DNA of 64,000 nt. It comes from Metallosphaera hakonensis JCM 8857 = DSM 7519. Its GTDB lineage: Archaea; Thermoproteota; Thermoprotei_A; Sulfolobales; Sulfolobaceae. Under the pieces are notes generated by a model. It was given only the letters and a program-made list of their open reading frames with translations. It did not search any database and was not told the origin of the DNA. Below, one piece after another: positions 1 through 64,000 of the stretch (its first letter is position 1; every line of letters begins with the position of its first letter). The translations under genes were made by a program, and so were the position numbers. The stretch lies in NCBI RefSeq assembly GCF_003201675.2, contig NZ_CP029287.2, positions 868,001 through 932,000 on the forward strand. Reading direction: 5' to 3'.

Positions 1-492
1 CCCGTCGGTCTTCTCCTACGCTACTCCGATGAAAGGAAGAACCAGGAAGCCTTCAGGAACGGGTATTACTACACAGGAGACAAGGCGTATTTCGATGAAG
101 ATGGTTACTTCTATTTTGTGGGAAGAGGAGACGACGTAATAAAGACCTCTGACTATAGGGTTGGACCCTTTGAGGTCGAGAGTGCGCTCCTTGAACATCC
201 GGCAGTAGCCGAAGCGGCAGTTGTAGGAATCCCAGATCCAGTAAGATGGCAACTTGTTAAGGCCTTCGTTGTTCTGAAAAAGGGTTATTCTCCATCAAGG
301 GAGATAGCTGAAGAAATAAGGAATAAGGTAAAAATCTTGCTCTCTCCCTATAAGGTCCCTAGGGTCATTGAGTTTGTCGATGAGCTTCCTAAGACCATAA
401 GCGGAAAAATTAGGAGAGTTGAGCTGAGGAAGATTGAGGAGGAGAAGGCGAAGAGGGGAATCAGGGGTGAGCATGAATACGTATTCCAATGA
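1..492 (+). CDS. AMP-forming acyl-CoA synthetase, C-terminal part (5' end outside window)
   Basis: The open frame runs in from the left edge, so only the last 163 residues are visible. They form the C-terminal lid of an ANL-superfamily AMP-forming ligase, which activates a carboxylic acid with ATP and transfers it to CoA. Visible marks are the [20 protein letters not shown] segment (hinge region with the conserved Asp), [13 protein letters not shown], and [10 protein letters not shown] near the end, which carries the Lys used for adenylation. The sequence is closest in feel to acetyl- or medium-chain acyl-CoA synthetases, but the substrate-binding N-terminal domain is missing from the window, so substrate is unknown. 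The AlaX gene overlaps its last 20 bases. Confidence 0.9.
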
Positions 493-937
493 GGTAAGGG
501 CCCATACAGCACTCCACGTAATTAAGGGCTCACTTCAGAAGGTTCTTGGAACAAAGCTAACATACTCGACTTACGTGAAAGATAATCACGGTAGAATCGG
601 CGTCCTAGCTAATGTGAAACCGAGAGAAGAAGAAATTGAGGAAGTAATGAGAGAGGCTAACGGGGTAATTGAGAAAGGTCTACCTGTACTCAGGGAAATT
701 CTCCCAAGGGATGATGCTGAACGAATTTACGGTAAGGACGTTTACGACTACTTCCCCGTTCCCAGCGAAGTTAGAGAATTAATCGTTATTAAAATACCTA
801 ACTGGAACGTCAATGCGTGTTCTAGGGACCACACCGCTAATACAAGGGAGGTAGGTCAGGTCCTTCTGGATTACTGGAGATACAAACAAGCGAAGGGCTT
901 ACTGGAAGTCGCATTTAACCTGGCTCGATCCGAGTAA
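473..937 (+). CDS. AlaX-type alanyl-tRNA editing protein
   Basis: This 154-residue protein is a free-standing editing domain of the AlaX (AlaRS-editing/ThrRS second additional domain) family, which deacylates mischarged Ser- or Gly-tRNA(Ala) in the cytoplasm. The two zinc-binding signatures are present: HTALH (H11, H15) and CSRDH (C116, H120). Its short length fits the small AlaX class without the AlaRS C-terminal extension. The ATG at 473 is chosen because it follows an AGGGGTGA ribosome site and starts directly at the fold; an upstream in-frame start adds an unlikely Arg-rich stretch. It overlaps the end of the acyl-CoA synthetase, suggesting co-transcription. Confidence 0.85.
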
Positions 938-1068
938 GTTCCGTGCCCTGTATGAAGCTGGGGGGTTCCAATGTCTGGAGTAATTAGTCCTCAATGTCAT
1001 ATTGAGCCTTCTGTACATAGATGTGTAACCGTTATTTTCAGACAATACACACAAATATGGTCTTTAGC

Positions 1069-1821
1069 CTAAATTTTGGACTCAATGGCTTTCGCCAGAG
1101 GTTCCAGGGAAGATAACGACGGCATGCTTTCAATTTTTCCTGTAAATTCGAAGAGTTCGTCCATGAAAGGAACAGTCGTTACGGAGTCATACCGTGATAG
1201 GCCACCTATTTCCTCGTAGGGAATAGCGTAATTCGGTGGCACCATATTAATTACAAGTGATCTCCCAACTACGTTCATATTCTTAGCCCACCTATTCCAT
1301 ATGTATTGATCATAGTCTAGAGTCATCTCTATGTTCATTTTAAGCGAATCCGAGACGAATACCCAATAGGATTTAGTGTGTGGAAACTTCCTCAAGTAAA
1401 TCCCTATCTCTAGACTGTATTCAAGCTCTCCAGGCTCGACCATCCCTCTATTGTCGTATATTACATGATCGTGCGGAAGAGATATGATTTCATCGTATTT
1501 CTCCCTAATCTGACTTCCTATGTCTTCTCTAGAGAAGAGCTGAGAATCGCTTATCAATCTGGGTCCATCACCGTAGAACTTAACCACACGTAAAATGCCT
1601 TTCCCTATGTTTAGCGTGGTAAAGTAGTTGCCCGTCTCGTTGTCCACAATGCTTGCAACAAGTCCCTTACCTCTAATACCGGCTAACCAAGATATGTAAC
1701 CAGTCATATCTCTATCAACGAGAAGTATTTTCTTCCCTCTTTCGAGAAAAGTTCTAATGAGTAGCAGTGTCACAATGGATTTACCGACTCCTCCCTTAGC
1801 TCCCAGAACAACGATCCTCAT
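1069..1821 (-). CDS. Orphan MinD/ParA-like P-loop ATPase
   Basis: A 250-residue ATPase of the MinD/ParA (SIMIBI) class. The deviant Walker A motif GAKGGVGKS lies at residues 7-15, followed by LLVDRDMTG, the usual switch I Asp region. The protein could act in membrane positioning, chromosome or plasmid partition, or metallocluster delivery. No CxxC metal-binding pair of the Mrp/NBP35 type is visible, and no ParB, Min or archaellum partner is adjacent, so the role is open. It stands alone, transcribed leftward from an intergenic region of about 750 bp, and its 3' end faces that of the AlaX gene. Confidence 0.75.
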   Translation of the reverse strand: MRIVVLGAKGGVGKSIVTLLLIRTFLERGKKILLVDRDMTGYISWLAGIRGKGLVASIVDNETGNYFTTLNIGKGILRVVKFYGDGPRLISDSQLFSREDIGSQIREKYDEIISLPHDHVIYDNRGMVEPGELEYSLEIGIYLRKFPHTKSYWVFVSDSLKMNIEMTLDYDQYIWNRWAKNMNVVGRSLVINMVPPNYAIPYEEIGGLSRYDSVTTVPFMDELFEFTGKIESMPSLSSLEPLAKAIESKI

Positions 1822-2278
1822 TATGCATAATTTCTATATAACAACAAAATATATCTTTGCCTTTTAATTCAATAGCTGATGAGGTCGCTAGTAAGATATA
1901 TGGAATAATTAATCGTTGTGAACCTGCTTTCTAGAGTAGTTACTATTTTTGTCATCAGTATATAAGAGCCTTTAGGAAGGGCTACCTTACAGTATAAATG
2001 CAGAGTAATATGGAGAATCTTTCAGTATCAGATGACCCACTAAACTCTCATCAAAGTTGGTCCTCTGACCATACCTTGTTAATCATTTATGTCCATTAAC
2101 GCTAACCAATTCGTGTCTGGACAACTGTGAAGGACCTTCTCAGAGATCGAGATTAATTAGTAATTAGTTCTGCTAAGTCTAGAATGACAAGAATTTTCGT
2201 GTTCAACTCCCAGGAGATGCGCTGGTTTACTTACACTCTCGCTGAGTGCTCTCGATAGAGTGACATATTATCATCTGC

Positions 2279-2349
2279 GCTAGTGTTTCTTGTAAGTTAT
2301 TAACAAGGCAGAGGTGTTTAGGGTTAAAATATTTTCTGGAAATACTAGC
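2279..2349 (+). repeat. Family A miniature repeat, copy 1
   Basis: A 71-bp element bounded by imperfect inverted ends, GCTAGTGTTTCT and GGAAATACTAGC. Its interior shares GTAAGTTATTAAC, CAGAGGTGTTTAGGG and AAATATTTTCTGG with copies at 14429, 29847, 30013 and 38427. It is too short to encode protein. The terminal symmetry suggests a miniature transposon or a selfish palindrome. Confidence 0.75.
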
Positions 2350-2545
2350 TGAATAGAGAGGTTCTCCGCGCTCTTATTCTCAGCTCATACAATTGACCAT
2401 TTTTACTATTTATATAGTATTTAGCGCTTATCTCAAAAGCCGATGAGGGTATCCTCCTGAAGGGTATCAGATTCAATCCCCTAAACTCCTGGGTTTCTTA
2501 ATAACGTACACTCTTATTCTCCCTAACGAGATTTTTCACCTTAAC

Positions 2546-2554
2546 TTTTATTAT
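2546..2554 (+). promoter_or_regulatory. TATA-like box of the thiolase operon
   Basis: The sequence CTTTTATTA is centred about 25 bp upstream of the ATG at 2575. No strong Shine-Dalgarno sequence follows, which fits a leaderless transcript starting at or near the start codon. Confidence 0.5.
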
Positions 2555-2574
2555 CATATCCTTATATTTTACTT

Positions 2575-3765
2575 ATGACCAACGTAGCCGTCATAGGAAC
2601 AGGCCATTCCAAGTTTGGATCTAGGACTGACGTAAACCTTCAGGAGTTAGCCTGGGAGGCAGTAAAGCAGGCCCTGGAGGAGGCAAATGTGGAGCAGAAG
2701 GACGTGAAATACTTTTCGTTAGGTAACGTGGGAACGTGGAGTGCCGAACCTCTCCCTGCAGTCGTAGTGGGCGAATACTGTAATTTAACGCCCAGTGGAA
2801 CAATGAGAGTGGAGGCTGCCTGTGCCTCGGGTAGCGCTGCTCTGAGGGATGCATACCTTGCTGTTAAATCGGGCGAGGCGGATATAGCCATGGCGATTGG
2901 TGTTGAACAGATGCACCAATCCCCGAATCCCACAGTGGTCGAGATGATAGGTAGAGCTGGAAATTACTTTTGGGAATTCGAGAACTTTGGGTTAACGTTT
3001 CCAGGTTATTATGCCCTTTACGCTACGGCCTACATGAACAAGTATGGATTAAGGGAAGATGACTTAGGCAAAATAGCAATCAAAGCTCATCATTATGGGG
3101 CCATGAACCCATACGCTCACTTCCAAAAGGAAATAACCATGGAGGAGTACCTAAAGTCCAAACCAGTGGCGTGGCCCCTGAAACTTCTGGACTCCTCCCC
3201 GATTACGGACGGGGCTGCGGCAGTAGTGTTAGCGTCAGAGGAAGTTGCCAATAAGTACACGGACTCGCCGGTTTGGATAGAGGCACAAGGTGTGGGCTCT
3301 GGAACTGCTAATCTCTCCAGGAGAACCGATTTCACTTCCATCGAGGCAGCTAGATTGGCAGCAGATCAGGTCTATTCAAGAGCTAAAATCAATAAGGACG
3401 CCCCATGGAAACAAATAGACGTTGCAGACGTTCACGATTGTTTCACCATAGCTGAAGTAATAGCCTATGAGGACCTGGGGTTTGCCAAGAGAGGTGAGGG
3501 ATTGTCCTTAGCAAGAGAAGAACAGACCTATGTTGGAGGAAGGATTCCGGTAAACGTTGATGGGGGACTCAAGGCGAAAGGACATCCCATTGGAGCTACT
3601 GGAGTTAGTATGGCTGTGTCTATGGCTAGGCAACTGTTATATAGGGCACCTAACAAGGGAATGCAAGCGGAGATAAGGAACGGAAGAGCACTGGCCCATA
3701 ACGTAGGGGGTACTGGACATTACGCGTACGTCACCTTATTCTCAACTAGGAGGCCAGGGTTATGA
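2575..3765 (+). CDS. Thiolase of the SCP-x/acetyl-CoA acetyltransferase type
   Basis: This 396-residue thiolase would cleave or form beta-ketoacyl-CoA. The nucleophilic Cys is C83 in RVEAACASGSAAL. The GHPIGATG motif and the HNVGGTGHYAYV end are typical of archaeal SCP-x-like thiolases, which carry a His-Asn motif where bacterial biosynthetic thiolases have Cys-x-Gly. Archaeal enzymes of this type work in a complex with a DUF35 zinc-ribbon protein, and exactly such a gene follows with a 4-bp overlap. A role in acetoacetyl-CoA formation or cleavage (mevalonate pathway, fatty-acid oxidation, or the last step of the 3HP/4HB cycle) is inference. A paralogue lies at 45795. Confidence 0.93.
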   Translation: MTNVAVIGTGHSKFGSRTDVNLQELAWEAVKQALEEANVEQKDVKYFSLGNVGTWSAEPLPAVVVGEYCNLTPSGTMRVEAACASGSAALRDAYLAVKSGEADIAMAIGVEQMHQSPNPTVVEMIGRAGNYFWEFENFGLTFPGYYALYATAYMNKYGLREDDLGKIAIKAHHYGAMNPYAHFQKEITMEEYLKSKPVAWPLKLLDSSPITDGAAAVVLASEEVANKYTDSPVWIEAQGVGSGTANLSRRTDFTSIEAARLAADQVYSRAKINKDAPWKQIDVADVHDCFTIAEVIAYEDLGFAKRGEGLSLAREEQTYVGGRIPVNVDGGLKAKGHPIGATGVSMAVSMARQLLYRAPNKGMQAEIRNGRALAHNVGGTGHYAYVTLFSTRRPGL

Positions 3766-4295
3766 TCTCCGATGTTAGAGAGGCAAAACAGAAGGAGATA
3801 AATGAAGTTCTAAAGCAGTTGGATGCTCTAACAAGGATGACAGGGTTACCGGTCTACCCAGAGCCCAAAACCGGGAATCCCCTTTGGTCTGACGTCAGGG
3901 AACTGGACCTTAGATACCAGATTCCTGTAAAGAAAATATCAAAATTCTTCGAGGAACTCAAGGAGGGTAAGGTTTTCGCAACTAGGTGTAGTAAGTGTGG
4001 CTCCGTGTATTTCCCACCTCAGGACGATTGTCCTAGATGCAGAAGCTCCAATCTGGAGTGGAAAGAGGTACAAGGAGAGGGAGAACTGCTGACGTATACT
4101 GTAATCTCGGTTAAACCGCCGTCATTCGCTCACTATCCAGACTACGTTGTGGGTATCGCCAATTTCGGAGACGTTAGTGTCACCGCCTGGGTCGATGGGC
4201 CAAAGGAAAAGATAAGGGTCGGTGCTAAGGTTAAACTAGAGGTCGTAAAGAGGGAACCTGAGGGGTATATAACGTATAAACTAATCTTAGTTTAA
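3762..4295 (+). CDS. DUF35 zinc-ribbon/OB-fold partner of the thiolase
   Basis: A 177-residue protein with a rubredoxin-like zinc ribbon (CSKCGSVYFPPQDDCPRC, two CxxC pairs) followed by an OB-fold, the DUF35 arrangement. In archaea these proteins bind thiolase and HMG-CoA synthase and bridge the two in a channelling complex. The ATG overlaps the thiolase stop by four bases, so the two are translationally coupled. It has an N-terminal extension of about 50 residues, rich in charged residues, that the paralogue at 46963 lacks. That extension may be the docking segment. Confidence 0.9.
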   Translation: MISDVREAKQKEINEVLKQLDALTRMTGLPVYPEPKTGNPLWSDVRELDLRYQIPVKKISKFFEELKEGKVFATRCSKCGSVYFPPQDDCPRCRSSNLEWKEVQGEGELLTYTVISVKPPSFAHYPDYVVGIANFGDVSVTAWVDGPKEKIRVGAKVKLEVVKREPEGYITYKLILV

Positions 4296-4474
4296 TAACT
4301 TTTTTAAGTATTCACCTTAAAAAGTAGAGGAAAGTTGCTAACCGTCTCTTAGTGGATTTAGTGTCTTACCGTGACAGAGATTAATAATCATTTTAGGCTA
4401 CTTGTGGCACCATGCTCACGCTGGAACATTCAATGTGTAATTCCGAGTTAGAATCATCGCTAGCTAAGTTTTTT

Positions 4475-4510
4475 ACTGGTGTTACACCAGTAACTGTTGT
4501 GACACCAGTT
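4475..4510 (+). promoter_or_regulatory. Paired palindromes across the ATPase gene start
   Basis: Two adjacent palindromes are visible: ACTGGTGTTACACCAGT (4475-4491, perfect around a central T) and AACTGTTGTGACACCAGTT (4492-4510, imperfect). They share the half-site ACTGGTGT/ACACCAGT. The second one runs into the TTG start codon at 4509. Tandem palindromes at a leaderless start would suit an operator for self-repression, but the DNA-binding protein is not identified. Confidence 0.6.
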
Positions 4511-5552
4511 GCTCTTTGATCTTCATCCAAAAGAGAGTAGGACGGAACTTTTCGGTAGGGATGAAGAAGTGGACTATGCTGTCAAACAACTACTCTCGGG
4601 AAACTGGCTCATAGTGGGAGGACAGAGGGAGATAGGGAAAACGAGTTTGGTGAAAGTAAGCTTGAACGAGCTTAGGAAAAGACAGGGACTTAAAACAGTA
4701 TACGTTAATCTAAGAGGGATAAGGAGTCTTAATGGTCTTTTAAACTCTCTCCTTTCTCAAATGAACTCATTGAAAATCTCCATTGATGTTAAAGTGAACT
4801 TCATTATTGGTTCGGCCGGGGTAGAAGTCAAGAAAGGAGCGAAAGCCGTGAGCTCACTCACAGAACTCCTAAACTCTCTCAGCAACTTCGTCCTGGCTTT
4901 AGACGAAGTACAGGAGCTCTCTAAAGTCAGTAAGCAGTTGCTTGACGTTTTAGGGAATGTCTTTTCTACGAACCCGAAAGTTAGGTTCGTCTTTACCGGC
5001 TCTTACATTGGAGTTATGAGGACTCTCTTAGACCCGCCTTCAGATTCACCCCTACACGGTAGACCGCCTGCGGTTCTGACTTTAAAAGCCTTCGATGAAG
5101 GGAAAGCGAAGGAGTTCTTGAGAAGGGGTATGAAAGAGTTACACGTTGAGTTTCACAGGGAGGAGGAAGTTATCCAAAGGCTTGACGGTGTAGTCGGATG
5201 GTTAACGTTATTCGGTAACTTACATGCCAGTAGAGGACTTGGCTTTGATAACGCGTTAAGGGAGACTGTGGAACAGGGTAAGAAGATTGTGGCCGAGGAG
5301 TTCCGTCACTTTCTCGAGAGTAAGGTGAATAAGGAGTTGTATGTTGAAACCATGAGGACCGTGAAGGTAGTGTCCAGATGGAAGGAAATTAAGAGAGGTG
5401 TGGAAATGGCCTTGGGGAAAATAGACGATAAGGTGTTCAGTAACGTTCTTGAGAGCTTAGTTAACAGCAATTTCATGGAGAAAAGAGGTAATGAATACTT
5501 AATCACGGACCCAATCTTGAGAGAAGTGGAATTTGAAAAACTATTCTATTGA
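4509..5552 (+). CDS. Archaeal STAND-type AAA ATPase
   Basis: A 347-residue P-loop ATPase of the family Pfam calls ATPase domain predominantly from Archaea. It begins with the FGRDEEVDYAVKQL segment, then the Walker A-like GQREIGKTS, Walker B FVLALDEVQEL and the sensor FTGSYIGVM. The C-terminal third looks like a winged helix (residues about 270-347). TTG at 4509 is the only usable start: an in-frame stop lies three codons upstream and the conserved N-terminal motif begins at once. Members are abundant in Sulfolobales and their function is not settled; suggestions include regulation and DNA-linked roles. Convergent with the reductase gene at 5885. Confidence 0.8.
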   Translation: MLFDLHPKESRTELFGRDEEVDYAVKQLLSGNWLIVGGQREIGKTSLVKVSLNELRKRQGLKTVYVNLRGIRSLNGLLNSLLSQMNSLKISIDVKVNFIIGSAGVEVKKGAKAVSSLTELLNSLSNFVLALDEVQELSKVSKQLLDVLGNVFSTNPKVRFVFTGSYIGVMRTLLDPPSDSPLHGRPPAVLTLKAFDEGKAKEFLRRGMKELHVEFHREEEVIQRLDGVVGWLTLFGNLHASRGLGFDNALRETVEQGKKIVAEEFRHFLESKVNKELYVETMRTVKVVSRWKEIKRGVEMALGKIDDKVFSNVLESLVNSNFMEKRGNEYLITDPILREVEFEKLFY

Positions 5553-5884
5553 AATATAAAAACATGATAAGTAGTGCATAAGGGGTTCGGGCTTCATTGA
5601 ATTTTCATGAATTTGTGTCCAATTCTTAGCCCTTGGACTTCATTAAAGTCGCGGGGCATTACCCCGTTCCTATTTCTCCGTCCCTTTAGCGGGGTAACCC
5701 CGACTCACACCCGTTGAACGTCACGGATGTGGGGAAACCCGCACATCTTGCGTAACATCTTGCTACCTTTCGGGAAAGTTCATCCACATCTGGTAGCTTT
5801 CTAAGAAATGGTTTGGGCTAAGGTATATGAATTTCACAGTTTATTTGGTAACTGTTAGCGACGGCGTATCTTACTTGAAACCTA
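5553..5884. other. GC-rich hairpin cluster, possible tnpB 3'-end remnant or ncRNA
   Basis: This convergent intergenic region contains several strong inverted repeats in GC-rich DNA: CGGGGCATTACCCCG (5652-5666), CGGGGTAACCCCG (about 5691-5703) and GATGTGGGGAAACCCGCACA with a TC closing the stem (about 5725-5746). On the minus strand a short frame reads FPHIRDVQRV then stop, which resembles the MRDV tail of IS605-type TnpB. The rest of the gene is absent. It may be a leftover TnpB right end with its structured guide-RNA region, or an unrelated structured RNA or terminator. Confidence 0.4.
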
Positions 5885-6832
5885 TTAATTTGGGACTAAA
5901 ATTGCTCTTCCCGTGACTCTACCCTCACTGAGGTCGCTAATTGCGTTGTTAACTTCCCTGAGTGAGTATCTCCTATATACTGGAGTAATAACCCCCTGGT
6001 GAATGAGCTTTATCGCTTCTTCTATTTCCTTCCTTGTATATGAGGCAGAGCCTATTATCCTCTGCTCCCTCATAATCGTAAGTGCAGGCCTGCTAAGGGA
6101 GATTTCCTTCCCAGAAACGTTTCCCACTAGAACCAGTGTGCCCTCGCGTTTTAAGGTTCTAAGACTTTCATTTATGGTCTCTCCACCCACCAGCTCTATG
6201 ACTGCGTCGACTTCCTTAACCTCTCTTGAGAAATTTCTCTCTGTTACCACTTGGTCGGAATAATTGGAGACTAACTCCCTCTTTGAGGGCGAAGTTTGGG
6301 ATACGACCCTTGCACCTAGGGATTTAAGATATTGAATTGTGTGAATTCCCACCCCACCACCTGCACCTGTTACCAGTATTGTATCGCCTTTCTTTACTCC
6401 TACCAATTTGGCAGAATGAATGGCTGTAGCTAGAGGGCAAACTGCTGCAGCGTATTTTTCGTATTCCCTGTCCGGTAAGGGAAATAAGGATCCCTTGTTA
6501 ACGGTAATAAGTTCAGCGTAACCTCCGGGTCTAGCCTCACCGAAGAACCTGGCGTTTTCACATAGATTTTCCTTTCCTTCCCTGCAGTATTTACAAGTAC
6601 CGCAAGTTTCCATCCCGTAAACTCCTACGGGCTTACCCTCATGCTCGCCGAAAATTTCGTGACCCAATATCAGAGGTGGTGTCAGGTTCCGGAATCCCCC
6701 TCTCCATATAACTAAGTCTCTTCCACACATCCCCGATGCCTTTACCCTAACGGGAATTCCGTCTCCTACGTCAACCTCTTTGAGCACTAAGGGTTCGGAG
6801 AACTTCTCGAGGACCGCCGCCAAGGCCTTCAT
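5885..6832 (-). CDS. Zinc-dependent alcohol dehydrogenase-like reductase (MDR family)
   Basis: A 315-residue medium-chain dehydrogenase/reductase. Catalytic zinc ligands appear in SGMCGRDL and GHEIFGE, the structural zinc Cys residues in METCGTCKYCREGKENLC, and the NAD(P)-binding Rossmann motif in TGAGGGVGIH. The fold is shared with alcohol dehydrogenases and with the acryloyl-CoA reductase of the Sulfolobales 3HP/4HB cycle; substrate cannot be told from sequence here. It starts at the last base of the HCDH/ECH fusion gene and belongs to the leftward beta-oxidation operon, so a CoA-thioester or the alcohol or aldehyde derived from one is the likely substrate. Confidence 0.82.
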   Translation of the reverse strand: MKALAAVLEKFSEPLVLKEVDVGDGIPVRVKASGMCGRDLVIWRGGFRNLTPPLILGHEIFGEHEGKPVGVYGMETCGTCKYCREGKENLCENARFFGEARPGGYAELITVNKGSLFPLPDREYEKYAAAVCPLATAIHSAKLVGVKKGDTILVTGAGGGVGIHTIQYLKSLGARVVSQTSPSKRELVSNYSDQVVTERNFSREVKEVDAVIELVGGETINESLRTLKREGTLVLVGNVSGKEISLSRPALTIMREQRIIGSASYTRKEIEEAIKLIHQGVITPVYRRYSLREVNNAISDLSEGRVTGRAILVPN

Positions 6833-8784
6833 TATTCTCCCCTGAAATTGGGCTTCCTCCTTTCAAGGAATGCCCTGACCCCCTCTTCGAAGTCCTTGGT
6901 ACTAAATAGGAGTCCAAAGAGACTCGATTCTAGGGAAGCTCCAGCCCATATATTGGTCTCCTCGCCTATTCTGTAGGACAGCTTTGCAGAGGCGACAGCT
7001 AGCGGTGACTTCTCTGCTATGGCGTTCCCTAGTCTCCTAACTTCAGCCTCAACTTCCTCTGGCTCGGTGACTACATCAATTATCCCCAAGTTCTGGGCCT
7101 CATCAGCTTTAACTCTCCTTCCTGTTAAGATCAACTCTAGCCCTCTCCTTGATAACCTGGAGAGTCTCTGGGTACCCCCACCACCAGGTATAAGACCTAG
7201 ACTGATCTCAGGTTGACCTATCTCTGCGCTCTTCGAGGCTATTCTGAAGTCAGCGGAGAGCGCCAGCTCTAGACCTCCCCCGAGAGCCAATCCGTTTATT
7301 GCTGCTATGACCGGCTTTGTTAAGAACTGTATTTTCATGAACACCTCATGGAACTTTCTAGATGCCATCATGGCCCTCACGGGGGTGAGGGAGCCGAACT
7401 CAGTTACGTCCGCCCCAGCACTGAAAACTCTCCCCTGACCAGTGACAACTATTACCCTTACCTCATCTTTCTCCTCTAATTTCTCCAGGGCATTATCTAT
7501 CTCCCTTATCATTTCGCCGTTTATGGCATTATACCTGGATGGTCTGTTCAAGATTATCCATCCTAAGGGAGGCTCTATCTTGACCACTATTGTTGAAAAG
7601 TTCATTTCCTCGCTCTTGTATGCGTGGAATCCTCCTCCGCTTTTCCTACCCAGTTTACCCTCCCTTACCATTGATACCAGGAGTGGGTCAGGAGCGAAGT
7701 GGTCCATCCCCGTATCTTCTTTCATTTCCTCCAGCGTTTTCTCAATTACATCGAGACCTATCTCGTCAGCGTAACTTAGGATCCCCTTCGGTAGACCAAG
7801 ACCTAGGATGCAACCCTTCTCCGCTTCTTCTTTTCCTATAACTCCTTCCCTGATTAGATAACTTACCTCATTCACTGCCGGAGAAATTAGGTACCTTCCC
7901 AGTTTCTTGGTCGCTTTGGGAAGGTTAGGTCTAGCGAATTTTCCAGGCGAAGGATACTGATAATACCCAGCCCCAGATTTCACACCAAGCATTCCCTGAG
8001 AGACCAGTTTCTCGGTCGAGGTGCATGGAAATGCCTTGAAACCCCTTGCCGTAACTGCTTTCCAAACGCTGTATCCAATATCTAGTCCAGTGTAGTCAGC
8101 TAGGAGGAAGACGCCCATGGGGAAGCCCAATTCCTCTATGGCCGAGGAATCCACTTCTTGAAAACTTGCCTTACCTCTTTCCACAAGGTAACATCCTGCC
8201 TCCATTATTCTCAGTAAAATCCTGTTAACGAAGAAACCAGGAACGTCCTTTACCACAATGGTTTCCTTACCCATGGACTTGGCCATATCCACGGTGGCCT
8301 TGACCACTTCGTCCGAACTGTCCTTTCCTTTCACCACCTCTACTAAGGGCATCAGCACGGGCGGATTGAAGAAGTGCATTCCCACTACTCTCTCCTTAGA
8401 TCTTAAGACGGCCCCTATCTCAGTTACTGGAAGAGAACTCGTATTAGTAGCGAGTACCGCAGTTGGGGAAGCGTAAGTCTCAGCGTTCCTGAATATGGTC
8501 CTCTTGAGCTCTAGGTCCTCTTTCACTGCCTCAATTACGAAGTTCGAGTCCTTCAATGCCTCCGGCTGACTCACCTCCGGATGAATCCTGGACATGACCT
8601 GCTCCACGTCCTCCCTAAGGGATCCGGAGCTCTTGAGTTTGGAGAGACTCCACTTTATTTTTTCCATGGCTTGCTGTAATATCTCCTGGGAGACGTCGTT
8701 AATCCAGACTTCGTTCCCTGAGATAGCCGCTAGCTCGGCTATCCCGTGCCCCATCACTCCTGACCCTACTACGGTAACCTTCAA
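6832..8784 (-). CDS. Bifunctional 3-hydroxyacyl-CoA dehydrogenase/enoyl-CoA hydratase
   Basis: A 650-residue fusion. Residues 1 to about 375 are a 3-hydroxyacyl-CoA dehydrogenase (Rossmann motif GSGVMGHG at residues 7-14, EAVKEDLELK, HFFNPPVLMPLVEVV), with a second HCDH C-terminal domain. Residues about 395-650 are an enoyl-CoA hydratase of the crotonase fold (FSAGADV oxyanion segment, ALGGGLELALSADFRIA, GLIPGGGGTQR). In Metallosphaera sedula the homologous fusion is the crotonyl-CoA hydratase/3-hydroxybutyryl-CoA dehydrogenase of the 3HP/4HB carbon-fixation cycle. Beta-oxidation is the other possible role. The order, dehydrogenase first, is the reverse of bacterial FadB and is typical for Sulfolobales. 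Confidence 0.93.
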   Translation of the reverse strand: MKVTVVGSGVMGHGIAELAAISGNEVWINDVSQEILQQAMEKIKWSLSKLKSSGSLREDVEQVMSRIHPEVSQPEALKDSNFVIEAVKEDLELKRTIFRNAETYASPTAVLATNTSSLPVTEIGAVLRSKERVVGMHFFNPPVLMPLVEVVKGKDSSDEVVKATVDMAKSMGKETIVVKDVPGFFVNRILLRIMEAGCYLVERGKASFQEVDSSAIEELGFPMGVFLLADYTGLDIGYSVWKAVTARGFKAFPCTSTEKLVSQGMLGVKSGAGYYQYPSPGKFARPNLPKATKKLGRYLISPAVNEVSYLIREGVIGKEEAEKGCILGLGLPKGILSYADEIGLDVIEKTLEEMKEDTGMDHFAPDPLLVSMVREGKLGRKSGGGFHAYKSEEMNFSTIVVKIEPPLGWIILNRPSRYNAINGEMIREIDNALEKLEEKDEVRVIVVTGQGRVFSAGADVTEFGSLTPVRAMMASRKFHEVFMKIQFLTKPVIAAINGLALGGGLELALSADFRIASKSAEIGQPEISLGLIPGGGGTQRLSRLSRRGLELILTGRRVKADEAQNLGIIDVVTEPEEVEAEVRRLGNAIAEKSPLAVASAKLSYRIGEETNIWAGASLESSLFGLLFSTKDFEEGVRAFLERRKPNFRGE

Positions 8785-8796
8785 TTTAAAGACCTC

Positions 8797-10005
8797 TCAG
8801 GCCAACTCCACGTTTTTCCCAATAAGTTTCCGTACTAAATCCCTGATCACCATGAGCCTTTGGATATCGTTTGCTCCCTCGTATATGGTCGTTATCATAG
8901 CGTCCCTAAGGTAACGTTCAACTCCAGTCTGAACTTCGACACCGGCCCCACCGTGTATCTTTATGGCAAGGGAAGACACTTGTTCCGCGACCTCGGTTGC
9001 AATCATCTTGGCCAAAGACGCAGCAGTAACTGCCAGATTGTTGTTTTTCTCCGATAAGGTGGCAGCCCAATACGTCAAGAGCCTAGCTGACTCGAGGTGA
9101 GCCAACATGTCGGAGAGCTTGAAGGCCACTCCTTCAAATGAGATAAGCGGTCTCTCAAAGGCCTGCCTTTGCAGAGAATAGTTGAAAGCTCTCTCAAATG
9201 CACCCTGAGCTATTCCCACCGCTTGAGCAGCAACCCCTACCCTTCCCCTGTCATACGTGGTAACTGCGACCTTGAATCCCTCATCGATCTTTCCTAGAAC
9301 GTTCTCCTCTGGAACCTCAACGTTATCCAGGATTACTTCATTGGGTTGTTCCCCTCTCAACCCCATTACATTAATCTTGGAGCCGATCTTGACTCCAGGC
9401 CAGTCCCTCTCCACTATGAAGAATGTAAGCCCTTTCCACCTCTCATGTCTACTGGGAGGTGGACTGGTTCTAGCAGAGACCACGAGGAATGATGCCTTAT
9501 CTGAGCCAGTTATGAAGTACTTCCTCCCATTGATAACCCATTTACCGTTTTCCCTTCTCGCCGTGGTCTTTATCCCCGCAACATCGCTCCCAGCTCCAGG
9601 TTCCGTGTTGGCATGAGCCGCAAATACTTCGCCCTTAGCAACTGGTGGAATATACTTCCTCTTCTGTTCCTCTGTGCCGAAAATTAGAACCGGTGTGGTA
9701 AATAGATGATTCGCGCCGATTCTTACCATGAAAGCTGGGGATACCCTGGAGAGCTCCTCGTTGGCTATGGTCGTCATCATCATGTCTCCACCCTGACCAC
9801 CATAGGCTTCGGGTATACCTACACCCATTAGGCCCATCTCCCTAGCCCTCTGATATATCTCCTCAGGGATCTCGTTATTTCTCTCTATTTTTTGTACGTT
9901 AGGGAGGAGTTCCTTTTCCGCAAACTCCCTTACCGTCCTCCTGAAAAGCTCATGATCCTCCGTTACCTTTATTTCGAAATCCTGCAAACTTTCGAACGGA
10001 AACAA
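8797..10005 (-). CDS. Acyl-CoA dehydrogenase
   Basis: A 402-residue FAD-dependent acyl-CoA dehydrogenase, first gene of the leftward operon. Marks are GVGIPEAYGGQGGDM, NTEPGAGSDVAGIKTTA, KYFITGSDKASFLVV and the C-terminal TTIYEGANDIQRLM, where the Glu is the usual catalytic base. It would introduce the trans-2 double bond of acyl-CoA and pass electrons to an electron-transfer flavoprotein, which is not in the window. The start is a TTG; no closer ATG precedes the conserved region. A TATA-like stretch lies about 30 bp upstream in the region shared with the divergent synthetase gene. Confidence 0.92.
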   Translation of the reverse strand: MFPFESLQDFEIKVTEDHELFRRTVREFAEKELLPNVQKIERNNEIPEEIYQRAREMGLMGVGIPEAYGGQGGDMMMTTIANEELSRVSPAFMVRIGANHLFTTPVLIFGTEEQKRKYIPPVAKGEVFAAHANTEPGAGSDVAGIKTTARRENGKWVINGRKYFITGSDKASFLVVSARTSPPPSRHERWKGLTFFIVERDWPGVKIGSKINVMGLRGEQPNEVILDNVEVPEENVLGKIDEGFKVAVTTYDRGRVGVAAQAVGIAQGAFERAFNYSLQRQAFERPLISFEGVAFKLSDMLAHLESARLLTYWAATLSEKNNNLAVTAASLAKMIATEVAEQVSSLAIKIHGGAGVEVQTGVERYLRDAMITTIYEGANDIQRLMVIRDLVRKLIGKNVELA

Positions 10006-10149
10006 ATCTGGTCGGGTTAAGATATATCGAAGAAAATATAAAAATTAGCTTATGGGTTAATACATTAACGCTATAAACGTCTCTAAAGTTTGACTACATA
10101 TAGAATTGTGTATAACTAAACTTAAATGTTAAGGAAAAGTATGTAACAC
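10006..10149. promoter_or_regulatory. Divergent promoter region between acyl-CoA dehydrogenase and acyl-CoA synthetase
   Basis: This 144-bp A/T-rich spacer serves two divergent units. On the minus strand TTTTTATATTTT (around 10034-10045) is a good TATA candidate for the dehydrogenase operon. On the plus strand ACTTAAATG (around 10118) lies about 28 bp before the synthetase ATG. A shared spacer suggests common control, as with fatty-acid-responsive TetR-type FadR in Sulfolobus, but I could not identify an operator. Confidence 0.5.
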
Positions 10150-11748
10150 ATGGGATACTATAACTACAATTTAACGGTAGATAAGCTGTTGGATTACGGG
10201 GCTACAGTTTACCCAAATAGGGAGATCGTGTACAAGGACAGGAGAAGATATACCTTCTCCCTCTTCAGGGAAAGAGTTGAGTCCTTGTCCTCTTCTCTCG
10301 AGAAAATCGGGGTGAAGCCAGGTGACAAAGTTGCAGTTGTAGACTGGGACACAGACGTCTACATGTCTGCTTACTACGCTGTGCCATCAATTGGGGCTGT
10401 TCTCCACACGGTTAACGTTAGGTATCCTCCTGAGGTCATGCTCAAAACTGTACTTCACGCAGAGGATAAATGGGTAATAATTAGGGATGAGTTCGTTCCC
10501 CTTCTAGAAAAGGGGAAAAACTTCCTCAACGGAATAAAGGGAGTTATAACCTATAGTGACGAGAAAGAGAAAGTAAAGACCAGTTTCCCTACATACGATT
10601 TCTGGGAATTGCAGGAAAGCGGGGAAAAACTACCACCACATGAGATTAAGGAGGACATGCAGGCTACGGTGTTCTATACATCCGGGACCACAGGCGATCC
10701 CAAGGGCGTTTGGTTCACGCATAGGGATCTGGTCCTTCACTCAATGAGCGTTGCATTAACTACTTCCAAGCCTCCACTTCGATCCTCTCAGGACGACACT
10801 TTCATGATCCTTGTTCCCATGTTCCACGTGCATCAGTGGGGTTTCCCCTACGTGACCATGCTAGTGGGGTCAAACTACGTTCTACCGGGAAGATACGACC
10901 CGGCTATGGAGATAGAGCTGATGAGAAAGGAACACGTGACGTTTTCGGCTATGGTACCCACGATCCTGTTCATGATATTATCTCATCCCAACGCCATGAA
11001 GTATAGCGACGTCTTCAAGGGGTGGAAAGTGATGATTGGAGGAGCTGCTCTACCCACAGGTTTGGCTTACTCAGCTAGAAAAATGGGAATTAATATCGCT
11101 GTGGGATACGGAATGTCCGAGACCGCTCCCGTTCTCACCGTGGCATACTACAACTCTCTGGTCGAGGGGCTCTCGGAAGACGAGAAGTTCGTCCAGCAGA
11201 TAAAGACCGGCATACCCATTCCATTGGCTCAAGTGAGGGTCGTCGACGAGAATGGACGCGATGTGCCCAGGGACGAGAAAACTGTGGGCGAGATTGTGGC
11301 TAGGTCTCCCTGGTTAACACGTTCTTACTATAAGGACCCAGAGAGGACCGAGAGATTGTGGAAGGACTCATGGCTCCACACGGGCGATCTTGCGGTTGTG
11401 GACAAGTACGGATATATAAGGATAGTGGACAGGGATAAGGATGCTATCAAGAGTGGTGGAGAATTTATACCCTCCCTGATTCTTGAGGACGTAATCTCAA
11501 CTCATCCAAAGGTAGGAGAGATAGCCATAGTGGGGGTAAAGGACGAGAAGTGGGGCGAGAGGCCTGTAGCGTTCATAGTTCCCAAGGGAGAGGTTAAGGA
11601 GGACGAGATAAGAGAGTTCCTTATGAAGAAGGTAGAGGAAGGTAAGTTGCAGAAGTGGTGGATACCAGATAAGTTCGTATTCGTTAAGGAACTACCTAGA
11701 ACCTCTACGAACAAGATAGATAAAAAAATCCTAAGATCAATGGCCTAA
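10150..11748 (+). CDS. AMP-forming acyl-CoA synthetase (fatty-acid or hydroxyacid CoA ligase)
   Basis: A 532-residue complete ANL ligase. The P-loop-like YTSGTTGDPKGVWFTH, GYGMSETAP, LHTGDLAVVDKYGYIRIVDR and the C-terminal lysine segment RTSTNKIDKK are all present. It resembles medium- and long-chain acyl-CoA ligases. In Metallosphaera, ligases located near the HCDH/ECH fusion have been linked to 4-hydroxybutyrate activation, so that substrate is possible, but sequence alone does not distinguish it from fatty acids. It is divergent from the beta-oxidation operon and its end overlaps the TldE gene by four bases in convergent orientation. Confidence 0.9.
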   Translation: MGYYNYNLTVDKLLDYGATVYPNREIVYKDRRRYTFSLFRERVESLSSSLEKIGVKPGDKVAVVDWDTDVYMSAYYAVPSIGAVLHTVNVRYPPEVMLKTVLHAEDKWVIIRDEFVPLLEKGKNFLNGIKGVITYSDEKEKVKTSFPTYDFWELQESGEKLPPHEIKEDMQATVFYTSGTTGDPKGVWFTHRDLVLHSMSVALTTSKPPLRSSQDDTFMILVPMFHVHQWGFPYVTMLVGSNYVLPGRYDPAMEIELMRKEHVTFSAMVPTILFMILSHPNAMKYSDVFKGWKVMIGGAALPTGLAYSARKMGINIAVGYGMSETAPVLTVAYYNSLVEGLSEDEKFVQQIKTGIPIPLAQVRVVDENGRDVPRDEKTVGEIVARSPWLTRSYYKDPERTERLWKDSWLHTGDLAVVDKYGYIRIVDRDKDAIKSGGEFIPSLILEDVISTHPKVGEIAIVGVKDEKWGERPVAFIVPKGEVKEDEIREFLMKKVEEGKLQKWWIPDKFVFVKELPRTSTNKIDKKILRSMA

Positions 11749-12971
11749 GCTTTGGATAGATGGACGTCCTTGACGAGGGCGAACGGATACACTCCCGGTA
11801 GAGGGGCGTCCCACCAGGCCACCGCATATCTCTCCTTAGATAGTTCTTGGATGTTAGAGATAATTCTACCTAATTTATCAGCTATTCTAACCCTTCCTGC
11901 CACCCCAACAGGTTTACCGTTTTTAATCACTACTACTGCGTCTCTCCCCACGGTGGAGAATTGACCCTCAGCACGATTCTGAAACCTTGTATACCAATTG
12001 TTGTTGAAAAGGATAACGTTACCGTCCATGAGGGATGTCTCCGAGAGCTTTCCTGGGGAGACCTCCAACGTCCACGGTCTAGGATAGACCCATCCTGCAT
12101 TTCCCGTTGTCTCCATGCCGAGGATTTGCCCTAGTTCTATGTTAAGAAGAGGACTGGAGTAAATTCCCTTTTCCACGATTGGAGTTTTCCTTGTGGGCAC
12201 TGCCTCGTCATCGAACTCCCATGAGTTCAGTTCCTCTCCCTTGGGGTTATCAACTAGGGTAAAGTTCTCGCCTGCCACTTGATCGCCTGGCTTCTTGTTG
12301 GAGAGGAAGCTGTTACCTGTTACAATACTATAACCTGACGCTGAGTAAGCTACGCTTGCCATTAAGTTCCCCATTACCAAGGGAGAGAGAACCACATCGT
12401 AATTTCCGTCTGTTAGCTCGGACTCACCAGTTATGGACGCGTACTCCTCAGCACGCAAAATACTCTCCTTGACCTTCCTTTCGTCATATGAGGAAGAGGC
12501 GAAAGCCCATTGACCGCTAAACCTATCGTTTTTAGCCCTAAAGTAACATTGGAACCACGTTCGACTCTCCTCTCCTTCAAAACCCAGAGCAGTGGTTAGC
12601 CTTTTCGTGATATGCGTTGCGGTGACGGTGCCATAAAGTGGAAACTTGGAGTTGAGGAGTGGAAGCAACATAGAGGAATCATCTAAGAGGTTCACAACCC
12701 CTCCATCTACTTTACTGAACGAAAACTTACCGCTTCTCTCCATTACTGAAGGCACTATCCTCGATTCTGGGAGTGAGTCCAACGACTTGTCAAGGGACAC
12801 CTTGTCCAGGGAACTCACTTTGGTTACAGTGAATTTCCTCCCTTTCCTTAGGAGCACGTTATAGTAAGTGTCGTTCAATCTCTGAATTGTCTCGACTCTA
12901 CTCTCTACGACTTTAATGATTAAGCTCTGGGTTGAGATTTCTTGGATCGCGTAGGCGTTTAGACTCAACAT
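11745..12971 (-). CDS. tldE: TldE/PmbA-like subunit of a TldD/TldE protease
   Basis: A 408-residue member of the TldD/PmbA family without the HExxxH motif, therefore the non-catalytic TldE/PmbA partner. Typical pieces are LVDNPKGEELNSWEFDDEAV with the PTRKT segment after it, and TGNAGWVYPRPWTLEVSPG. TldD and TldE form a heterodimeric zinc protease that in bacteria matures microcin B17 and degrades CcdA; the archaeal substrate is unknown. It starts directly after the TldD stop codon with no spacer, so the two are made together. Confidence 0.9.
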   Translation of the reverse strand: MLSLNAYAIQEISTQSLIIKVVESRVETIQRLNDTYYNVLLRKGRKFTVTKVSSLDKVSLDKSLDSLPESRIVPSVMERSGKFSFSKVDGGVVNLLDDSSMLLPLLNSKFPLYGTVTATHITKRLTTALGFEGEESRTWFQCYFRAKNDRFSGQWAFASSSYDERKVKESILRAEEYASITGESELTDGNYDVVLSPLVMGNLMASVAYSASGYSIVTGNSFLSNKKPGDQVAGENFTLVDNPKGEELNSWEFDDEAVPTRKTPIVEKGIYSSPLLNIELGQILGMETTGNAGWVYPRPWTLEVSPGKLSETSLMDGNVILFNNNWYTRFQNRAEGQFSTVGRDAVVVIKNGKPVGVAGRVRIADKLGRIISNIQELSKERYAVAWWDAPLPGVYPFALVKDVHLSKA

Positions 12972-14366
12972 TTAGATCACCTTAACCATAACGTTCCTTA
13001 ATCTCATGTTGGGCCCACCCATTGAGACCGGAATGCCCTGATCTGGATCCCCCTTCCCGCATGTACCGGGAAAGAACTCAAGGGAGTCGTCTACCGCATC
13101 TATCGCTGAGAGGAAATCAGTGGTTCTTCCCTCGAGAACTGGGAACAGCACGGGTTCCCCTATTTCGCCGTTCTTGATTTCGTACGCCTCCAATCCAATG
13201 TATCTCTGCCCCAGTCTCATGTCGTCTATGTTCCACTCCATGTAGGTCTTGAAAAACACTCCGCTCTTGACGTCCTCTAAAAGTTCCCTGAAGTTCATAT
13301 CTCCTGGAACAAAGAACGTATTAGACATTCTGATCAGGGGTTCCCTATCGTAACCAGATGCCCTCGCAGAACCGTTATCCGGCACGTTACTTCTTTTCGA
13401 GGTGAACCTATTGTGTAACAATTCGTTGATCTCGCCCTCCCTTATGAGGAGCTTCCTTCTGGCTTTAACCCCCTCATCGTCAATTAGATAATACCCAGTG
13501 CTACTTTGAATGGTAGGGTCGTCTGCAACGTTGACAGTTGGACTACCTATCCTGTTCGTCTTCAGTGAAGCTAAGTAGCTCGTCCCAGCCTGGGCGAATT
13601 CCCTTCCCAATACCCTGTCAGCCTCAAAGGGATGACCCACCGATTCGTGGGCCATGATTCCGCTAAGAACCGGGCTCAGTACAACGTCAGTCTTTCTAGG
13701 CGTAATTCCCTTTCCCCTTTGTAGAATCTGATCAAGGGACTTAACTCTCTCAACTAAGTGTTCTCTAACCCGTAATTCCTTGAACTTTTCCAATCCACCG
13801 CTCTCCCCCAACTCATGCCACGCGGTTATGGACCTCCCATTACCGGAAATCACCATGTTATAGGAGATCAGTATCCTGGGCACTCTCCCAACTATCCTGG
13901 ATCCGTTAATGTAGATCTCTTTTTCCTCAACGGATTCGGAGTAGGTTAGAACGAAATTGTGAAGCTTAGATTGGATTGGCTGAGAGAGAACCTCCCTTGA
14001 TATGTCCTTTAAAATGTCAATTTTCTCCTCTAAGCTCATGGAACTGATGGGAATCTTCTCTTCACTTTCATAAGCCCCATTCGCAGGTTCCAAATCTAGA
14101 ATTTCAGAGGACCAACCTTCCACTCGCTCAGGTTCTGGTTTTAAATTATCTGGAAATGGTGAGGAGACAAAGAAAAGCGCGTTATTGAAATATCTAACTG
14201 AGTACCCCCCTTCTACCTCGTCATATACTCCAAGCAGTTCCCCGTTCATTAGTGATATTACCCTAGACGCTATTTGATGATGCCTTATCTCAACGTACTT
14301 AAAAGGAAACTTCTTAGCTATGCCTTCTAGCTCGTCTTCTTTTGCACCCATAAAAGAATAGATCAT
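12972..14366 (-). CDS. tldD: TldD-like zinc metalloprotease subunit
   Basis: A 464-residue TldD. The zinc-binding HExxxH motif is present as MAHESVGHPFEAD, and the family end GTCGKGDPDQGIPVSMGGP holds the conserved Cys region. The catalytic subunit is upstream of TldE in a two-gene leftward unit. The ATG at 14366 follows an A/T-rich region. Length and domain organisation match the family, with no sign of damage. Confidence 0.92.
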   Translation of the reverse strand: MIYSFMGAKEDELEGIAKKFPFKYVEIRHHQIASRVISLMNGELLGVYDEVEGGYSVRYFNNALFFVSSPFPDNLKPEPERVEGWSSEILDLEPANGAYESEEKIPISSMSLEEKIDILKDISREVLSQPIQSKLHNFVLTYSESVEEKEIYINGSRIVGRVPRILISYNMVISGNGRSITAWHELGESGGLEKFKELRVREHLVERVKSLDQILQRGKGITPRKTDVVLSPVLSGIMAHESVGHPFEADRVLGREFAQAGTSYLASLKTNRIGSPTVNVADDPTIQSSTGYYLIDDEGVKARRKLLIREGEINELLHNRFTSKRSNVPDNGSARASGYDREPLIRMSNTFFVPGDMNFRELLEDVKSGVFFKTYMEWNIDDMRLGQRYIGLEAYEIKNGEIGEPVLFPVLEGRTTDFLSAIDAVDDSLEFFPGTCGKGDPDQGIPVSMGGPNMRLRNVMVKVI

Positions 14367-14428
14367 TGGTTATTAATGAACTCTTCATCTATACTTGACT
14401 ACAATAGACTCTTTTCAGAAACTTCTTC

Positions 14429-14500
14429 ATTAGTGTTTCTGATAAGTTCTTAGCTGGCGACCAGAGGTGCTCAGGGTAAACGTTTACTGGAAATACAAGT
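14429..14500 (+). repeat. Family A miniature repeat, copy 2
   Basis: The 72-bp copy starts ATTAGTGTTTCTGATAAG and ends TTTACTGGAAATACAAGT. It shares GCGACCAGAGGTG with copies at 30013 and 38427. It sits between the tldD start and the end of the Cas4-like gene. Confidence 0.75.
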
Positions 14501-14530
14501 GCACTGAAAAGTCTTAAGGGTCTCAATTTC

Positions 14531-15199
14531 TTAACCGTCCCTATCACACTTAGCCTTATGAATACAGTAATTACATTGCCAGCTCATGTCCTTGTTCTGC
14601 TTTGCCTCTGCTGGAGGTAGCTTCCTCTCTTCAATGGCCTTATGTAACATTTCAGCTCGTTCTAAGGTCTTCTGGTAAAGTTGTTCATCGAAATCCATTT
14701 GAAATTCTTCCATATCGAAATCTGACCTATCAATATAGAGGATAATACCCTTAGCTTTCGGATATGCCTTCAGGTAAAGATTGAGTTGAGCTTTGTGATC
14801 CATCCTTGGAAGATAACCTTTCTCCACTTTATCCCTTAGACCATCAGTAGTTTTCACCTCAACCAAGTACCTGTCCTTTGTAAACTCTACGACTATGAGA
14901 TCATCAGCTCTCCCTGAGATCACTATCCCGTGATTGGTGGGATGGGGAATCCTTATGGGAACTTCGCTCAATACGCGTACAGTGTTCTCCTTTTTCAATA
15001 GCTCAGCTACAAGTTCATGAATGACATCCCCTAAAACTGTGAACCTAGCTGTATCCACCCCAGAGGGTATAGGTGAGACTCTATCGTAGTATTGCCTTCT
15101 AACGCATTGCCACAGTTGGGAAGGCCAATATTCTCCCTCGTATGGCTCCTTATAATTATCATCAACAAGGTGCTTATAAAGGATCTCTCTAACTACCAT
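14531..15199 (-). CDS. Cas4-like RecB-family nuclease (PD-(D/E)XK with Fe-S cysteines)
   Basis: A 222-residue protein with the Cas4 layout. One Cys (C32, in LWQCVRRQYYDR) is near the N-terminus and three (C209, C212, C218 in CNYCIHKAKC) are at the C-terminus, together a likely [4Fe-4S] set. Between them lie the nuclease motifs GRADD and YLVEVKTTDG, the Asp and ExK of the PD-(D/E)XK site. Cas4 trims protospacers during CRISPR adaptation, but there is no cas1, cas2 or array here. Solitary Cas4-like nucleases of this kind are common in archaea and may act in DNA repair. Confidence 0.8.
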   Translation of the reverse strand: MVVREILYKHLVDDNYKEPYEGEYWPSQLWQCVRRQYYDRVSPIPSGVDTARFTVLGDVIHELVAELLKKENTVRVLSEVPIRIPHPTNHGIVISGRADDLIVVEFTKDRYLVEVKTTDGLRDKVEKGYLPRMDHKAQLNLYLKAYPKAKGIILYIDRSDFDMEEFQMDFDEQLYQKTLERAEMLHKAIEERKLPPAEAKQNKDMSWQCNYCIHKAKCDRDG

Positions 15200-15290
15200 G
15201 AGAGATAATTAAGGAAATCAAGATAAAAGTTAATGTATTCATTATTTACTTTAGCTAATCTGGGGATGGAAGAAGTCTTCGATCAGGGAG

Positions 15291-15451
15291 GGTGATTCGC
15301 ATCTCCTTTGCCAATTCGGTTTATTTAGCAAAATAGAATGAATTTAATTGAATGTCCTTGTATGGACTAGATAGGAATTTGCTCTTAACAATTTCCTTTA
15401 TTTAATCCATCTTTGCCATAACTACAATTCGCAATGGAAGCCTGAATCGCC
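15291..15451 (+). repeat. Family B miniature element (MITE-like), copy 1
   Basis: A 161-bp element with imperfect inverted ends, GGTGATTCGC and CCTGAATCGCC. The interior carries GAATTTAATTGAATG, AACAATTTCCTTTATTTA and TTTGCCATAACTACAATTC, found in the same order in copies at 34469, 56968 (inverted), 58257 and 61686. It has no coding capacity. The rest of the 560-bp gap 15200-15759 shows no gene. Confidence 0.8.
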
Positions 15452-15759
15452 TATCTGGGACGGATACCTCAAATTTCTTGGGACAAACAATAGATATTGG
15501 AGTGGATCCAGGCTGAGAGATATGTGCGCTTGGGAGGTAATTCTAGCCTGTGAAATGCGAAATCTTCATACATCTCCTCAGTGTAGACCAAAGAGGTTCA
15601 CGTTTCAAATAACGTCATATATTCATTCCTGAGTCGTTAGCATCGGAGTCCTCATTCTGGTCACCTTCCTGGTCGCCTAGAATGTATCCCTCTGATTCTC
15701 TCTAGTAATTTACGAGGAAAATTAGAATTGTTTTTAACTCTCCCAAGACAAGGAATTAT

Positions 15760-17328
15760 ATGCCTTTCGTTAACGAGAAAACTTTTCAGCGTTATCTTCA
15801 GGAGGGAAGAGAGGACGACTTCCACAAACTAGTGGATGAAGGTCTTAAGAGAGTAGAAGAGCAGTTAGGCCAGGAGTACCCCATACTTCTCTCAGATAAA
15901 GAGATCAAGACTACCTCCAAGCTGGTCGTGAAAACTCCCATAGACACATCATTAACATTGGGTGTTTTTCAGAGGGACAACGGCGACAATCTAAGAAATG
16001 CCATAAAGATAGCTAAGGAAGCTCACCAAGAATGGAAGGATTCCGATTGGAGAGATAGAGTCGAACTTACTGTGAAAGCCGCTAACGAGTTAAGAAGGAT
16101 GAAGTACGAACTGGCGGCCACAATTACCTTCGAAAACGGAAAGAACAGGTTTGAGGCTGTTGCTGAGGTTGATGAGACCATCGATTACTTCAACTATTAC
16201 GCTCAGCTCCTGGAAGACAATCGCGGTTATATCAAGGAGATGGAGGGGAGGATCATCAAGGGAGAAAAGGGAATTTCAGTCATGAGGCCCTACGGAGCCT
16301 GGTTAATAATATCCCCTTTCAACTTTCCCTTGGCGATTACAGCTACCATGACGTTAGGAGCTCTCATCACGGGCAACACTGCCGTGGTGAAGCCCTCCTC
16401 TGACACTCCCCTCTCTGCATATAAGCTGGTTACAACCCTAAGAAGGGTAGGCTTTCCAGTAGATACCGTTAGCTACGTCACGTCGCCTGGAGAGGTAGTC
16501 TCAAAGGTTATGATGGAGTCCCTGGACATTGCAGGTTTCGCGTTCACCGGTTCCAGAGATGTAGGTCATAATTTGCTGAAGGAATTCGTCAGCCTAAAAC
16601 CTAGACCTGCAGTCCTGGAATTAGGCGGAAAGAACGCTACCGTAGTAACCTCTAAGGCCGACTTAAGGAAAGCCGTTGAGGGAACCTTCAGAGGTGCTTT
16701 CGGATTCGGTGGTCAGAAGTGCAGTGCTACCTCAAGAGTGTTCGTGGAGAGCCAGGTTTATCCTGAGTTCCTGAACAGATTCAAGGCTCGGGTAGAGACG
16801 ACGGTCATCGGAGACCCCAGGAGTAAGAATACCTTCTTAGGCCCGTTAATAAATAAGGGTGCTGTGGATAAGTTCAGAAGATTCGTGGATCAAGCCTTAA
16901 GCGAGGGAGGCAGGATCATCACAGGTGGAAGAGTTAGGGAAGACTCGAAGTCCTATCTTGTGGAACCCACCACAGTGGTGGATTTGCCTTACACCAGCTC
17001 CCTATGGAGGACCGAACTCTTTGTCCCCATAGTTCTTATCAAGGAAGTCCAAAACCTTAAGGAGGCAATCAAGCTAGTAAATGACGTGGATTACGGTTTA
17101 ACCGCAGGAATATTCTCCAACGATGAAGAGGAAGTAGAGTACTTCTTCAGGAACGTTGAGGCTGGAACGGTATATGCTAACAGGGAGTCAGGATCTACTA
17201 CTGGTGCAATGCCTGGAGTTCAACCCTTTGGAGGATGGAAGGATTCAGGATGGACGGGAAGGAACGCCGGAGGTCCCTATTATCTCCTTTCCTTCATGAG
17301 GGAACAGGCAAGAACCACTTACGACTGA
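15760..17328 (+). CDS. 1-pyrroline-5-carboxylate dehydrogenase-like aldehyde dehydrogenase
   Basis: A 522-residue NAD(P)-dependent aldehyde dehydrogenase. The catalytic Cys is in GGQKCSATSR, the general-base Glu in AVLELGGKNA, and the cofactor region in IISPFNFPLAI and GFAFTGSRDVG. The N-terminal FQRDNGDNLRNAIKIA stretch and the SGSTTGAMPGVQPFGGWKDS end point to the PutA/RocA group, which oxidises glutamate semialdehyde to glutamate in proline breakdown. No proline dehydrogenase is adjacent. It is a single gene with its own upstream region and overlaps the small convergent gene by ten bases. Confidence 0.9.
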   Translation: MPFVNEKTFQRYLQEGREDDFHKLVDEGLKRVEEQLGQEYPILLSDKEIKTTSKLVVKTPIDTSLTLGVFQRDNGDNLRNAIKIAKEAHQEWKDSDWRDRVELTVKAANELRRMKYELAATITFENGKNRFEAVAEVDETIDYFNYYAQLLEDNRGYIKEMEGRIIKGEKGISVMRPYGAWLIISPFNFPLAITATMTLGALITGNTAVVKPSSDTPLSAYKLVTTLRRVGFPVDTVSYVTSPGEVVSKVMMESLDIAGFAFTGSRDVGHNLLKEFVSLKPRPAVLELGGKNATVVTSKADLRKAVEGTFRGAFGFGGQKCSATSRVFVESQVYPEFLNRFKARVETTVIGDPRSKNTFLGPLINKGAVDKFRRFVDQALSEGGRIITGGRVREDSKSYLVEPTTVVDLPYTSSLWRTELFVPIVLIKEVQNLKEAIKLVNDVDYGLTAGIFSNDEEEVEYFFRNVEAGTVYANRESGSTTGAMPGVQPFGGWKDSGWTGRNAGGPYYLLSFMREQARTTYD

Positions 17329-17738
17329 GCCCTGGAAATACCGCTTATTCCAGTAATTAAGGGTAACACTTTCAAGGTGTTTATGTATTCCCTATAGAGG
17401 TTGGTCAAGTCATGGTTATTCAATTCATTAAGCATTATCCTTGAGTTAAGTTTCCTAAGCAGTGCAAGATAGCATCCATCTGACAAAAGCTCTATTCCCG
17501 CGACTATATTGAGCGCTGTCAATCTGTTCAGGTTATCCCTTATCCTTTCCCTATATTCCTGGGCCACTGCACAGGGAATTGACTTAGCAATATAAAGAAG
17601 CGTGATTCCAGACTCCATCACATCAATGTAACTGTTCTGCGAAAGCCTTATCCTAAAACCCCTCTCTATATCCTCGAAGCTGTTTGGTACAAATCCCTGT
17701 TCTACTAACAGTCTGCTTAGAAGTTCTATTTTATCCAT
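17319..17738 (-). CDS. Small protein of unknown function
   Basis: A 139-residue, mostly helical protein that I do not recognise. It has no predicted membrane segment; two Cys (in IPCAVAQEY and SDGCYLALL) are widely spaced. Evidence that it is real: an ATG start, amino-acid composition like that of its neighbours, and an A/T-rich upstream region. The C-terminal end overlaps the dehydrogenase gene convergently by ten bases, which is unusual but not rare in this genome. Confidence 0.55.
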   Translation of the reverse strand: MDKIELLSRLLVEQGFVPNSFEDIERGFRIRLSQNSYIDVMESGITLLYIAKSIPCAVAQEYRERIRDNLNRLTALNIVAGIELLSDGCYLALLRKLNSRIMLNELNNHDLTNLYREYINTLKVLPLITGISGISRAQS

Positions 17739-18041
17739 CGTAATAATTCTATCGTTAATACCTTATAACTATTGTTCTTTCTAGAAAACGATGATCGTCA
17801 AGGTTAAGGGAGGATTTCTTATAAATTTATGTAATTTCAGATGAATATGATTAATATTACGCGTATCGTTTGTAAATTTTGTATTAGCGACGCCGTACGT
17901 CCTGCAACTACATGATGATTGTCCTTCAGTTCGAACAAAATGACGAAAATGGGTTATTGATGATGTCATGTATTTCACCTTAAAATAACGTTATTTACAC
18001 TCCCATACGTGGAAGTCCCATGTGAAGCTCTCCTCTCGGTC
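17739..18041. other. A/T-rich intergenic region, no gene recognised
   Basis: About 300 bp between the small unknown gene and the 3' end of the hydrolase gene. A 65-codon minus-strand frame here has composition unlike real proteins of the region and was not accepted. It probably holds the promoter of the gene to its left. Confidence 0.4.
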
Positions 18042-18647
18042 TCACCAATCGTCAGGGGTGAGAACCCCATTTAGAAATGGATTTGATTTTATCTCATCTT
18101 CCAGCTTGGTATTCTCCCCGTGTCCAGGGTAAATTTCATCCACTTTCATGTTCTTGATGAGATCCAGAGTGTTCACTAGTTTTTCCTTATCTCCTCCCAA
18201 GTCATATCTTCCAACGCTTCCCTTGAAGAGGGTATCTCCAGTGAATAGTGCTTTGTCCAGCATAAGAGAAGTGCTACCCAAAGTATGCCCTGGCGTGTGA
18301 ATTACAATCACGTACTTATCACCGAATCCCAGTTGATCCCCATCTCGTAGTTCATCATCTGGATTTGGTGGTAACTCTCTCCAGTCAAAATACAGGGGCA
18401 TAAGGTCCACATCATCATGGTTTAGGAGGAACTTTCCTCCAACTGCCTTTAAGGCCTTCACTCCTAAAACATGATCAAAGTGCCCATGGGTGGATATAAT
18501 GTACTTGAGTTTCAAATTTCCTTCCCTTAAGAATTCTATAACAGATCTCGGATCTCCGCCTGGGTCTATGACAACTGCCTCTCCCTTATCCCAGAGAACG
18601 TAACAGTTGGTGTTCAAGGGGCCAATCACGAAGACCTTTAAGTTCAT
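18042..18647 (-). CDS. Metallo-beta-lactamase-fold hydrolase (glyoxalase II-like)
   Basis: A 201-residue MBL-fold protein with the metal motif STHGHFDHVLG (HxHxDH), HTPGHTLGS and YPGHGENT. The family includes glyoxalase II thioesterases and persulfide dioxygenases. It is the last gene of the sulfur island, only 18 bp after the DsrE-like gene. A role in a persulfide or thioester step is therefore likely by context, though the sequence alone says only MBL hydrolase. No membrane segment is visible, so it should be cytoplasmic. Confidence 0.85.
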   Translation of the reverse strand: MNLKVFVIGPLNTNCYVLWDKGEAVVIDPGGDPRSVIEFLREGNLKLKYIISTHGHFDHVLGVKALKAVGGKFLLNHDDVDLMPLYFDWRELPPNPDDELRDGDQLGFGDKYVIVIHTPGHTLGSTSLMLDKALFTGDTLFKGSVGRYDLGGDKEKLVNTLDLIKNMKVDEIYPGHGENTKLEDEIKSNPFLNGVLTPDDW

Positions 18648-18665
18648 ATTTATATATAGTAAACA

Positions 18666-19028
18666 TTAAAAAATAAGCGTTGCCTTGGATTGAGAACTCA
18701 TGAGGGCGAACTCTGAGACTCCACCAACCTTGACCTTATAGATGAACTGATCTTCGTGAATCCCCTTCACCCTCATCCCAAACTCGCATGCGGTGATCTC
18801 CAAATCCTCTCCGGCTAGATCAACAAGGTTGTCAATGTAATACTTAAGGTTCTTGGTACCGTTTAGTACGATCTTTTCCGACTCCGGTGTTAGGGCCTTC
18901 AGCGCATCCATGGTAAAGAACATGTAAATTTTGTTACCGCTTGAGGCATACCCAATTGCCGTTATTACCCCCATCATCATCTTCTCCTGTTCTCCAGATA
19001 TCATCATGAAAGAGTACATGTCAGTCAT
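18666..19028 (-). CDS. DsrE-family sulfur-transfer-like protein
   Basis: A 120-residue protein of the DsrE/DsrF-like fold. It has a hydrophobic N-terminal strand, the segment GVITAIGYASSGNKIYMFFT, and a single conserved-looking Cys in EITACEFGMRVKG, the position used for persulfide transfer in DsrE-type proteins. The ATG at 19028 overlaps the stop of the preceding gene (ATGA) and follows GGAGGTGA, which makes the start firm; a longer in-frame reading upstream is only overlap. TusA, YeeE/YedE and DsrE proteins form sulfur relay chains, and all three are in this operon. Confidence 0.8.
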   Translation of the reverse strand: MTDMYSFMMISGEQEKMMMGVITAIGYASSGNKIYMFFTMDALKALTPESEKIVLNGTKNLKYYIDNLVDLAGEDLEITACEFGMRVKGIHEDQFIYKVKVGGVSEFALMSSQSKATLIF

Positions 19029-19333
19029 GATTTCACCTCCTTTGATTCCACGAATCTCACAAGCGCGACCCAGAACATCATCAACCCCACGTACACTACG
19101 GTGTAGCATATCCAGGTCGTGGCTTCAATGTATCCCTGAAGCTGGTCCGGCGGAACGTAAACTAGGAAATTAGCTCGGTTTAGGGCTATGTTGTCTGCCC
19201 CGGTCAAATAGATTTTACTGAATTGATACCAAGCTATCGCGAAAAGAGACAAGACCAGGGGTCCTATTACTCTCCTAACCGGATAGGGTTTGGGTTTAGA
19301 TTTCGATTTCTCCATTTCCTCCAATTTTCTCAC
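19025..19333 (-). CDS. Small membrane protein of the sulfur island
   Basis: A 102-residue protein with a basic N-terminus (several Lys, Arg and Pro), one membrane segment around VIGPLVLSLFAIAWYQ and a second around TWICYTVVYVGLMMFWVALV. The loop between them (about 35 residues) would face outside. I do not recognise a family. GTG at 19333 lies just after the transporter stop; ATG at 19315 is an alternative. Its position between the YeeE/YedE transporter and DsrE suggests an accessory subunit of the transporter. Confidence 0.65.
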   Translation of the reverse strand: MRKLEEMEKSKSKPKPYPVRRVIGPLVLSLFAIAWYQFSKIYLTGADNIALNRANFLVYVPPDQLQGYIEATTWICYTVVYVGLMMFWVALVRFVESKEVKS

Positions 19334-19334
19334 C

Positions 19335-20585
19335 TCATAATTTCTCCTGAACTTTGACAGCTAGGAAGACCCCAGCTAACATACCTCCCAGGAAGATATA
19401 TCCGTCATATCCCAGCTGGCCAAAGTTAGTCCACATGAGCCCAACGTTGCAACCCAGTGCCATCCTAACCCCTATTCCCACGAGCATTCCTCCCACGAAG
19501 CCTATGGCTAACCTCTTCCTATCCCTAGGTATCCTTATCTTGAAGTCTCCGCTCAAATAGGAGGCGGCGAAAGCTCCAACGCAAAGCATTACCACCATTA
19601 AGGTGCTTGGGTCCACAATAGGAAGCGAACTGTTGAACCATGGGGTGTTGGTGAACAGGTTTATTCCCAATGGCATCAATATATACTCAAAGAACCTTCC
19701 CCCATCGGAGGAAGTAATTACGAGGTAGTTGAACGTGTATCCAGCTCCCACTATGAAGACTAAGATCATATCCAGTGCCAGTATTACTGTAGAGAGGTTC
19801 GTCCCGTAGGGCTTTCTCAGAAGGAGCATATCCTTAACGTCTTGCTTTAACCTGAGGTTAGAGGGGATAGATGAAGGTGTAGGCCCAGGTACTCCCGGTA
19901 ATGCCTTGGCTCCAACCGCCTTCATTCCCAATCCTCCCATCCCTGCAGTGCCTCTGTTCCACTTTCCCCTCGTCCTCATTTGAAGGTATATTCCCAGGAA
20001 GAGAAGAGGTAGACCCACTATCATGGTGGTTAGGTAAACTGACATGTCCGACACTGAATGGAAGAGAACGTACGGGAGATATTCCACGTAACCCCCTGAA
20101 CTGGTTGAGAATATACCGTTCTCCATGGTATAGGATTGGAATGGCCATATGGCCACGGCGAAAACGTAAGTGCCAATCATCATTCCAAAGAGCTCTATCC
20201 AGTTCTGGACGTATCCGCTACTGGCCCTATATAACATGGATAGATTGCATCCCCCTGCCAATGCAGCACCGAAACCGAAAATAAAGGAACCCACAAGAAT
20301 GTACCATCCGGCAAAGTAATTGTTGAAATACTGATCTACTGGAGGGATCAGTCCAAAGGCCACCAAGAGTCCAGTACCTAGAGCTGTTAAACCAAACAGA
20401 ATCAATAGGGCACCGAATCTCTCGAAACTCTTGGTGGTGAAAATCGAGGTCATTGCGTTTACGAAACAGTAATTCCCTCTCTGGGCTACCCAGCCTAAAA
20501 TGAATCCGCTCAAGCCAAAGAGGCCAAATATGATTGCCCAAGATTCAGAAAAAACTGGTTGAAGTATCATGGAAGGAGTAGGCAA
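19335..20585 (-). CDS. YeeE/YedE-family sulfur-compound transporter
   Basis: A 416-residue polytopic protein with about ten membrane segments. It has the YeeE/YedE (TsuA) signatures: GFGAALAGGCNLSMLYR and GIGVRMALGCNVGLMW, each with a Cys in a Gly-rich helix break, plus the N-terminal AQRGNYCFVNAM. TsuA-type proteins bring in thiosulfate and related ions by passing them along such cysteines. TusA is four bases upstream, the classical pairing for this family. The start is TTG at 20585; an ATG five codons in is an alternative. Confidence 0.88.
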   Translation of the reverse strand: MPTPSMILQPVFSESWAIIFGLFGLSGFILGWVAQRGNYCFVNAMTSIFTTKSFERFGALLILFGLTALGTGLLVAFGLIPPVDQYFNNYFAGWYILVGSFIFGFGAALAGGCNLSMLYRASSGYVQNWIELFGMMIGTYVFAVAIWPFQSYTMENGIFSTSSGGYVEYLPYVLFHSVSDMSVYLTTMIVGLPLLFLGIYLQMRTRGKWNRGTAGMGGLGMKAVGAKALPGVPGPTPSSIPSNLRLKQDVKDMLLLRKPYGTNLSTVILALDMILVFIVGAGYTFNYLVITSSDGGRFFEYILMPLGINLFTNTPWFNSSLPIVDPSTLMVVMLCVGAFAASYLSGDFKIRIPRDRKRLAIGFVGGMLVGIGVRMALGCNVGLMWTNFGQLGYDGYIFLGGMLAGVFLAVKVQEKL

Positions 20586-20588
20586 ATC

Positions 20589-20843
20589 TTATCCCACCTT
20601 GAGTATCCTGAACCTGTACACATCTCCGTCCTTCAGCACAACGTAGGGATACCCCATGTTCTTGCAGAGCGAGGGTAGGGTTACGTCAATTGCCGGTTGG
20701 TGGTCTGTAATAACTTCAAGGACTTGACCTGCCTTCATTTTCTTTAATTTCTTGCTGGCCATCATCTCAGGTACGGGGCATGATTCACCTATCACGTCCA
20801 ACTGATCGTCCGGTTCCTTGATCTTTAGGGGTTCGGAGGACAT
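20589..20843 (-). CDS. tusA: TusA-like sulfur carrier protein
   Basis: An 84-residue single-domain TusA. The active-site motif is [18 protein letters not shown] with C22 as the sulfur-carrying Cys, followed by the [14 protein letters not shown] strand. TusA takes persulfide sulfur from a donor and gives it to acceptors such as DsrE or the heterodisulfide-reductase-like complex in sulfur oxidisers. The ATG follows a GGTGATAAG ribosome site. It is next to the transporter and in one operon with two DsrE-like genes. Confidence 0.9.
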
Positions 20844-20923
20844 CTTATCACCAAGTCATTTATCTCCCTGCATTCTTTTAAGTTATATCCTTTTTTAAAC
20901 TGTTTTTTTAATAGAGTAAAAAT

Positions 20924-21463
20924 TTAGTAAATTAGAAGGTAAAGTATAACCACAAGGTAGATAGCAGAGCCCAGTACAACCCAGGGAAGAGACTTTCCCA
21001 CTATCCTCAACCTAGGGGAAATAACGCCGTCCAACGAGAACTGTCCGGGTCCCTTCATTACTATGTAGAGGTTCAATAGCATGAGAAGCAGGTTTATGCC
21101 ATATTCCTCGGTTCCTGTCCAATAGGCTGAGAGAAAATAGATCAGGTTAGTGTACAGTGCAACCGTGCTAGCCAACCTGGACATCAGACCAAGGAGGGTA
21201 AGAACGCCAAAGCTGATTTCCCCTATCATCACTAAAACGCCCACAGTGTAGACGTGAGGGAATACCACAGTGTATAGGAACCCCCTGATAGGAGATCCCT
21301 CAGCTAAGTATTGAACAGTGAAACCAATGTAGGAGGTCGAACCTGGATTTAGAAATCCAGGGTTCAATAACTTGTTGAAAACACCTGCGTCAATCCATAT
21401 TGAGGCTACTGCTATCCTTAGAATTAACCTTTCTAGATCGAGGTTATCTCTGAGGGACTTCAT
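20924..21463 (-). CDS. DoxD-like membrane protein
   Basis: A 179-residue protein with four or five membrane segments. It resembles DoxD, the large subunit of thiosulfate:quinone oxidoreductase: GVFNKLLNPGFLNPGSTSY, GVLVMIGEISFGVLTLLGL and SAYWTGTEEYGINLLLM match the layout of the bona fide doxD at 60316. The C-terminus is extended by one extra hydrophobic segment, and no DoxA partner follows. It may be a quinone-reducing module that uses another soluble subunit, perhaps the beta-propeller protein of this operon. Its start overlaps the preceding gene by 20 bases. Confidence 0.75.
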   Translation of the reverse strand: MKSLRDNLDLERLILRIAVASIWIDAGVFNKLLNPGFLNPGSTSYIGFTVQYLAEGSPIRGFLYTVVFPHVYTVGVLVMIGEISFGVLTLLGLMSRLASTVALYTNLIYFLSAYWTGTEEYGINLLLMLLNLYIVMKGPGQFSLDGVISPRLRIVGKSLPWVVLGSAIYLVVILYLLIY

Positions 21464-22361
21464 TCTCTACGAACCTCTTCACCAACTGAGAAGATATAAC
21501 TGTTATCTGCCATATACCCACGCCCAGCAAAATCATACCTGCAATGGTGGGGGAAAGGAGCAGAACAGCCTGGAGAATCCCTCCAGTCCAAGCTCCAGCA
21601 ATAAATGCACCGTACTTCCAGGTTAATCCTTTGGTTAGGGCCGGATAGGAGCCAGAGAGAAGATAAAGAAGAGAGTTCATTGCTGTGGGAGTGAGACAAC
21701 ATATTCCAGCTATGGTTCCTATGGAAGGTATGGATGCGGTGAGGAATCCGGCGGTCGTGTTAAGGGTTCCCATCCTCAACGATTTAGGGACGGCCCACTT
21801 CATGGACGAACTGGACACGTATAGGAGAGACATCACGTAGTAAGAGAGAATCAGCGAAACAGTGAGGACTACGTCGTTCAGGACTCCCAGGAGAAGGAGG
21901 GGAACATTGATTACCAGGTTTCCTACCATGGGGATACCTTCTCCCTGATAGGTTAATACGGTGAGTCCCATGAAGTACGAGCTCACGTTCAGGTTAGGGA
22001 TTAATAGGAGTCCAGATACTATCAGAAAACTGATAAAATAGAGAGGAACAAAGGAGGCTATCATGACTTTGCCCACCTTATCCTTTACCGTCGCCCTGAG
22101 AACTGCCCTAAGTCTCATGGGACCATGAACGAGGATAAACCTTCCCCTCCTTGACCTATAAATTAGGAAACTTAGAAGGGATGACACTACTAGGTAAGCT
22201 ATCACGAAGATAAGGAAGGGTTTAAGGAACGTGATTTGACCGGTGTCAGCCAGGGGGGAATACCACACGCCAGTTACCCTGATCCCATTAATTACTATGG
22301 GAAGAAATACGGTCGCATTGAAGAAAAGGAAAATATAGAAAAAAGGATTAATTGGCTTCAT
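21444..22361 (-). CDS. Polytopic membrane protein of unknown function
   Basis: A 305-residue protein with about seven membrane segments, not assigned to a family. The segment SIGTIAGICCLTPTAMNSLL has two adjacent Cys residues in a helix-breaking Gly/Pro context, which could matter for sulfur or redox chemistry. A basic loop (YRSRRGRF) is likely cytoplasmic. It lies between the beta-propeller gene (13 bp upstream) and the DoxD-like gene (overlapping), so the three probably work as one membrane complex. Confidence 0.7.
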   Translation of the reverse strand: MKPINPFFYIFLFFNATVFLPIVINGIRVTGVWYSPLADTGQITFLKPFLIFVIAYLVVSSLLSFLIYRSRRGRFILVHGPMRLRAVLRATVKDKVGKVMIASFVPLYFISFLIVSGLLLIPNLNVSSYFMGLTVLTYQGEGIPMVGNLVINVPLLLLGVLNDVVLTVSLILSYYVMSLLYVSSSSMKWAVPKSLRMGTLNTTAGFLTASIPSIGTIAGICCLTPTAMNSLLYLLSGSYPALTKGLTWKYGAFIAGAWTGGILQAVLLLSPTIAGMILLGVGIWQITVISSQLVKRFVENEVPQR

Positions 22362-22373
22362 GAACTTTCGCCT

Positions 22374-23585
22374 TTAGCAGTGAAGTCCAGTAACTGGAGG
22401 TAACATTACGTCGTTAACTAGGTATGTTCCCATGCTCTGGGTTATGGGAATAACTATTGCAGGTGCTGTGGTCAGCGGTAACGTATATGAGACCGAAAGA
22501 GAAGATAGGGATATAAGGACTATCATTCCACCGGAACTCACACTACCGTGAAGGACTACGTATGCGTAACTACCTCCCGGAGTTAATTCGATGTCTGCTA
22601 GACCTGCTGGGGTGATTTGCGGTAAAGCTATTTCCTTGCTAATCTGGAAGTTGGAAGTTGATATTACCACGACTGTATCGTTATTGCTGGGGGCCTCCAA
22701 GTAGTATTGACCGTTAGGCGTAAAGACGCCTCTCTGTGGGGTTAAACCCTTGGGCATTTGAACCATACCCATGTATTGAAGGCTGGGTAGAGAATAGAAC
22801 CCTACGGAATTATTTCCGGCAAACTCCACCGCAACCATTGTGCCCTGCTCGTTGGGGGATACCATGTATGGTTGTGATCCTAAAGATGTTGGTTTCACCA
22901 CCAAGATCGAACCATTTGAGGCGCTTATTAGGTCTATACTATTGTTGAACCTCATTGGTATAACTAGGCTTGAACTGTCGGGAGTCCATCTAACGTCGCA
23001 TGGGTAAAATGTCTTACCGGTGGGGGACACAAACTTCTGAGACCAGGCTACTTGTAGCGTCTGAGTGCTTATGACTTCCACTTCACCTGATGGACCGTCG
23101 GCTACGGCTGCGTACTGCCCGTTTGGTGAAATGGCTACCCCAATGAAACCCACGGATGAACCCACTTGAAAAGTCTTTACGACCTTGAAGTTGGTAGCAT
23201 TTATAGCGTATATGGTCCCATTATTGAGAGGCATGAATATGTACTTCAAGGTAACCCCTGCTGGCACTTCCTCCCAATAATAAACCTGAACGGGAATACT
23301 GGTGGAAATGTTTTCGACCCTCTGAAACCCTAAGAAGCTCTGACTGGAACTAAATGGATTAAGTACCTGAGCTATTCCCTTCTGGGTCAGTGCCAGGAAA
23401 TAGAAGTTGTTGTTGGGTGTGGAGGTTGTGGTCGTAGTGTTTTGAGTCGTGGTAGGTGTTGTAGTGGTGGTAGTTGGTGTAGTGCTTGTACCAGTTGAAG
23501 TACTTCTCATCATGATATAGGCAGCACCGATCCCTACGAGAAGGATTACAACTATCCCTACTATTAAAAGAACTTTATAGTTCAT
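22374..23585 (-). CDS. Membrane-anchored extracellular beta-propeller (YVTN-type) protein
   Basis: A 403-residue protein. Residues about 5-26 form an N-terminal membrane anchor ([20 protein letters not shown]), followed by a Thr-rich linker of some 30 residues, probably glycosylated outside the cell. The rest is a beta-propeller of the YVTN/WD type, with repeats such as [35 protein letters not shown] and [15 protein letters not shown]. Such domains often serve as a binding platform for periplasmic-side enzymes. Two Cys remain (CDVRW and the C-terminal LHC). It heads the membrane part of the sulfur island. Confidence 0.78.
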
Positions 23586-23670
23586 TCTTTCTCGACCTCA
23601 TATTACCCTGGTATAAACTATTAAAAATAACGTATTTATAACTAGTTTCTATCTTTTGCTTTATTTTTTA

Positions 23671-24000
23671 TTAAATAGTTATAACTAGGTCTACCTGATC
23701 AATCACTGCCCTGTAGAAATCTGGGAAGCAGCCTATTTTACATGACGGAATAAGCTTATCAGCCAAATTCCTCATGTAAACACATTGATCACACGCCTGC
23801 AAGTATATCCCTTTTTCGGCTAGCTTTTCGAGTCTTTCTCCAAGCGGGTTTCCCACCATGGGTATGTAGACGTTATCATGGATGAAGAACATCCCCTTCA
23901 CCTCCACTCCATGTCTTCCCTCTTCCAATTGGGGCACTATCATTTGCCCTAAGATATACGACCCTAAATTGGACTCAACTATGTACGCTACTTTCTTCAA
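23671..24000 (-). CDS. Cys-rich DsrE-like protein
   Basis: A 109-residue protein with a DsrE-like start (VAYIVESNLGSYILGQM) and two Cys pairs: C70 and C73 in LQACDQCVYM, C87 and C91 in PSCKIGCFPDF. DsrE-related proteins carry persulfides on such cysteines; four of them could also bind a metal or cluster. TTG at 24000 is preceded by GGGGATGAT, a good ribosome site, and lies within the end of the upstream gene (26-bp overlap). This pair could be the leading part of the sulfur operon, separated from the beta-propeller gene by about 85 bp. Confidence 0.7.
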   Translation of the reverse strand: MKKVAYIVESNLGSYILGQMIVPQLEEGRHGVEVKGMFFIHDNVYIPMVGNPLGERLEKLAEKGIYLQACDQCVYMRNLADKLIPSCKIGCFPDFYRAVIDQVDLVITI

Positions 24001-24355
24001 AGTATATCATCCCCGTAAGTTCTCTACCTACCTTCTCCAAGACTGAATTTACCTGTAACCCTTTCACTTTGCTGAGGACCTCCTTCCAGTTTTCTTGAGT
24101 TAAGTTACCTTCCTCTCTGGCTTCCAGTAGAACCTCGAGACCAATTATAACCAAGGGACACTCGGATGCCTTATACCTTATTTCTCCATCTTTTGTATAG
24201 AGTTCAAACCATCTTCCATCGCCTAACTCTACCCTTCCAATTTTCTTGTATCCCCCTCCTCCCTCAAGCACATAAAACCTCCTGGTAAGGAAATCCGAGG
24301 CATATTTCCTTTCAACTGCACAACCGCATGAGTCTCTTTTTACCATTTTAATCAT
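23975..24355 (-). CDS. Small Cys-containing protein of unknown function
   Basis: A 126-residue soluble protein. A CGC motif (C10, C12) sits near the N-terminus and another Cys in ASECPLVIIG. The middle (IGRVELGDGRWFELYTKDGE) looks like beta strands. I do not recognise the family. It is the promoter-proximal gene of the sulfur island and overlaps the Cys-rich DsrE-like gene by 26 bases, so tight co-expression and perhaps physical partnership are likely. Nothing in the sequence shows the reaction. Confidence 0.6.
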   Translation of the reverse strand: MIKMVKRDSCGCAVERKYASDFLTRRFYVLEGGGGYKKIGRVELGDGRWFELYTKDGEIRYKASECPLVIIGLEVLLEAREEGNLTQENWKEVLSKVKGLQVNSVLEKVGRELTGMIYFEESSVHS

Positions 24356-24589
24356 TTCTATCTTAGATTACTTATTTATAAATGTTTAGATAACGTTACC
24401 TCAAATGATAAAATGTTCATAGGTCTCAAGAATTAATATGTAAGCTTTAAGTCACGATAGAGTCTAGAGACCTACGATATGATCTTTGTAAAGTCATACT
24501 TCCTTAGATTAATTTAGAGTTGAGAGGATCTCCGTTCACTTCACTAATTCACCTGGAAGCCCCGTTGTGTAGTTATCAGCTTGGTGGTC

Positions 24590-24683
24590 GTTGTACTTCC
24601 TGAGACTTTAAAGGGCAACGTAACCTTCTCTGATACATCGAGCGACTTTGAATGCTACCTTGCGCTTTAGACTATGGCTAAAT
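24590..24683. repeat. Family C repeat, copy 1
   Basis: About 94 bp that match 61105-61198. Shared blocks are GTTGTACTTCCTGAGACTTT, CTTCTCTGATA and TTGCGCTTTA. No coding potential was seen. It lies in the 377-bp gap 24356-24732, which shows no gene. Confidence 0.65.
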
Positions 24684-24732
24684 ATAAGACATGAATGATA
24701 AACTGTTCACTTACTTTCCTCTTTGAAAAGAA

Positions 24733-25842
24733 TCATCGTAGTTCCGTTCCTCTCGTCTCCATTAAGTAGACGCTCAGGGTAATGGAGATTATCCCTAGCA
24801 GCGCGCCTAAAGTAATGAAAAAGGTTGGCATATCATATAATATCAAGGGAAATATTAACGTGCCTAAAGCCCCGCCTAATCTGCCTGAGAAGAATCCCAG
24901 ACCGACCTCCCTCCCTCTGATAGGAGTCTCAGTGAGTTCTGCCAGTGTGGTAAAGGTGGATGCGAAAACTATTCCTGCGGAGAACCATAGCCAGAAGAGA
25001 AACAGCGTTAATGGGAGCGCATTAAAACTTAAGAGGGATAGCGTACATGATCCACAGCCTATGCAGGTCACGGGCTTCCGGCCCATCTTATCAAGCATAA
25101 CTAAGGCTGAGAGTGACCCCGTACCAAATGAGGCCCAGAGTATCACTCCTGACGTCTCAGTTGTTATATGGAGGTAAGATGGAACATAAGCCGCCAATGA
25201 GGCCAACGCCATGGTCAATAGGAATTGCTGGAACCCAAGTGGGAGTATCCTCCAGTTCATCTTTGATTCTGACCGCCTCCTCTCTAGCCATAGGGGACTC
25301 TCTCGCATTTTTCTATTTAAGATCAGGAGGAGTATAGATGGGAGGGCTCCTGACAACAGTATTGGCCTATAGCCCACACTGGAAAGAGGGATAGAGATGA
25401 GGAGGGCGGAAATCCCTCCTATGGCCCAAGATGTAAAGTTTAGCGACATAACCCTAGCTCTGCTGAATCCCATAAGCTCGGCTATTAAGGTGGCTGAGGT
25501 GGGTATCTCACCACCTATAGCTAGCCCTACGATCACCCTTCCCAGGAGCAGAAGGAAGTACGAGGGTAGAACGCTTATTACGCTTCCCACTATGAAAAGT
25601 AGCCCTGACAACAGGAATAACGTCTTTCTTCCTAAGTAATCGCTCAAGAGGCCTATCACCAGTGCCCCAACAACCGATCCTATGAAAGCCGATGATACTA
25701 GTGTTCCCACCTGAAGAGCGTTAAGAGATAGTGTTTTAGCTATTTGACCCAAGACACCACTAATTATTAGTAGATCATAACCGTCGGAGAAGTTCCCCAG
25801 TCCTAAAGACATAACAGTTAACCTTCTACCCACCTTCTTCAC
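24733..25842 (-). CDS. Major facilitator superfamily transporter
   Basis: A 369-residue MFS protein with ten to twelve membrane segments. The signature between TM2 and TM3 (GLLSDYLGRKTL) and the TM4 segment GRVIVGLAIGGEIPTSATLI are those of the sugar/organic-acid porter group, with RMRE-like loop charges and EMRGREVG-like repeats (ETPIRGREVG). It is slightly short for the group. Substrate cannot be read from sequence. GTG at 25842 is the likely start; an ATG ten codons later is possible. It is transcribed alone after the sulfur island. Confidence 0.8.
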   Translation of the reverse strand: MKKVGRRLTVMSLGLGNFSDGYDLLIISGVLGQIAKTLSLNALQVGTLVSSAFIGSVVGALVIGLLSDYLGRKTLFLLSGLLFIVGSVISVLPSYFLLLLGRVIVGLAIGGEIPTSATLIAELMGFSRARVMSLNFTSWAIGGISALLISIPLSSVGYRPILLSGALPSILLLILNRKMRESPLWLERRRSESKMNWRILPLGFQQFLLTMALASLAAYVPSYLHITTETSGVILWASFGTGSLSALVMLDKMGRKPVTCIGCGSCTLSLLSFNALPLTLFLFWLWFSAGIVFASTFTTLAELTETPIRGREVGLGFFSGRLGGALGTLIFPLILYDMPTFFITLGALLGIISITLSVYLMETRGTELR

Positions 25843-26234
25843 CTTCCGTCACTACAAAGAATCTCAAGTAATACAAAACGAGAGGGATGGGCGTAAATAT
25901 AGGAAGCGATTTAGTCTTCTCCTTAGGCAGGGAGATTTCATGCCCAAGACTAGCTCGATGAGGTGCTCCACGAAATCCGAGACTCCTTATATCCCATATG
26001 CTCATAATAGAGTCGTAGGTTTGGGGGAAGATCACAGATCGTAGTTTATTCATGAGTAAAACACGCTGTTATGGCTCAATAAAACCTTGTTTTAGTGCAA
26101 AATTTGCATAGAAGTGTTAACGTCATTGGCCATTTTTAGAGTTTTGTTCCCTCTAGACCATGGATAAGGCATATTTTAAGGTAGTCTATCTGTTCCCACA
26201 CTATATCAAGTTCTTGTCATGACCAAAGGAACGA

Positions 26235-26480
26235 CATAGAGAGCTATTGACCCCTCCCATCCAGTCCACCCAAAATGGGGTGTCACATGCCTTCCATGCT
26301 AACTCCAACCGCGCTTTTAACGCCCCAACATTTGTTCGTCTGCGTAAGCTCTAAACCCAACGTCGAGCATAACTATTTGTATCTTTTCTGAAGATTTAAA
26401 GATATACAAAGGGGCCATCTCCCTCACAGATGTGGTCTTCCGCCCCCTGAACTTCCCCATAAAAGTAAGATGCTGGTCCT
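26235..26480 (-). mobile_element. IS200/IS605-type tnpB deletion derivative
   Basis: On the minus strand this element has a left part (GGGCGGAAGACCACATCTG) shared with the elements at 30130 and 38499, then an ATG and the TnpB start VGFRAYADEQ. After about 15 codons the frame stops and the sequence passes straight into a GC-rich right end with CACCCCATTTTGGGTG. Almost the whole tnpB gene is missing. It is a non-autonomous internal-deletion derivative, inactive on its own. Confidence 0.65.
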
Positions 26481-26668
26481 TTTTTGTTGAGGGTAACAAA
26501 GACCTCCCAACAACGCAGATGATACAGAAATTGAATGAAGTTATTGGGCATCTAAAAAGCAGTACGTTCGACTAAACGGGAAAGACCTTGAATTACATTT
26601 AGATCGCTGTGCATGGCCATACGGATTAATTGTCCAAGATGACATCTTAATATCTTGATGAGAGGTGA

Positions 26669-27637
26669 TCATGATTTTAGATAGAACACGTTTCCAATCC
26701 CCTTCACTTTGTTTAGATGTGAGATGGCGTCCTCGTTCCAAAGCCTCTGTTCTCTCATTACTAGCATAACTCCCAGGATCTTCTCATCCTCAACAAGGGC
26801 CACCAACAGCCATCCTCTACCAATGGATGCAGAGGAAACGAGGGAGAGACCATCAAACCTTAAAAGTTCAGGAGATAAGCCGTCCACCGGGACTTGCTTC
26901 ACTATTTTATCGAAGACAGAATATAAAAATGCCATGAAGCCCATGTCCTTCATTAGTTCTGGAATTCCTTGTCTGGTCTTTAGGGCCTCAACATATCTAA
27001 CGTTTGAGACTGGATCTCCTAGTTTAAGCATAATAAAGGAGACGTAATCGCCCATGTTAAACATCTCGTATTTACAGTTCATCAGCTTAGCAACTTCAGG
27101 TAGAGTTACGTCAACTGCAGCTGGATGATCCACTAAAACTTCAAGCTCTTCGCCTGGTCTCATTTTAGTGAGCTCCTTTTTAGCAGCGATTTCAGGTACG
27201 GGGCACTCTTCCCCTCTAACATCAAGGACTTTCCTCACGAAGGGCTTCATAAAAGAGGTTATCATTGGCGTTTCTGGTGTCTTCTCTTTCGAGAATTTAC
27301 AGATCGACTCCGCATACTCTTTAAGATTCCTTGAAATTCCCTCCTCTAATGACGATCTCACGACTTCATTGGATGCCTCGATCCTTATTGTCACATGAAG
27401 GTCCTTCTCTCCCACTAGCTCCAGATGAACCCTAAATTTCCCCTCCTCTTCAACTATATCAAGGGAGTTCTTCCCAGCCTTAACTAGGACTGGAAAGGAG
27501 ATCTTACCGAGCTTTAGCTTAGCCGAGTACCCCCAATTGAGTCTCCTGACGTCGGCGAGCATGTAAAGTCTATGATATTTCTCTACGTTAAGTAGAGAGG
27601 CACAAGTCTTGATCCTTAATACGGCAGAACTTTCCAC
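26669..27637 (-). CDS. Three-part protein with a central TusA domain
   Basis: A 322-residue protein. Residues about 136-208 are a TusA-like sulfur carrier with RGEECPVPEIAAKKEL (C145) and VDHPAAVDVTLPEVAKL, close to the free TusA at 20589. Residues 1-120 are alpha/beta with the feel of a lipid/START-like (SRPBCC) domain, and residues about 220-322 (LVSSASIGRGWLLVALVEDE) resemble a roadblock/LC7-type fold. Both assignments are tentative. The fusion could tie sulfur delivery to a regulatory or scaffold function. It stands alone, next to the sulfur island but beyond the MFS gene. Confidence 0.7.
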   Translation of the reverse strand: MESSAVLRIKTCASLLNVEKYHRLYMLADVRRLNWGYSAKLKLGKISFPVLVKAGKNSLDIVEEEGKFRVHLELVGEKDLHVTIRIEASNEVVRSSLEEGISRNLKEYAESICKFSKEKTPETPMITSFMKPFVRKVLDVRGEECPVPEIAAKKELTKMRPGEELEVLVDHPAAVDVTLPEVAKLMNCKYEMFNMGDYVSFIMLKLGDPVSNVRYVEALKTRQGIPELMKDMGFMAFLYSVFDKIVKQVPVDGLSPELLRFDGLSLVSSASIGRGWLLVALVEDEKILGVMLVMREQRLWNEDAISHLNKVKGIGNVFYLKS

Positions 27638-28017
27638 ATGATAAATTAATTTTTCATATATATAAGTATTTTTACCTTACTTTGAGCAGTCTATGGTAAT
27701 TGAATTTAGATGAATGAGAGAGGAGTCCTCGTTCATAGGCGGACTTTGCAGGAAGGCGATGGAATACATGTAGTTTGAGATAGATTATCGAAATAAGCGC
27801 AGTCGACGTTCTCCCGAGGTTTACATAATAAAAATTATTCGACCTTGGACCCTTCCGAAAGATCACGATAAAGATGAGAGAGTTCCTAACATTTAAGCAA
27901 TATTGATCCCAGAGGGTATATGTCTTTACGTCGGGTTAAAGGTGCTCGGAGAGCTAAAGGTGGGGAAAAGACCACTATTTGGGTAACTAATAAAAACCAT
28001 AACATATAGGGACATCA
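27638..28017. other. Intergenic region, no gene recognised
   Basis: About 380 bp between divergently oriented genes. It contains A/T-rich promoter-like stretches at both ends (TTTTTCATATATATAAG near 27650 for the TusA fusion and AACTAATAAAAACCATAAC near 27985 for the gene to the right). No repeat family was recognised. Confidence 0.4.
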
Positions 28018-28533
28018 ATGAGTCCTAGGATCTTAATCGTGGTCATGGTCGTTATTATAGCGTCCTCAATAGCGTCACTGACTTACGTGGTTATCAGTTT
28101 TCATAAAACCGTCTATATTTCTACTTCCTCTCTGGACCAAGAACTTGGCGGAAAGTGGTCAGTCCTGGTTAGGGGACAAATCGAGGATCCAAATGGGATC
28201 TCACCCATAATAGCTATTCTCCTTAAGGGATCCATTGACAATTACTACTCATCATACTACTCTACAACGACAAATCTAACTGTTATGGTATTCAAGTACA
28301 ATACATCAAATCTATCCGATATAACACAAACTATCAGGAACATCTATAGAATTCTAAACTGGTCCGTAAAGAACGTGTCGGGAGGAACGAACGGGTTTTG
28401 CATAGTCTCGTCCAATTACCAATACCTGTACCTTGATTATAAGGACTACTTGATAGTAGTAGTTATTAGCGGGGTTATACATCCCAATGAGTCGGTTCAA
28501 GTTGCAAGGATGCAGGAACAGCTCCTGAACTAA
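28018..28533 (+). CDS. Anchored or secreted protein of unknown function
   Basis: A 171-residue protein with an N-terminal membrane segment (LIVVMVVIIASSIASLTYVV, residues about 5-25) and no second one. The remaining 145 residues, rich in Ser, Tyr, Asn and Ile, would be outside the cell, with several Asn-x-Ser/Thr sites for glycosylation. I do not recognise a family. A poly-C run follows the stop codon within a few bases. It could be a pilin-like or surface accessory protein, but no class III signal peptide is obvious. Confidence 0.55.
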   Translation: MSPRILIVVMVVIIASSIASLTYVVISFHKTVYISTSSLDQELGGKWSVLVRGQIEDPNGISPIIAILLKGSIDNYYSSYYSTTTNLTVMVFKYNTSNLSDITQTIRNIYRILNWSVKNVSGGTNGFCIVSSNYQYLYLDYKDYLIVVVISGVIHPNESVQVARMQEQLLN

Positions 28534-28538
28534 TTGAT

Positions 28539-28552
28539 CCCCCCCCCCCCCC
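28539..28552 (+). repeat. Homopolymer run of 14 C
   Basis: Fourteen consecutive C residues six bases after the stop of the preceding gene, in a genome where such runs are rare. It could be a real hypermutable tract or an assembly artefact. The following 260 bp up to 28812 show no gene. Confidence 0.9.
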
Positions 28553-28812
28553 GTGAGGTCTTCGGTTCTGACGTTTTACCTTTCAGGAAACCTGTTCGAG
28601 ATTCGGAAGGAGATAAGGGACGATTAACTTCCTTGAAAGGGAGTCGTAAAATAGGGTTTACACTTCAATTCATGACCGATGATATCCTGTGAGGTCGTAC
28701 AAGTTACGGAATAGTTCTGCACTCTAACTGCAAACTATATTTTCTACACATCAAGATAGGAGAGACTCTTAAGTATTAATGATTTATTTCCATATAACCT
28801 CCATATTAAGTT

Positions 28813-29622
28813 ATGAAACGCAGATCTCAACTATACGTTCCAGCCATAAGCGAGAAAATGATAGTGAAGAGTTTAGAAATTCCTGCAGATTCGATCATTT
28901 TCGATCTTGAGGATTCCGTGCCCATGGAACAAAAGGATAGCGCAAGAGAGGTCTTGAGAAAGGCGCTCTCCACATACTCCTGGAAGGGGAAAGAACTCTG
29001 TGTACGCATTAATCAGCTGACTACAAAGGACGGATTAAAGGACCTTCTTTACGTATCTGATATCCCCGTGGATACTGTACTTATCCCTAAGGCGGAAGGC
29101 TCCCTAAGCTTCATATTTAAGTCAACAGGTAAGAAGGTTGAACCTATCGTCGAAACTCCGAGGGGTTTAGTGGAGATAGAGCACTTAGTACGATCCGATG
29201 GAGTTACGGCTATATCTTACGGTGCAGCCGATTTATCCCTTTACACTCAGGGTCAAGTCAAGGGTTATGAGGGAAACATTTACGTCATGACGAGGATAGC
29301 CACTACTGCTAGGGCTTACGACGTGGAACCCGTGGACAAAGTATACTTCGACTTAAAGAACTCAGATGGTTTCAAAAACGAGGCCCAGTTGGCTAAATCG
29401 CTTGGATTCTCCGGAAAGCAGGTAATACATCCCTCACAGGTAGATCTAGCAAACCAGGTGTTCTCCCCAAGTGGAGAGGAACTCCAATGGTACCAAGAGG
29501 TTGTAAAAAACTACGAGATGGCCATGAAGGAGGGTAGAGGAGCCATAAGACTCAGAGATCAGTTGGTGGATCAAGTTCACTACAGAATTGCCAAGAAATT
29601 TTTAGAGGACTACAAATCTTAA
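28813..29622 (+). CDS. CitE-like (HpcH/HpaI family) CoA-dependent lyase
   Basis: A 269-residue TIM-barrel protein of the citrate-lyase beta/malyl-CoA lyase group. RSQLYVPAISEKMIVKSLE, the metal/substrate region IIFDLEDSVP, VETPRGLVEIE and SYGAADLSLY are all present, as is KQVIHPSQV near the C-terminus. Free-standing CitE-like proteins cleave or form malyl- or citramalyl-CoA-type esters. No citrate lyase alpha or gamma gene is near, so true citrate lyase is unlikely. A monocistronic gene with its own promoter region. Confidence 0.87.
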   Translation: MKRRSQLYVPAISEKMIVKSLEIPADSIIFDLEDSVPMEQKDSAREVLRKALSTYSWKGKELCVRINQLTTKDGLKDLLYVSDIPVDTVLIPKAEGSLSFIFKSTGKKVEPIVETPRGLVEIEHLVRSDGVTAISYGAADLSLYTQGQVKGYEGNIYVMTRIATTARAYDVEPVDKVYFDLKNSDGFKNEAQLAKSLGFSGKQVIHPSQVDLANQVFSPSGEELQWYQEVVKNYEMAMKEGRGAIRLRDQLVDQVHYRIAKKFLEDYKS

Positions 29623-29846
29623 TCTGTATAATTATTAGCGTGAAATAAATTAAAGTTTATATCATTTTATTGCGAACTTTTATACAGTACTTAGATTTAG
29701 TGATAAGCCAGGGAATAGGGGTTTCATATTCGACTCTGGGAGAATTGTCCTGAAAACGGGGAAAGGATTTTCATGGAAGATGAGGAGAGATCAACAGGTG
29801 ATGAGGAATAAGAAAAATGGCGTTCTACGCGAGAGTGTTATCCAAC

Positions 29847-29918
29847 ACTAATGTTTCTGATAGGTTCTTGACGTGGGATTAATGAGATCTAGGATAAACA
29901 CTTATTGGAACCGCTAAT
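29847..29918 (+). repeat. Family A miniature repeat, copy 3
   Basis: A more degenerate 72-bp copy: ACTAATGTTTCTGATAGG at the left and GGATAAACACTTATTGGAAC toward the right. It lacks the GCGACCAGAGG core seen in other copies. Confidence 0.6.
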
Positions 29919-30012
29919 GGGGAAGGACTGCATAGTAAACTGAGCTAAGAGCTTTGAGGAACAAGGGAGATACGAATCGGATAATTGATGACTTTAGGTT
30001 CAAAGGCTTAAC

Positions 30013-30090
30013 GTTAGTGTTTCTAGTTTATAATAAGTTCTTACCTAGCGACCAGAGGTGTTTGGGTAAATATTTCCTGGAAATGCTAAT
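30013..30090 (+). repeat. Family A miniature repeat, copy 4
   Basis: A 78-bp copy running from GTTAGTGTTTCT to GGAAATGCTAAT, with the core CCTAGCGACCAGAGGTG. A few extra bases near the left end make it longer than other copies. It lies about 40 bp before a tnpB remnant. Confidence 0.75.
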
Positions 30091-30129
30091 GAAGGAGATG
30101 GTATTATGGAAACTCTTGGGACACTGAAT

Positions 30130-30474
30130 AACGAATTATCTTAATGGGGTTCAAAGGGGAAGGAAGACCCCATCCGCGAGGGATGGATGAGCACTTTGTA
30201 TTATAAGGATAAATAGCTGCCATTCAAGGTTCTCACAATGCCCGACGTGGGGTTTAGATTTAGAGCTTACGCTGATGAACGAACGTTGAGGGCGTTAAAG
30301 GCCCAGTTGAAGTCGGCGTGCGAGTTGTATAACACCCTGCGTTGGGCAGACTCCTATTTCTATTCGAGAGATGGAAAAGGTCTGAATCAAACCCAGTTGA
30401 GGCTCGCCCTCGATTTTCAAATTCAATCAATTTATATTGAATTGATAAAATTTTTAGACATATTCCTGAATTGA
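30130..30474 (+). pseudogene. Truncated IS200/IS605-type tnpB
   Basis: The frame from ATG 30238 gives the start of a TnpB (IS605 OrfB) protein: [37 protein letters not shown] and [12 protein letters not shown]. After about 65 residues the similarity ends in an A/T-rich tail and a stop, so the RuvC nuclease domain is missing. The 108 bp upstream (GGAAGGAAGACCCC, GAGGGATGGATGAGC) match the left part of the elements at 26235 and 38499. It is an inactive 5' fragment of an insertion sequence. Confidence 0.75.
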
Positions 30475-30487
30475 GTCGGAAAAAGAC

Positions 30488-31225
30488 TTAAAGAGTCCCA
30501 TTCAAATTTCGTTCTATATTTTCCTTAAATTCTGGAGGTTTAGGTATTTTTATGGCAGCTATCTTATTCAAAAATGTCTCCTTGTCATCTATTTTGAACA
30601 ATTGATTAAATCTTTTCTCAAATCCGATTGTAGAAATTGGTTTTCCACTTATTCCAAAACCACATACCGAGCCAGAGGTATGGGCCGGATAAACCTCTAT
30701 GTAGTCTGGTAATTCCCTTAATCGCCTGAGACTGGTAAACAACTTCTCCTCTGAATTCTCGCCTCCTATATCTACTCGCCCTATAGAACCAACAAAGAGT
30801 GTGTCCCCAGTTAAAACTGCCCAAGGTTCGCTCCAACTTTCCTCTCTTCGCCTATCGTATACCAACAATGAAATGCTATCTGGAGTATGTCCTGGCGTAT
30901 ATATTACCTTGACTTTAGTATTACCGGATTTAATCTCCTGACTGTCGTGTACTCTCTCTACAGAGAACCTAACCTTAGATTCCTCGTGATAGTATACGCT
31001 GGCACCAGTTAAAGACTGAAGTCTCCTAGCTCCCGAGATGTGGTCAGCATGGGTATGCGTCTCTATGATATAGCTTATCTTCATCCTTAATAACTCTGAA
31101 AGCTTAGTGACTTCAGCAACCGTCTCGTAGGTAGGATCTACAACAAACAACTCCCCTGCTTGAGTGCATCCAAACACATATGTAATGCATCCACCATCTT
31201 TAGCTATAATTTGCCTAAATATCAT
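30488..31225 (-). CDS. ETHE1-like metallo-beta-lactamase hydrolase (possible persulfide dioxygenase)
   Basis: A 245-residue MBL-fold protein. HTHADHISGARRL (HxHxDH), YTPGHTPDSISLL, GDTLFVGSIGRVDIGG and YPAHTSGSVCGF follow the ETHE1/persulfide-dioxygenase pattern, in which a single iron oxidises persulfide to sulfite. Glyoxalase II-type activity cannot be excluded. It is transcribed leftward, in the same direction as the TrmB-type regulator just upstream (33 bp), so the regulator may be part of the same unit. It would fit the sulfur metabolism seen elsewhere in the window. Confidence 0.82.
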   Translation of the reverse strand: MIFRQIIAKDGGCITYVFGCTQAGELFVVDPTYETVAEVTKLSELLRMKISYIIETHTHADHISGARRLQSLTGASVYYHEESKVRFSVERVHDSQEIKSGNTKVKVIYTPGHTPDSISLLVYDRRREESWSEPWAVLTGDTLFVGSIGRVDIGGENSEEKLFTSLRRLRELPDYIEVYPAHTSGSVCGFGISGKPISTIGFEKRFNQLFKIDDKETFLNKIAAIKIPKPPEFKENIERNLNGTL

Positions 31226-31257
31226 AAACTAAGATATTTTTATGGGAATAAAAAGGG

Positions 31258-31938
31258 TTATTCACTCATAGAAGTTAAAAGACTAAAATGCTCCCTAACC
31301 TGGTACAGACATCCCTTACACGAATCAAGGATTACCTCCATTTCTCCTTCATCCTCACTAAAGGTTGCTGCTAAAGAATCGTCAAAGATCATGAACTTAG
31401 AACTTAACCCTCTCACTACCTTCACTTTGCCCTTAATCGACGAAACTGGAGTTGTACTGATAAAGGTTAGCTCTCCATGATATCTCTCAAGCATCTTAAC
31501 TAGCCAGTCTGGAGGTTTGTCATAGACTACATCAAGTTTATTTGATTGATCTATGAATTTTTTTATCAACCTCATCACGGCCCTATTTCCTCTCACATGA
31601 ACGCTCCTATCGGCCTCTTTGCTTTTGACCTCTTTCCAGGACCTCATAACAACGGAAATATATCTGTCTATATTTTCAACTAACTTCTCCCTATAAATCC
31701 TCAGAGACGTCTCAGGATCGATCAGTTTTACCCTTTTCGGTCTTCCATGGATCACTTTCACTAGACCTTTTTCCTCGAGCCCTTCACAAACCTGATATAT
31801 CTTCTGGTATGGTATTCCCGATTCCCTTGATATTTCTCTCATTGTTCCGCTGCATTTTCTCATCAAAGCTAACATCGTTTTGGCCTCGTAATCCGAAAGC
31901 CCCAACTTTAGAAGACTTTCGCGTATTTCACTATCCAT
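31258..31938 (-). CDS. TrmB-family transcriptional regulator
   Basis: A 226-residue regulator. Residues about 5-75 form a winged helix of the TrmB type (LSDYEAKTMLALMRKCSGTM, then ISRESGIPYQKIYQVCEGLE), and the C-terminal part looks like the TrmB sensor domain. Cys residues in CKGCLYQ near the end could respond to redox or sulfur. It is divergent from the MFS gene with only 41 bp between the starts, and upstream of the MBL gene in one direction, so it probably controls both. Confidence 0.85.
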   Translation of the reverse strand: MDSEIRESLLKLGLSDYEAKTMLALMRKCSGTMREISRESGIPYQKIYQVCEGLEEKGLVKVIHGRPKRVKLIDPETSLRIYREKLVENIDRYISVVMRSWKEVKSKEADRSVHVRGNRAVMRLIKKFIDQSNKLDVVYDKPPDWLVKMLERYHGELTFISTTPVSSIKGKVKVVRGLSSKFMIFDDSLAATFSEDEGEMEVILDSCKGCLYQVREHFSLLTSMSE

Positions 31939-31979
31939 AGTGAATAATCGTTTTTAAAAGTTAAATAAAGTTAAGATCA

Positions 31980-33116
31980 ATGAGGAGTCAATTTCTATTA
32001 TTTACGTTCTTGGTCTTCTTCACGGGATTATTCCTTGGGATCTTAAGGATCGTAATACCCGTCTTAGAAAGAGAGCAAGGGCTATCTGCAGAGATCTCAA
32101 TTCTCATTCCTCTTGTGGTCTTTGGGTTCATAAAGGGCATCTTTAATTTCTTGACAGGAAAGCTTTCTGATATATTAGGAAGAAAAAAGCTTCAAATGGC
32201 TGGTTGGGTCGTGGCTCTCCTGGCTTCTCTAATACTGATGATTTGGATTGACCCCCTTATAGTTATCCTGGTCACCTGTTTATTGGCAATAAATCAGGCG
32301 CTGACCTGGACCACCTCTGTAACATCGCAGATAGATATAAGCGGGAAAAGAAGAGCAGGCTTAGCTACTGGGATAAACGAGATGTCTGGCTACTTGGGTG
32401 TCGCCTTAGGTAATTTCTTGGCTAGTCAGGTTTACGGCATGAGCATTTTCATAATATTAGGAACTTCGCTTGTGGCTCTCTTTGTTTCTCTGGGAGTCAT
32501 GGAAACTAAAACATTAATAAGTGACCCCCCAAAAAGGGAGAGCTATAGGAAGATTACTCCGATCAGCGTCATAGGCCTCGTGGAGAAATTCGTTGATTCG
32601 TCATTCTTTGTTGTAATACCAACTTATTTATTAATAAAAGGATTTAGCTTAGGTTACGTTGGGGATTTAACCGCTGTATATACACTCACGTGGTCCCTTT
32701 CACAGCCTCTCTTTGGGTATTTGGCAGACAGCTTCTCAAGGGTTAAGGTGGTAATCTCGGGTCTAATATTAATGTCCATAGGATTTATCGACTTTCTTCT
32801 CTCCCCCCAATTTTTTTCTTTTATTGAGGGTTTAGGCATGGGCATGATATACCCCAACCTCATAGCTTTGGTTAATGATAAAGTAGGCGAGGGATCTAGA
32901 GGGAAGGCATTGGGATACTATAGGTTATATAGAGATTCTGGATATGGGGCAGCGGGCTTACTTCTGCCCCTTCTTTACATAAAGTTTGGCTTTTCAGATA
33001 CTCTCCTCCTTGTGGGTCTTTTGCAGGTGATTTTTATTCCATTCCTCTTTGACAAGAATCAGGGTAAGCCTATGTCGATTACAAAATCTCCTCGGCGAGA
33101 ATCTCATTCCTCTTGA
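31980..33116 (+). CDS. Major facilitator superfamily transporter
   Basis: A 378-residue MFS protein with about eleven or twelve membrane segments. The loop motif GKLSDILGRKKLQ after TM2 and YLADSFSRVKVV in the second half are typical drug- or metabolite-exporter features. The ATG is 41 bp from the divergent TrmB-type regulator, which likely controls it. Substrate is unknown; context (ETHE1-like hydrolase) allows a sulfur compound, but that is inference. Confidence 0.82.
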   Translation: MRSQFLLFTFLVFFTGLFLGILRIVIPVLEREQGLSAEISILIPLVVFGFIKGIFNFLTGKLSDILGRKKLQMAGWVVALLASLILMIWIDPLIVILVTCLLAINQALTWTTSVTSQIDISGKRRAGLATGINEMSGYLGVALGNFLASQVYGMSIFIILGTSLVALFVSLGVMETKTLISDPPKRESYRKITPISVIGLVEKFVDSSFFVVIPTYLLIKGFSLGYVGDLTAVYTLTWSLSQPLFGYLADSFSRVKVVISGLILMSIGFIDFLLSPQFFSFIEGLGMGMIYPNLIALVNDKVGEGSRGKALGYYRLYRDSGYGAAGLLLPLLYIKFGFSDTLLLVGLLQVIFIPFLFDKNQGKPMSITKSPRRESHSS

Positions 33117-33347
33117 TTGATTCGGATCTCTTTGCTAATACCGTTTTTAATAATAAAAAAGATATATCTCATTTTAATCATATAAAGTATATTTTCTAAT
33201 TCCCTGCTAGAAATATTCGCTCGGCTTAAAGTAAATACGTTGAGAAGGTTTATAGACGTTCTAGCCTAAGCCTCTCATCTACAGTTAAACGGAGATTGTG
33301 AAGATCTTTACACAGATTTACTTTTGTTTGCGATATAAGATCCGTTA

Positions 33348-34355
33348 TTAGAAAATTGGAACGAAGTCTTCCTCACTAACCTCGACTTCCTCACCGCTAA
33401 TTCCGAGCTCTGGAAACGACGGCATCTTCACTCCGTATCTAGCTAGAGTCGATCCGACCCTGATTACAGCGGTTCTCCAGGCCTCCTCCTTTTCCTTAAG
33501 TTCTGGGATATGGAATCCTGCGCTTCTAGCTATGTCCTCCATTTTTTCGTTTACCTCCTCGAACCACGGTGGCAATTTCCAGAACTCCTTAGGAGGTTTG
33601 TACGTGATAAGGGAGAGGAAAACGAATCCTGCTCTAACCTGCTTCGTGACCAATGCCTTTTGTTCGTCACTCATCCTTGAGGCTCCTTGGGTCATTATTA
33701 AGTGAGTGAATGCGTAGTGCCTGGTTTCGTCCACTGCGGTATTGCGGAATGCCTTGGAGAACTCTTCCAATTTCGAATTCTTGGACATGGTAGTGAAGAC
33801 TGTAGTAGCCGCGGCCTCCCCCATCATAAAGGAAGTAAACAGTACGTCCAGGGTGTATTTCTTGTATGCATCTAGGTAGGCTTTCCAATACCTGGCGCCA
33901 TTGTACCACGTCCATTCCACGTTCAGGGCTGCCTTCCTCTCCAAGTCGTCCTGAGGCTTGAAATCGAATGGGAATCCTTTCATCATGGAGTCTATTGCAA
34001 GTCCACAGACCATGTTATGCCTGTTTTCATCGTAGGTTATGGTAGTAAGGATACCCCTTACGGCAGTATCGAGGTGATGCTCAAATCCCTTAATTACGGC
34101 GTAGGCAAACACTGGGGTAGCATTATCGAAGTTAGATAACAAGGACCACCAATAGGCTATGGCCAACCTCTGCTTACGGTCGAGACCCGAGGCTATCTCC
34201 CTTATTTTCTCCCAATTAATGTCCTCCTCGTCCCACTGTTCTCGCTTGGACCTTCTATACAACTGCCACGCTTTCTCGTTATCGAAGGTCCACTTGGGGG
34301 GATAAACGTTGGGCGTCGGGTAAACTGGATCAGTGTAGTAATCTATCTCAGACAT
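33348..34355 (-). CDS. R2-like di-iron carboxylate (ferritin-like) protein
   Basis: A 335-residue helical protein of the ribonucleotide-reductase R2-like/ferritin-like superfamily. Two metal motifs are spaced as in that fold: TYDENRHNM and TAVDETRHYA (each ExxH-type), with a further Glu in FMMGEAAATTVF. The N-terminal QWDEEDINWEKI resembles the start of R2 and R2lox helices. It could be an R2-like oxidase or an N- or C-oxygenase rather than a true R2, since no R1 gene is near. Proteins like this are annotated as R2 in several archaea without proof. Confidence 0.7.
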   Translation of the reverse strand: MSEIDYYTDPVYPTPNVYPPKWTFDNEKAWQLYRRSKREQWDEEDINWEKIREIASGLDRKQRLAIAYWWSLLSNFDNATPVFAYAVIKGFEHHLDTAVRGILTTITYDENRHNMVCGLAIDSMMKGFPFDFKPQDDLERKAALNVEWTWYNGARYWKAYLDAYKKYTLDVLFTSFMMGEAAATTVFTTMSKNSKLEEFSKAFRNTAVDETRHYAFTHLIMTQGASRMSDEQKALVTKQVRAGFVFLSLITYKPPKEFWKLPPWFEEVNEKMEDIARSAGFHIPELKEKEEAWRTAVIRVGSTLARYGVKMPSFPELGISGEEVEVSEEDFVPIF

Positions 34356-34468
34356 TTAACCACGCTAATATATTAGATAGTCGAAATATATAAATGTTCT
34401 TTAACAACTCTAAATGACTCCTAGTCTTATTGATATCATTGATTCGGCATGACTAGACACAGAACGTG

Positions 34469-34622
34469 GGTCGCTCGGATATCAATTGCGAATTCTTTTT
34501 AAAGACTAAAACGAATTTTATTGAATATTATCACTCTGACTAAATTGAGATGTATGCTAACAATTTACCTTATTGGACTGTCCTCTTCAAAAATTTTGAT
34601 TCTCATTGAACCATGAATCGCC
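34469..34622 (+). repeat. Family B miniature element (MITE-like), copy 2
   Basis: A diverged 154-bp copy. Matching blocks are TTGCGAATTC, ACGAATTTTATTGAAT, AACAATTTACCTTATT and CCATGAATCGCCC at the right end. The left end is poorly preserved. It lies in the 358-bp gap between the R2-like and aldo/keto reductase genes, which holds no gene. Confidence 0.65.
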
Positions 34623-34713
34623 CATCTAAAAGTTTGTCGAAATATTGTATTGTGAAGGATACGAATAAATGGGGGCATAAAGTTCGATGGAACTTTCACG
34701 GCACCCAAAAGGC

Positions 34714-35550
34714 TTAGAAATATTTCTCTAACTTCTCTACCTCGTCCTTAGAAAGTCTCCATCCCACCGCATCTAAGTTTTCCTTTACGTGGACAGGATT
34801 TGACGCTCTTGGTATGGGGAAAGTATTTTCATGTTTACTAATTATCCAGTTCAATGCTATTTGAGCAAAGGTTTTCTCTCCATGATTCCTCTTTATCATC
34901 TCCACCGCATCGGAAGGGAAACGCTTAGCCAATCTTCCGTGTCCCAGAGGATAGTAACAAATTACGGAAATACCGTTCTCCTTCGCGTACGGTATTATAT
35001 CGCTCTCTATTCTTCTATCCACCAAACTGTAAGGCATTTGGATTGATGATACCTGATATTTTTTAAGAGAATCTTGCGCCTTTTTTAGCTGTTCTAAGTT
35101 AAAATTACTAACTCCTATAAATCTGATTAAACCATCGTCCACCAGTTTCTCCATGGCACTCATGGATTCCCCTATGGGCACTGTCCTCGATGGAAAGTGA
35201 ATTTGATAGAGGTCTATGTACTTAGTCTTCAGTCTCTTGAGGCTATTCTTAGCAGCTTTAATGAGAGAGTCATACTTAAGATGAGACGGCCAAACTTTAG
35301 TGGCGATAAATATTTTTTCTCTATCATAATTCTTTATTGCCTCAGCTACCAGCTCTTCGGTGTTATAAAGCTCGGCAGTATCTATAAAATTTATACCACC
35401 TTCTAATCCAATTTTCAGTGCATTTATCCTTCGTTCCTTTGAGGGGGCAATTCCAATTCTAGAGAGGACTATCCATTGAGGATCATAATAGGTACCCATA
35501 CCTATTGCAGATACTTTTACTCCAGTTTTTCCAAAATCTCTAAATTCCAT
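34714..35550 (-). CDS. Aldo/keto reductase
   Basis: A 278-residue TIM-barrel NADPH-dependent reductase. The catalytic tetrad can be read as Asp and Tyr in FIDTAELYNTEELV, Lys in FIATKVWPSH and His in LYQIHFPSR. GVSNFNLEQLKKAQ and FPIPRASNPVHVKENL are usual family features. It would reduce aldehydes or ketones to alcohols; the substrate cannot be told. It stands alone, divergent from the mer genes with about 290 bp between them. Confidence 0.88.
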   Translation of the reverse strand: MEFRDFGKTGVKVSAIGMGTYYDPQWIVLSRIGIAPSKERRINALKIGLEGGINFIDTAELYNTEELVAEAIKNYDREKIFIATKVWPSHLKYDSLIKAAKNSLKRLKTKYIDLYQIHFPSRTVPIGESMSAMEKLVDDGLIRFIGVSNFNLEQLKKAQDSLKKYQVSSIQMPYSLVDRRIESDIIPYAKENGISVICYYPLGHGRLAKRFPSDAVEMIKRNHGEKTFAQIALNWIISKHENTFPIPRASNPVHVKENLDAVGWRLSKDEVEKLEKYF

Positions 35551-35785
35551 AAATTAGCGTTAGTTTTTAACCATTTAACTGAGATTATCTAAAGTTAGAA
35601 TAGGTCTCAAAGAATAGATGAAAACTAGTAAATCAATAAAGAATACGCTACCGTAGAAGCTATTCCCATTACGACTAGATCTATTTGGTAAGGTATAGAT
35701 TGCGAAGGGGACCAGACGAGTAATAGGTAGAGATGGCTAACCTTTCTCCCTGACCTCAAGTAAATACGTTACATATGAACAACTG

Positions 35786-35795
35786 TTTATATATA
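35786..35795 (+). promoter_or_regulatory. TATA box of the merHA operon
   Basis: TTTATATATA lies about 50 bp upstream of the merH ATG, so a transcript with a leader of some 20-25 bases is expected. GGGTATGGTGATAAA between them contains GGTGA as a ribosome site. No obvious palindromic operator was found, and no merR gene is adjacent. Confidence 0.55.
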
Positions 35796-35839
35796 GAAAT
35801 GTTTATTAGGATTAACGTCAATTAGGGTATGGTGATAAA

Positions 35840-36010
35840 ATGAAAATAAGCCTCAGGATCAATAATCAATCTCCAGGGGATAAATGTGAAAATTGTGGAA
35901 GACCATTAACCCCAGAGACCACATACGTTCGTCAAATAAATGGACAGGCCCATTATTTCTGTTGTTCCCACTGCGCAGATGCCTTCGAGAAGGAGCAACA
36001 TTGTTGCTAG
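35840..36010 (+). CDS. merH: TRASH-domain metal-binding protein MerH
   Basis: A 56-residue protein missed by longer gene cut-offs. It has the TRASH metallochaperone pattern, CENCG early and HYFCCSHC later, and ends in HCC. In Sulfolobus solfataricus the small TRASH protein MerH is co-transcribed with mercuric reductase and passes Hg(II) between the regulator and MerA. Here it is directly upstream of merA with a 9-bp gap, which supports the call. The start follows GGTGATAAA. The Cys-Cys end could be an added Hg site. Confidence 0.85.
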   Translation: MKISLRINNQSPGDKCENCGRPLTPETTYVRQINGQAHYFCCSHCADAFEKEQHCC

Positions 36011-36019
36011 GTGCCATCA

Positions 36020-37366
36020 ATGAATAAGTTAGTGATCATTGGTTATGGCGCTGCAGGATTCGCTGCAATGATAAAGGCCAACGAGCTTGGAGTAAAGCCT
36101 GTGTTGATAGGAAAGGGACCCATAGGAGGTACTTGCGTGAACGTAGGATGTGTTCCGTCCAAGAAAATGATATCTGTGGGCGAGAAATACAAAGTGGCCA
36201 GGGACGTCTTAAAGAAGCCGGTGTATCCGAACTTTCACGACTCGTTTCGAGAGGAACAAGAGTTAGTTTCGGAGATGAGGAAAACTAAATACGAGGACGT
36301 ACTCTCCCAATACGACGTGGAATTGATAGAAGGTGAGGCCAGGTTCACGTCACCTCATTCGGTGAAGGTTAACGGAAAACATGTTGAGGGAGAAAAGTTT
36401 GTGATCGCCACAGGCTCCTCTCCAAATGTCCCCGATATACCTGGGCTAAGGGAGGCTGGATTCTGGACTAACGTTGAGGCCCTCTCGCCTGATAGAAAGA
36501 TCGATTCTCTGATCGTTATAGGTGGGAGAGCCCTCGGGTTGGAGTTCGCCCAGATGTATAGGAGACTCAACGTGGACGTTGCGCTGTTACAAAGGAGTCC
36601 AGTCCTTCTACCTGAATGGGAGCCGGAGGTATCTCTGGAGGTGAGAAAGATAATGGAGGAAGAGAACGTGACTGTAGTTACTGACGTGAAAATCAAGGAA
36701 GTTAGCAAGGGTCAAGGAAAGTTGGTCATCACTGACAAGGGAGAGGTGGAAGCGGACGAGATCCTCATGGCTACGGGGAGGAGACCCAACGTTGACCTAA
36801 ACTTGGAGGTTGCGGGAGTAACCCTTAACTCCCGGGGAGGAGTGAAGGTGGATCAGGAACTCAGAACTGACAATCCAAATATTTTCGCTGCGGGCGACGT
36901 GTTAGGCGGTAAAATGCTTGAAGCGCTGGCCGGAAGACAGGGTTCCATCGCCGCAGAGAACGCCTTAACCGACTCCCATAAGAAAATCGATATGCTTAGC
37001 GTTCCGCAAGTGGTTTTCATTGAACCCAACGCAGTGAGCGTGGGATTAACGGAGACCGAGGCCAGGAGATTAGGTGAAGTTGAGAGTAGAACCTTACCGT
37101 TGTCCTCTGTCGCAAAGGCTTCCATCTTAGGTGATACGAGGGGATTCATTAAAATGGTAACCGTGAACAGGAGAGTAATGGGAGTTCACGGTGTAGGGAA
37201 GAACTTCGCTGAGATAGTCAGTGAGGCTGCTCTAGCCATTAAGATGAGGGCCACAGTGGACGATCTGATGGACACGATACACGTATTCCCGACCATGGCC
37301 GAGGCTCTTAGATTGGTGGCGATCTCCTTCAACTCAGACGTCTCGAAACTGAGCTGCTGTGTTTGA
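36020..37366 (+). CDS. merA: Mercuric reductase
   Basis: A 448-residue FAD-dependent disulfide oxidoreductase that reduces Hg(II) to Hg(0) with NAD(P)H. The redox-active pair is C39 and C44 in GGTCVNVGCVPSKK. The C-terminal SCCV supplies the second Cys pair needed to bind Hg(II) at the active site, which separates MerA from lipoamide dehydrogenase. GYGAAGFAA and ATGRRPNVDLNLE are the FAD and NAD regions. The N-terminal heavy-metal-associated domain of many bacterial MerA is absent, as in other archaea. ATG at 36020 follows AGGTG; a GTG three codons upstream is less likely. Confidence 0.93.
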   Translation: MNKLVIIGYGAAGFAAMIKANELGVKPVLIGKGPIGGTCVNVGCVPSKKMISVGEKYKVARDVLKKPVYPNFHDSFREEQELVSEMRKTKYEDVLSQYDVELIEGEARFTSPHSVKVNGKHVEGEKFVIATGSSPNVPDIPGLREAGFWTNVEALSPDRKIDSLIVIGGRALGLEFAQMYRRLNVDVALLQRSPVLLPEWEPEVSLEVRKIMEEENVTVVTDVKIKEVSKGQGKLVITDKGEVEADEILMATGRRPNVDLNLEVAGVTLNSRGGVKVDQELRTDNPNIFAAGDVLGGKMLEALAGRQGSIAAENALTDSHKKIDMLSVPQVVFIEPNAVSVGLTETEARRLGEVESRTLPLSSVAKASILGDTRGFIKMVTVNRRVMGVHGVGKNFAEIVSEAALAIKMRATVDDLMDTIHVFPTMAEALRLVAISFNSDVSKLSCCV

Positions 37367-37433
37367 GCCTTGGTGTCTAGACTGCTGGGAACCATAGACA
37401 AGTCGTGAAGGTCGGGAACAACGTTTATTTAAT

Positions 37434-37556
37434 TCAAAGGTTACAGCAGGGAACTTGGACTTCTAAACGTTCTTTATCAAAGGTTAAGAAGCCCGCCAAG
37501 TCAGCTAAGAAACCCATACCCAATCCTATCTTCGCCTCTATTGAAAGTCGAGTCAA
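37434..37556 (-). CDS. Possible 40-residue protein
   Basis: A short minus-strand frame from TTG 37556: it contains IEAKIGLGMGFLADLAGFLT and ends in VPCCNL. The middle is hydrophobic, and the Cys pair near the C-terminus resembles the Hg-binding ends of MerA and MerH next door. It faces merA convergently. There is an A/T-rich promoter-like stretch upstream, but no homologue is known to me and the frame is short, so it may be chance. Confidence 0.3.
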   Translation of the reverse strand: MTRLSIEAKIGLGMGFLADLAGFLTFDKERLEVQVPCCNL

Positions 37557-37640
37557 CTTTTGTCATAATCTTAAAATCAATGCCATATTATACCCATATG
37601 CTTTTAATACTCAATTGTGTAAAATACTTTTTGGGAAGAT

Positions 37641-37683
37641 GTTGGGTTTAGGCGAGAAGCCTCCTTGCTAAGCCCATCCCAAC
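37641..37683. other. Structured hairpin in the merA-UPF0145 gap
   Basis: GTTGGGTTTAG pairs with CTAAGCCCATCCCAAC across a loop that itself contains GGCGAGAAGCC. This is a long stem in otherwise A/T-rich DNA. It could be a terminator for the leftward small gene, a small RNA, or the end of an IS200/IS605-like element; I cannot choose. The remaining part of the 444-bp gap 37367-37810 shows no other gene. Confidence 0.45.
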
Positions 37684-37810
37684 TTCTCTCCACCAGTTTT
37701 ACGTGTGGACGCGTTTAGGCGTTAAAACAGTGTCCCTTAAACTCCCCGTTGCATCTATTATGAAAAAGACTATAGTAAAGTTTAAATTCATATAGATATT
37801 TATAATATTC

Positions 37811-38155
37811 ATGAGTTTTAGAGAAAGTGATATTCTGATTACTACAGCTCAAGAATTATCTGGTTATAAGATAGTTGAAGTTAAAGGAGTTGTAATTGGA
37901 ATAACAGTGAGATCTAGAGGTCTAGGAGGTAATATAGTAGCTTCTTTTAGAAGCCTAGTTGGGGGAGAGATTAAAGAGTATGTGGAAATGGCTGAACAAG
38001 CAAGAATACAAGCTTTAGAAAGAATGATTGAAAGAGCTAAAGCACTAGGAGCAAACGCTGTAATTAACGTTAGGTTCGATTCCAATGAATTAGCTCAAAA
38101 TATGGATGAGATAATAGCATATGGAACTGCTGTTGTTGTTACAAAAAGTATTTAA
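37811..38155 (+). CDS. YbjQ/UPF0145 family protein
   Basis: A 114-residue member of the UPF0145 (YbjQ) family. Marks are GYKIVEVKGVVIGITV, then LERMIERAKALGANAVINVRFD, and the C-terminal IAYGTAVVV. The family forms pentamers of unknown function and was once called heavy-metal-binding on weak grounds. Base use is more A/T-rich than in flanking genes. A TATA-like TTTAAATTC is about 28 bp before the ATG, consistent with a leaderless mRNA. Confidence 0.85.
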   Translation: MSFRESDILITTAQELSGYKIVEVKGVVIGITVRSRGLGGNIVASFRSLVGGEIKEYVEMAEQARIQALERMIERAKALGANAVINVRFDSNELAQNMDEIIAYGTAVVVTKSI

Positions 38156-38426
38156 CTATTTTTACGATTTACATTTAAATCGCAACATATACGTAGAACT
38201 CTTTAAGCCTTCAAATACTATGAAGTGGTCTATTATATTAACCGAGGATGAATTGTAAATTAGAATTATCAAATTATAGCCTTTTTCATAATAGGTGCGA
38301 GGGACAAGTTTTACCTTAAGATGTAAAAGCGGGTTAAATAATCAAGGCGACAAGATATGTTTTATATCGATAAATGTCGTTTACCCTTTGCATTTACTAT
38401 GAAAAACACTATATCATATTCAATAC

Positions 38427-38498
38427 GTTAGTGTTTTTGATAAGTTCTTAGGTAGCGACCAGAGGTCCTTAGGATAAATATTTACTGGGAATACTAGT
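38427..38498 (+). repeat. Family A miniature repeat, copy 5
   Basis: A well-kept 72-bp copy: GTTAGTGTTTTTGATAAG at the left, AGGTAGCGACCAGAGG in the core, TTTACTGGGAATACTAGT at the right. It directly touches the IS200/IS605 derivative that begins at 38499. Confidence 0.78.
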
Positions 38499-38818
38499 GA
38501 ACTCCACCCGACCTAACGGACGGAACTTCCCACCTCGCGGTAGGGATTTCCTGCCTCTCAGCTCCACCTTGCCGAAGGCAGGGGGCGGAACTCCACATCT
38601 GAGGGTCGCACGACCCCGAAGTGAACGTGACGCCAGGGGAATCGCTCATTGGAGCAGAGGCGTACCACATCGACCGTCGCTTAACCGAGGCGTCTCGGTG
38701 ACGCTTACTTTATCGATAACTGTCATCAATTTATTGAATATGAACCGATATTTAAACTTGTATAGAGGGGCTATCCATCCCTCGCTAGGGTCTTCCGTCC
38801 CCTTGAACTCCATTTAGA
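38499..38818 (-). mobile_element. IS200/IS605-type internal-deletion derivative
   Basis: Read on the minus strand, the element begins with GGACGGAAGACCCT and GAGGGATGGATAG, as do the tnpB fragments at 26235 and 30130. It then lacks the tnpB start and passes to a GC-rich, hairpin-prone right part (GCCCCCTGCCTTCGGCAAGG and GTCCGTTAGGTCGGGTGGAG), typical of the 3' end and guide-RNA region of TnpB elements. No open frame of tnpB remains. It would need a transposase supplied elsewhere. Confidence 0.6.
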
Positions 38819-38858
38819 AAAAGTGCGAACTCTTTAGGAGAAATACCCAAAATCTCAA

Positions 38859-39620
38859 CTACGTCTTCCAGTTTGGCTTCCTCTTCTCTATGAAGGCCCT
38901 CATCCCCTCTTTCCCATCCTCCGATAACAAGGTGACGTAGAAGTTCCTCCTCTCAAAGTCTAGCCCTTGTTGAAGTAACGTATCCAATGCCTTGTTCACT
39001 GCCTCCTTACCCATCTCCACCGCAAAACCGGAGCGTTGGGATATCTCCCTAGCTAATCTCATGGATTCCTGCATGAGCGCCTCATCGGGCACGACCTTTG
39101 TGACCAGTCCCATTCTATATGCCTCCCACGCAGTTATCAATTTCCCAGTTAACACAATCTCCATGGACCTATACTTCCCCACAGTTCTAGTTAGCCTCTG
39201 AGTTCCCCCTGCACCTGGGATTATTCCCAAGTTTATCTCCGGCTGTCCCAATCTGGCGCTCTCCGCTGCAATTATCATATCGCACGCCATGGCCAACTCC
39301 AGGCCACCGCCCGCAGTAACACCGTTGAGTGCCGCAATTATGGGCTTCCTGAACCCCCTCATAGTATCCCAAAGTGGCATATGACCCTCTCTGGTCACCT
39401 GCTCTATGGACATCTCCATCATCTCCTTCACGTCTGCTCCCGCCGAGAAAGCCTTACCGTTGCCCGTGATAATTACTGCCTTAGATGCCTTTAATTCGTT
39501 GAACGCGTTCACCATATCGTATACCATTTCCATGTTTATGGCGTTCAGTTTATCCGGTCTGTTCAGCTTGATAACTCCTATTTCTCCCTTTTCAACTATG
39601 ACTGTGTTCATTTCATTCAC
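38859..39620 (-). CDS. Enoyl-CoA hydratase/isomerase
   Basis: A 253-residue crotonase. The oxyanion segments are AFSAGADVKEMM and GVTAGGGLELAMACDM; Glu residues in GQPEINLGIIPGAGGTQRL fit the catalytic positions of enoyl-CoA hydratase. It would hydrate trans-2-enoyl-CoA to 3-hydroxyacyl-CoA in the cytoplasm. It overlaps the end of the next crotonase gene by eight bases, so the two are one leftward operon. Confidence 0.9.
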   Translation of the reverse strand: MNEMNTVIVEKGEIGVIKLNRPDKLNAINMEMVYDMVNAFNELKASKAVIITGNGKAFSAGADVKEMMEMSIEQVTREGHMPLWDTMRGFRKPIIAALNGVTAGGGLELAMACDMIIAAESARLGQPEINLGIIPGAGGTQRLTRTVGKYRSMEIVLTGKLITAWEAYRMGLVTKVVPDEALMQESMRLAREISQRSGFAVEMGKEAVNKALDTLLQQGLDFERRNFYVTLLSEDGKEGMRAFIEKRKPNWKT

Positions 39621-40362
39621 CTCTAAATTCAGGCTTCCTCTTCTCTAGGAAGGCCTTGATTCCCTCCTTGAAGTCCTGGGTAGATCCGAGGTAGCCCTGC
39701 ATTGCGGACTCGTACTCCAGATATTCGTCAAGGTCATGGAAGAGGGCCCTGTTGATAAGTTTCTTGGAGGCCACGTACGACCTGTAGGCCCCGGCGGATA
39801 TTTGCTCTGCAAGTTTCAACGCCTCCGTTAGAGGATCGTCGGAAAGCCTCACGACTCCCTCTCTTTCCAACTCCTGCGCAGACATCTCTCCTCCAATGAG
39901 CAATAAATCAAGGAACCTGGCGCCAGTTAGCCTGGTCAAGATTAGAGTTAAACCTGTATCCGGAGCTAGGCCTATATTGTGAAAGGCTGTAACGAACCTG
40001 GCTCCACGGGAGGCTACCCTTAAGTCGCAGGCTAAGGCCAGACTAATTCCGGCCCCCGCAACGACTCCGTTTATGGCCGATATGTATATCTTAGGGGAAA
40101 ACCTGATCTCCCTCAAGATTGGGTAGAATGAACTCCTAAGATCGTCGGTTAAGTCGGATGAGACAGACCCAAGGTCTGCACCCACAGAGAAGGCTTTTCC
40201 TTCCCCTGTGATCACGGCGACCCGCTTAGAGGGATCACTATTGAACTTCCTCAAGGAATTAAGGAGTTCCTTACGCAGTTCCAAGCTTAAGGCGTTTAAC
40301 TTATCGGGTCTGTTCAAGATGAAAATTGAGGTTGCTCCCTGATCGCGAATCTGAAGTGCCAT
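39613..40362 (-). CDS. Enoyl-CoA hydratase/isomerase paralogue
   Basis: A 249-residue crotonase, first gene of the pair. AFSVGADLGSV and GVVAGAGISLALACDLR form the oxyanion hole. The catalytic-Glu region is altered: the second-domain segment reads FHNIGLAPDTGLTLILTRL, where hydratases have a conserved Glu. This is the pattern of PaaG-like isomerases or other crotonase activities, so a simple hydratase is less certain. The sequence runs without damage. Confidence 0.87.
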   Translation of the reverse strand: MALQIRDQGATSIFILNRPDKLNALSLELRKELLNSLRKFNSDPSKRVAVITGEGKAFSVGADLGSVSSDLTDDLRSSFYPILREIRFSPKIYISAINGVVAGAGISLALACDLRVASRGARFVTAFHNIGLAPDTGLTLILTRLTGARFLDLLLIGGEMSAQELEREGVVRLSDDPLTEALKLAEQISAGAYRSYVASKKLINRALFHDLDEYLEYESAMQGYLGSTQDFKEGIKAFLEKRKPEFRGE

Positions 40363-40701
40363 TGGAATAGATTTTGCCGGATATATATAAAAGTTGAAGC
40401 AAATGAATAACCATGTTTTAACTTGATGGCCTGAGGAGAGATTAAGTCCACTAGATTTACGTATGACAGTTAAGGAACAGCTTTAGTTTAGCCCTCGTTA
40501 CGCTGGAATCACTAGGAAGTTTTTGATGGGTAAATCCACAGGATGCTGGGACTTAACCTACGAAGTAATGGAGTGGACTTGGAAATATTCAAACAAGCGG
40601 GACACGGGGCGCAAACGAGAGGGGTACTTGATATATTTAGAAAATGTTGCTTCCCCATGAGAGGTTTTCATCAAATAGAGACGTGGTGGAGAGTAAGAAT
40701 G

Positions 40702-40725
40702 TTTTTATATGAGTCAGACTCATAT
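40702..40725 (+). promoter_or_regulatory. TATA box and perfect palindrome before vapBC
   Basis: TTTTTATAT (40702-40710) is about 26 bp before the vapB ATG, as for a leaderless mRNA. Overlapping it is ATATGAGTCAGACTCATAT (40707-40725), a perfect palindrome around one central base. VapB-type antitoxins repress their own operon by binding such palindromes, which is the likely use here. Confidence 0.7.
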
Positions 40726-40731
40726 TACTTC

Positions 40732-40974
40732 ATGAAGACAAAGGTACGTGTTGGTAAAAAATTAACTATCCATATTCCCAAAGGGGTTGCGGAGGAACTT
40801 AGCATAACTGAGGGCGACGTTCTATTCTTGAGGGCTAAAGACAACAAGATAATCCTTGAACACGAGGACGCAGTGTTGCTCTCCTTGAAGGGCAGGAAAT
40901 TCGCCAGCCTCTCCCCGGAAGAAGTAGAGAGGATAAGCGAAGAGGAGCAGAACAAACGTGAGAGTTCTCATTGA
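40732..40974 (+). CDS. vapB: AbrB/MazE-type antitoxin VapB
   Basis: An 80-residue protein with a SpoVT/AbrB swapped-hairpin DNA-binding domain: VRVGKKLTIHIPKGVAEELS and ITEGDVLFLRA. The C-terminal half (SLSPEEVERISEEEQNKR) is acidic and helical, the usual toxin-binding tail. The ATG at 40732 is chosen because it sits just after the TATA/palindrome and at the fold start; the frame is open further upstream but that part does not look coding. Its end overlaps the toxin gene by 17 bases. Confidence 0.85.
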   Translation: MKTKVRVGKKLTIHIPKGVAEELSITEGDVLFLRAKDNKIILEHEDAVLLSLKGRKFASLSPEEVERISEEEQNKRESSH

Positions 40975-41356
40975 CACTACTTTCATTTTACCGGCTTTAG
41001 GAGTAGACGTCGGAGAGAGAGTTTTAGAATTAATTGGGAAATTTCATAATCATGAAATATACTTTGTGGAGTTGTCCACACTAGAGGCCATGTGGGTCAT
41101 TAGGAGATTAATTAAGAAAGGTGCGGAGGTGGACCTTAAGCGTGTTAAGATTGGACTCAGGAGCGTTCGGGAAACTTATCGCCTGCTGAGGGTTCCTACG
41201 TCCGCTTACTTAATGGCGATTAAAGAGAAAGGTCATGAGGACTTGATAGATCTTACCCTTTATTACACAGCTAAGTCCTATGGACTTAAGTTTCTATCGA
41301 TTGATCAAAAACTGAAAGAATTTGATAAGGATAAGGTCATAGTAGATGAAATTTAG
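40958..41356 (+). CDS. vapC: PIN-domain ribonuclease toxin VapC
   Basis: A 132-residue PIN-domain protein. The acidic residues that bind Mg are visible in VLIDTTFIL (D6), VELSTLEAM, GHEDLIDLTLY and LSIDQKLKEF. VapC toxins cut tRNA or rRNA when free of VapB. The overlap with vapB and the palindrome upstream make a complete toxin-antitoxin unit. Such pairs are numerous in Sulfolobales and some are induced by heat. Confidence 0.87.
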   Translation: MRVLIDTTFILPALGVDVGERVLELIGKFHNHEIYFVELSTLEAMWVIRRLIKKGAEVDLKRVKIGLRSVRETYRLLRVPTSAYLMAIKEKGHEDLIDLTLYYTAKSYGLKFLSIDQKLKEFDKDKVIVDEI

Positions 41357-41615
41357 GGTCTTTTATACACACTATTCTCCATTTGAAGTCTTCATAAATA
41401 GTCTCCTTGAAATTAGGTTATTGAAAGCCTTTGGGACCGCGAGAACGATAGAGTTAGAGAGATTGGACTGGATCCATGGTTAGCTTGGACTCCTAACTCC
41501 TGGAAATATCCTATCACAAGAACGATGATAGAGGGAAAAACCTGATGAGCCGTAATGAGAGTCCCTAGGGATCAAATCCCCAGGAATTACTTCACCTCAA
41601 TCATAAGCGTAAAAC

Positions 41616-41631
41616 CATTAACAACTCACAT
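41616..41631 (+). repeat. 16-bp motif shared with 45718-45733
   Basis: CATTAACAACTCACAT is identical at both places, and a TAAAAC-like stretch precedes each. Both copies are about 60-90 bp upstream of a plus-strand gene (41705 and 45795). It could be a regulatory element or the end of a repeat. The rest of the gap 41357-41704 has no gene. Confidence 0.5.
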
Positions 41632-41704
41632 TTTAACATGGTTCAGAAACTGAAACTTCCTATAGCCTTATATATTAAGGAAAATAATAAATAAATTGAT
41701 TATA

Positions 41705-41950
41705 ATGTCACATGAAGTCATTAAAGATCCATTAATTAGGGGAATTCTTTTAGTCACTATTATAGTGATTGCGATATTAGCAGTGATGCTAGGACTCGAC
41801 CTTTACTTCTCTGCTGTTGAAGGGAAACTAGTGCTTACCGGTGTTACGACCATTTCAGACATTTACGGTTACATAATCGGGGGAGTCCTAGTCTTGGGTT
41901 GGGGATTCTTCTTTCCATTATATTTCGCCTCTAAGCGAGGGACGAGATGA
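41705..41950 (+). CDS. Small two-TM membrane protein
   Basis: An 81-residue protein starting MSHEVIKDPLI, with two membrane segments (GILLVTIIVIAILAVMLGL and IIGGVLVLGWGFFFPLYFA) and a short outside loop between them. Its shape is like that of small subunits of archaeal respiratory complexes, but no oxidase gene is adjacent and I do not recognise the family. ATG at 41705 is preferred over a TTG three codons upstream. Confidence 0.65.
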   Translation: MSHEVIKDPLIRGILLVTIIVIAILAVMLGLDLYFSAVEGKLVLTGVTTISDIYGYIIGGVLVLGWGFFFPLYFASKRGTR

Positions 41951-42914
41951 TATTCATCGCGTGACCTATATTTGCCTCGCGAGATTGCAGAGGCAATAAG
42001 CATGTACTATAAAGGACTAATTACCAAGGATGAGCTAGTTCAAGTCATAGATAAGTCCAGACCTGGTCCATAGCAAAGTCCTTGGAGTTACCTTTGCATC
42101 ATCATGTTAGTTCCCCGTAACATTGTGTAAGAGCTAAGAGTAGAAGCATAAGTTTCTTGACGTTCCCTAATGTTACATTCATATCTAAACTTAATGGAGA
42201 TGTCAAGCTTTTCCATGTGGGGAACTTCACGAATTTAGGCTTAGAACATCTCTCAAAGTGGCAATTGGGCTCCTTAGAACAATTATGGAGGTCCAAGGTA
42301 GATCATTTACTCTGAGTGGAATAAAGTATTTGTCGTGGGTCCTATGGTTTCAAAAAGCTTTTCGGGAAGATGAGAAAACTATAAAGTTCTATCACACAGC
42401 AAAATAAGTTAAAAAGGATTGATCTAATATTTAAAATATTAGATATTTATATTATTAATATAACATATGAGTCCTAAGGCTTGATATATTCTATAACTCT
42501 AATTAAGCACAAGACAAATGAGTACAAATACGTAGTATTACCTATGAATCAGACATTTCCTCTTGGTTCATGCTTATCCATGTTATAAACTTAATCTCTT
42601 AATTTTATTAAGGTAATCCACCACATATGAATCTATTATTAAATTACTGTCTCCATTTATCATTTAATGACTTCAGTGTACCAGGCTTTAGTTATAACTC
42701 CCAGGGTTAACCTTCACGCTTCCCCAACTTCATCAATCACTACACAATGGCAAGCTAGGTGATGTAGAACTTATAGTAGACAAGTATCTCAATCTCTTTC
42801 CTCATTTTGAAAATTACACTGTTCAAAATCGGCCTAAAACCCTATTCTTATATACATGTTTGATCAAAATTTATAGGAAGAGAGTGATAAAAAACGAAAG
42901 ATAATTACAGAGGA
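41951..42914. other. Long intergenic region
   Basis: A 964-bp stretch. Apart from the family D repeat (42187-42335), a short frame at 41972-42073 reads REIAEAISMYYKGLITKDEL, which has the feel of a helix-turn-helix or transposase N-terminal fragment but is only 33 codons. The right end is very A/T-rich (TTAAAATATTAGATATTTAT near 42430) and probably holds the promoter of the surface-protein gene. Confidence 0.45.
42187..42335. repeat. Family D repeat, copy 1
   Basis: About 150 bp that match 45541-45690 in the same orientation. Shared blocks are GATGTCAAGCTTTT, GAACTTCA, AAAGTGGC and GTAGATCAT. The two copies flank the large surface-protein gene, about 3.3 kb apart. Confidence 0.65.
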
Positions 42915-45485
42915 ATGAAATTAATAGGCTTACTATTATTGATATTTCTACTGAGCCTTCAAACATCACTAAGTTTCTCGGTTCTAAAGTATTCTGAACC
43001 GGTTTCCCAAAATAATTTGTTATTACAAAATTATCAGAGATTTTTTCAGAATTACGTAGAGAAGAGCCCAAAATCTGGGTCAAATTCCAGTTACACCCAA
43101 GTTTCTAATCAAGGCCCCAACTCTCCTACTGGAAACGTAGTTTTCACCCAATCGGGCATACCCAATGGGAACGAATGGGTAGTTAGAATATTCTCTCAAG
43201 GAAACGATTGCATCGCTAGGTATTCTAGTTATTCCAGTCAGCTTGCTTTCAATCTTCCCAATGGTAAATACATTTACACTGTGAGCTCATGTAATCCTTT
43301 ATACGTTACTAGTAACGCTGTCAATGTTTTGAATGTTCAAGGTGGCGCAAACGTAAATATCAATTTTGTTCCAGCACCTTGGGCCGGAGGAGTTAACGGA
43401 TACCATCCCTATGAACCAATAAGCGGATATCAAAGTGTTACATTAACTCTTTATCCAACTGACGGACCTGAGGGGTTAAGTTTTGGAGCCATGAATACAA
43501 CCTTAGAGTTCTGCGTGTATTTAGGCTCCAATGAGATTTACTCCAAAGTAATAGTGGGTCATCCCTTCTCCCTCGTTTCAATAACGCCCGACGATGCTTA
43601 CGGCTATGTGAATTTCAATTACTCAGGTCAAGGGATGAAATTAGTGGTCAAAAACTTAGGTCCTTCCACAGGATATTATGCCTACAGTCTCTGGGACTAT
43701 TACATAGACAATTACACAGCTTCTCTCATAACCATGGTTCCGCAATTCGCATTAAACTTCGTTCCTATCAACTTTAATGCAAATAACACTGGAATCTCGT
43801 TCTTGCTAAAGGCGCCAAATTACACAAGCGCCTATCCCTTGGCAATTTGGATAGGAGAAGGATTCTACTATCCAAATGGAAAATCCTGGTGGGCTCAAAT
43901 TGGCTTTAACAACTGGGTCAATGCCTCTTTCGACATATCATATGCTGGATGGGGAATATTTTCAAATATATTTCCAACTGTAGGAGGAACAGATTCAAAT
44001 TACCCACTTATACCTGGAGATATTTATAACTTTACTATGGCACTTATTTCTAATACGACATGGGGATTTTTAATAAATGGCACACCCATTATAGAACCTG
44101 GACTGACTGGTTATTTAAATACTACAACTACATATTCTAATGGAGGATTTGACCTAGGATTCGAGGTTTTGACAGAGGCAAGAGTAGGATCTGAGAACGC
44201 AACTTCCTTCATCCCAAACCCTGTTACAGTAATTCAAGGGATGGAGATGAAGGTAGGAAATCAATGGATAAAAGTCCCTAATTTAGGATTAGGTGTAATT
44301 GGAGAAAATTGGTGGACTATAGGGACCTCAAATTCTCCTGGCACTACCTTATTTAGCGTTCAAGGCAATATTCAGAATAGTAGTATAACTCCCGGAGAAT
44401 TAGTATTTACCAAATTTAATAACTTAATAATGGATATCCCTTCTTCTGTTAATGGTTATACTGTATATCCAGTTTATGGTAGTTTCAACTATCCAGATAT
44501 CACTTGTAACACTGGACTCAATTACTTCAATGCTACGGTCTCGCAGGGAATGTTGAAAATTACTGTAAATCAGAATCAGACTATATTATCTATCTTCTCG
44601 TTGAACTCCCAAGGGATATTAACGTCATTCAAAAGTTATTCATTTAACAAAGGGATCTATTACCTGCCCTTACCACAAAATGCCAGCAAACTAGCTATAT
44701 CCGCCTCGTCTACGCAGGGAGTATATAATTTTAATAAAACAGGAAACTTTGGGAATTACGTAGAGGAAATCTCATTAGATGATATGTTACCGCATCAGGT
44801 CACATTCCAGGAGTCCGGTCTACCACCTGGGACAACGTGGTCAGTCACGTTCAACGGTCAGCAGAAGTCGTCTTCGTCCTCTACCATAACCTTCAGTGTG
44901 CCTGCGGGTACGTACTCGTTCACCGTGGGTAACGTATCCGGCTACACCGTATCGCAGTCCACAGGTACAGTTACCGTGACCAACTCCAACGTTCAGGTAA
45001 GCCTGGTCTTCACCCCAGTCCCAACGTCATACAACGTCACATTCCAGGAGTCCGGTCTACCACCTGGGACAACGTGGTCAGTCACGTTCAACGGTCAGCA
45101 GAAGTCGTCTTCGTCCTCTACCATAACCTTCAGTGTGCCTGCGGGTACGTACTCGTTCACCGTTAGTTCACCGCAGGGTTACACAATAAACGTGTCCAAG
45201 ACACCAATCACGATATCAAGAACTACAACGATCTACGTGGGATTCTCATTACTAAAATCAACCAGTTACGCAAACATAACCACCAATACATCTACCGTTT
45301 CCACAAACTCAACAACTCCTCAATCGACCCACTCCAACGCGAACTCAACCACCAGTAATACCAACAACGCTCCGAACAATAACCTAGCTCAAACAGGTAA
45401 TAGTATTTTCCTGTCACTACTAACACCCATAGTGGCCATAATCATTATAGCACTAGTAGTTGTAATTCTATTGAAGAGAAGATAA
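42915..45485 (+). CDS. Large C-terminally anchored surface protein with repeated domains
   Basis: An 856-residue protein. It has an N-terminal signal peptide (LIGLLLLIFLLSLQTSLSFS), a long Asn/Tyr/Ser-rich ectodomain with many glycosylation sites, two near-identical domains starting VTFQESGLPPGTTWSVTFNG (near residues 629 and 708), a Thr/Ser/Asn-rich stalk (about residues 790-830) and a C-terminal membrane anchor ending in LLKRR. A diverged copy of the same domain stands near the N-terminus (VVFTQSGIPNGNEWVVRIFS). This domain occurs in many archaeal cell-surface proteins. The central 400 residues are not recognised; they may be a binding domain or peptidase-like, but no active site is visible. 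Confidence 0.8.
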   Translation: MKLIGLLLLIFLLSLQTSLSFSVLKYSEPVSQNNLLLQNYQRFFQNYVEKSPKSGSNSSYTQVSNQGPNSPTGNVVFTQSGIPNGNEWVVRIFSQGNDCIARYSSYSSQLAFNLPNGKYIYTVSSCNPLYVTSNAVNVLNVQGGANVNINFVPAPWAGGVNGYHPYEPISGYQSVTLTLYPTDGPEGLSFGAMNTTLEFCVYLGSNEIYSKVIVGHPFSLVSITPDDAYGYVNFNYSGQGMKLVVKNLGPSTGYYAYSLWDYYIDNYTASLITMVPQFALNFVPINFNANNTGISFLLKAPNYTSAYPLAIWIGEGFYYPNGKSWWAQIGFNNWVNASFDISYAGWGIFSNIFPTVGGTDSNYPLIPGDIYNFTMALISNTTWGFLINGTPIIEPGLTGYLNTTTTYSNGGFDLGFEVLTEARVGSENATSFIPNPVTVIQGMEMKVGNQWIKVPNLGLGVIGENWWTIGTSNSPGTTLFSVQGNIQNSSITPGELVFTKFNNLIMDIPSSVNGYTVYPVYGSFNYPDITCNTGLNYFNATVSQGMLKITVNQNQTILSIFSLNSQGILTSFKSYSFNKGIYYLPLPQNASKLAISASSTQGVYNFNKTGNFGNYVEEISLDDMLPHQVTFQESGLPPGTTWSVTFNGQQKSSSSSTITFSVPAGTYSFTVGNVSGYTVSQSTGTVTVTNSNVQVSLVFTPVPTSYNVTFQESGLPPGTTWSVTFNGQQKSSSSSTITFSVPAGTYSFTVSSPQGYTINVSKTPITISRTTTIYVGFSLLKSTSYANITTNTSTVSTNSTTPQSTHSNANSTTSNTNNAPNNNLAQTGNSIFLSLLTPIVAIIIIALVVVILLKRR
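44799..44926 (+). repeat. Internal 128-bp perfect repeat, unit 1
   Basis: Identical base for base to 45036-45163, 237 bp (79 codons) downstream. It encodes most of the VTFQESGLPPG domain. The repeated part is clearly richer in G and C than the rest of the gene, which is Asn- and A/T-rich, so it looks recently copied or brought in. Confidence 0.9.
45036..45163 (+). repeat. Internal 128-bp perfect repeat, unit 2
   Basis: Second unit of the repeat beginning at 44799. Sequence on the right diverges at once (VSSPQGYTINVSK against VGNVSGYTVSQST), which suggests gene conversion or a recent duplication limited to the core. Confidence 0.9.
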
Positions 45486-45540
45486 TTAATTTTCTTGAAG
45501 ATTTTGAGTCTTTTTATCCCTTAATGCGTTAAATTCATCT

Positions 45541-45690
45541 AACTTAGTGGATATGTCAAGCTTTTGTTCCTGATCTAGAGAACTTCATATATTCGGCACG
45601 GGATGTGCCTTAAAGTGGCTATTTCGAGATCCTCAGAGCGATTCTGGATGGCCATTGTAGATCATCTCCTCGTGATGAAATACTTCAGAT
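45541..45690. repeat. Family D repeat, copy 2
   Basis: Matches 42187-42335 at roughly two positions in three, with GATATGTCAAGCTTTTG, AGAACTTCATA, AAAGTGGCTATT and TTGTAGATCAT. It lies between the surface-protein stop and the second thiolase gene. The rest of the 309-bp gap shows only promoter-like A/T-rich DNA. Confidence 0.65.
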
Positions 45691-45794
45691 CTTCATTAAG
45701 GAAAAACAAATAAAACACATTAACAACTCACATGGTTTTGAAGTTATATAAATTATCAAGAAAACATATATAGTTCCAATGTTAAACTTACTTG

Positions 45795-46958
45795 ATGAGA
45801 AGGAGAGTCGGAATTATAGGAGTTGGTATGTCCAAGTTCGGGAAAAGAGACGACGTATCGGTTAGGGAGCTATCTTGGGAGGCAATAAGGGAGGCCTTTC
45901 AGGATTCTGGGCTTACGCAGAGGGACGTTGACCTCGTGGTAGCTGGTAGCACGGCTTACCGAGGGGTCGAGCTTTATCCTGCCCCTCCCGTTTCTGAGTA
46001 CGCTTCCTTGGTAGGAAAAACGCCCATCAGAGTTGAGGCAGCGTGCGCCACGGGATCGGCCGCTGCGTTCACTGCAGTCAATTCCATAGCCTCCGGGTTA
46101 AGCGATGTGGTGTTGGCAGTCGGATTTGATAAGATGACGGAGGTCGACACTCAAACCTCGCTCGCTGTGGGCGGTAGAGGTGGAAACTATCAGTGGGAAT
46201 TTCATATGTATGGAACCACTTTCCCGTCGTATTACGCCCTCTACGCAACAAGGCATATGGCAGTGTACGGCACTAAGGAGGAGGACATGGCCCTGGCCTC
46301 GGTCAAGGCCCACAAATACGCGTTCTTGAATGAGAAGGCCCACCTAAGAAACAAGGTCACTGTGGAGGACGTACTTAAGTCGAGAGTCATATCCTGGCCC
46401 ATAAAGCTTCTGGATTCATCCCCAATCAGTGACGGAGCTGCAGCGGTGATCTTTGCTTCGGAGGAGAAGATAAGGGAACTCAAGGTAGAGACCCCTGTCT
46501 GGGTAGAGGGAATCGGGTACGGGAGTGACACGTCCAGTATAGCTAGGAGAGGGGAGTGGACAAGCTTGAGGGCGGCTAGGGACGCCGCCAACATGGCTTA
46601 TTTCCAAAGCAAGAGGAGTCCCAACGACATCGAGTACGCCACAGTACACGACTGTTTCACCATCGCCGAGATAATGGCCTATGAGGACCTCGGTTTTGCA
46701 GAGAGAGGAAAGGGAGCCACGCTTTTGAGGGAGGGCCAGACTGAGAAGGGTGGAAGAGTCGCTGTTAACCTCTTTGGAGGACTTAAGGCCAAGGGTCATC
46801 CCCTGGGAGCTACGGGCCTATCCATGTTATACGAGGTTACCAAGCAGTTGAGGGAGGAAGCCGGTCCGGTTCAACAACAATTTAAGAACTACGTGGCCTT
46901 AACCCATAACGTTGGAGGAACCGGACATTACGCCTACGTGACCGTTCTTTCGAGGTGA
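45795..46958 (+). CDS. Thiolase of the SCP-x/acetyl-CoA acetyltransferase type (paralogue)
   Basis: A 387-residue thiolase, paralogue of that at 2575. The active Cys is C84 in RVEAACATGSAAA; GGLKAKGHPLGATGLS and HNVGGTGHYAYV follow as in the first. It heads a four-gene plus-strand unit (thiolase, DUF35, PaaK-like ligase, HCDH) that could cleave a beta-ketoacyl-CoA made by the HCDH. ATG at 45795 is preferred to the TTG one codon before. Confidence 0.92.
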   Translation: MRRRVGIIGVGMSKFGKRDDVSVRELSWEAIREAFQDSGLTQRDVDLVVAGSTAYRGVELYPAPPVSEYASLVGKTPIRVEAACATGSAAAFTAVNSIASGLSDVVLAVGFDKMTEVDTQTSLAVGGRGGNYQWEFHMYGTTFPSYYALYATRHMAVYGTKEEDMALASVKAHKYAFLNEKAHLRNKVTVEDVLKSRVISWPIKLLDSSPISDGAAAVIFASEEKIRELKVETPVWVEGIGYGSDTSSIARRGEWTSLRAARDAANMAYFQSKRSPNDIEYATVHDCFTIAEIMAYEDLGFAERGKGATLLREGQTEKGGRVAVNLFGGLKAKGHPLGATGLSMLYEVTKQLREEAGPVQQQFKNYVALTHNVGGTGHYAYVTVLSR

Positions 46959-46962
46959 TCAG

Positions 46963-47352
46963 ATGCAGGGTATTCCCCTAGATCTTAGGTATACAATCCC
47001 GGAGAAAGGATATGAGAAGTTCTGGGAAGGGCTTACCAAGAACGAGATTTGGGGTACCAGATGTAACACCTGTGGCGTCACCTACTACCCTCCACAGAGG
47101 GATTGTCCCGCATGCATGTCCTCAAACCTAGAGTGGGTGAAGGTCTCCAACACGGGAACCCTCATGACGTACACCGTGGTTAAGGCCAAACCTCAGGGCT
47201 ACGAAAATCAAGAGGATTACGTCATAGGAATAGTTAGGACTGACGACGGTGTGGACCTGATGTGCTGGATCAAGGGCACACCACGCGTTAACTCGAGGGT
47301 GAATCTGTTCACCGACGGAAGGAGGGTTGTGGGTGAAATCCATGATGTATGA
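46963..47352 (+). CDS. DUF35 zinc-ribbon/OB-fold partner (paralogue)
   Basis: A 129-residue DUF35 protein with zinc-ribbon cysteines in CNTCGVTYYPPQRDCPAC, then an OB-fold (TGTLMTYTVVKAKPQGY). It begins four bases after the thiolase stop and is the dedicated partner of that enzyme. Compared with the protein at 3762 it lacks the N-terminal extension of about 50 residues, so it may tether fewer partners. Confidence 0.9.
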   Translation: MQGIPLDLRYTIPEKGYEKFWEGLTKNEIWGTRCNTCGVTYYPPQRDCPACMSSNLEWVKVSNTGTLMTYTVVKAKPQGYENQEDYVIGIVRTDDGVDLMCWIKGTPRVNSRVNLFTDGRRVVGEIHDV

Positions 47353-48628
47353 CGAAACTGATCCGAGGGCTCTCTCCAAGGAGGACATTGAGAGCGTACA
47401 GATGTTCAGGTTAAGGAGGGTCATAAGGAGGGTCTACGAGTCGAGCCCTTTCTATAGGAAAGTCTTCAAGGAAAGGAACCTCACTCCCGAGGACATTAGA
47501 TCCAAGGAGGACCTGAAGAGGATACCCTTCACCACCAAAGGGGACCTAAGGGAGAAGGGTTATCCCTACGGTGGAGAGTTCCTCACTGTCAGCCTTGAGG
47601 AGATAGTTGGGTGGCATATGACCAGCGGGACCACTGGAGTCCCGACTGTGGGCGCATACACCAGCTCAGACGTGGAACTGTGGGCCAACCTAGTTGCGAG
47701 GAGTCTTAGGACTGCTGGAGTAACCAGAAAGGACGTGATCGCCAACGTTTACGGTTACGGTCTATTCACGGGAGGAATGGGACTTCATCTGGGAGCTCAG
47801 AAGTTGGGAGCTAAGGTCATACCCTGGAGCACTGGGAGGACCGAGGCCTTAGCTAAGACCCTGAAGGACTTCCGTGCTACGGTCATAACAGGAACCCCGT
47901 CGTATGAATTAGTCATAGCGGAGAAGGTCAGGGAGGCTGGTCTCGATCCGGAGAAGGACCTAGACCTGAGGTTGGCCATACCAGGGGCAGAGGCAATGAC
48001 CCCAGAGATGTTGAGGAGGATCGAGAAGGAGTTCGGTCTGTTGAGGAAAGGAGGAGGGGCAAGGGAAATCTACGGCCTGACTGAGGCCATTGGTCCGGGA
48101 GTCGCACAGGAGTGCCCGGAGGACAACCACGAGTTCATGCATATATGGACCGATCATTTCCTCGTGGAGATTGTGGATCCTGAAACTGGAGAGAACCTTG
48201 AGGAAGGAGAGGAGGGGGAAATGGTCCTGACTCACCTAACAAGGGAGGGAATGCCACTGTTGAGGTACAGGACGAGGGACATAACGAAACTCGTTGAGAG
48301 CGACGATAATATACCCTATCCAAAGGTGGCAATCATGAAGGGGAGATCCGACGACGTGATCTTCTATAAGGGAGTAAAACTTTATCCGACCGCAGTGAAC
48401 GAAGTCCTTATGAGCTTCCCCGAGGTGATGGAATATCAGATGGTGATCACTAAGGAACCCCAGAAGTTCCTCCTTCTAGTGGAGACAACTTCTCCTTCGG
48501 AGGACCTCAGGAGGAAGATAATCACGGACATTAAGAACACCACCTTCGTAAATCCCGAGGTGGACTTCGTGTCCCCAGGAACATTACCTAGGTTTGAGGG
48601 AAAGGCCAAGAGGGTTGTTTTGAAATGA
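47342..48628 (+). CDS. Phenylacetate-CoA ligase-like AMP-forming enzyme
   Basis: A 428-residue ANL enzyme of the PaaK type. MTSGTTGVPTVGAY is the phosphate-binding loop, EIYGLTEAIGPGVAQEC the adenine region, and the C-terminal FEGKAKRVV carries the Lys position. PaaK-like ligases activate aryl acids, but Sulfolobales enzymes of this group may act on other acids, and the neighbours (thiolase, HCDH) point to a beta-oxidation-like route. The start overlaps the DUF35 gene by 11 bases; ATG 47342 follows GGGTGA, and ATG 47345 is equally possible. Confidence 0.87.
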   Translation: MMYDETDPRALSKEDIESVQMFRLRRVIRRVYESSPFYRKVFKERNLTPEDIRSKEDLKRIPFTTKGDLREKGYPYGGEFLTVSLEEIVGWHMTSGTTGVPTVGAYTSSDVELWANLVARSLRTAGVTRKDVIANVYGYGLFTGGMGLHLGAQKLGAKVIPWSTGRTEALAKTLKDFRATVITGTPSYELVIAEKVREAGLDPEKDLDLRLAIPGAEAMTPEMLRRIEKEFGLLRKGGGAREIYGLTEAIGPGVAQECPEDNHEFMHIWTDHFLVEIVDPETGENLEEGEEGEMVLTHLTREGMPLLRYRTRDITKLVESDDNIPYPKVAIMKGRSDDVIFYKGVKLYPTAVNEVLMSFPEVMEYQMVITKEPQKFLLLVETTSPSEDLRRKIITDIKNTTFVNPEVDFVSPGTLPRFEGKAKRVVLK

Positions 48629-49626
48629 AGGTTTTCGTAGTGGGCTCTGGGGTCATGGGGAGCGGAATAGGGCAAGTCTTCGCAATGGCGGGAAACGAAG
48701 TTAAGCTCTACGATGTCAGGGAGGACGCCCTTAAGAAGGCCATGGACAACATTAGGTGGTCGGTTCAGAAGCTTCATGAGAAAGGGAGCGTAAGGGATCC
48801 CGACTCAGTAATGTCCAGGATAAGTACTTCCGTTGACTTGAACGAAGCTAAGGACCACATGGTGATCGAGGCGGTATTTGAGGACCTAAAGGTGAAAGGG
48901 GAGGTGTTGAGCAAGGTCTCTACCATAACCCATGAGATTATAGCTAGTAACACAAGTTCGCTCCCCATTACCGATCTCTCGAAGTTCGTGAAAAATGCAG
49001 AAAGGTTCCTAGGCATGCATTTCTTTAATCCACCTGTTCTCATGAAACTGGTTGAGGTGATAAGGGGAGACTTAACCTCGGATCAGACGTTTTATAAGGC
49101 TCTAGACATAGTCAAGTCCCTAGGAAAGTTCCCCTTACCTGTTAGGAAGGACGTCTTCGGTTTCGTGGTAAACAGGGTACTCTTTAGGATGTTCACCTCA
49201 GCCTGTAACCTCCTGGAACTCTACACCCCTGAAGAGATTGACAGTGTAGCCATGAAAGAACTCGGTATGCCCATGGGATTAATTATGTTATTGGACTACA
49301 CAGGGATTGACGTCAATTACGATATTAGCAAGGAGGCGGAGAGGAGAGGGTTCCCCTTCAGATGCGAGGTCTTGGAGAGAATGGTGAGAAGCGGGAAATT
49401 GGGAAGGAAGACAGGACAGGGATTTTACGACTGGAGTAAGGGTAAGCCCGAAATCAAGGGGCAGAGAGGGCCCGATCCCAAGGAGCTAATTAGGGGGGCA
49501 GTCGATGAAGCGAGGTGGCTCATATCTCAGGGAGTGGTGACTAGGGAGGAGCTGGAGACCGGCGTGAAATTAGGTCTGGGAATGACCAAGGGTGTCCTGG
49601 AACTTGCGGATACTTTTGGGATCTGA
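48625..49626 (+). CDS. 3-Hydroxyacyl-CoA dehydrogenase
   Basis: A 333-residue NAD-dependent dehydrogenase without a hydratase half. GSGVMGSGIGQVFAMAG is the Rossmann loop, SNTSSLPITDLSKFVKNAER the catalytic His region, followed by HFFNPPVLMKLVEVI. The C-terminal part GKLGRKTGQGFYDW is the usual second domain. Its ATG overlaps the ligase stop by four bases. With the thiolase at the start of the operon it would do the last two steps of beta-oxidation; no hydratase is in this operon, but two lie at 38859-40362. Confidence 0.92.
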   Translation: MKVFVVGSGVMGSGIGQVFAMAGNEVKLYDVREDALKKAMDNIRWSVQKLHEKGSVRDPDSVMSRISTSVDLNEAKDHMVIEAVFEDLKVKGEVLSKVSTITHEIIASNTSSLPITDLSKFVKNAERFLGMHFFNPPVLMKLVEVIRGDLTSDQTFYKALDIVKSLGKFPLPVRKDVFGFVVNRVLFRMFTSACNLLELYTPEEIDSVAMKELGMPMGLIMLLDYTGIDVNYDISKEAERRGFPFRCEVLERMVRSGKLGRKTGQGFYDWSKGKPEIKGQRGPDPKELIRGAVDEARWLISQGVVTREELETGVKLGLGMTKGVLELADTFGI

Positions 49627-49772
49627 CCTTTCACTTCAAATAATTGAGGGAGACAAAGGTGATGCCAGCTGGAGAAAGATGAGAGGAGCGCTATGAACAA
49701 TTGCACATTTCAGCAAAATGTGATTATCTAGATCCATAGGGAATCTTGACCGAGATCTAAGCGAGAAATAGT

Positions 49773-50339
49773 CTAGCTGACCCTTCTGACCTCCCTGACC
49801 TTAAGGAAGTCTCGGGCTATCAATGCGTCTATTTCCCCGTCATCGCCTTGGCTCTGTATCACGTATGTTCGGTACATCATGTCAGGCGTTATCATTTCCG
49901 AGTACCTCTTGTTGGAGGGGGGCATCATTAACGCTACGTTGTCGTTTGAGGGTGGAGCGTTAAGTTCTTCGGTCTTCACCAGATCCACCCTTACCTTGGC
50001 TTTGGTTAGGTTTGAGACGGAACTTCTCTGAACTTCAGGGTTCACCTGTTCCAGTTGTCCTTTCGTGTAATTGGAGTACTTCCTAAAGGGAGAGATCAAT
50101 GGTTCCAGAGATGATGGGAGACTCTCTCCCTTCAGTGCCTTCTCCACAACACCCATTGCCCCGCAATCCGTGTGTGGTAGGATCACTATCTCGTCGGCAC
50201 TCTTCAAAAGAGATAGGGTGGCTTTCAGGGAACCTACGTTGGCACCAGCGTTCCTCACAAAAATCGTGTTGCCGTCGTTGTATTCCCTTTCAAGGAACTC
50301 ATTCAATCGCCTATCCATACAGGAAATTAAGATTCTCAT
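49773..50339 (-). CDS. Beta-class carbonic anhydrase-like protein
   Basis: A 188-residue protein with the beta-carbonic-anhydrase zinc set: C7, D9 and R11 in SCMDRR, and H56 and C59 in LPHTDCGAM. Beta-CAs interconvert CO2 and bicarbonate, useful for an autotroph that fixes bicarbonate. The middle and C-terminal parts are less typical, so a related zinc enzyme (such as a CS2-hydrolase-like member, also known in Acidianus) is possible. ATG at 50339 opens exactly at the conserved motif; an upstream TTG would add six residues. Confidence 0.8.
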   Translation of the reverse strand: MRILISCMDRRLNEFLEREYNDGNTIFVRNAGANVGSLKATLSLLKSADEIVILPHTDCGAMGVVEKALKGESLPSSLEPLISPFRKYSNYTKGQLEQVNPEVQRSSVSNLTKAKVRVDLVKTEELNAPPSNDNVALMMPPSNKRYSEMITPDMMYRTYVIQSQGDDGEIDALIARDFLKVREVRRVS

Positions 50340-50533
50340 GATTTCTTGTTTGATCAAGGCTTTATATTTTTACTATTTAAATAGACTTAAACTTCTTGGA
50401 GAGCACTTATACATCCTATGAGATGTTTGTCGGCTTTTTCTATATTTGAAGTTAAGTTTCAAGTGTAATATTAAGTTGACAACGAAGCATGTAGTAAAAC
50501 TTTAAAGTAAGTGATCCCGATCCCCATGCAGAG

Positions 50534-52123
50534 ATGGAAGATAAAAAGACCCTTTTCCTGAGGGAGTCCTCCGGTCTCGTGAGGGAAGTCAGTCCGTGGT
50601 CGTCCATGTTCGCAACCTTCGGCCTCGTTACCGGGGGAGTTCCAATCTTAATCCTAACCTGGCTTTTTACAGCTCCTGGGGCCAACTGGCCCCTGGCCTT
50701 TCTATTGACCCTGCCTCCTACCTTGGGCATGGCCTATCTCTTTTACCTAGCGGGTATTGCTATGCCTAGGGCCGGTGGGGATTACGTGTTTAACAGTAGG
50801 GCGGTTCACCCGCTCGTGGGTTTCGTGAACTACTTCGGCCTTTTCGTTGGGTTCGGCCTCTCCTTGGGTTATTATAGCTACCTTGGAGCCCAATGGTTTG
50901 GTTACCTGTTTTCAGGGCTCGGACTGGCGTACAATAGCCAGGTCTTTCTGAACGCGGGATCTTGGTTCTCCAGTACCGAGGGGAGCTTGGTCGTGGGGTT
51001 AATCATAGTCATAATATCCATGATCCTGGCCTCCGTCCCCAGGGCCCAATGGAGGTTCGTGACAGGGGCAGGGATAATCACGTTCATATCAACCCTCATA
51101 ATGTTCGTTGCCCTGGCTCATATTGATTCCTCTACCTTCGCTCAGGCTCTCTCCACGTCCACAGGTATCCCAAACGCTTATGACCAGGTCATATCCGACG
51201 CCTCAAACAACGGATTGAAGTTTGAGGACCCCCTCTTCGCCACCTTCCTGGCAGCCCCGGTAATATGGTATTACTACACGTGGTACAACTTACCCCTTTC
51301 CTGGGCTGGGGAAATGAAGCAGGTGAAAAGGAACGTTCTCTACGCCACAGTGGTCTCCATTCTGATAATAGCTGCTTACTACACGATCTTCACGGCTCTG
51401 AACCTCCACGCCTTCGGCTCCAGGTTCCTCACGTCCTGGAGTTACATAAGTAACAACGGCGTTAACGACACAGTTTACAACAACCTTCAGAGCATAGGGG
51501 ACTTCACACCTTACTTCGCTTTCGTGGTTACCCATAGCTTACCCCTCTTCTTCATAATGTTCCTCGCCCTCTGGTTGCCTAACTTTTACAGCAATCCCCC
51601 ACTGGTCACCGGACTCGTGAGGTATCTCTTTTCCTGGTCCTTCGACAGAATAATGCCCGAGTGGATGGCTGACGTTAGCGAAAGGTGGAGGGCACCCGTG
51701 AAGGCAACGTTATTGGTAGGGGCCATGGGGGTTGTGGGACTCTTCCTTTACGCCTACAACACTCCAGTTTCCCTGGTGGATGTTACCGTGGTGTTTGAGA
51801 TAGGGTACGGCGTGTTTGCCCTCTCAGCGGCCCTCATGCCTTACGTTAGAAAGAACGTCTATGAGGGGACGTTTCAGAACAAGACTAAGGTCGCGGGTAT
51901 ACCCCTTGTGACCTTGATAGGGTCGTTGGTCTTCGCTTTCACTATGGCTCTACTGGCCTATACGTGGAACAACCCTGTCCTCTTACCTGTGAACCTCGAA
52001 ACCATCCTGTCCCTGGTGTTGATCTACGGCTTAGGGATAGCGATATACGTCATCTCGTCAGAGAGGGCTAAGAGAAAGGGACTGGACATCAACGTCCTGT
52101 TCCAGGAGATACCCCCGGAGTGA
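50534..52123 (+). CDS. APC-family amino acid/amine permease
   Basis: A 529-residue transporter with about twelve membrane segments. [21 protein letters not shown] is close to the conserved TM1b-TM2 region of the APC superfamily, and [19 protein letters not shown] resembles the TM6-TM7 loop. Substrate is probably an amino acid or an amine. It is first in a tight three-gene unit with a Rieske-type protein (4 bp) and a CAP-like protein, an odd setting for a permease. Confidence 0.85.
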
Positions 52124-52127
52124 GACC

Positions 52128-52427
52128 ATGTTGGATTTCGTGGAGATTAATGGTTTTCCGGTCATGGTTTTCAAGGGCGAGAGGAAGTGGTTAGCCGGAT
52201 GCCCTCACAAGAGGAGACCTCTCCGAAATTCAGAGGTGAGAGGTGACGTTATAAGGTGTCCCTTTCACGGTGCCGAGTTCGATCTAAACACGGGGAGACT
52301 GGTTAGGCCACCAGAGTCAAAGACTTCATGTCCAGAGGACTGCTCACTCATAGAAGTTAAGGTAGAGAACGGGGAAGTCAAGTTCTCTAGGGAACCCTTT
52401 GTCCCCTCTTTACCTAGGGGGCAATGA
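52128..52427 (+). CDS. Small Rieske-type [2Fe-2S] ferredoxin
   Basis: A 99-residue protein made of a single Rieske domain. The cluster ligands are C25 and H27 (GCPHKRRPL) and C44 and H47 (CPFHGAEFDLNTG). It has no membrane anchor and no Cys-disulfide of the cytochrome-bc1 type, so it is a soluble Rieske ferredoxin as used by oxygenases. No oxygenase alpha subunit is adjacent. It starts four bases after the permease stop and is followed after one base by the CAP-like gene. Confidence 0.88.
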   Translation: MLDFVEINGFPVMVFKGERKWLAGCPHKRRPLRNSEVRGDVIRCPFHGAEFDLNTGRLVRPPESKTSCPEDCSLIEVKVENGEVKFSREPFVPSLPRGQ

Positions 52428-52428
52428 G

Positions 52429-53211
52429 TTGTTTTTTAGGGAAATCCTAGATTTTGTAAACGAGCTCAGGTCTAAACATGGGGTACCTCCCGTTAGATAC
52501 GCTTCAACTGGGGTAGCCCAATTCAGGGCGGAGTACATGCTTAGGGAGAGACTGTTCAGTCATTACGATAGGGAGGGAATACCTCCCTTTTATTACTTCG
52601 CAAGATTTGGCAACCCCTTCTATGCCGAGGAAGCCATAGGGTACGTCCAATCCAACCATATTCAGGGAAGAGGGCTGGAGATGCTCAGGAAAGTGATAAT
52701 TGACATGGTATATCACGACGAGGAGAGCGGTTGGGGTCACAGGGATACCCTCCTCGACCCTTGCTTCAATTATGGAGACGTTGGGGTCGCCATGGACAAC
52801 AATCACATCTACTTGGACATCACCATGGTCTCGGCCTGGATTCACTGGTCTTTCCCTCCCTCAGTCAGAGGTAACGTCTTCACGGCTGAAGGCAAGGTCT
52901 ACACCATGGTTCCGAGCCAGGTTCTAATCTATGACAGCGTAGTTGACAGATCCAACGTAAACAGACACTATTACGACTTAGGCAACCTCAAGGCCATGGT
53001 TCTCCCTCCCAACTACTACGCAAAGGACGTAGACGTGATCAGACCCTTGACCTGGAGTTTAACCCGAGACATGAAGCTTAAGTTCCCCCTACCCCAGGGT
53101 CATCTGTTGTCTGTGTTGATCCTGGGAAAGGACTCAAGATCCTTCAACTGGACTCCCATGAGCAACAAGCAGAGGGGCCTATGCGGTCTACTAGTTCACC
53201 CCGTGATATGA
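52429..53211 (+). CDS. CAP/SCP-like domain protein
   Basis: A 260-residue protein. The first 150 residues resemble the CAP (SCP/PR-1) fold: ILDFVNELRSKHGVPPVRY, then HYDREGIPPFYYF and a HRDTLLDPCFNYGDVGVAM segment close to the usual end of CAP domains. The C-terminal part looks like beta strands and is unassigned. No signal peptide is visible, so the protein may be cytoplasmic, unlike most CAP proteins. TTG at 52429 is preferred because AGGGGG precedes it and the upstream gene stops at 52427. Confidence 0.68.
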   Translation: MFFREILDFVNELRSKHGVPPVRYASTGVAQFRAEYMLRERLFSHYDREGIPPFYYFARFGNPFYAEEAIGYVQSNHIQGRGLEMLRKVIIDMVYHDEESGWGHRDTLLDPCFNYGDVGVAMDNNHIYLDITMVSAWIHWSFPPSVRGNVFTAEGKVYTMVPSQVLIYDSVVDRSNVNRHYYDLGNLKAMVLPPNYYAKDVDVIRPLTWSLTRDMKLKFPLPQGHLLSVLILGKDSRSFNWTPMSNKQRGLCGLLVHPVI

Positions 53212-53218
53212 CTTGGCA

Positions 53219-53228
53219 TTTTTATATA
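53219..53228 (+). promoter_or_regulatory. TATA box of the acyl-CoA synthetase gene
   Basis: TTTTTATATA lies 20-29 bp before the ATG at 53248, the spacing of a leaderless archaeal transcript. No Shine-Dalgarno sequence is present. Confidence 0.6.
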
Positions 53229-53247
53229 GAACGAAATCTCTAGATTA

Positions 53248-54885
53248 ATGATGGAATTCAAAATACCTAATTACGAAGGGGTCGATCCCTCAGGTTCATG
53301 GTACTCGGTTCTAACGCCTCTCCTATTCCTGGAGAGAGCTGGAAAATATTTCAAAGATAAGACGGCTGTAGTGTATAGGGATCAAAGGTACTCCTACTCC
53401 ACCTTTCATGACAACGTGATGGTTCAGGCCAGTGCTCTCATGAAAAGGGGAGTTCAAGTAGGAGATAAGGTATCCTTCATCTCAAGGAACAGGCCGGAGT
53501 TCCTAGAGTCATTTTTCGGCGTCCCCTATGCTGGGGGAGTAGTAGTCCCCATTAATTTCAGGCTATCCCCCAAGGAAATAGCGTACATAGTGAACCACTC
53601 CGATTCTAAGATGGTAATTGTGGACGAACCTTTCCTAGATTCGTTGATGGAAGTTAAGGGCCAGATCAAAGCTGAGATAGTGCTACTGGAGGGTCCCGAA
53701 CTTTCAAAGGAGAGGAACCTGAAGGAAGTTGACACGACCTATGGAGAATTGACCAAACTGGGATCCAAGGAACCCCTGCCCATCCCCGTTAAGGAAGAGT
53801 ACTCCATGATAACCCTATACTACACGTCCGGGACCACGGGTCTGCCAAAGGGGGTTATGCACCATCATAGGGGGGCCTTCATTAACGCCATGGCTGAGGC
53901 TCTGGAGCATCAATTGGATCTGAACTCAGTGTACCTTTGGACAGTACCGCTGTTCCACGCAGCGACGTGGGGTTTCGCCTGGGCGACGGTGGCCGTGGGA
54001 GCCACAAACGTCTGTTTGGACAAGGTGGACTACCCCACCATATACAGGCTAATCGACACCGAGAAAGTCTCCCACATGTGCGCTGCCCCAACGGTTTACG
54101 TGAACCTAGGGGAGTACATGAAAAGGAACAACTTAAGGTTTAAGGACAGGGTCCACATGATTGTGGCAGGCGCAGCTCCTGCACCAACCACTCTCAAGAC
54201 CATGCAGGAGATCGGGGGTTACATGTGCCACGTTTACGGTCTTACCGAAACCTATGGTCCCCACTCCATATGTGAGTGGAGAAAGGAGTGGGACTCCCTT
54301 CCGCTGGAGGAACAGGCGAAACTCAAGGCAAGACAGGGCGTCCCCTACGTTAGTTTCGAAATGAACGTCCTGGACTCGGAGGGCAAACCCGTCCCCTGGG
54401 ATGGTAAGACCATAGGAGAGGTGGTCATGAGGGGGCACAACGTGGCCCTGGGCTACTACAAGAACCCAGAGAAGACAGCGGAGTCCTTTAGAGACGGATG
54501 GTTCCATTCGGGAGACGCTGCCGTGGTCCACCCAGACGGATATATAGAGATAGTGGATAGGTTCAAGGACCTCATAAACACTGGAGGGGAGAAGGTCTCC
54601 AGCCTCCTGGTGGAGAAGACCCTCATGGAGATCCCAGGCGTTAAAGCGGTCGCAGTCTACGGTACACCCGATGAAAAGTGGGGGGAGGTAGTCACGGCGA
54701 GGATAGAACTCCAGGAAGGCACGAAGTTAACAAGTGAGGAAGTGATTGAGTTCTGCAGGAAGAGATTGGCTCACTTCGAGTGCCCCAAGATTGTGGAATT
54801 CGGTCAAATACCCATGACAGCTACTGGGAAAATGCAGAAGTACGTGTTGAGAAACCAGGCTAGGAGCAAGGGGGTTAACGGGTAA
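53248..54885 (+). CDS. AMP-forming acyl-CoA synthetase
   Basis: A 545-residue ANL ligase. YTSGTTGLPKGVMHHHRG, YGLTETYGPH, FHSGDAAVVHPDGYIEIVDR and the C-terminal MTATGKMQKYVLR are all in place. It is of the medium- or long-chain fatty-acid type, with the HHH extension of the phosphate loop common in this subgroup. It stands alone with its own promoter. Together with the ligases at 1, 10150 and 47342 it makes four acyl-CoA-forming enzymes in this window. Confidence 0.9.
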   Translation: MMEFKIPNYEGVDPSGSWYSVLTPLLFLERAGKYFKDKTAVVYRDQRYSYSTFHDNVMVQASALMKRGVQVGDKVSFISRNRPEFLESFFGVPYAGGVVVPINFRLSPKEIAYIVNHSDSKMVIVDEPFLDSLMEVKGQIKAEIVLLEGPELSKERNLKEVDTTYGELTKLGSKEPLPIPVKEEYSMITLYYTSGTTGLPKGVMHHHRGAFINAMAEALEHQLDLNSVYLWTVPLFHAATWGFAWATVAVGATNVCLDKVDYPTIYRLIDTEKVSHMCAAPTVYVNLGEYMKRNNLRFKDRVHMIVAGAAPAPTTLKTMQEIGGYMCHVYGLTETYGPHSICEWRKEWDSLPLEEQAKLKARQGVPYVSFEMNVLDSEGKPVPWDGKTIGEVVMRGHNVALGYYKNPEKTAESFRDGWFHSGDAAVVHPDGYIEIVDRFKDLINTGGEKVSSLLVEKTLMEIPGVKAVAVYGTPDEKWGEVVTARIELQEGTKLTSEEVIEFCRKRLAHFECPKIVEFGQIPMTATGKMQKYVLRNQARSKGVNG

Positions 54886-55030
54886 TCTTGAGATCTTTTT
54901 CTCTCCTGAAAGGAGTCTCCCATGAGAGGGCCAAGGGTCTCCGTGTTCGGAAGTCTCGCCGTTAACAAGTACCACAGAACTCCTAGGAATCGAGGAGTGC
55001 ATCTTTTTAGCGACTCCCTTAACATATATT

Positions 55031-56776
55031 ATGGATCCAAAGGAAGCGTATAACATAAGGGCCATATCTGAGGTAAAACTTGAACCAAGGGGTCTAATCC
55101 ACGGGGAAACGTGGATAAAGGACAACAACTACTTAACCACGATCTACCTTAATGGAAAACCCCTCCTGGAAGGTAAGGTAAGTCTACCCAGGTTCCACGG
55201 GGACGACCTCTATTACGTCAGAAATGACGGTTCAGCGAGTCTGATGGTTCAGTCGGCGTACGGAGAACCCAGGGTCGCGGCCGAACTGGGCAAAATACTG
55301 AAATACGAGAGGCACGTCAAGGGTCTCCTTATCCTGGGAGAGGACCTCCTGGACAAGCAGTCTGCGATCGCTCCCTTCTCTACAGAAAAAATGAAGTACA
55401 GGTTTGACGGCAGGGGGTTACTGAGGACCAGGACTTCGCTCTACCTCCTCAAGGACCGGGAGTTAACCAAGATGTTGGGAGGGGACTTCGATGTGACCGA
55501 TTTTTCCACCAACGGTAAAAGGGTGGTGGTCTCGACGACTCAACCCGACGACGACCTGGGACTTAACGGCCTATACGAACTTGACGTAGATAACGGTGAG
55601 ATGTGGAGGATCGACAGGAAAGAAGGGATTATCTCGGCGATCTCCGTGAATGAGGGAGGGGAAGTAGTCTATCTGGGTCACGATAAGGGAAAAAACCCGT
55701 GGGCTGTCAAGGAGGTGATACTCCCTGAGAGAGGAGAGAGATACCAGTGCGGGAACACCTGTGGATCTTCCGTGCTCACAGACGTCTTCGACGGAGCCAA
55801 GGAGAGGCTGATCTACCACGATGACGAAATAATTACGCTTGGACAAGTAGGTGGAGAGGTTAATCTCTACAGGATCGCAGATGGAAAGGTGGAGAAGATC
55901 ACCCAAGGAAACCACGTAATAAGGCTGTTCGATTACAACGGTTCATTGGCTTACTCGTTTACAACTCCTGAGAAACCTTCCTTGCTTTTCCATGACGGGA
56001 TATATGACCCAAATCCCCACGTCAAGGGACTGACCCCGGTCAAGGTGAACTCCAAGATTGAGGGATGGGGGATCATCACGGGCGACAATCCCACCATCCT
56101 GTTCATTCACGGCGGTCCCCATATGGCCTACGGTTACTCCTACTTCGTGGAGTTTCAATTCTTTGCGTCCAACGGTTTCAACGTAATTTACGCAAATCCC
56201 ACGGGCAGTCAAGGTTACGGCGAGGAGTTCGCAAAAGGATGCGTTGGGGACTGGGGAGGTAAGGATATGAGGGAACTACTTGATTTCGTGAATGACGCCA
56301 GGAGGCAGTTCAACCTCTCCAAGAAGATCGGAGTAACGGGAGGATCCTACGGAGGGTTCATGACCAACTGGATAGAGACCCATACGGACGTGTTTTCGGC
56401 TGCCGTGAGCGAGAGGGGCATATCGAACCTAGTGAGCATGTGCGGGACCAGCGACATAGGGTTCTGGTTCAATGCCGTAGAGGCCGGAGTTGAGGACCCC
56501 TGGTCTAGGGAGGGGATGGATAAGCTCATGAGGATGTCGCCGATCTATTACGTGGACAACGCTAAAACGCCAATAATGTTCATACATGGAGAGGAAGACT
56601 ACCGATGCCCCATAGAACAGGCGGAACAGTTCCATGTGGCCCTTAGATCTAGGGGAGTTGAAAGTAAGCTGGTGAGGTACCAAGGAGACGGACACGAACA
56701 CGCTAGAAAGGGGAAACCAGACAACATGGTGCACAGGCTCAACCTGAAGTTGGAATGGTTCAGGTCCCATCTCTAG
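55031..56776 (+). CDS. S9-family prolyl oligopeptidase/acylaminoacyl peptidase
   Basis: A 581-residue serine peptidase. Residues 1 to about 330 form a beta-propeller-like gate, and about 340-581 an alpha/beta hydrolase. The nucleophile is in TGGSYGGFMTNW (GxSxG), the Asp in HGEEDYRCP and the His in GDGHEHARKG. The motif HGGPHMAYGY marks the oxyanion side. It would trim short peptides or remove N-acyl amino acids in the cytoplasm. It has no signal peptide and stands alone. Confidence 0.9.
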   Translation: MDPKEAYNIRAISEVKLEPRGLIHGETWIKDNNYLTTIYLNGKPLLEGKVSLPRFHGDDLYYVRNDGSASLMVQSAYGEPRVAAELGKILKYERHVKGLLILGEDLLDKQSAIAPFSTEKMKYRFDGRGLLRTRTSLYLLKDRELTKMLGGDFDVTDFSTNGKRVVVSTTQPDDDLGLNGLYELDVDNGEMWRIDRKEGIISAISVNEGGEVVYLGHDKGKNPWAVKEVILPERGERYQCGNTCGSSVLTDVFDGAKERLIYHDDEIITLGQVGGEVNLYRIADGKVEKITQGNHVIRLFDYNGSLAYSFTTPEKPSLLFHDGIYDPNPHVKGLTPVKVNSKIEGWGIITGDNPTILFIHGGPHMAYGYSYFVEFQFFASNGFNVIYANPTGSQGYGEEFAKGCVGDWGGKDMRELLDFVNDARRQFNLSKKIGVTGGSYGGFMTNWIETHTDVFSAAVSERGISNLVSMCGTSDIGFWFNAVEAGVEDPWSREGMDKLMRMSPIYYVDNAKTPIMFIHGEEDYRCPIEQAEQFHVALRSRGVESKLVRYQGDGHEHARKGKPDNMVHRLNLKLEWFRSHL

Positions 56777-56967
56777 AGGAGATGGTCTAAGGAGCACTCT
56801 GCTGTATAGAATCTAGTCAATCGATCAGGAAATAGAAAAGTGAAAGATGAAGTTCTTCCACATATATTGTTTGTCAGAGAATTGTGAATTCTATGACTCT
56901 GTAAATAATTACTTCGATATTTATTCTTTTCTTAAGATAAATAACGCGTATAATGAAGTTCTAATAG

Positions 56968-57129
56968 GGTGATTCAGGAGTCCATTACAAATTGTAATGA
57001 TGGCAAAAATAGATCAAATAAAGGAAATTGTTAAGCGATAATCCTCACACAGTTAATACGAGAGTGTTCAATTAAATTCGTTCTATTTCGATAAATTAAC
57101 TGAATTCGTAAAGGAGACGTGAATCGGGC
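56968..57129 (-). repeat. Family B miniature element (MITE-like), copy 3, inverted
   Basis: A 162-bp copy in reverse orientation. On the minus strand it reads TTTACGAATTCAGTTAATTT, then ACGAATTTAATTGAACA, AACAATTTCCTTTATTTGAT and ends GGACTCCTGAATCACC. The interior is very close to copy 1. It lies in the gap 56777-57237, which has no gene. Confidence 0.8.
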
Positions 57130-57237
57130 GGATGACGAAGAGAACTTAATTATTTTATGATTATTTTGAATAAAAAAGTTAATAAAACTATGAAGAGTCT
57201 TAACAAACGAATTTCCTATTGAGCTCACCGTTCATTT

Positions 57238-57456
57238 TTAGCTTGGATTCCCTATAAATGAGCTTGAATTATCAGATTTTTCCTCTTTAGTATTTTTTAT
57301 ATCTAATATCTCAAAATATAGAATATTATCCCATGGAATATAGATTTTTCTTCCTTCATTAGACAACACGAGCTCGTCTCTTATATCAGTTATGGTTCCC
57401 TCCATGGAATCTTTGCTAGTGTGCACCTTGACTTTGATATCGATACCTGCAGACAT
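57238..57456 (-). CDS. Small protein with a possible Sm-like fold
   Basis: A 72-residue protein. Residues 6-48 (VKVHTSKDSMEGTITDIRDE and then LVLSNEGRKIYIPWDNILYF) read like five short beta strands as in Sm/LSm or similar barrels, where a fold-over strand carries IPWDNI. The C-terminal 20 residues are charged and probably flexible. The family is not certain. Codon use is A/T-rich like that of the next gene to the right. Confidence 0.5.
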   Translation of the reverse strand: MSAGIDIKVKVHTSKDSMEGTITDIRDELVLSNEGRKIYIPWDNILYFEILDIKNTKEEKSDNSSSFIGNPS

Positions 57457-57617
57457 GAAAATCGATGACTCTATATCAGTTTTATACCTAAATTTATGAG
57501 GAGGAAGGACACGGATAAAAATAAGGAATACTGTTATTAGTGGAATTTCATAAAGTAAAAATAATGTGAGGAAAGATATATTCTCATACAGTTTATATTG
57601 ATTGATTGCATAAATAA

Positions 57618-58082
57618 TTAAAAAAAGTATGAAATATACGACTTTGAGAAATTAGGATCATAAGAATTCAGTGAGCCTTCTAGTATTTTGTATATTCTAC
57701 GTTGTTTAGAGAGTTTATACATTATATAAGCGAATACTTTGTTAAAATACGGCATATAAAGAAAAGCATAAGGGAAAATATAAAGGAAAGGTAAAATAAT
57801 TAATAAAAGAATAAAAGAAGATATTAACGAGGCAAATATAGTGAAGTATATCGCTAGTTCTAGAAGCGCAAAGAGTGAAGCAAGCTCATATAATTCTCGT
57901 AACGATATTGAACTATCTGCTATTTCAGTGGCACGGAAGATTGCCCTTACAATCCTACGTCTATTCGTTGAAATAGCGTAATATCTAGTATATAAGAAAC
58001 CTATAATAGATACTATTGCAGAGATAATTGCAGAAATTATATACGGTAAGATATTTAAAAACGCTGAAGATTCGGAATTCAT
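57618..58082 (-). CDS. Membrane protein of unknown function
   Basis: A 154-residue protein with three or four membrane segments (IISAIISAIVSIIGFLYT near the start, then a long hydrophobic stretch FTIFASLISSFILLLIILPF). A basic cluster (STNRRRIVRAIF) sits after the first segment. Strong A/T-rich codon use, unlike the metabolic genes, hints at different origin. I do not recognise it. Confidence 0.5.
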   Translation of the reverse strand: MNSESSAFLNILPYIISAIISAIVSIIGFLYTRYYAISTNRRRIVRAIFRATEIADSSISLRELYELASLFALLELAIYFTIFASLISSFILLLIILPFLYIFPYAFLYMPYFNKVFAYIMYKLSKQRRIYKILEGSLNSYDPNFSKSYISYFF

Positions 58083-58256
58083 GCCTAATCATTCAGAAGT
58101 CACGGTCTGGAATTTAAATAGACAGAAGTTAATGCTAAGGATATAAAAGTCAACTTGCCTAATTTAGTGAGGATAATACACGGATTTACATAGAACGTTC
58201 CTGCGATATGTAATCTAGGAATAACACGGAATAAAATATCTATATAGAAGTGCGGA

Positions 58257-58426
58257 GGCGATTCAAGTTACCTTTGCGAATTCAGTTTATTTAGAGAAAT
58301 AGTTAGAGAAATAGAGTGAATTTAATTGAGCTACCTTACATTGACTACGTAGGGATTCCTGCTTAACAATTTTCTTTACTTGGTCTATTTGGTATAATTA
58401 CAATTCACAATTAATACCTGAATCGC
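58257..58426 (+). repeat. Family B miniature element (MITE-like), copy 4
   Basis: A 170-bp copy, from GGCGATTCAAGTTACC to CCTGAATCGC. It is longer than the others because AGAGAAATAGTT is tandemly duplicated inside. Its ends show best that the element has inverted termini (GGCGATTCA against CTGAATCGC). Confidence 0.8.
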
Positions 58427-58526
58427 TCTCGATATTTTCCCCATCATAGAAATTGCATTATTTCTAGTAAAATTGGTGAAACACAACTGCCTGAAATTCT
58501 TCAATCTTCGCCCGCGCAACATCGTC

Positions 58527-58985
58527 TTAGCCCCTTCTTATGAAACCGTAAATCGTGATTCCTAGTCCCACGAAGAACAAAATGATACCAAGAATAAACA
58601 TGAGGCCAGCAACTTCAATTGACGAGGATATACCGGTAACCGCTATGTCAACGAGGATTGGAACACTGGAGTTATCCTCCACGTACACGCTAGGCGAGGT
58701 GCCGTTAATTAGGAAAGCCTCGGCCTTAGTACTAGAGGAGCTTTCGACCACTTTACCTTTAATCACGATCTTAGGCGGGGTGGATCCGTTGTATGCAATA
58801 CTTACGGTACTGATTCCACTTCTTAAGGAGACCGTCTTTCCTTCCCCAGGGGACAGAGAATACGTAGCTATGGAAATTCCTGTCCTGGCGATGGAGAAAC
58901 CACCCGCGGCTAGAACTAACCCTATGACTAAAATGATTACACCCACGATGACAATTTTCTTTCTCATGAAGTTCGTTGACATCAT
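58527..58985 (-). CDS. Two-TM protein with an extracellular beta domain
   Basis: A 152-residue protein with a membrane segment at each end (VIVGVIILVIGLVLAAGG and AGLMFILGIILFFVGLGITI) and about 80 residues between them, rich in Ser, Val and Thr. The outside domain looks like beta strands (GEGKTVSLRSGISTVSIAY). The family is unknown. A TATA-like TTATATA about 25 bp ahead of the third Met suggests the true start may be near 58967. Confidence 0.6.
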   Translation of the reverse strand: MMSTNFMRKKIVIVGVIILVIGLVLAAGGFSIARTGISIATYSLSPGEGKTVSLRSGISTVSIAYNGSTPPKIVIKGKVVESSSSTKAEAFLINGTSPSVYVEDNSSVPILVDIAVTGISSSIEVAGLMFILGIILFFVGLGITIYGFIRRG

Positions 58986-59809
58986 GCAATATATAACCTT
59001 AAGCCAAATTGGTCCTTCATCACGTCCCTCAGCTCCGATAATTTTGTGTGATTAATCTCACTAAATTCAAGGTAATCGATGAACCAGGGTTGAGACACAG
59101 GTTACTCCTTAATGGAAAAAGGGATTCATGAAGCTCCGCGCTAAAAATTTACAGTAATGCTAGAAGTGGAGATGACCGAGGCTCCCTTATATATTTATGG
59201 ATATAATGTCATTTTCAGGTTAGTAGTTCCCGCAAGTATTTACCCTAGAAATCTCGGGTCTCTACCTAAGAACTTGTCAGAAGCACCGGAGAAATACACA
59301 ACGTATCTTATAGCTTGGAAGCGACCCGATACTGTTTAGATATCTCCCTCAATGGTAATTTACGAGCAATGCGGTCCATCCACGATCACAAAACTGTGTC
59401 CACCCAGTCATCACCGAGATATTCAACAGGTAAGACCTCAAGGGAAGCTAATTCACGACGGACTTGCAAAATATCGGGAGCTACCAGCTAGAGTTGTGTA
59501 TTTCGCCTGAAAATGGGGTTTCTTACACATTTATATGGGTAAGCCTGCAAAATAACTATCCCCAGAGCATGTGGCATTCACTCTTAGATAGCCAATCGTT
59601 ACGTGACTAGAGGGACTCCTGAAGAGAACCACAAACTTGTCCTCAGCAAAGAACTCCTCAAAACATTAGAGAATCGTGAGGCGCGAAACTTGATATCTAA
59701 AACTTGACATAGCCAAGTGATGAAGCGCAATCTAGAATCTAGAGTCACTCGATACATCAGAGAAGGTTATCTGCTCTTTAAGACCTCAAGTATTAAAAAA
59801 GAAGAGCGT
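58986..59809. other. Long intergenic region, perhaps gene remnants
   Basis: An 824-bp stretch with stops in all frames. Short open pieces such as LELCISPENGVSYTFIW (near 59490) suggest decayed coding sequence, but no parent gene can be named. No repeat family of this window was recognised here. Confidence 0.4.
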
Positions 59810-60319
59810 TTAACTTACCACGAACGTGGCACTGGCCTCCGACTTCAGCGATATCCCTGGAGTGAAGAGCTTCACGGTGTAGGAACCTGGGGACAGGTGC
59901 ATGGGCAGAGCTAGCTGGAACTGAGCCTCACTACCTAGAGGCACGGCGAATCCGGTATACCAATTGACGTAGTCCCTCTTGTTCTCATTCCAAGGAGCTT
60001 GAATCACCTTGGTGGTGTAATTGGAGATCTCTGACGAATTAAGGAACACGTGCCAAGTGGAGTTATATATCTCCATGAGGGGAACGGTAGCCGGATAGGC
60101 GTCAGGCCCGTCCACGTCGGTGACGTTGAGGATCAGGAGGGTTTCGTTTCCCTTAGTGACGTCATTAGCGTAGGTTATCTCCAATTTGGGAAGTTTCGAG
60201 TAATTCACCAGAGGACCGACCACGTTACCGTAAGCCCATTGACCCGTGCCTAGGATGAAGGCTATCACCAGGACTCCAAATATCAATGCGACAACTGCAG
60301 TTCTGTCCATGAACATCAC
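59810..60319 (-). CDS. doxA: Thiosulfate:quinone oxidoreductase small subunit DoxA
   Basis: A 169-residue protein with an N-terminal membrane anchor ([20 protein letters not shown]) and an extracytoplasmic beta-rich domain ([38 protein letters not shown]). This is the DoxA subunit described in Acidianus ambivalens, where DoxDA oxidises thiosulfate to tetrathionate and passes electrons to caldariella quinone. Its start overlaps the doxD stop by four bases. Confidence 0.87.
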
Positions 60320-60861
60320 CAGAGTTTAATCAAGTTGAGGATCGGCACTTTCCTTGAGAGTGCCCTATCCCCGAACTTCCTGTAGAGCAGGGCGTCAAGA
60401 CCCATTGTCCTCCCTGTTGCGGTCAGCATTAGAACTACGGATCCCGCTGTCAGAAGTGATCCGATCTGCCATTCGTCTTCACAGGTGGAACCTAACCAGT
60501 AAGCCGGAGCGAAACCCACGGACATCAGCAACGCGGCGAAGGCTGATAGCCTTGTCAGTAGTCCCAAGATCAGGAATAGCCCAGCTATTATTTCCACATA
60601 GCTAAATAGGGTGAGGAACGTTACGTCCAATGCCTTGTTCTCCAGCGTCATTAAAAGGAAAGGTTTGAAGGGACCTGCGTGTGGTAGGAAGTTAACGAGC
60701 TTACCACCGACAAAGGACGAAGAGCTCGGATCCAATTTTGCGGGCTTGAGTACGGCCTTTCTCAGCCCACCGTCCAAGAACATCCAACCCACAGCGAATC
60801 GGATTGGAAAGAGGTACTCCATCCTGGTTGAGTTCCCAGGGTTTAACTGCTTCTCAGCCAT
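60316..60861 (-). CDS. doxD: Thiosulfate:quinone oxidoreductase large subunit DoxD
   Basis: A 181-residue protein with four membrane segments. [20 protein letters not shown], then [40 protein letters not shown] and [20 protein letters not shown] are characteristic of DoxD. It forms the membrane part of the doxDA quinone oxidoreductase. A DoxD-like paralogue without DoxA is in the sulfur island (20924). Downstream doxA completes the operon; the ATG is followed by a normal hydrophilic start. Confidence 0.9.
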
Positions 60862-61104
60862 GATATCACCTGAGTCATCTTTTATGGGGGGATCTTTAAG
60901 TTTTTACTTTATAAAGTATAAACCAAAAAAAGTAAAAGAGATAAGTATTCTTCAGTGAATGTGATGAAAAATAATTGGCCGTCACAGTTTATTTCTTGGA
61001 CGTTATTTAGAGATATTGATATATTTTACTAGAGATGGAGTAAGTTGTATGAAAGACTTATGGGAAAGGTGGAAAAAGTCAGTTATTAAGTGGCGTTAAA
61101 CCAA

Positions 61105-61198
61105 GTTGTACTTCCTGAGACTTTATAAGGATAAAATAACTTCTCTGATATATTGAGTGACTTTGGACTCTTCATTGCGCTTTATACTATAACTGAGT
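61105..61198. repeat. Family C repeat, copy 2
   Basis: Matches 24590-24683: GTTGTACTTCCTGAGACTTT, AACTTCTCTGATA and TTGCGCTTTATACTAT. It lies in the 1.05-kb gap 60862-61908, which also holds a family B element (61686-61849) and shows no gene. Confidence 0.65.
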
Positions 61199-61685
61199 GC
61201 ATTTCTTGTGAGAGATATGAGATTCTTTCAACGTTCCATAAATAACCCTAGTGTCTTTACCAGTCCTGATCTTTCCTCTCTCTACTTCATGAAGTCTGTC
61301 CGTATGGAGCTCTTAAGCTATAACCAGAACTTCTTAGTCTAACTAATGATCGACCCATGCTGAATCAGGATCTTCAGAGAACCCTTTCCCTGGGCGTGAT
61401 CCTTTTTAGACGGTGATTTAAGACAACCGGATAAATTACCGACAGACTCCTTACTGCTTTTATCACCTTGCAACATTTCCTGGCCCCCGTACTTCCAAGA
61501 GCCCATCAGCTTCTCTAATCTAGTCCCTTAGTTGTTGGGGTTAGGCGACAAGATCTTTCACATACGTTACAACATATATTATCGAGTCAAGGCTTAAATT
61601 TGAATGTACTATATCCCCTCTCCCTAGGAAGTCCATAGCCTCCTGTAAATAGGCCTTTGGAAATTACCTGCAAATGAGGATGTAA

Positions 61686-61849
61686 GACGCTCTAACTTCA
61701 TTGGGAATTCAGGTTATTTATCAAAATAAAAAGAATTTAATTGAACATCCTTGAGTCGACTAGGTAGGAATTTGCGGGTAATAGTTTTCTTTTTTTGCAT
61801 CTATCTCTATTATAATTCATTACAATATCAAATTTACGCCTTAGTCGCC
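61686..61849 (+). repeat. Family B miniature element (MITE-like), copy 5
   Basis: A 164-bp copy with weaker ends (GACGCTCTAACTT at the left, CGCCTTAGTCGCC at the right). AAAGAATTTAATTGAACATC and TAGGTAGGAATTTGC are well conserved. It ends 60 bp before the start of the Panacea-like gene and so supplies part of that gene's upstream region. Confidence 0.72.
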
Positions 61850-61908
61850 AGATGACCGGGATCATTATTTTTATTCTCTCTCTCCAGTTTATCTTAGGTT
61901 TACGCGCT

Positions 61909-62370
61909 ATGGCAAATGCAGATAGAGTTTATAACCTGATAAAGCTCCTCCTTTTCGTTGCTAGGGAAGAGGGTGCAGAGGTTATCGCAACAAAGCTACA
62001 GAAGATCTTCTTCCTGTTGGAGAAGGAGGGAGGAGTTGATCTGGGCCTAGAATTTAAGCCCTGGTTCTTTGGGCCATATAGCGAAAGGTTACAGGATTAT
62101 TTAGACAAATTAATTGAGATTGGAGACGTTGACGTAAAAGAGGAAGAAATACGCGATGGATTAACCAAGGAGGTGGTAGGGCACAAAAGGACTTATGTTC
62201 TGGTTGACGAGAATTTTAAGCCATCTGACGAGAGTGACGTGATGAGTTTTTTTAGAACGTGGATCAAAAAGAGTAGACACGAAATACTTAGCTATGTCTA
62301 TGAGAAATATCCTGAATACTCTAGATATTCCTTAATAAGAGACAAAATTTTAGGTGCACTTAATGGGTAA
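61909..62370 (+). CDS. Panacea/YwgA-like domain protein
   Basis: A 153-residue protein. TKLQKIFFLLEKEGGVDLGL and FKPWFFGPYSERLQDYL match the pattern of the Panacea (SocA-like, DUF4065-type) domain and the related archaeal YwgA group. Panacea domains act as antitoxins to many unrelated toxins. ATG at 61909 opens at the conserved start; an earlier frame runs into the family B element and is not likely to be coding. The following gene overlaps by eight bases, so the pair is tightly coupled, as in a toxin-antitoxin or defence module. Confidence 0.68.
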   Translation: MANADRVYNLIKLLLFVAREEGAEVIATKLQKIFFLLEKEGGVDLGLEFKPWFFGPYSERLQDYLDKLIEIGDVDVKEEEIRDGLTKEVVGHKRTYVLVDENFKPSDESDVMSFFRTWIKKSRHEILSYVYEKYPEYSRYSLIRDKILGALNG

Positions 62371-63361
62371 AAGGAGTAAATCGATTTTTTACAGTTACTT
62401 ATATGATTCCCTAAGGTTTTATGGTACTGCCTTAAGTTTATATGAAAAAATTAAAAATAGTAGAGAACCTCTATATCCGGATTTGAGAGCTCAAGAAGAA
62501 ATGAAAATCTTCCATATTGCCAGGTCATTTGAAACCTTGGGCAAAGCTTATCTAACTTCTTATGGATTTCTGATAATTTTCCCATCACTCATTATCTCAA
62601 CTGCTAAAAAAGGAGGACTTAGGGCTCCTAGGCATTTACAAAAAGAGTTGAACTCGCTTTCTATTCTAGCTCGACAGGCCTTAAACCCCAAAAAGCTCAC
62701 TAATAAATTAAAGCATGATCCGCTTGGGAAATCACAACTCCCCGATTTGTTTATTAGTTCTGCAAAATTCATGGAACAAATTGGAGAGAAGGAATTAGCA
62801 ACGTTATACAATAAAGTCTCGGCATATTTATCTAAACCTAATAATCAGAGAAAATACGATGATATCTCACAGCTAAGAAAAGAAATTACAGATTTAATTC
62901 GGTTTAAGGAGATTTACAAGGAGCTATTCGAAATCCTCAAGAATTGTATCGAAGAAAACAGTAATGAAGCTATATGTAAAACTCTCACAGATGAAACAAA
63001 GAAGACGTTGTCTTCATTTATAAATAAAACATATTTACTAGATCAAATCTTTTCACTGTTGGATTTAGGCTTACAAGGGTTGTATGACGGGATTCTATAC
63101 ACTGCATATTTAGCTAGGGCCGCTGAAATAGCTGATTACACCGTAGGTAGGACAGAAGAAGATGAGAAATATCTAGCCGAAATAATAGATCATCAGGCAG
63201 AAATGTTTGAATTGTTGAAGCGGATAGAGGAAACAAACAACCAATTGATCAAGGACCATGAGCTCGACGACTTTATGGGTCAAATAGAGGAAGAGTCAAG
63301 AGAGTTCTTTAAAAAATTAGACGTAAATAGAAAGGATTCTCAAAACCCAAGTCAAGATTGA
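62363..63361 (+). CDS. Large helical protein, candidate partner or toxin of the Panacea-like protein
   Basis: A 332-residue, almost wholly helical protein. LRFYGTALSLYEKIKNSREP and EEMKIFHIARSFETLGKAYL in the first 60 residues have the rhythm of HEPN- or AbiV-like domains, but the diagnostic RxxxxH motif of HEPN ribonucleases is not clear. The C-terminal part is charged and coiled-coil-like (LAEIIDHQAEMFELLKRIEE). ATG 62363 is preferred to GTG 62354 because TAGGTG lies six bases ahead of it. It overlaps the Panacea-like gene by eight bases. Confidence 0.6.
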   Translation: MGKRSKSIFYSYLYDSLRFYGTALSLYEKIKNSREPLYPDLRAQEEMKIFHIARSFETLGKAYLTSYGFLIIFPSLIISTAKKGGLRAPRHLQKELNSLSILARQALNPKKLTNKLKHDPLGKSQLPDLFISSAKFMEQIGEKELATLYNKVSAYLSKPNNQRKYDDISQLRKEITDLIRFKEIYKELFEILKNCIEENSNEAICKTLTDETKKTLSSFINKTYLLDQIFSLLDLGLQGLYDGILYTAYLARAAEIADYTVGRTEEDEKYLAEIIDHQAEMFELLKRIEETNNQLIKDHELDDFMGQIEEESREFFKKLDVNRKDSQNPSQD

Positions 63362-63545
63362 TAGGATGTAAGGTCACAAACTCTAAAGATCGACAAAAAG
63401 GCTAGATATGATGAGTTATAGAATTTAATATGTTGAGTGATCGATTTAAAAATTATTACAGTTAAGATGAGTGCCTAACTCTCGATTCATTCTGGTTAAA
63501 CTGTAAGACCTTTGTAACTACTCTTTACCTAGAGGAACTGAGCCG

Positions 63546-63580
63546 ATTTTTTGATCAAATTTTTGGTCAAAATCAAAAAT
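63546..63580. terminator. A/T-rich inverted repeat, possible terminator or operator
   Basis: ATTTTTTGAT pairs with ATCAAAAAT around a spacer that contains TGATCAAA and TTGGTCAAAA. It lies 185 bp past the helical-protein stop and about 180 bp before the molybdoenzyme start, so it may end one unit or control the next. The gap 63362-63758 shows nothing else. Confidence 0.35.
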
Positions 63581-63758
63581 TGAATATATCGAGTTATACT
63601 AACGTGTAAGGTACTTCAATTTCTGGTAAAGAGAAATGGTTTACTAGTTGGCCCCTAGACAGTCAGTTAAAGATGACGGAATCTTAAGAGTCCCGATCAG
63701 TAAATAGTTGAAGTTTTTCTTACGCATCCTTTTATTGACTCAGGTTAAAACCCTGTTT

Positions 63759-64000
63759 ATGGAAAATCAAACACAGATACCTCCTGGTCAAAGAGCTGTT
63801 AAGAAATTCATTTACTACGCTGCTCTGGGAGTTCCAGAGGTCGATATAAATGACTACAGGTTTAAAGTTACAGGACTTGTGGAGAAGGAGAGAAGTTACA
63901 CCTATGAAGAGTTAATCAAGATGATGGACGTGTCCTATAAGAGGGACTTTCACTGCGTGACGGGCTGGAGCGTATTAGGAGTCGATTGGAACGGTGTGAA
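63759..64000 (+). CDS. Sulfite-oxidase-like molybdopterin enzyme, N-terminal part (3' end outside window)
   Basis: The frame opens at ATG 63759 and runs off the right edge after 80 codons. QRAVKKFIYYAALGVPEVDI, then YRFKVTGLVEKERSYTYEEL and RDFHCVTGWSVLG are those of the oxidoreductase molybdopterin-binding domain; the Cys in FHCVTG is the molybdenum ligand of the sulfite oxidase/MsrP/SorA family. It could oxidise sulfite, in keeping with the sulfur genes here, or be an MsrP-like reductase. CTTTTATT about 25 bp ahead of the ATG is a TATA candidate for a leaderless mRNA. Confidence 0.85.
   Translation, partial: MENQTQIPPGQRAVKKFIYYAALGVPEVDINDYRFKVTGLVEKERSYTYEELIKMMDVSYKRDFHCVTGWSVLGVDWNGV

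What the first reader, a model, noticed from the sequence alone, without database searches (positions are those of the whole stretch)
18042..24355. Ten-gene sulfur island joining TusA, two DsrE-like proteins, YeeE/YedE, DoxD-like and a surface beta-propeller
Ten minus-strand genes, mostly overlapping or separated by under 20 bp, combine a thiosulfate-type importer (YeeE/YedE), a TusA carrier, two DsrE-like proteins, a DoxD-like quinone-type subunit with no DoxA, a Cys-Cys seven-TM protein, an anchored beta-propeller and an MBL hydrolase. TusA, DsrE and YeeE/YedE are known relay partners. Their combination with an external propeller and a DoxD-like protein is not a system I know. It may import or oxidise a sulfur compound at the membrane and hand persulfide to TusA. 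Function is inferred.
Basis: partly seen in the sequence, partly recalled or inferred. Interest (0 to 1): 0.68.

Follow-up and report, generated by a model that had tools for sequence, protein, structure and literature searches.

The report
Sulfur-import gene island of hot-acid archaea
A set of genes shared by most heat- and acid-loving Sulfolobaceae archaea pairs a known kind of sulfur importer and its carrier proteins with an undescribed surface propeller, a membrane protein carrying a Cys-Cys pair and a DoxD-like protein, and may be part of how these cells take sulfur in from outside.

Summary
The ten minus-strand genes are real. They are not one operon but three small conserved ones: [g126-SaoD-like], [propeller-7TM(Cys-Cys)-DoxD] and [TusA-YeeE-2TM-DsrE]. 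A TusA-domain gene outside the given coordinates (26669-27637) belongs to the set. The MBL gene was found only in Metallosphaera. The 7TM and YeeE genes occur in exactly the same 23 of 31 Sulfolobaceae genomes and lie close together, although the blocks invert and shuffle. The DoxD is a separate clade (100/100) from all DoxA-partnered DoxD, and two genomes keep it with no DoxA at all. All three transport cysteines of YeeE are invariant. The propeller's only two cysteines and two histidines are invariant in 23/23, including a free C-terminal GLHC; so are the only two cysteines (CC) of the 7TM. Published 'YeeE up 211-fold on sulfur' most likely refers to a paralog elsewhere in the genome that lacks two transport cysteines. 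Part of the island was noted before: its DsrE is Mcup_1706 ('DsrE5'). Best reading: an extracytoplasmic sulfur-capturing unit feeding a YeeE-TusA-DsrE importer. The linkage is strong; the chemistry is inferred. A new variant of a known kind.

The parts
18042..18647 (-). MBL-fold hydrolase, glyoxalase-II-like (HGHFDH); found only in Metallosphaera, accessory
   Evidence: Pfam Lactamase_B 2e-36; best PDB relatives are small hydroxyacylglutathione-hydrolase-like proteins, ETHE1 weaker; among fetched loci only in Metallosphaera, absent from G036
18666..19028 (-). DsrE-like sulfurtransferase (DsrE5 group, ortholog of Mcup_1706), single invariant Cys80
   Evidence: Pfam DsrE/DrsE_2; C80 22/22; gene counting to Mcup_1712/1713 (PMC4175335, PMC8551704)
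19025..19333 (-). small membrane protein with one invariant Cys76; no known family
19335..20585 (-). YeeE/YedE-family importer with the three transport cysteines C40, C113, C379 plus C335
   Evidence: Pfam PF04143; PDB 6leo alignment; C 23/23; 23/31 genomes
20589..20843 (-). TusA sulfur carrier with CPVP motif, Cys22
   Evidence: Pfam TusA 2.8e-20; C22 23/23
20877..20899 (-). TATA-like elements before the TusA-YeeE-2TM-DsrE block
   Evidence: 24/25 relatives with TATA-like hexamer upstream of TusA against 1-5/22 for internal genes; not composition-controlled
20924..21463 (-). DoxD-family membrane protein of a clade without DoxA
   Evidence: Pfam DoxD 9e-52; tree, 23 island versus 25 DoxA-adjacent rows split 100/100
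21444..22361 (-). polytopic membrane protein with invariant Cys221-Cys222 (GICCLTPTA)
   Evidence: no Pfam or PDB match; CC 23/23; 23/31 Sulfolobaceae genomes
22374..23585 (-). membrane-anchored extracytoplasmic beta-propeller with invariant C196, H346 and C-terminal GLHC
   Evidence: AlphaFold2 pLDDT 74; best PDB match 1l0q, archaeal YVTN surface propeller
23612..23641 (-). TATA-like elements before the propeller-7TM-DoxD block
   Evidence: 22/22 relatives
23671..24000 (-). SaoD-like DsrE-family protein, invariant C70, C73, C91
   Evidence: NCBIfam SaoD 121.6 bits (cutoff 169); C 21/21
23975..24355 (-). g126, small Cys protein (DxCGC...ECP), invariant C10, C12, C66; paired with SaoD
   Evidence: no Pfam family above its cutoff; C 21/21; second g126-SaoD pairs in three genomes
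24374..24383 (-). TATA-like box before the g126-SaoD block
   Evidence: 19/20 relatives
26669..27637 (-). TusA-domain protein (322 aa, CPVPEI); island member outside the given coordinates
   Evidence: Pfam TusA 2e-17; beside or between the island blocks in nearly all relatives

Best explanation
The island encodes a Sulfolobaceae-specific sulfur-acquisition system. Outside the cell, the anchored propeller binds a reduced sulfur compound (thiosulfate, polythionate or sulfane sulfur) at a site built from its invariant Cys and His residues. The 7TM(Cys-Cys)-DoxD pair is its membrane partner and exchanges electrons or thiol-disulfide equivalents, possibly with the quinone pool. The released sulfur passes YeeE along its cysteine triad to TusA, then to DsrE5 and the SaoD-like protein, for the Hdr pathway or biosynthesis. 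Shown here: gene composition, conserved linkage and co-occurrence, cysteine conservation, a DoxD clade independent of DoxA. Inferred from family knowledge: import by YeeE with TusA as acceptor. Hypothesis only: substrate, propeller chemistry, electron route.
For: Identical presence pattern of 7TM and YeeE in 31 genomes, 23 with and 8 without, concordant also within three genera, whereas a YeeE paralog is distributed differently. Synteny of three blocks that invert but stay adjacent. Cysteine triad of YeeE as in the solved transporter 6leo; its partner in S. thermophila and E. coli is a TusA-family protein next door (PMC11073785). Propeller C196, H346, H402, C403 and 7TM CC invariant in 23/23. 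DoxD without DoxA is monophyletic and persists in G306 and G067, where no DoxA was found.
Against: No expression, biochemical or genetic data for these genes. The published strong induction of YeeE on sulfur most likely belongs to the paralog. Genomes sized like S. tokodaii and S. solfataricus keep the island although S. tokodaii is a weak sulfur oxidizer and S. solfataricus is not counted among the strong ones (PMC11323534), so it does not track with strong sulfur oxidation. The 7TM model is poor (pLDDT 55) and the propeller C-terminus is unresolved.
Confidence: 0.5

Rival explanations
1. Two neighbouring but separate systems: an ordinary YeeE-TusA-DsrE sulfur (thiosulfate) importer, and an unrelated propeller-7TM-DoxD respiratory or surface complex that happens to be kept nearby.
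For: The blocks have their own TATA-like elements and shuffle in orientation, so they are not one transcript.
Against: The 7TM and YeeE genes are gained or lost together in all 31 genomes, which neighbourhood alone does not require after rearrangements; the TusA-domain gene sits between or beside the blocks in most genomes.
Confidence: 0.22
2. A TQO-like enzyme in which the anchored propeller replaces DoxA: propeller plus DoxD plus 7TM oxidises thiosulfate or another sulfur compound outside and reduces caldariellaquinone, with import as a side branch.
For: DoxD family membership; both DoxA and the propeller are single-helix-anchored proteins, by hydropathy for the propeller and by inspection of the DoxA sequence; the propeller has an invariant Cys/His set.
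Against: The island DoxD is a distant, separate clade lacking any cysteine; most genomes with the island also have a true doxDA.
Confidence: 0.3
3. A sulfur-sensing or metal(loid)-handling device: SaoD-like and g126 proteins, YeeE and TusA-domain protein move sulfur or metal-thiol adducts for signalling or detoxification rather than energy.
For: SaoD relatives belong to a Sec-assisted organometallic (SAO) operon; a YeeE-family protein, SoxT1B, serves signalling in Hyphomicrobium; the 322-aa TusA-domain protein could be a sensor.
Against: SaoD score below the family cutoff and no other Sao family match among the ten genes; no DNA-binding domain found in the TusA-domain protein.
Confidence: 0.15

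Closest known systems
YeeE-YeeD (TsuA-TsuB) thiosulfate importer
   Same: YeeE family protein with three transport cysteines, TusA-family partner encoded next to it
   Different: Scores far below the TsuA equivalog cutoff (74 against 400 bits); carries extra 2TM, DsrE and the propeller-7TM-DoxD block
[quoted passage not shown]
   Same: YeeE, TusA and a DsrE-family protein together
   Different: The two further cluster proteins (DsrF/H type II) are absent; a small membrane protein takes the place; only in Sulfolobaceae among sampled Thermoproteota
DoxDA thiosulfate:quinone oxidoreductase (TQO)
   Same: DoxD domain; a true doxDA lies 4-5 kb from the island in several Metallosphaera
   Different: Island DoxD is a separate clade without DoxA
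SoxT1 with SoxYZ and periplasmic thiol oxidoreductase (Hyphomicrobium)
   Same: YeeE-family transporter plus an extracytoplasmic protein with a Cys at or near its very C-terminus as possible sulfur donor
   Different: No Sox or thioredoxin-like family match in the island; donor would be a propeller with C-terminal GLHC
'Sulfur island' of Metallosphaera cuprina (Mcup_1706-1724, Liu 2014)
   Same: Same locus; its DsrE5 and a sulfate-transporter-domain gene are part of it
   Different: The passages retrieved do not mention the propeller, 7TM, DoxD paralog, SaoD-like and g126 genes or their co-occurrence

Membership tests
TQO (DoxDA) | DoxD domain | tested here: met
   PF04173 175.9 bits, cutoff 22.7
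TQO (DoxDA) | adjacent DoxA subunit | tested here: not met
   No DoxA beside any of 23 island DoxD; none found in G306 and G067 genomes
TQO (DoxDA) | groups with DoxA-partnered DoxD | tested here: not met
   Separate clade 100/100, AU test not run; NCBIfam TQO model 46 bits against cutoff 300
TsuA/YeeE thiosulfate transporter | Sulf_transp fold and three conserved cysteines | tested here: met
   PF04143 176 bits; C40, C113, C379 in 23/23, aligned to 6leo
TsuA/YeeE thiosulfate transporter | TusA-family CPxP partner encoded next door | tested here: met
   TusA with CPVP within about 10 bp in all loci
TsuA/YeeE thiosulfate transporter | TsuA equivalog score | tested here: not met
   74 and 70 bits against cutoffs 400 and 645
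TsuA/YeeE thiosulfate transporter | thiosulfate transport activity | not testable with these tools
   needs uptake assay
YTD cluster | yeeE, tusA and dsrE together | tested here: met
   TusA-YeeE-2TM-DsrE block in all 23 genomes
YTD cluster | two further DsrF/DsrH type II genes | tested here: not met
   the only other gene of the block is the 2TM protein
SAO system (SaoD) | SaoD equivalog score and other Sao genes | tested here: not met
   121.6 against 169 bits; no other Sao family matched among the ten genes
Tetrathionate hydrolase (PQQ-like propeller) | sequence relation to PQQ-like/TetH propellers | tested here: not met
   Only generic lactonase/YVTN propeller matches; no direct comparison with a TetH sequence was made
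ETHE1 persulfide dioxygenase (MBL gene) | closest to persulfide dioxygenases | tested here: inconclusive
   closer to small glyoxalase-II-like proteins (5e-25) than to ETHE1 (2e-9)
SoxT | located with soxXABYZ genes | not tested
   No sox search of the genome was run; no Sox family match among the ten genes

The most novel reading that the evidence does not exclude
The propeller is an archaeal extracytoplasmic sulfur carrier or thiol oxidase: its C-terminal GLHC cysteine works like the SoxY swinging arm (or closes a Cys2-His2 metal site with C196 and H346), is loaded outside the cell in hot acid, and hands sulfur through 7TM(CC)-DoxD and YeeE to TusA: a Sox-free loading and import route.
Probability: 0.2. 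Interest if true: 0.82.

Novelty: new variant of a known kind. Interest (0 to 1): 0.6.

Why it matters
How sulfur enters the cytoplasm of Sulfolobales is stated as an open question (PMC8551704), and known cytoplasmic enzymes alone did not let S. acidocaldarius oxidise sulfur strongly (PMC11323534). The genome matching S. acidocaldarius lacks the whole island, so adding it to an engineered strain tests the idea directly. The work also separates two YeeE paralogs: the one most likely reported as induced on sulfur lacks two of the three transport cysteines, while the island copy has all three.

Tried and rejected
A weak 7TM match in another Thermoproteota family (G043) is a chance hit in a glycosyltransferase region; four others are under 20 bits. 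YeeE relatives outside Sulfolobaceae (up to about 43% identity over segments) have at most a TusA or rhodanese nearby and none of the other island genes. The SAO paper (PMC9879109) is not held. Locus-tag literature searches for M. sedula found nothing and for M. cuprina only the known paper. The 7TM structure model was too poor (pLDDT 55) for a fold search. Copper-enzyme readings of the propeller (NosZ-like, thiocyanate dehydrogenase) were considered because of weak or generic matches and set aside: the propeller has only two histidines. The TATA scan has no composition control. Kyte-Doolittle hydropathy undercounts the helices of DoxD and 2TM and was used only as a rough guide.
Full report
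Organism. The window is 868001-932000 of a single-contig 2,544,115-bp genome. Named relatives with matching contig lengths (Metallosphaera javensis, M. yellowstonensis, Ca. Aramenus, Sulfolobus sp. UBA167) place it in Sulfolobaceae, genus Metallosphaera; M. hakonensis is likely from genome size (own knowledge). Other genome names used below rest on genome length (G036 M. cuprina, G173 S. tokodaii, G081 S. acidocaldarius, G307 S. solfataricus P1, G244 A. brierleyi) and are inference, except that Sulfolobus sp. A20 (2,688,317 bp, PMC5127849) equals G088 and that gene counting supports M. cuprina (below).

What is there. Ten minus-strand genes at 18042-24355 are confirmed. From upstream to downstream: g126 (126 aa, DxCGC...ECP), a SaoD-like DsrE protein, an anchored propeller, a polytopic membrane protein with a Cys-Cys pair, a DoxD protein, TusA, YeeE, a small 2TM protein, DsrE, and an MBL hydrolase. 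Junctions: seven overlap or are under 20 bp, two are 80 and 85 bp. DsrE starts at 19028 (120 aa), overlapping the 2TM stop, as in relatives.

Conservation. The 7TM protein occurs in 23 of 31 Sulfolobaceae genomes and YeeE in exactly the same 23. Both are missing from the same eight, including one species each in three genera whose other members have both. Ignoring phylogeny, perfect concordance has p of about 1e-7; phylogeny lowers this, but the within-genus cases are independent changes. Outside the family, 398-genome searches of the phylum found no full 7TM and only distant YeeE proteins, with none of the other island genes around the ten I read.

Block structure. In all loci read three blocks keep their internal order: g126-SaoD (lost in G088 and G304), propeller-7TM-DoxD, and TusA-YeeE-2TM-DsrE. 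In the Metallosphaera genomes and G244 all lie on one strand; elsewhere the blocks point in different directions but stay next to each other. A 320-aa TusA-domain protein, in the window at 26669-27637 behind an MFS gene, lies between or beside the blocks in nearly all of them, and further small TusA proteins are added in several genera. TATA-like hexamers stand mostly 26-56 bp before g126, propeller and TusA in 19/20, 22/22 and 24/25 cases, against 1/22, 1/22, 5/22 and 1/22 before 7TM, DoxD, YeeE and 2TM. I therefore expect three or more coordinated transcripts, not one. The scan is not corrected for the AT-rich spacers.

Cysteines. Counting over 21-23 genomes: YeeE C40, C113, C379 and C335 invariant; TusA C22; DsrE C80; SaoD-like C70, C73, C91; g126 C10, C12, C66; 2TM C76; 7TM C221-C222, its only cysteines; propeller C196 and C403, its only cysteines, and H346 and H402, its only histidines. 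All 23 propellers end in PP(V/I)(T/S)GLHC. DoxD has no cysteine. In S. thermophila YeeE the corresponding three cysteines line the path and a TusA-family partner docks as a fourth (PMC11073785); the alignment with 6leo is. In the AlphaFold2 model the propeller core is confident but the C-terminal tail (395-403) is not; from the YVTN repeat pattern C196 precedes a first strand and H346 ends a second strand, so both should face the same top side (inference, no coordinates measured). Loop charge suggests that the 7TM Cys-Cys pair faces outward (weak).

DoxD. Forty-eight DoxD proteins of the family split into 25 next to DoxA and 23 in islands, 100/100 support and one change on the tree. The DoxA-adjacent side contains two well-separated groups, likely the published DoxD and DoxD2, so the island copy is a third kind. 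G306 and G067 have the island DoxD as their only DoxD and no detectable DoxA: it works without DoxA. The window also carries an ordinary doxDA at 59810-60861.

Relation to the literature. Liu et al. 2014 (PMC4175335) described a 'sulfur island' in M. cuprina with DsrE5 (Mcup_1706), a sulfate-transporter-domain gene and TQO (Mcup_1712/1713). Counting ORFs in G036 from the island DsrE gives exactly 1707-1711 before DoxA, so the island DsrE is DsrE5 and the locus is partly known. The passages retrieved do not mention the propeller, 7TM, DoxD paralog, SaoD-like and g126 genes. Willard et al. 2024 (PMC11323534) reported a YeeE up 211-fold in A. brierleyi on sulfur and absent from S. tokodaii, S. 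acidocaldarius and S. solfataricus. The island YeeE is present in the genomes of S. tokodaii and S. solfataricus size; a second YeeE (G000:1184889-1185950) has the reported pattern, with fragments in G173, G306 and G307 and nothing in G081. That paralog lacks the first two transport cysteines in 13/13 sequences. So that expression result should not be transferred to the island.

Mechanism. Most likely an importer of sulfane sulfur or thiosulfate (YeeE to TusA to DsrE5), supplied or gated from outside by the propeller-7TM-DoxD unit. Shown: linkage, co-occurrence, conserved residues. From family knowledge: YeeE transport and TusA acceptance. Hypothesis: substrate, the propeller's Cys/His site, quinone coupling by DoxD-7TM, onward delivery to Hdr. 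The island also occurs in species not known as strong sulfur oxidizers, so a role in sulfur supply or in handling reactive sulfur is as possible as energy metabolism.

Verdict. A real, well-conserved, only partly described system; a new variant of the YeeE-TusA import theme. Interest 0.6; confidence in linkage high, in chemistry low to moderate.

Noticed in passing
G000:1184889-1185950 (L031:7752-8987): A second YeeE paralog lacks transport cysteines 1 and 2 but matches the published distribution of the sulfur-induced YeeE; followed by a small membrane protein gene.
   Followed up: yes
L051:6517-7217, L052:7133-7815, L053:7057-7760: Second, diverged g126-SaoD gene pairs elsewhere in three Sulfolobaceae genomes: the pair is a unit of its own.
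   Followed up: partly
window 59810-60861: Canonical doxDA (TQO) pair, 4-5 kb from the island in several Metallosphaera but about 35 kb away here.
   Followed up: yes
window 30488-31938: MBL-fold protein with THTHADH motif (ETHE1/persulfide-dioxygenase-like) next to a TrmB-type regulator.
   Followed up: no
window 36011-37366: Pyridine nucleotide-disulfide oxidoreductase with GGTCVNVGC and a C-terminal CCV, resembling mercuric reductase.
   Followed up: no
window 24733-25842: MFS transporter gene inserted between the island and its TusA-domain gene; not found there in the relatives read.
   Followed up: no
L047:7544-8287 and L048:11323-12021: TusA fused to a C-terminal domain of unknown family, inside the island in one genus (g6): up to four TusA-type proteins in one locus.
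   Followed up: no
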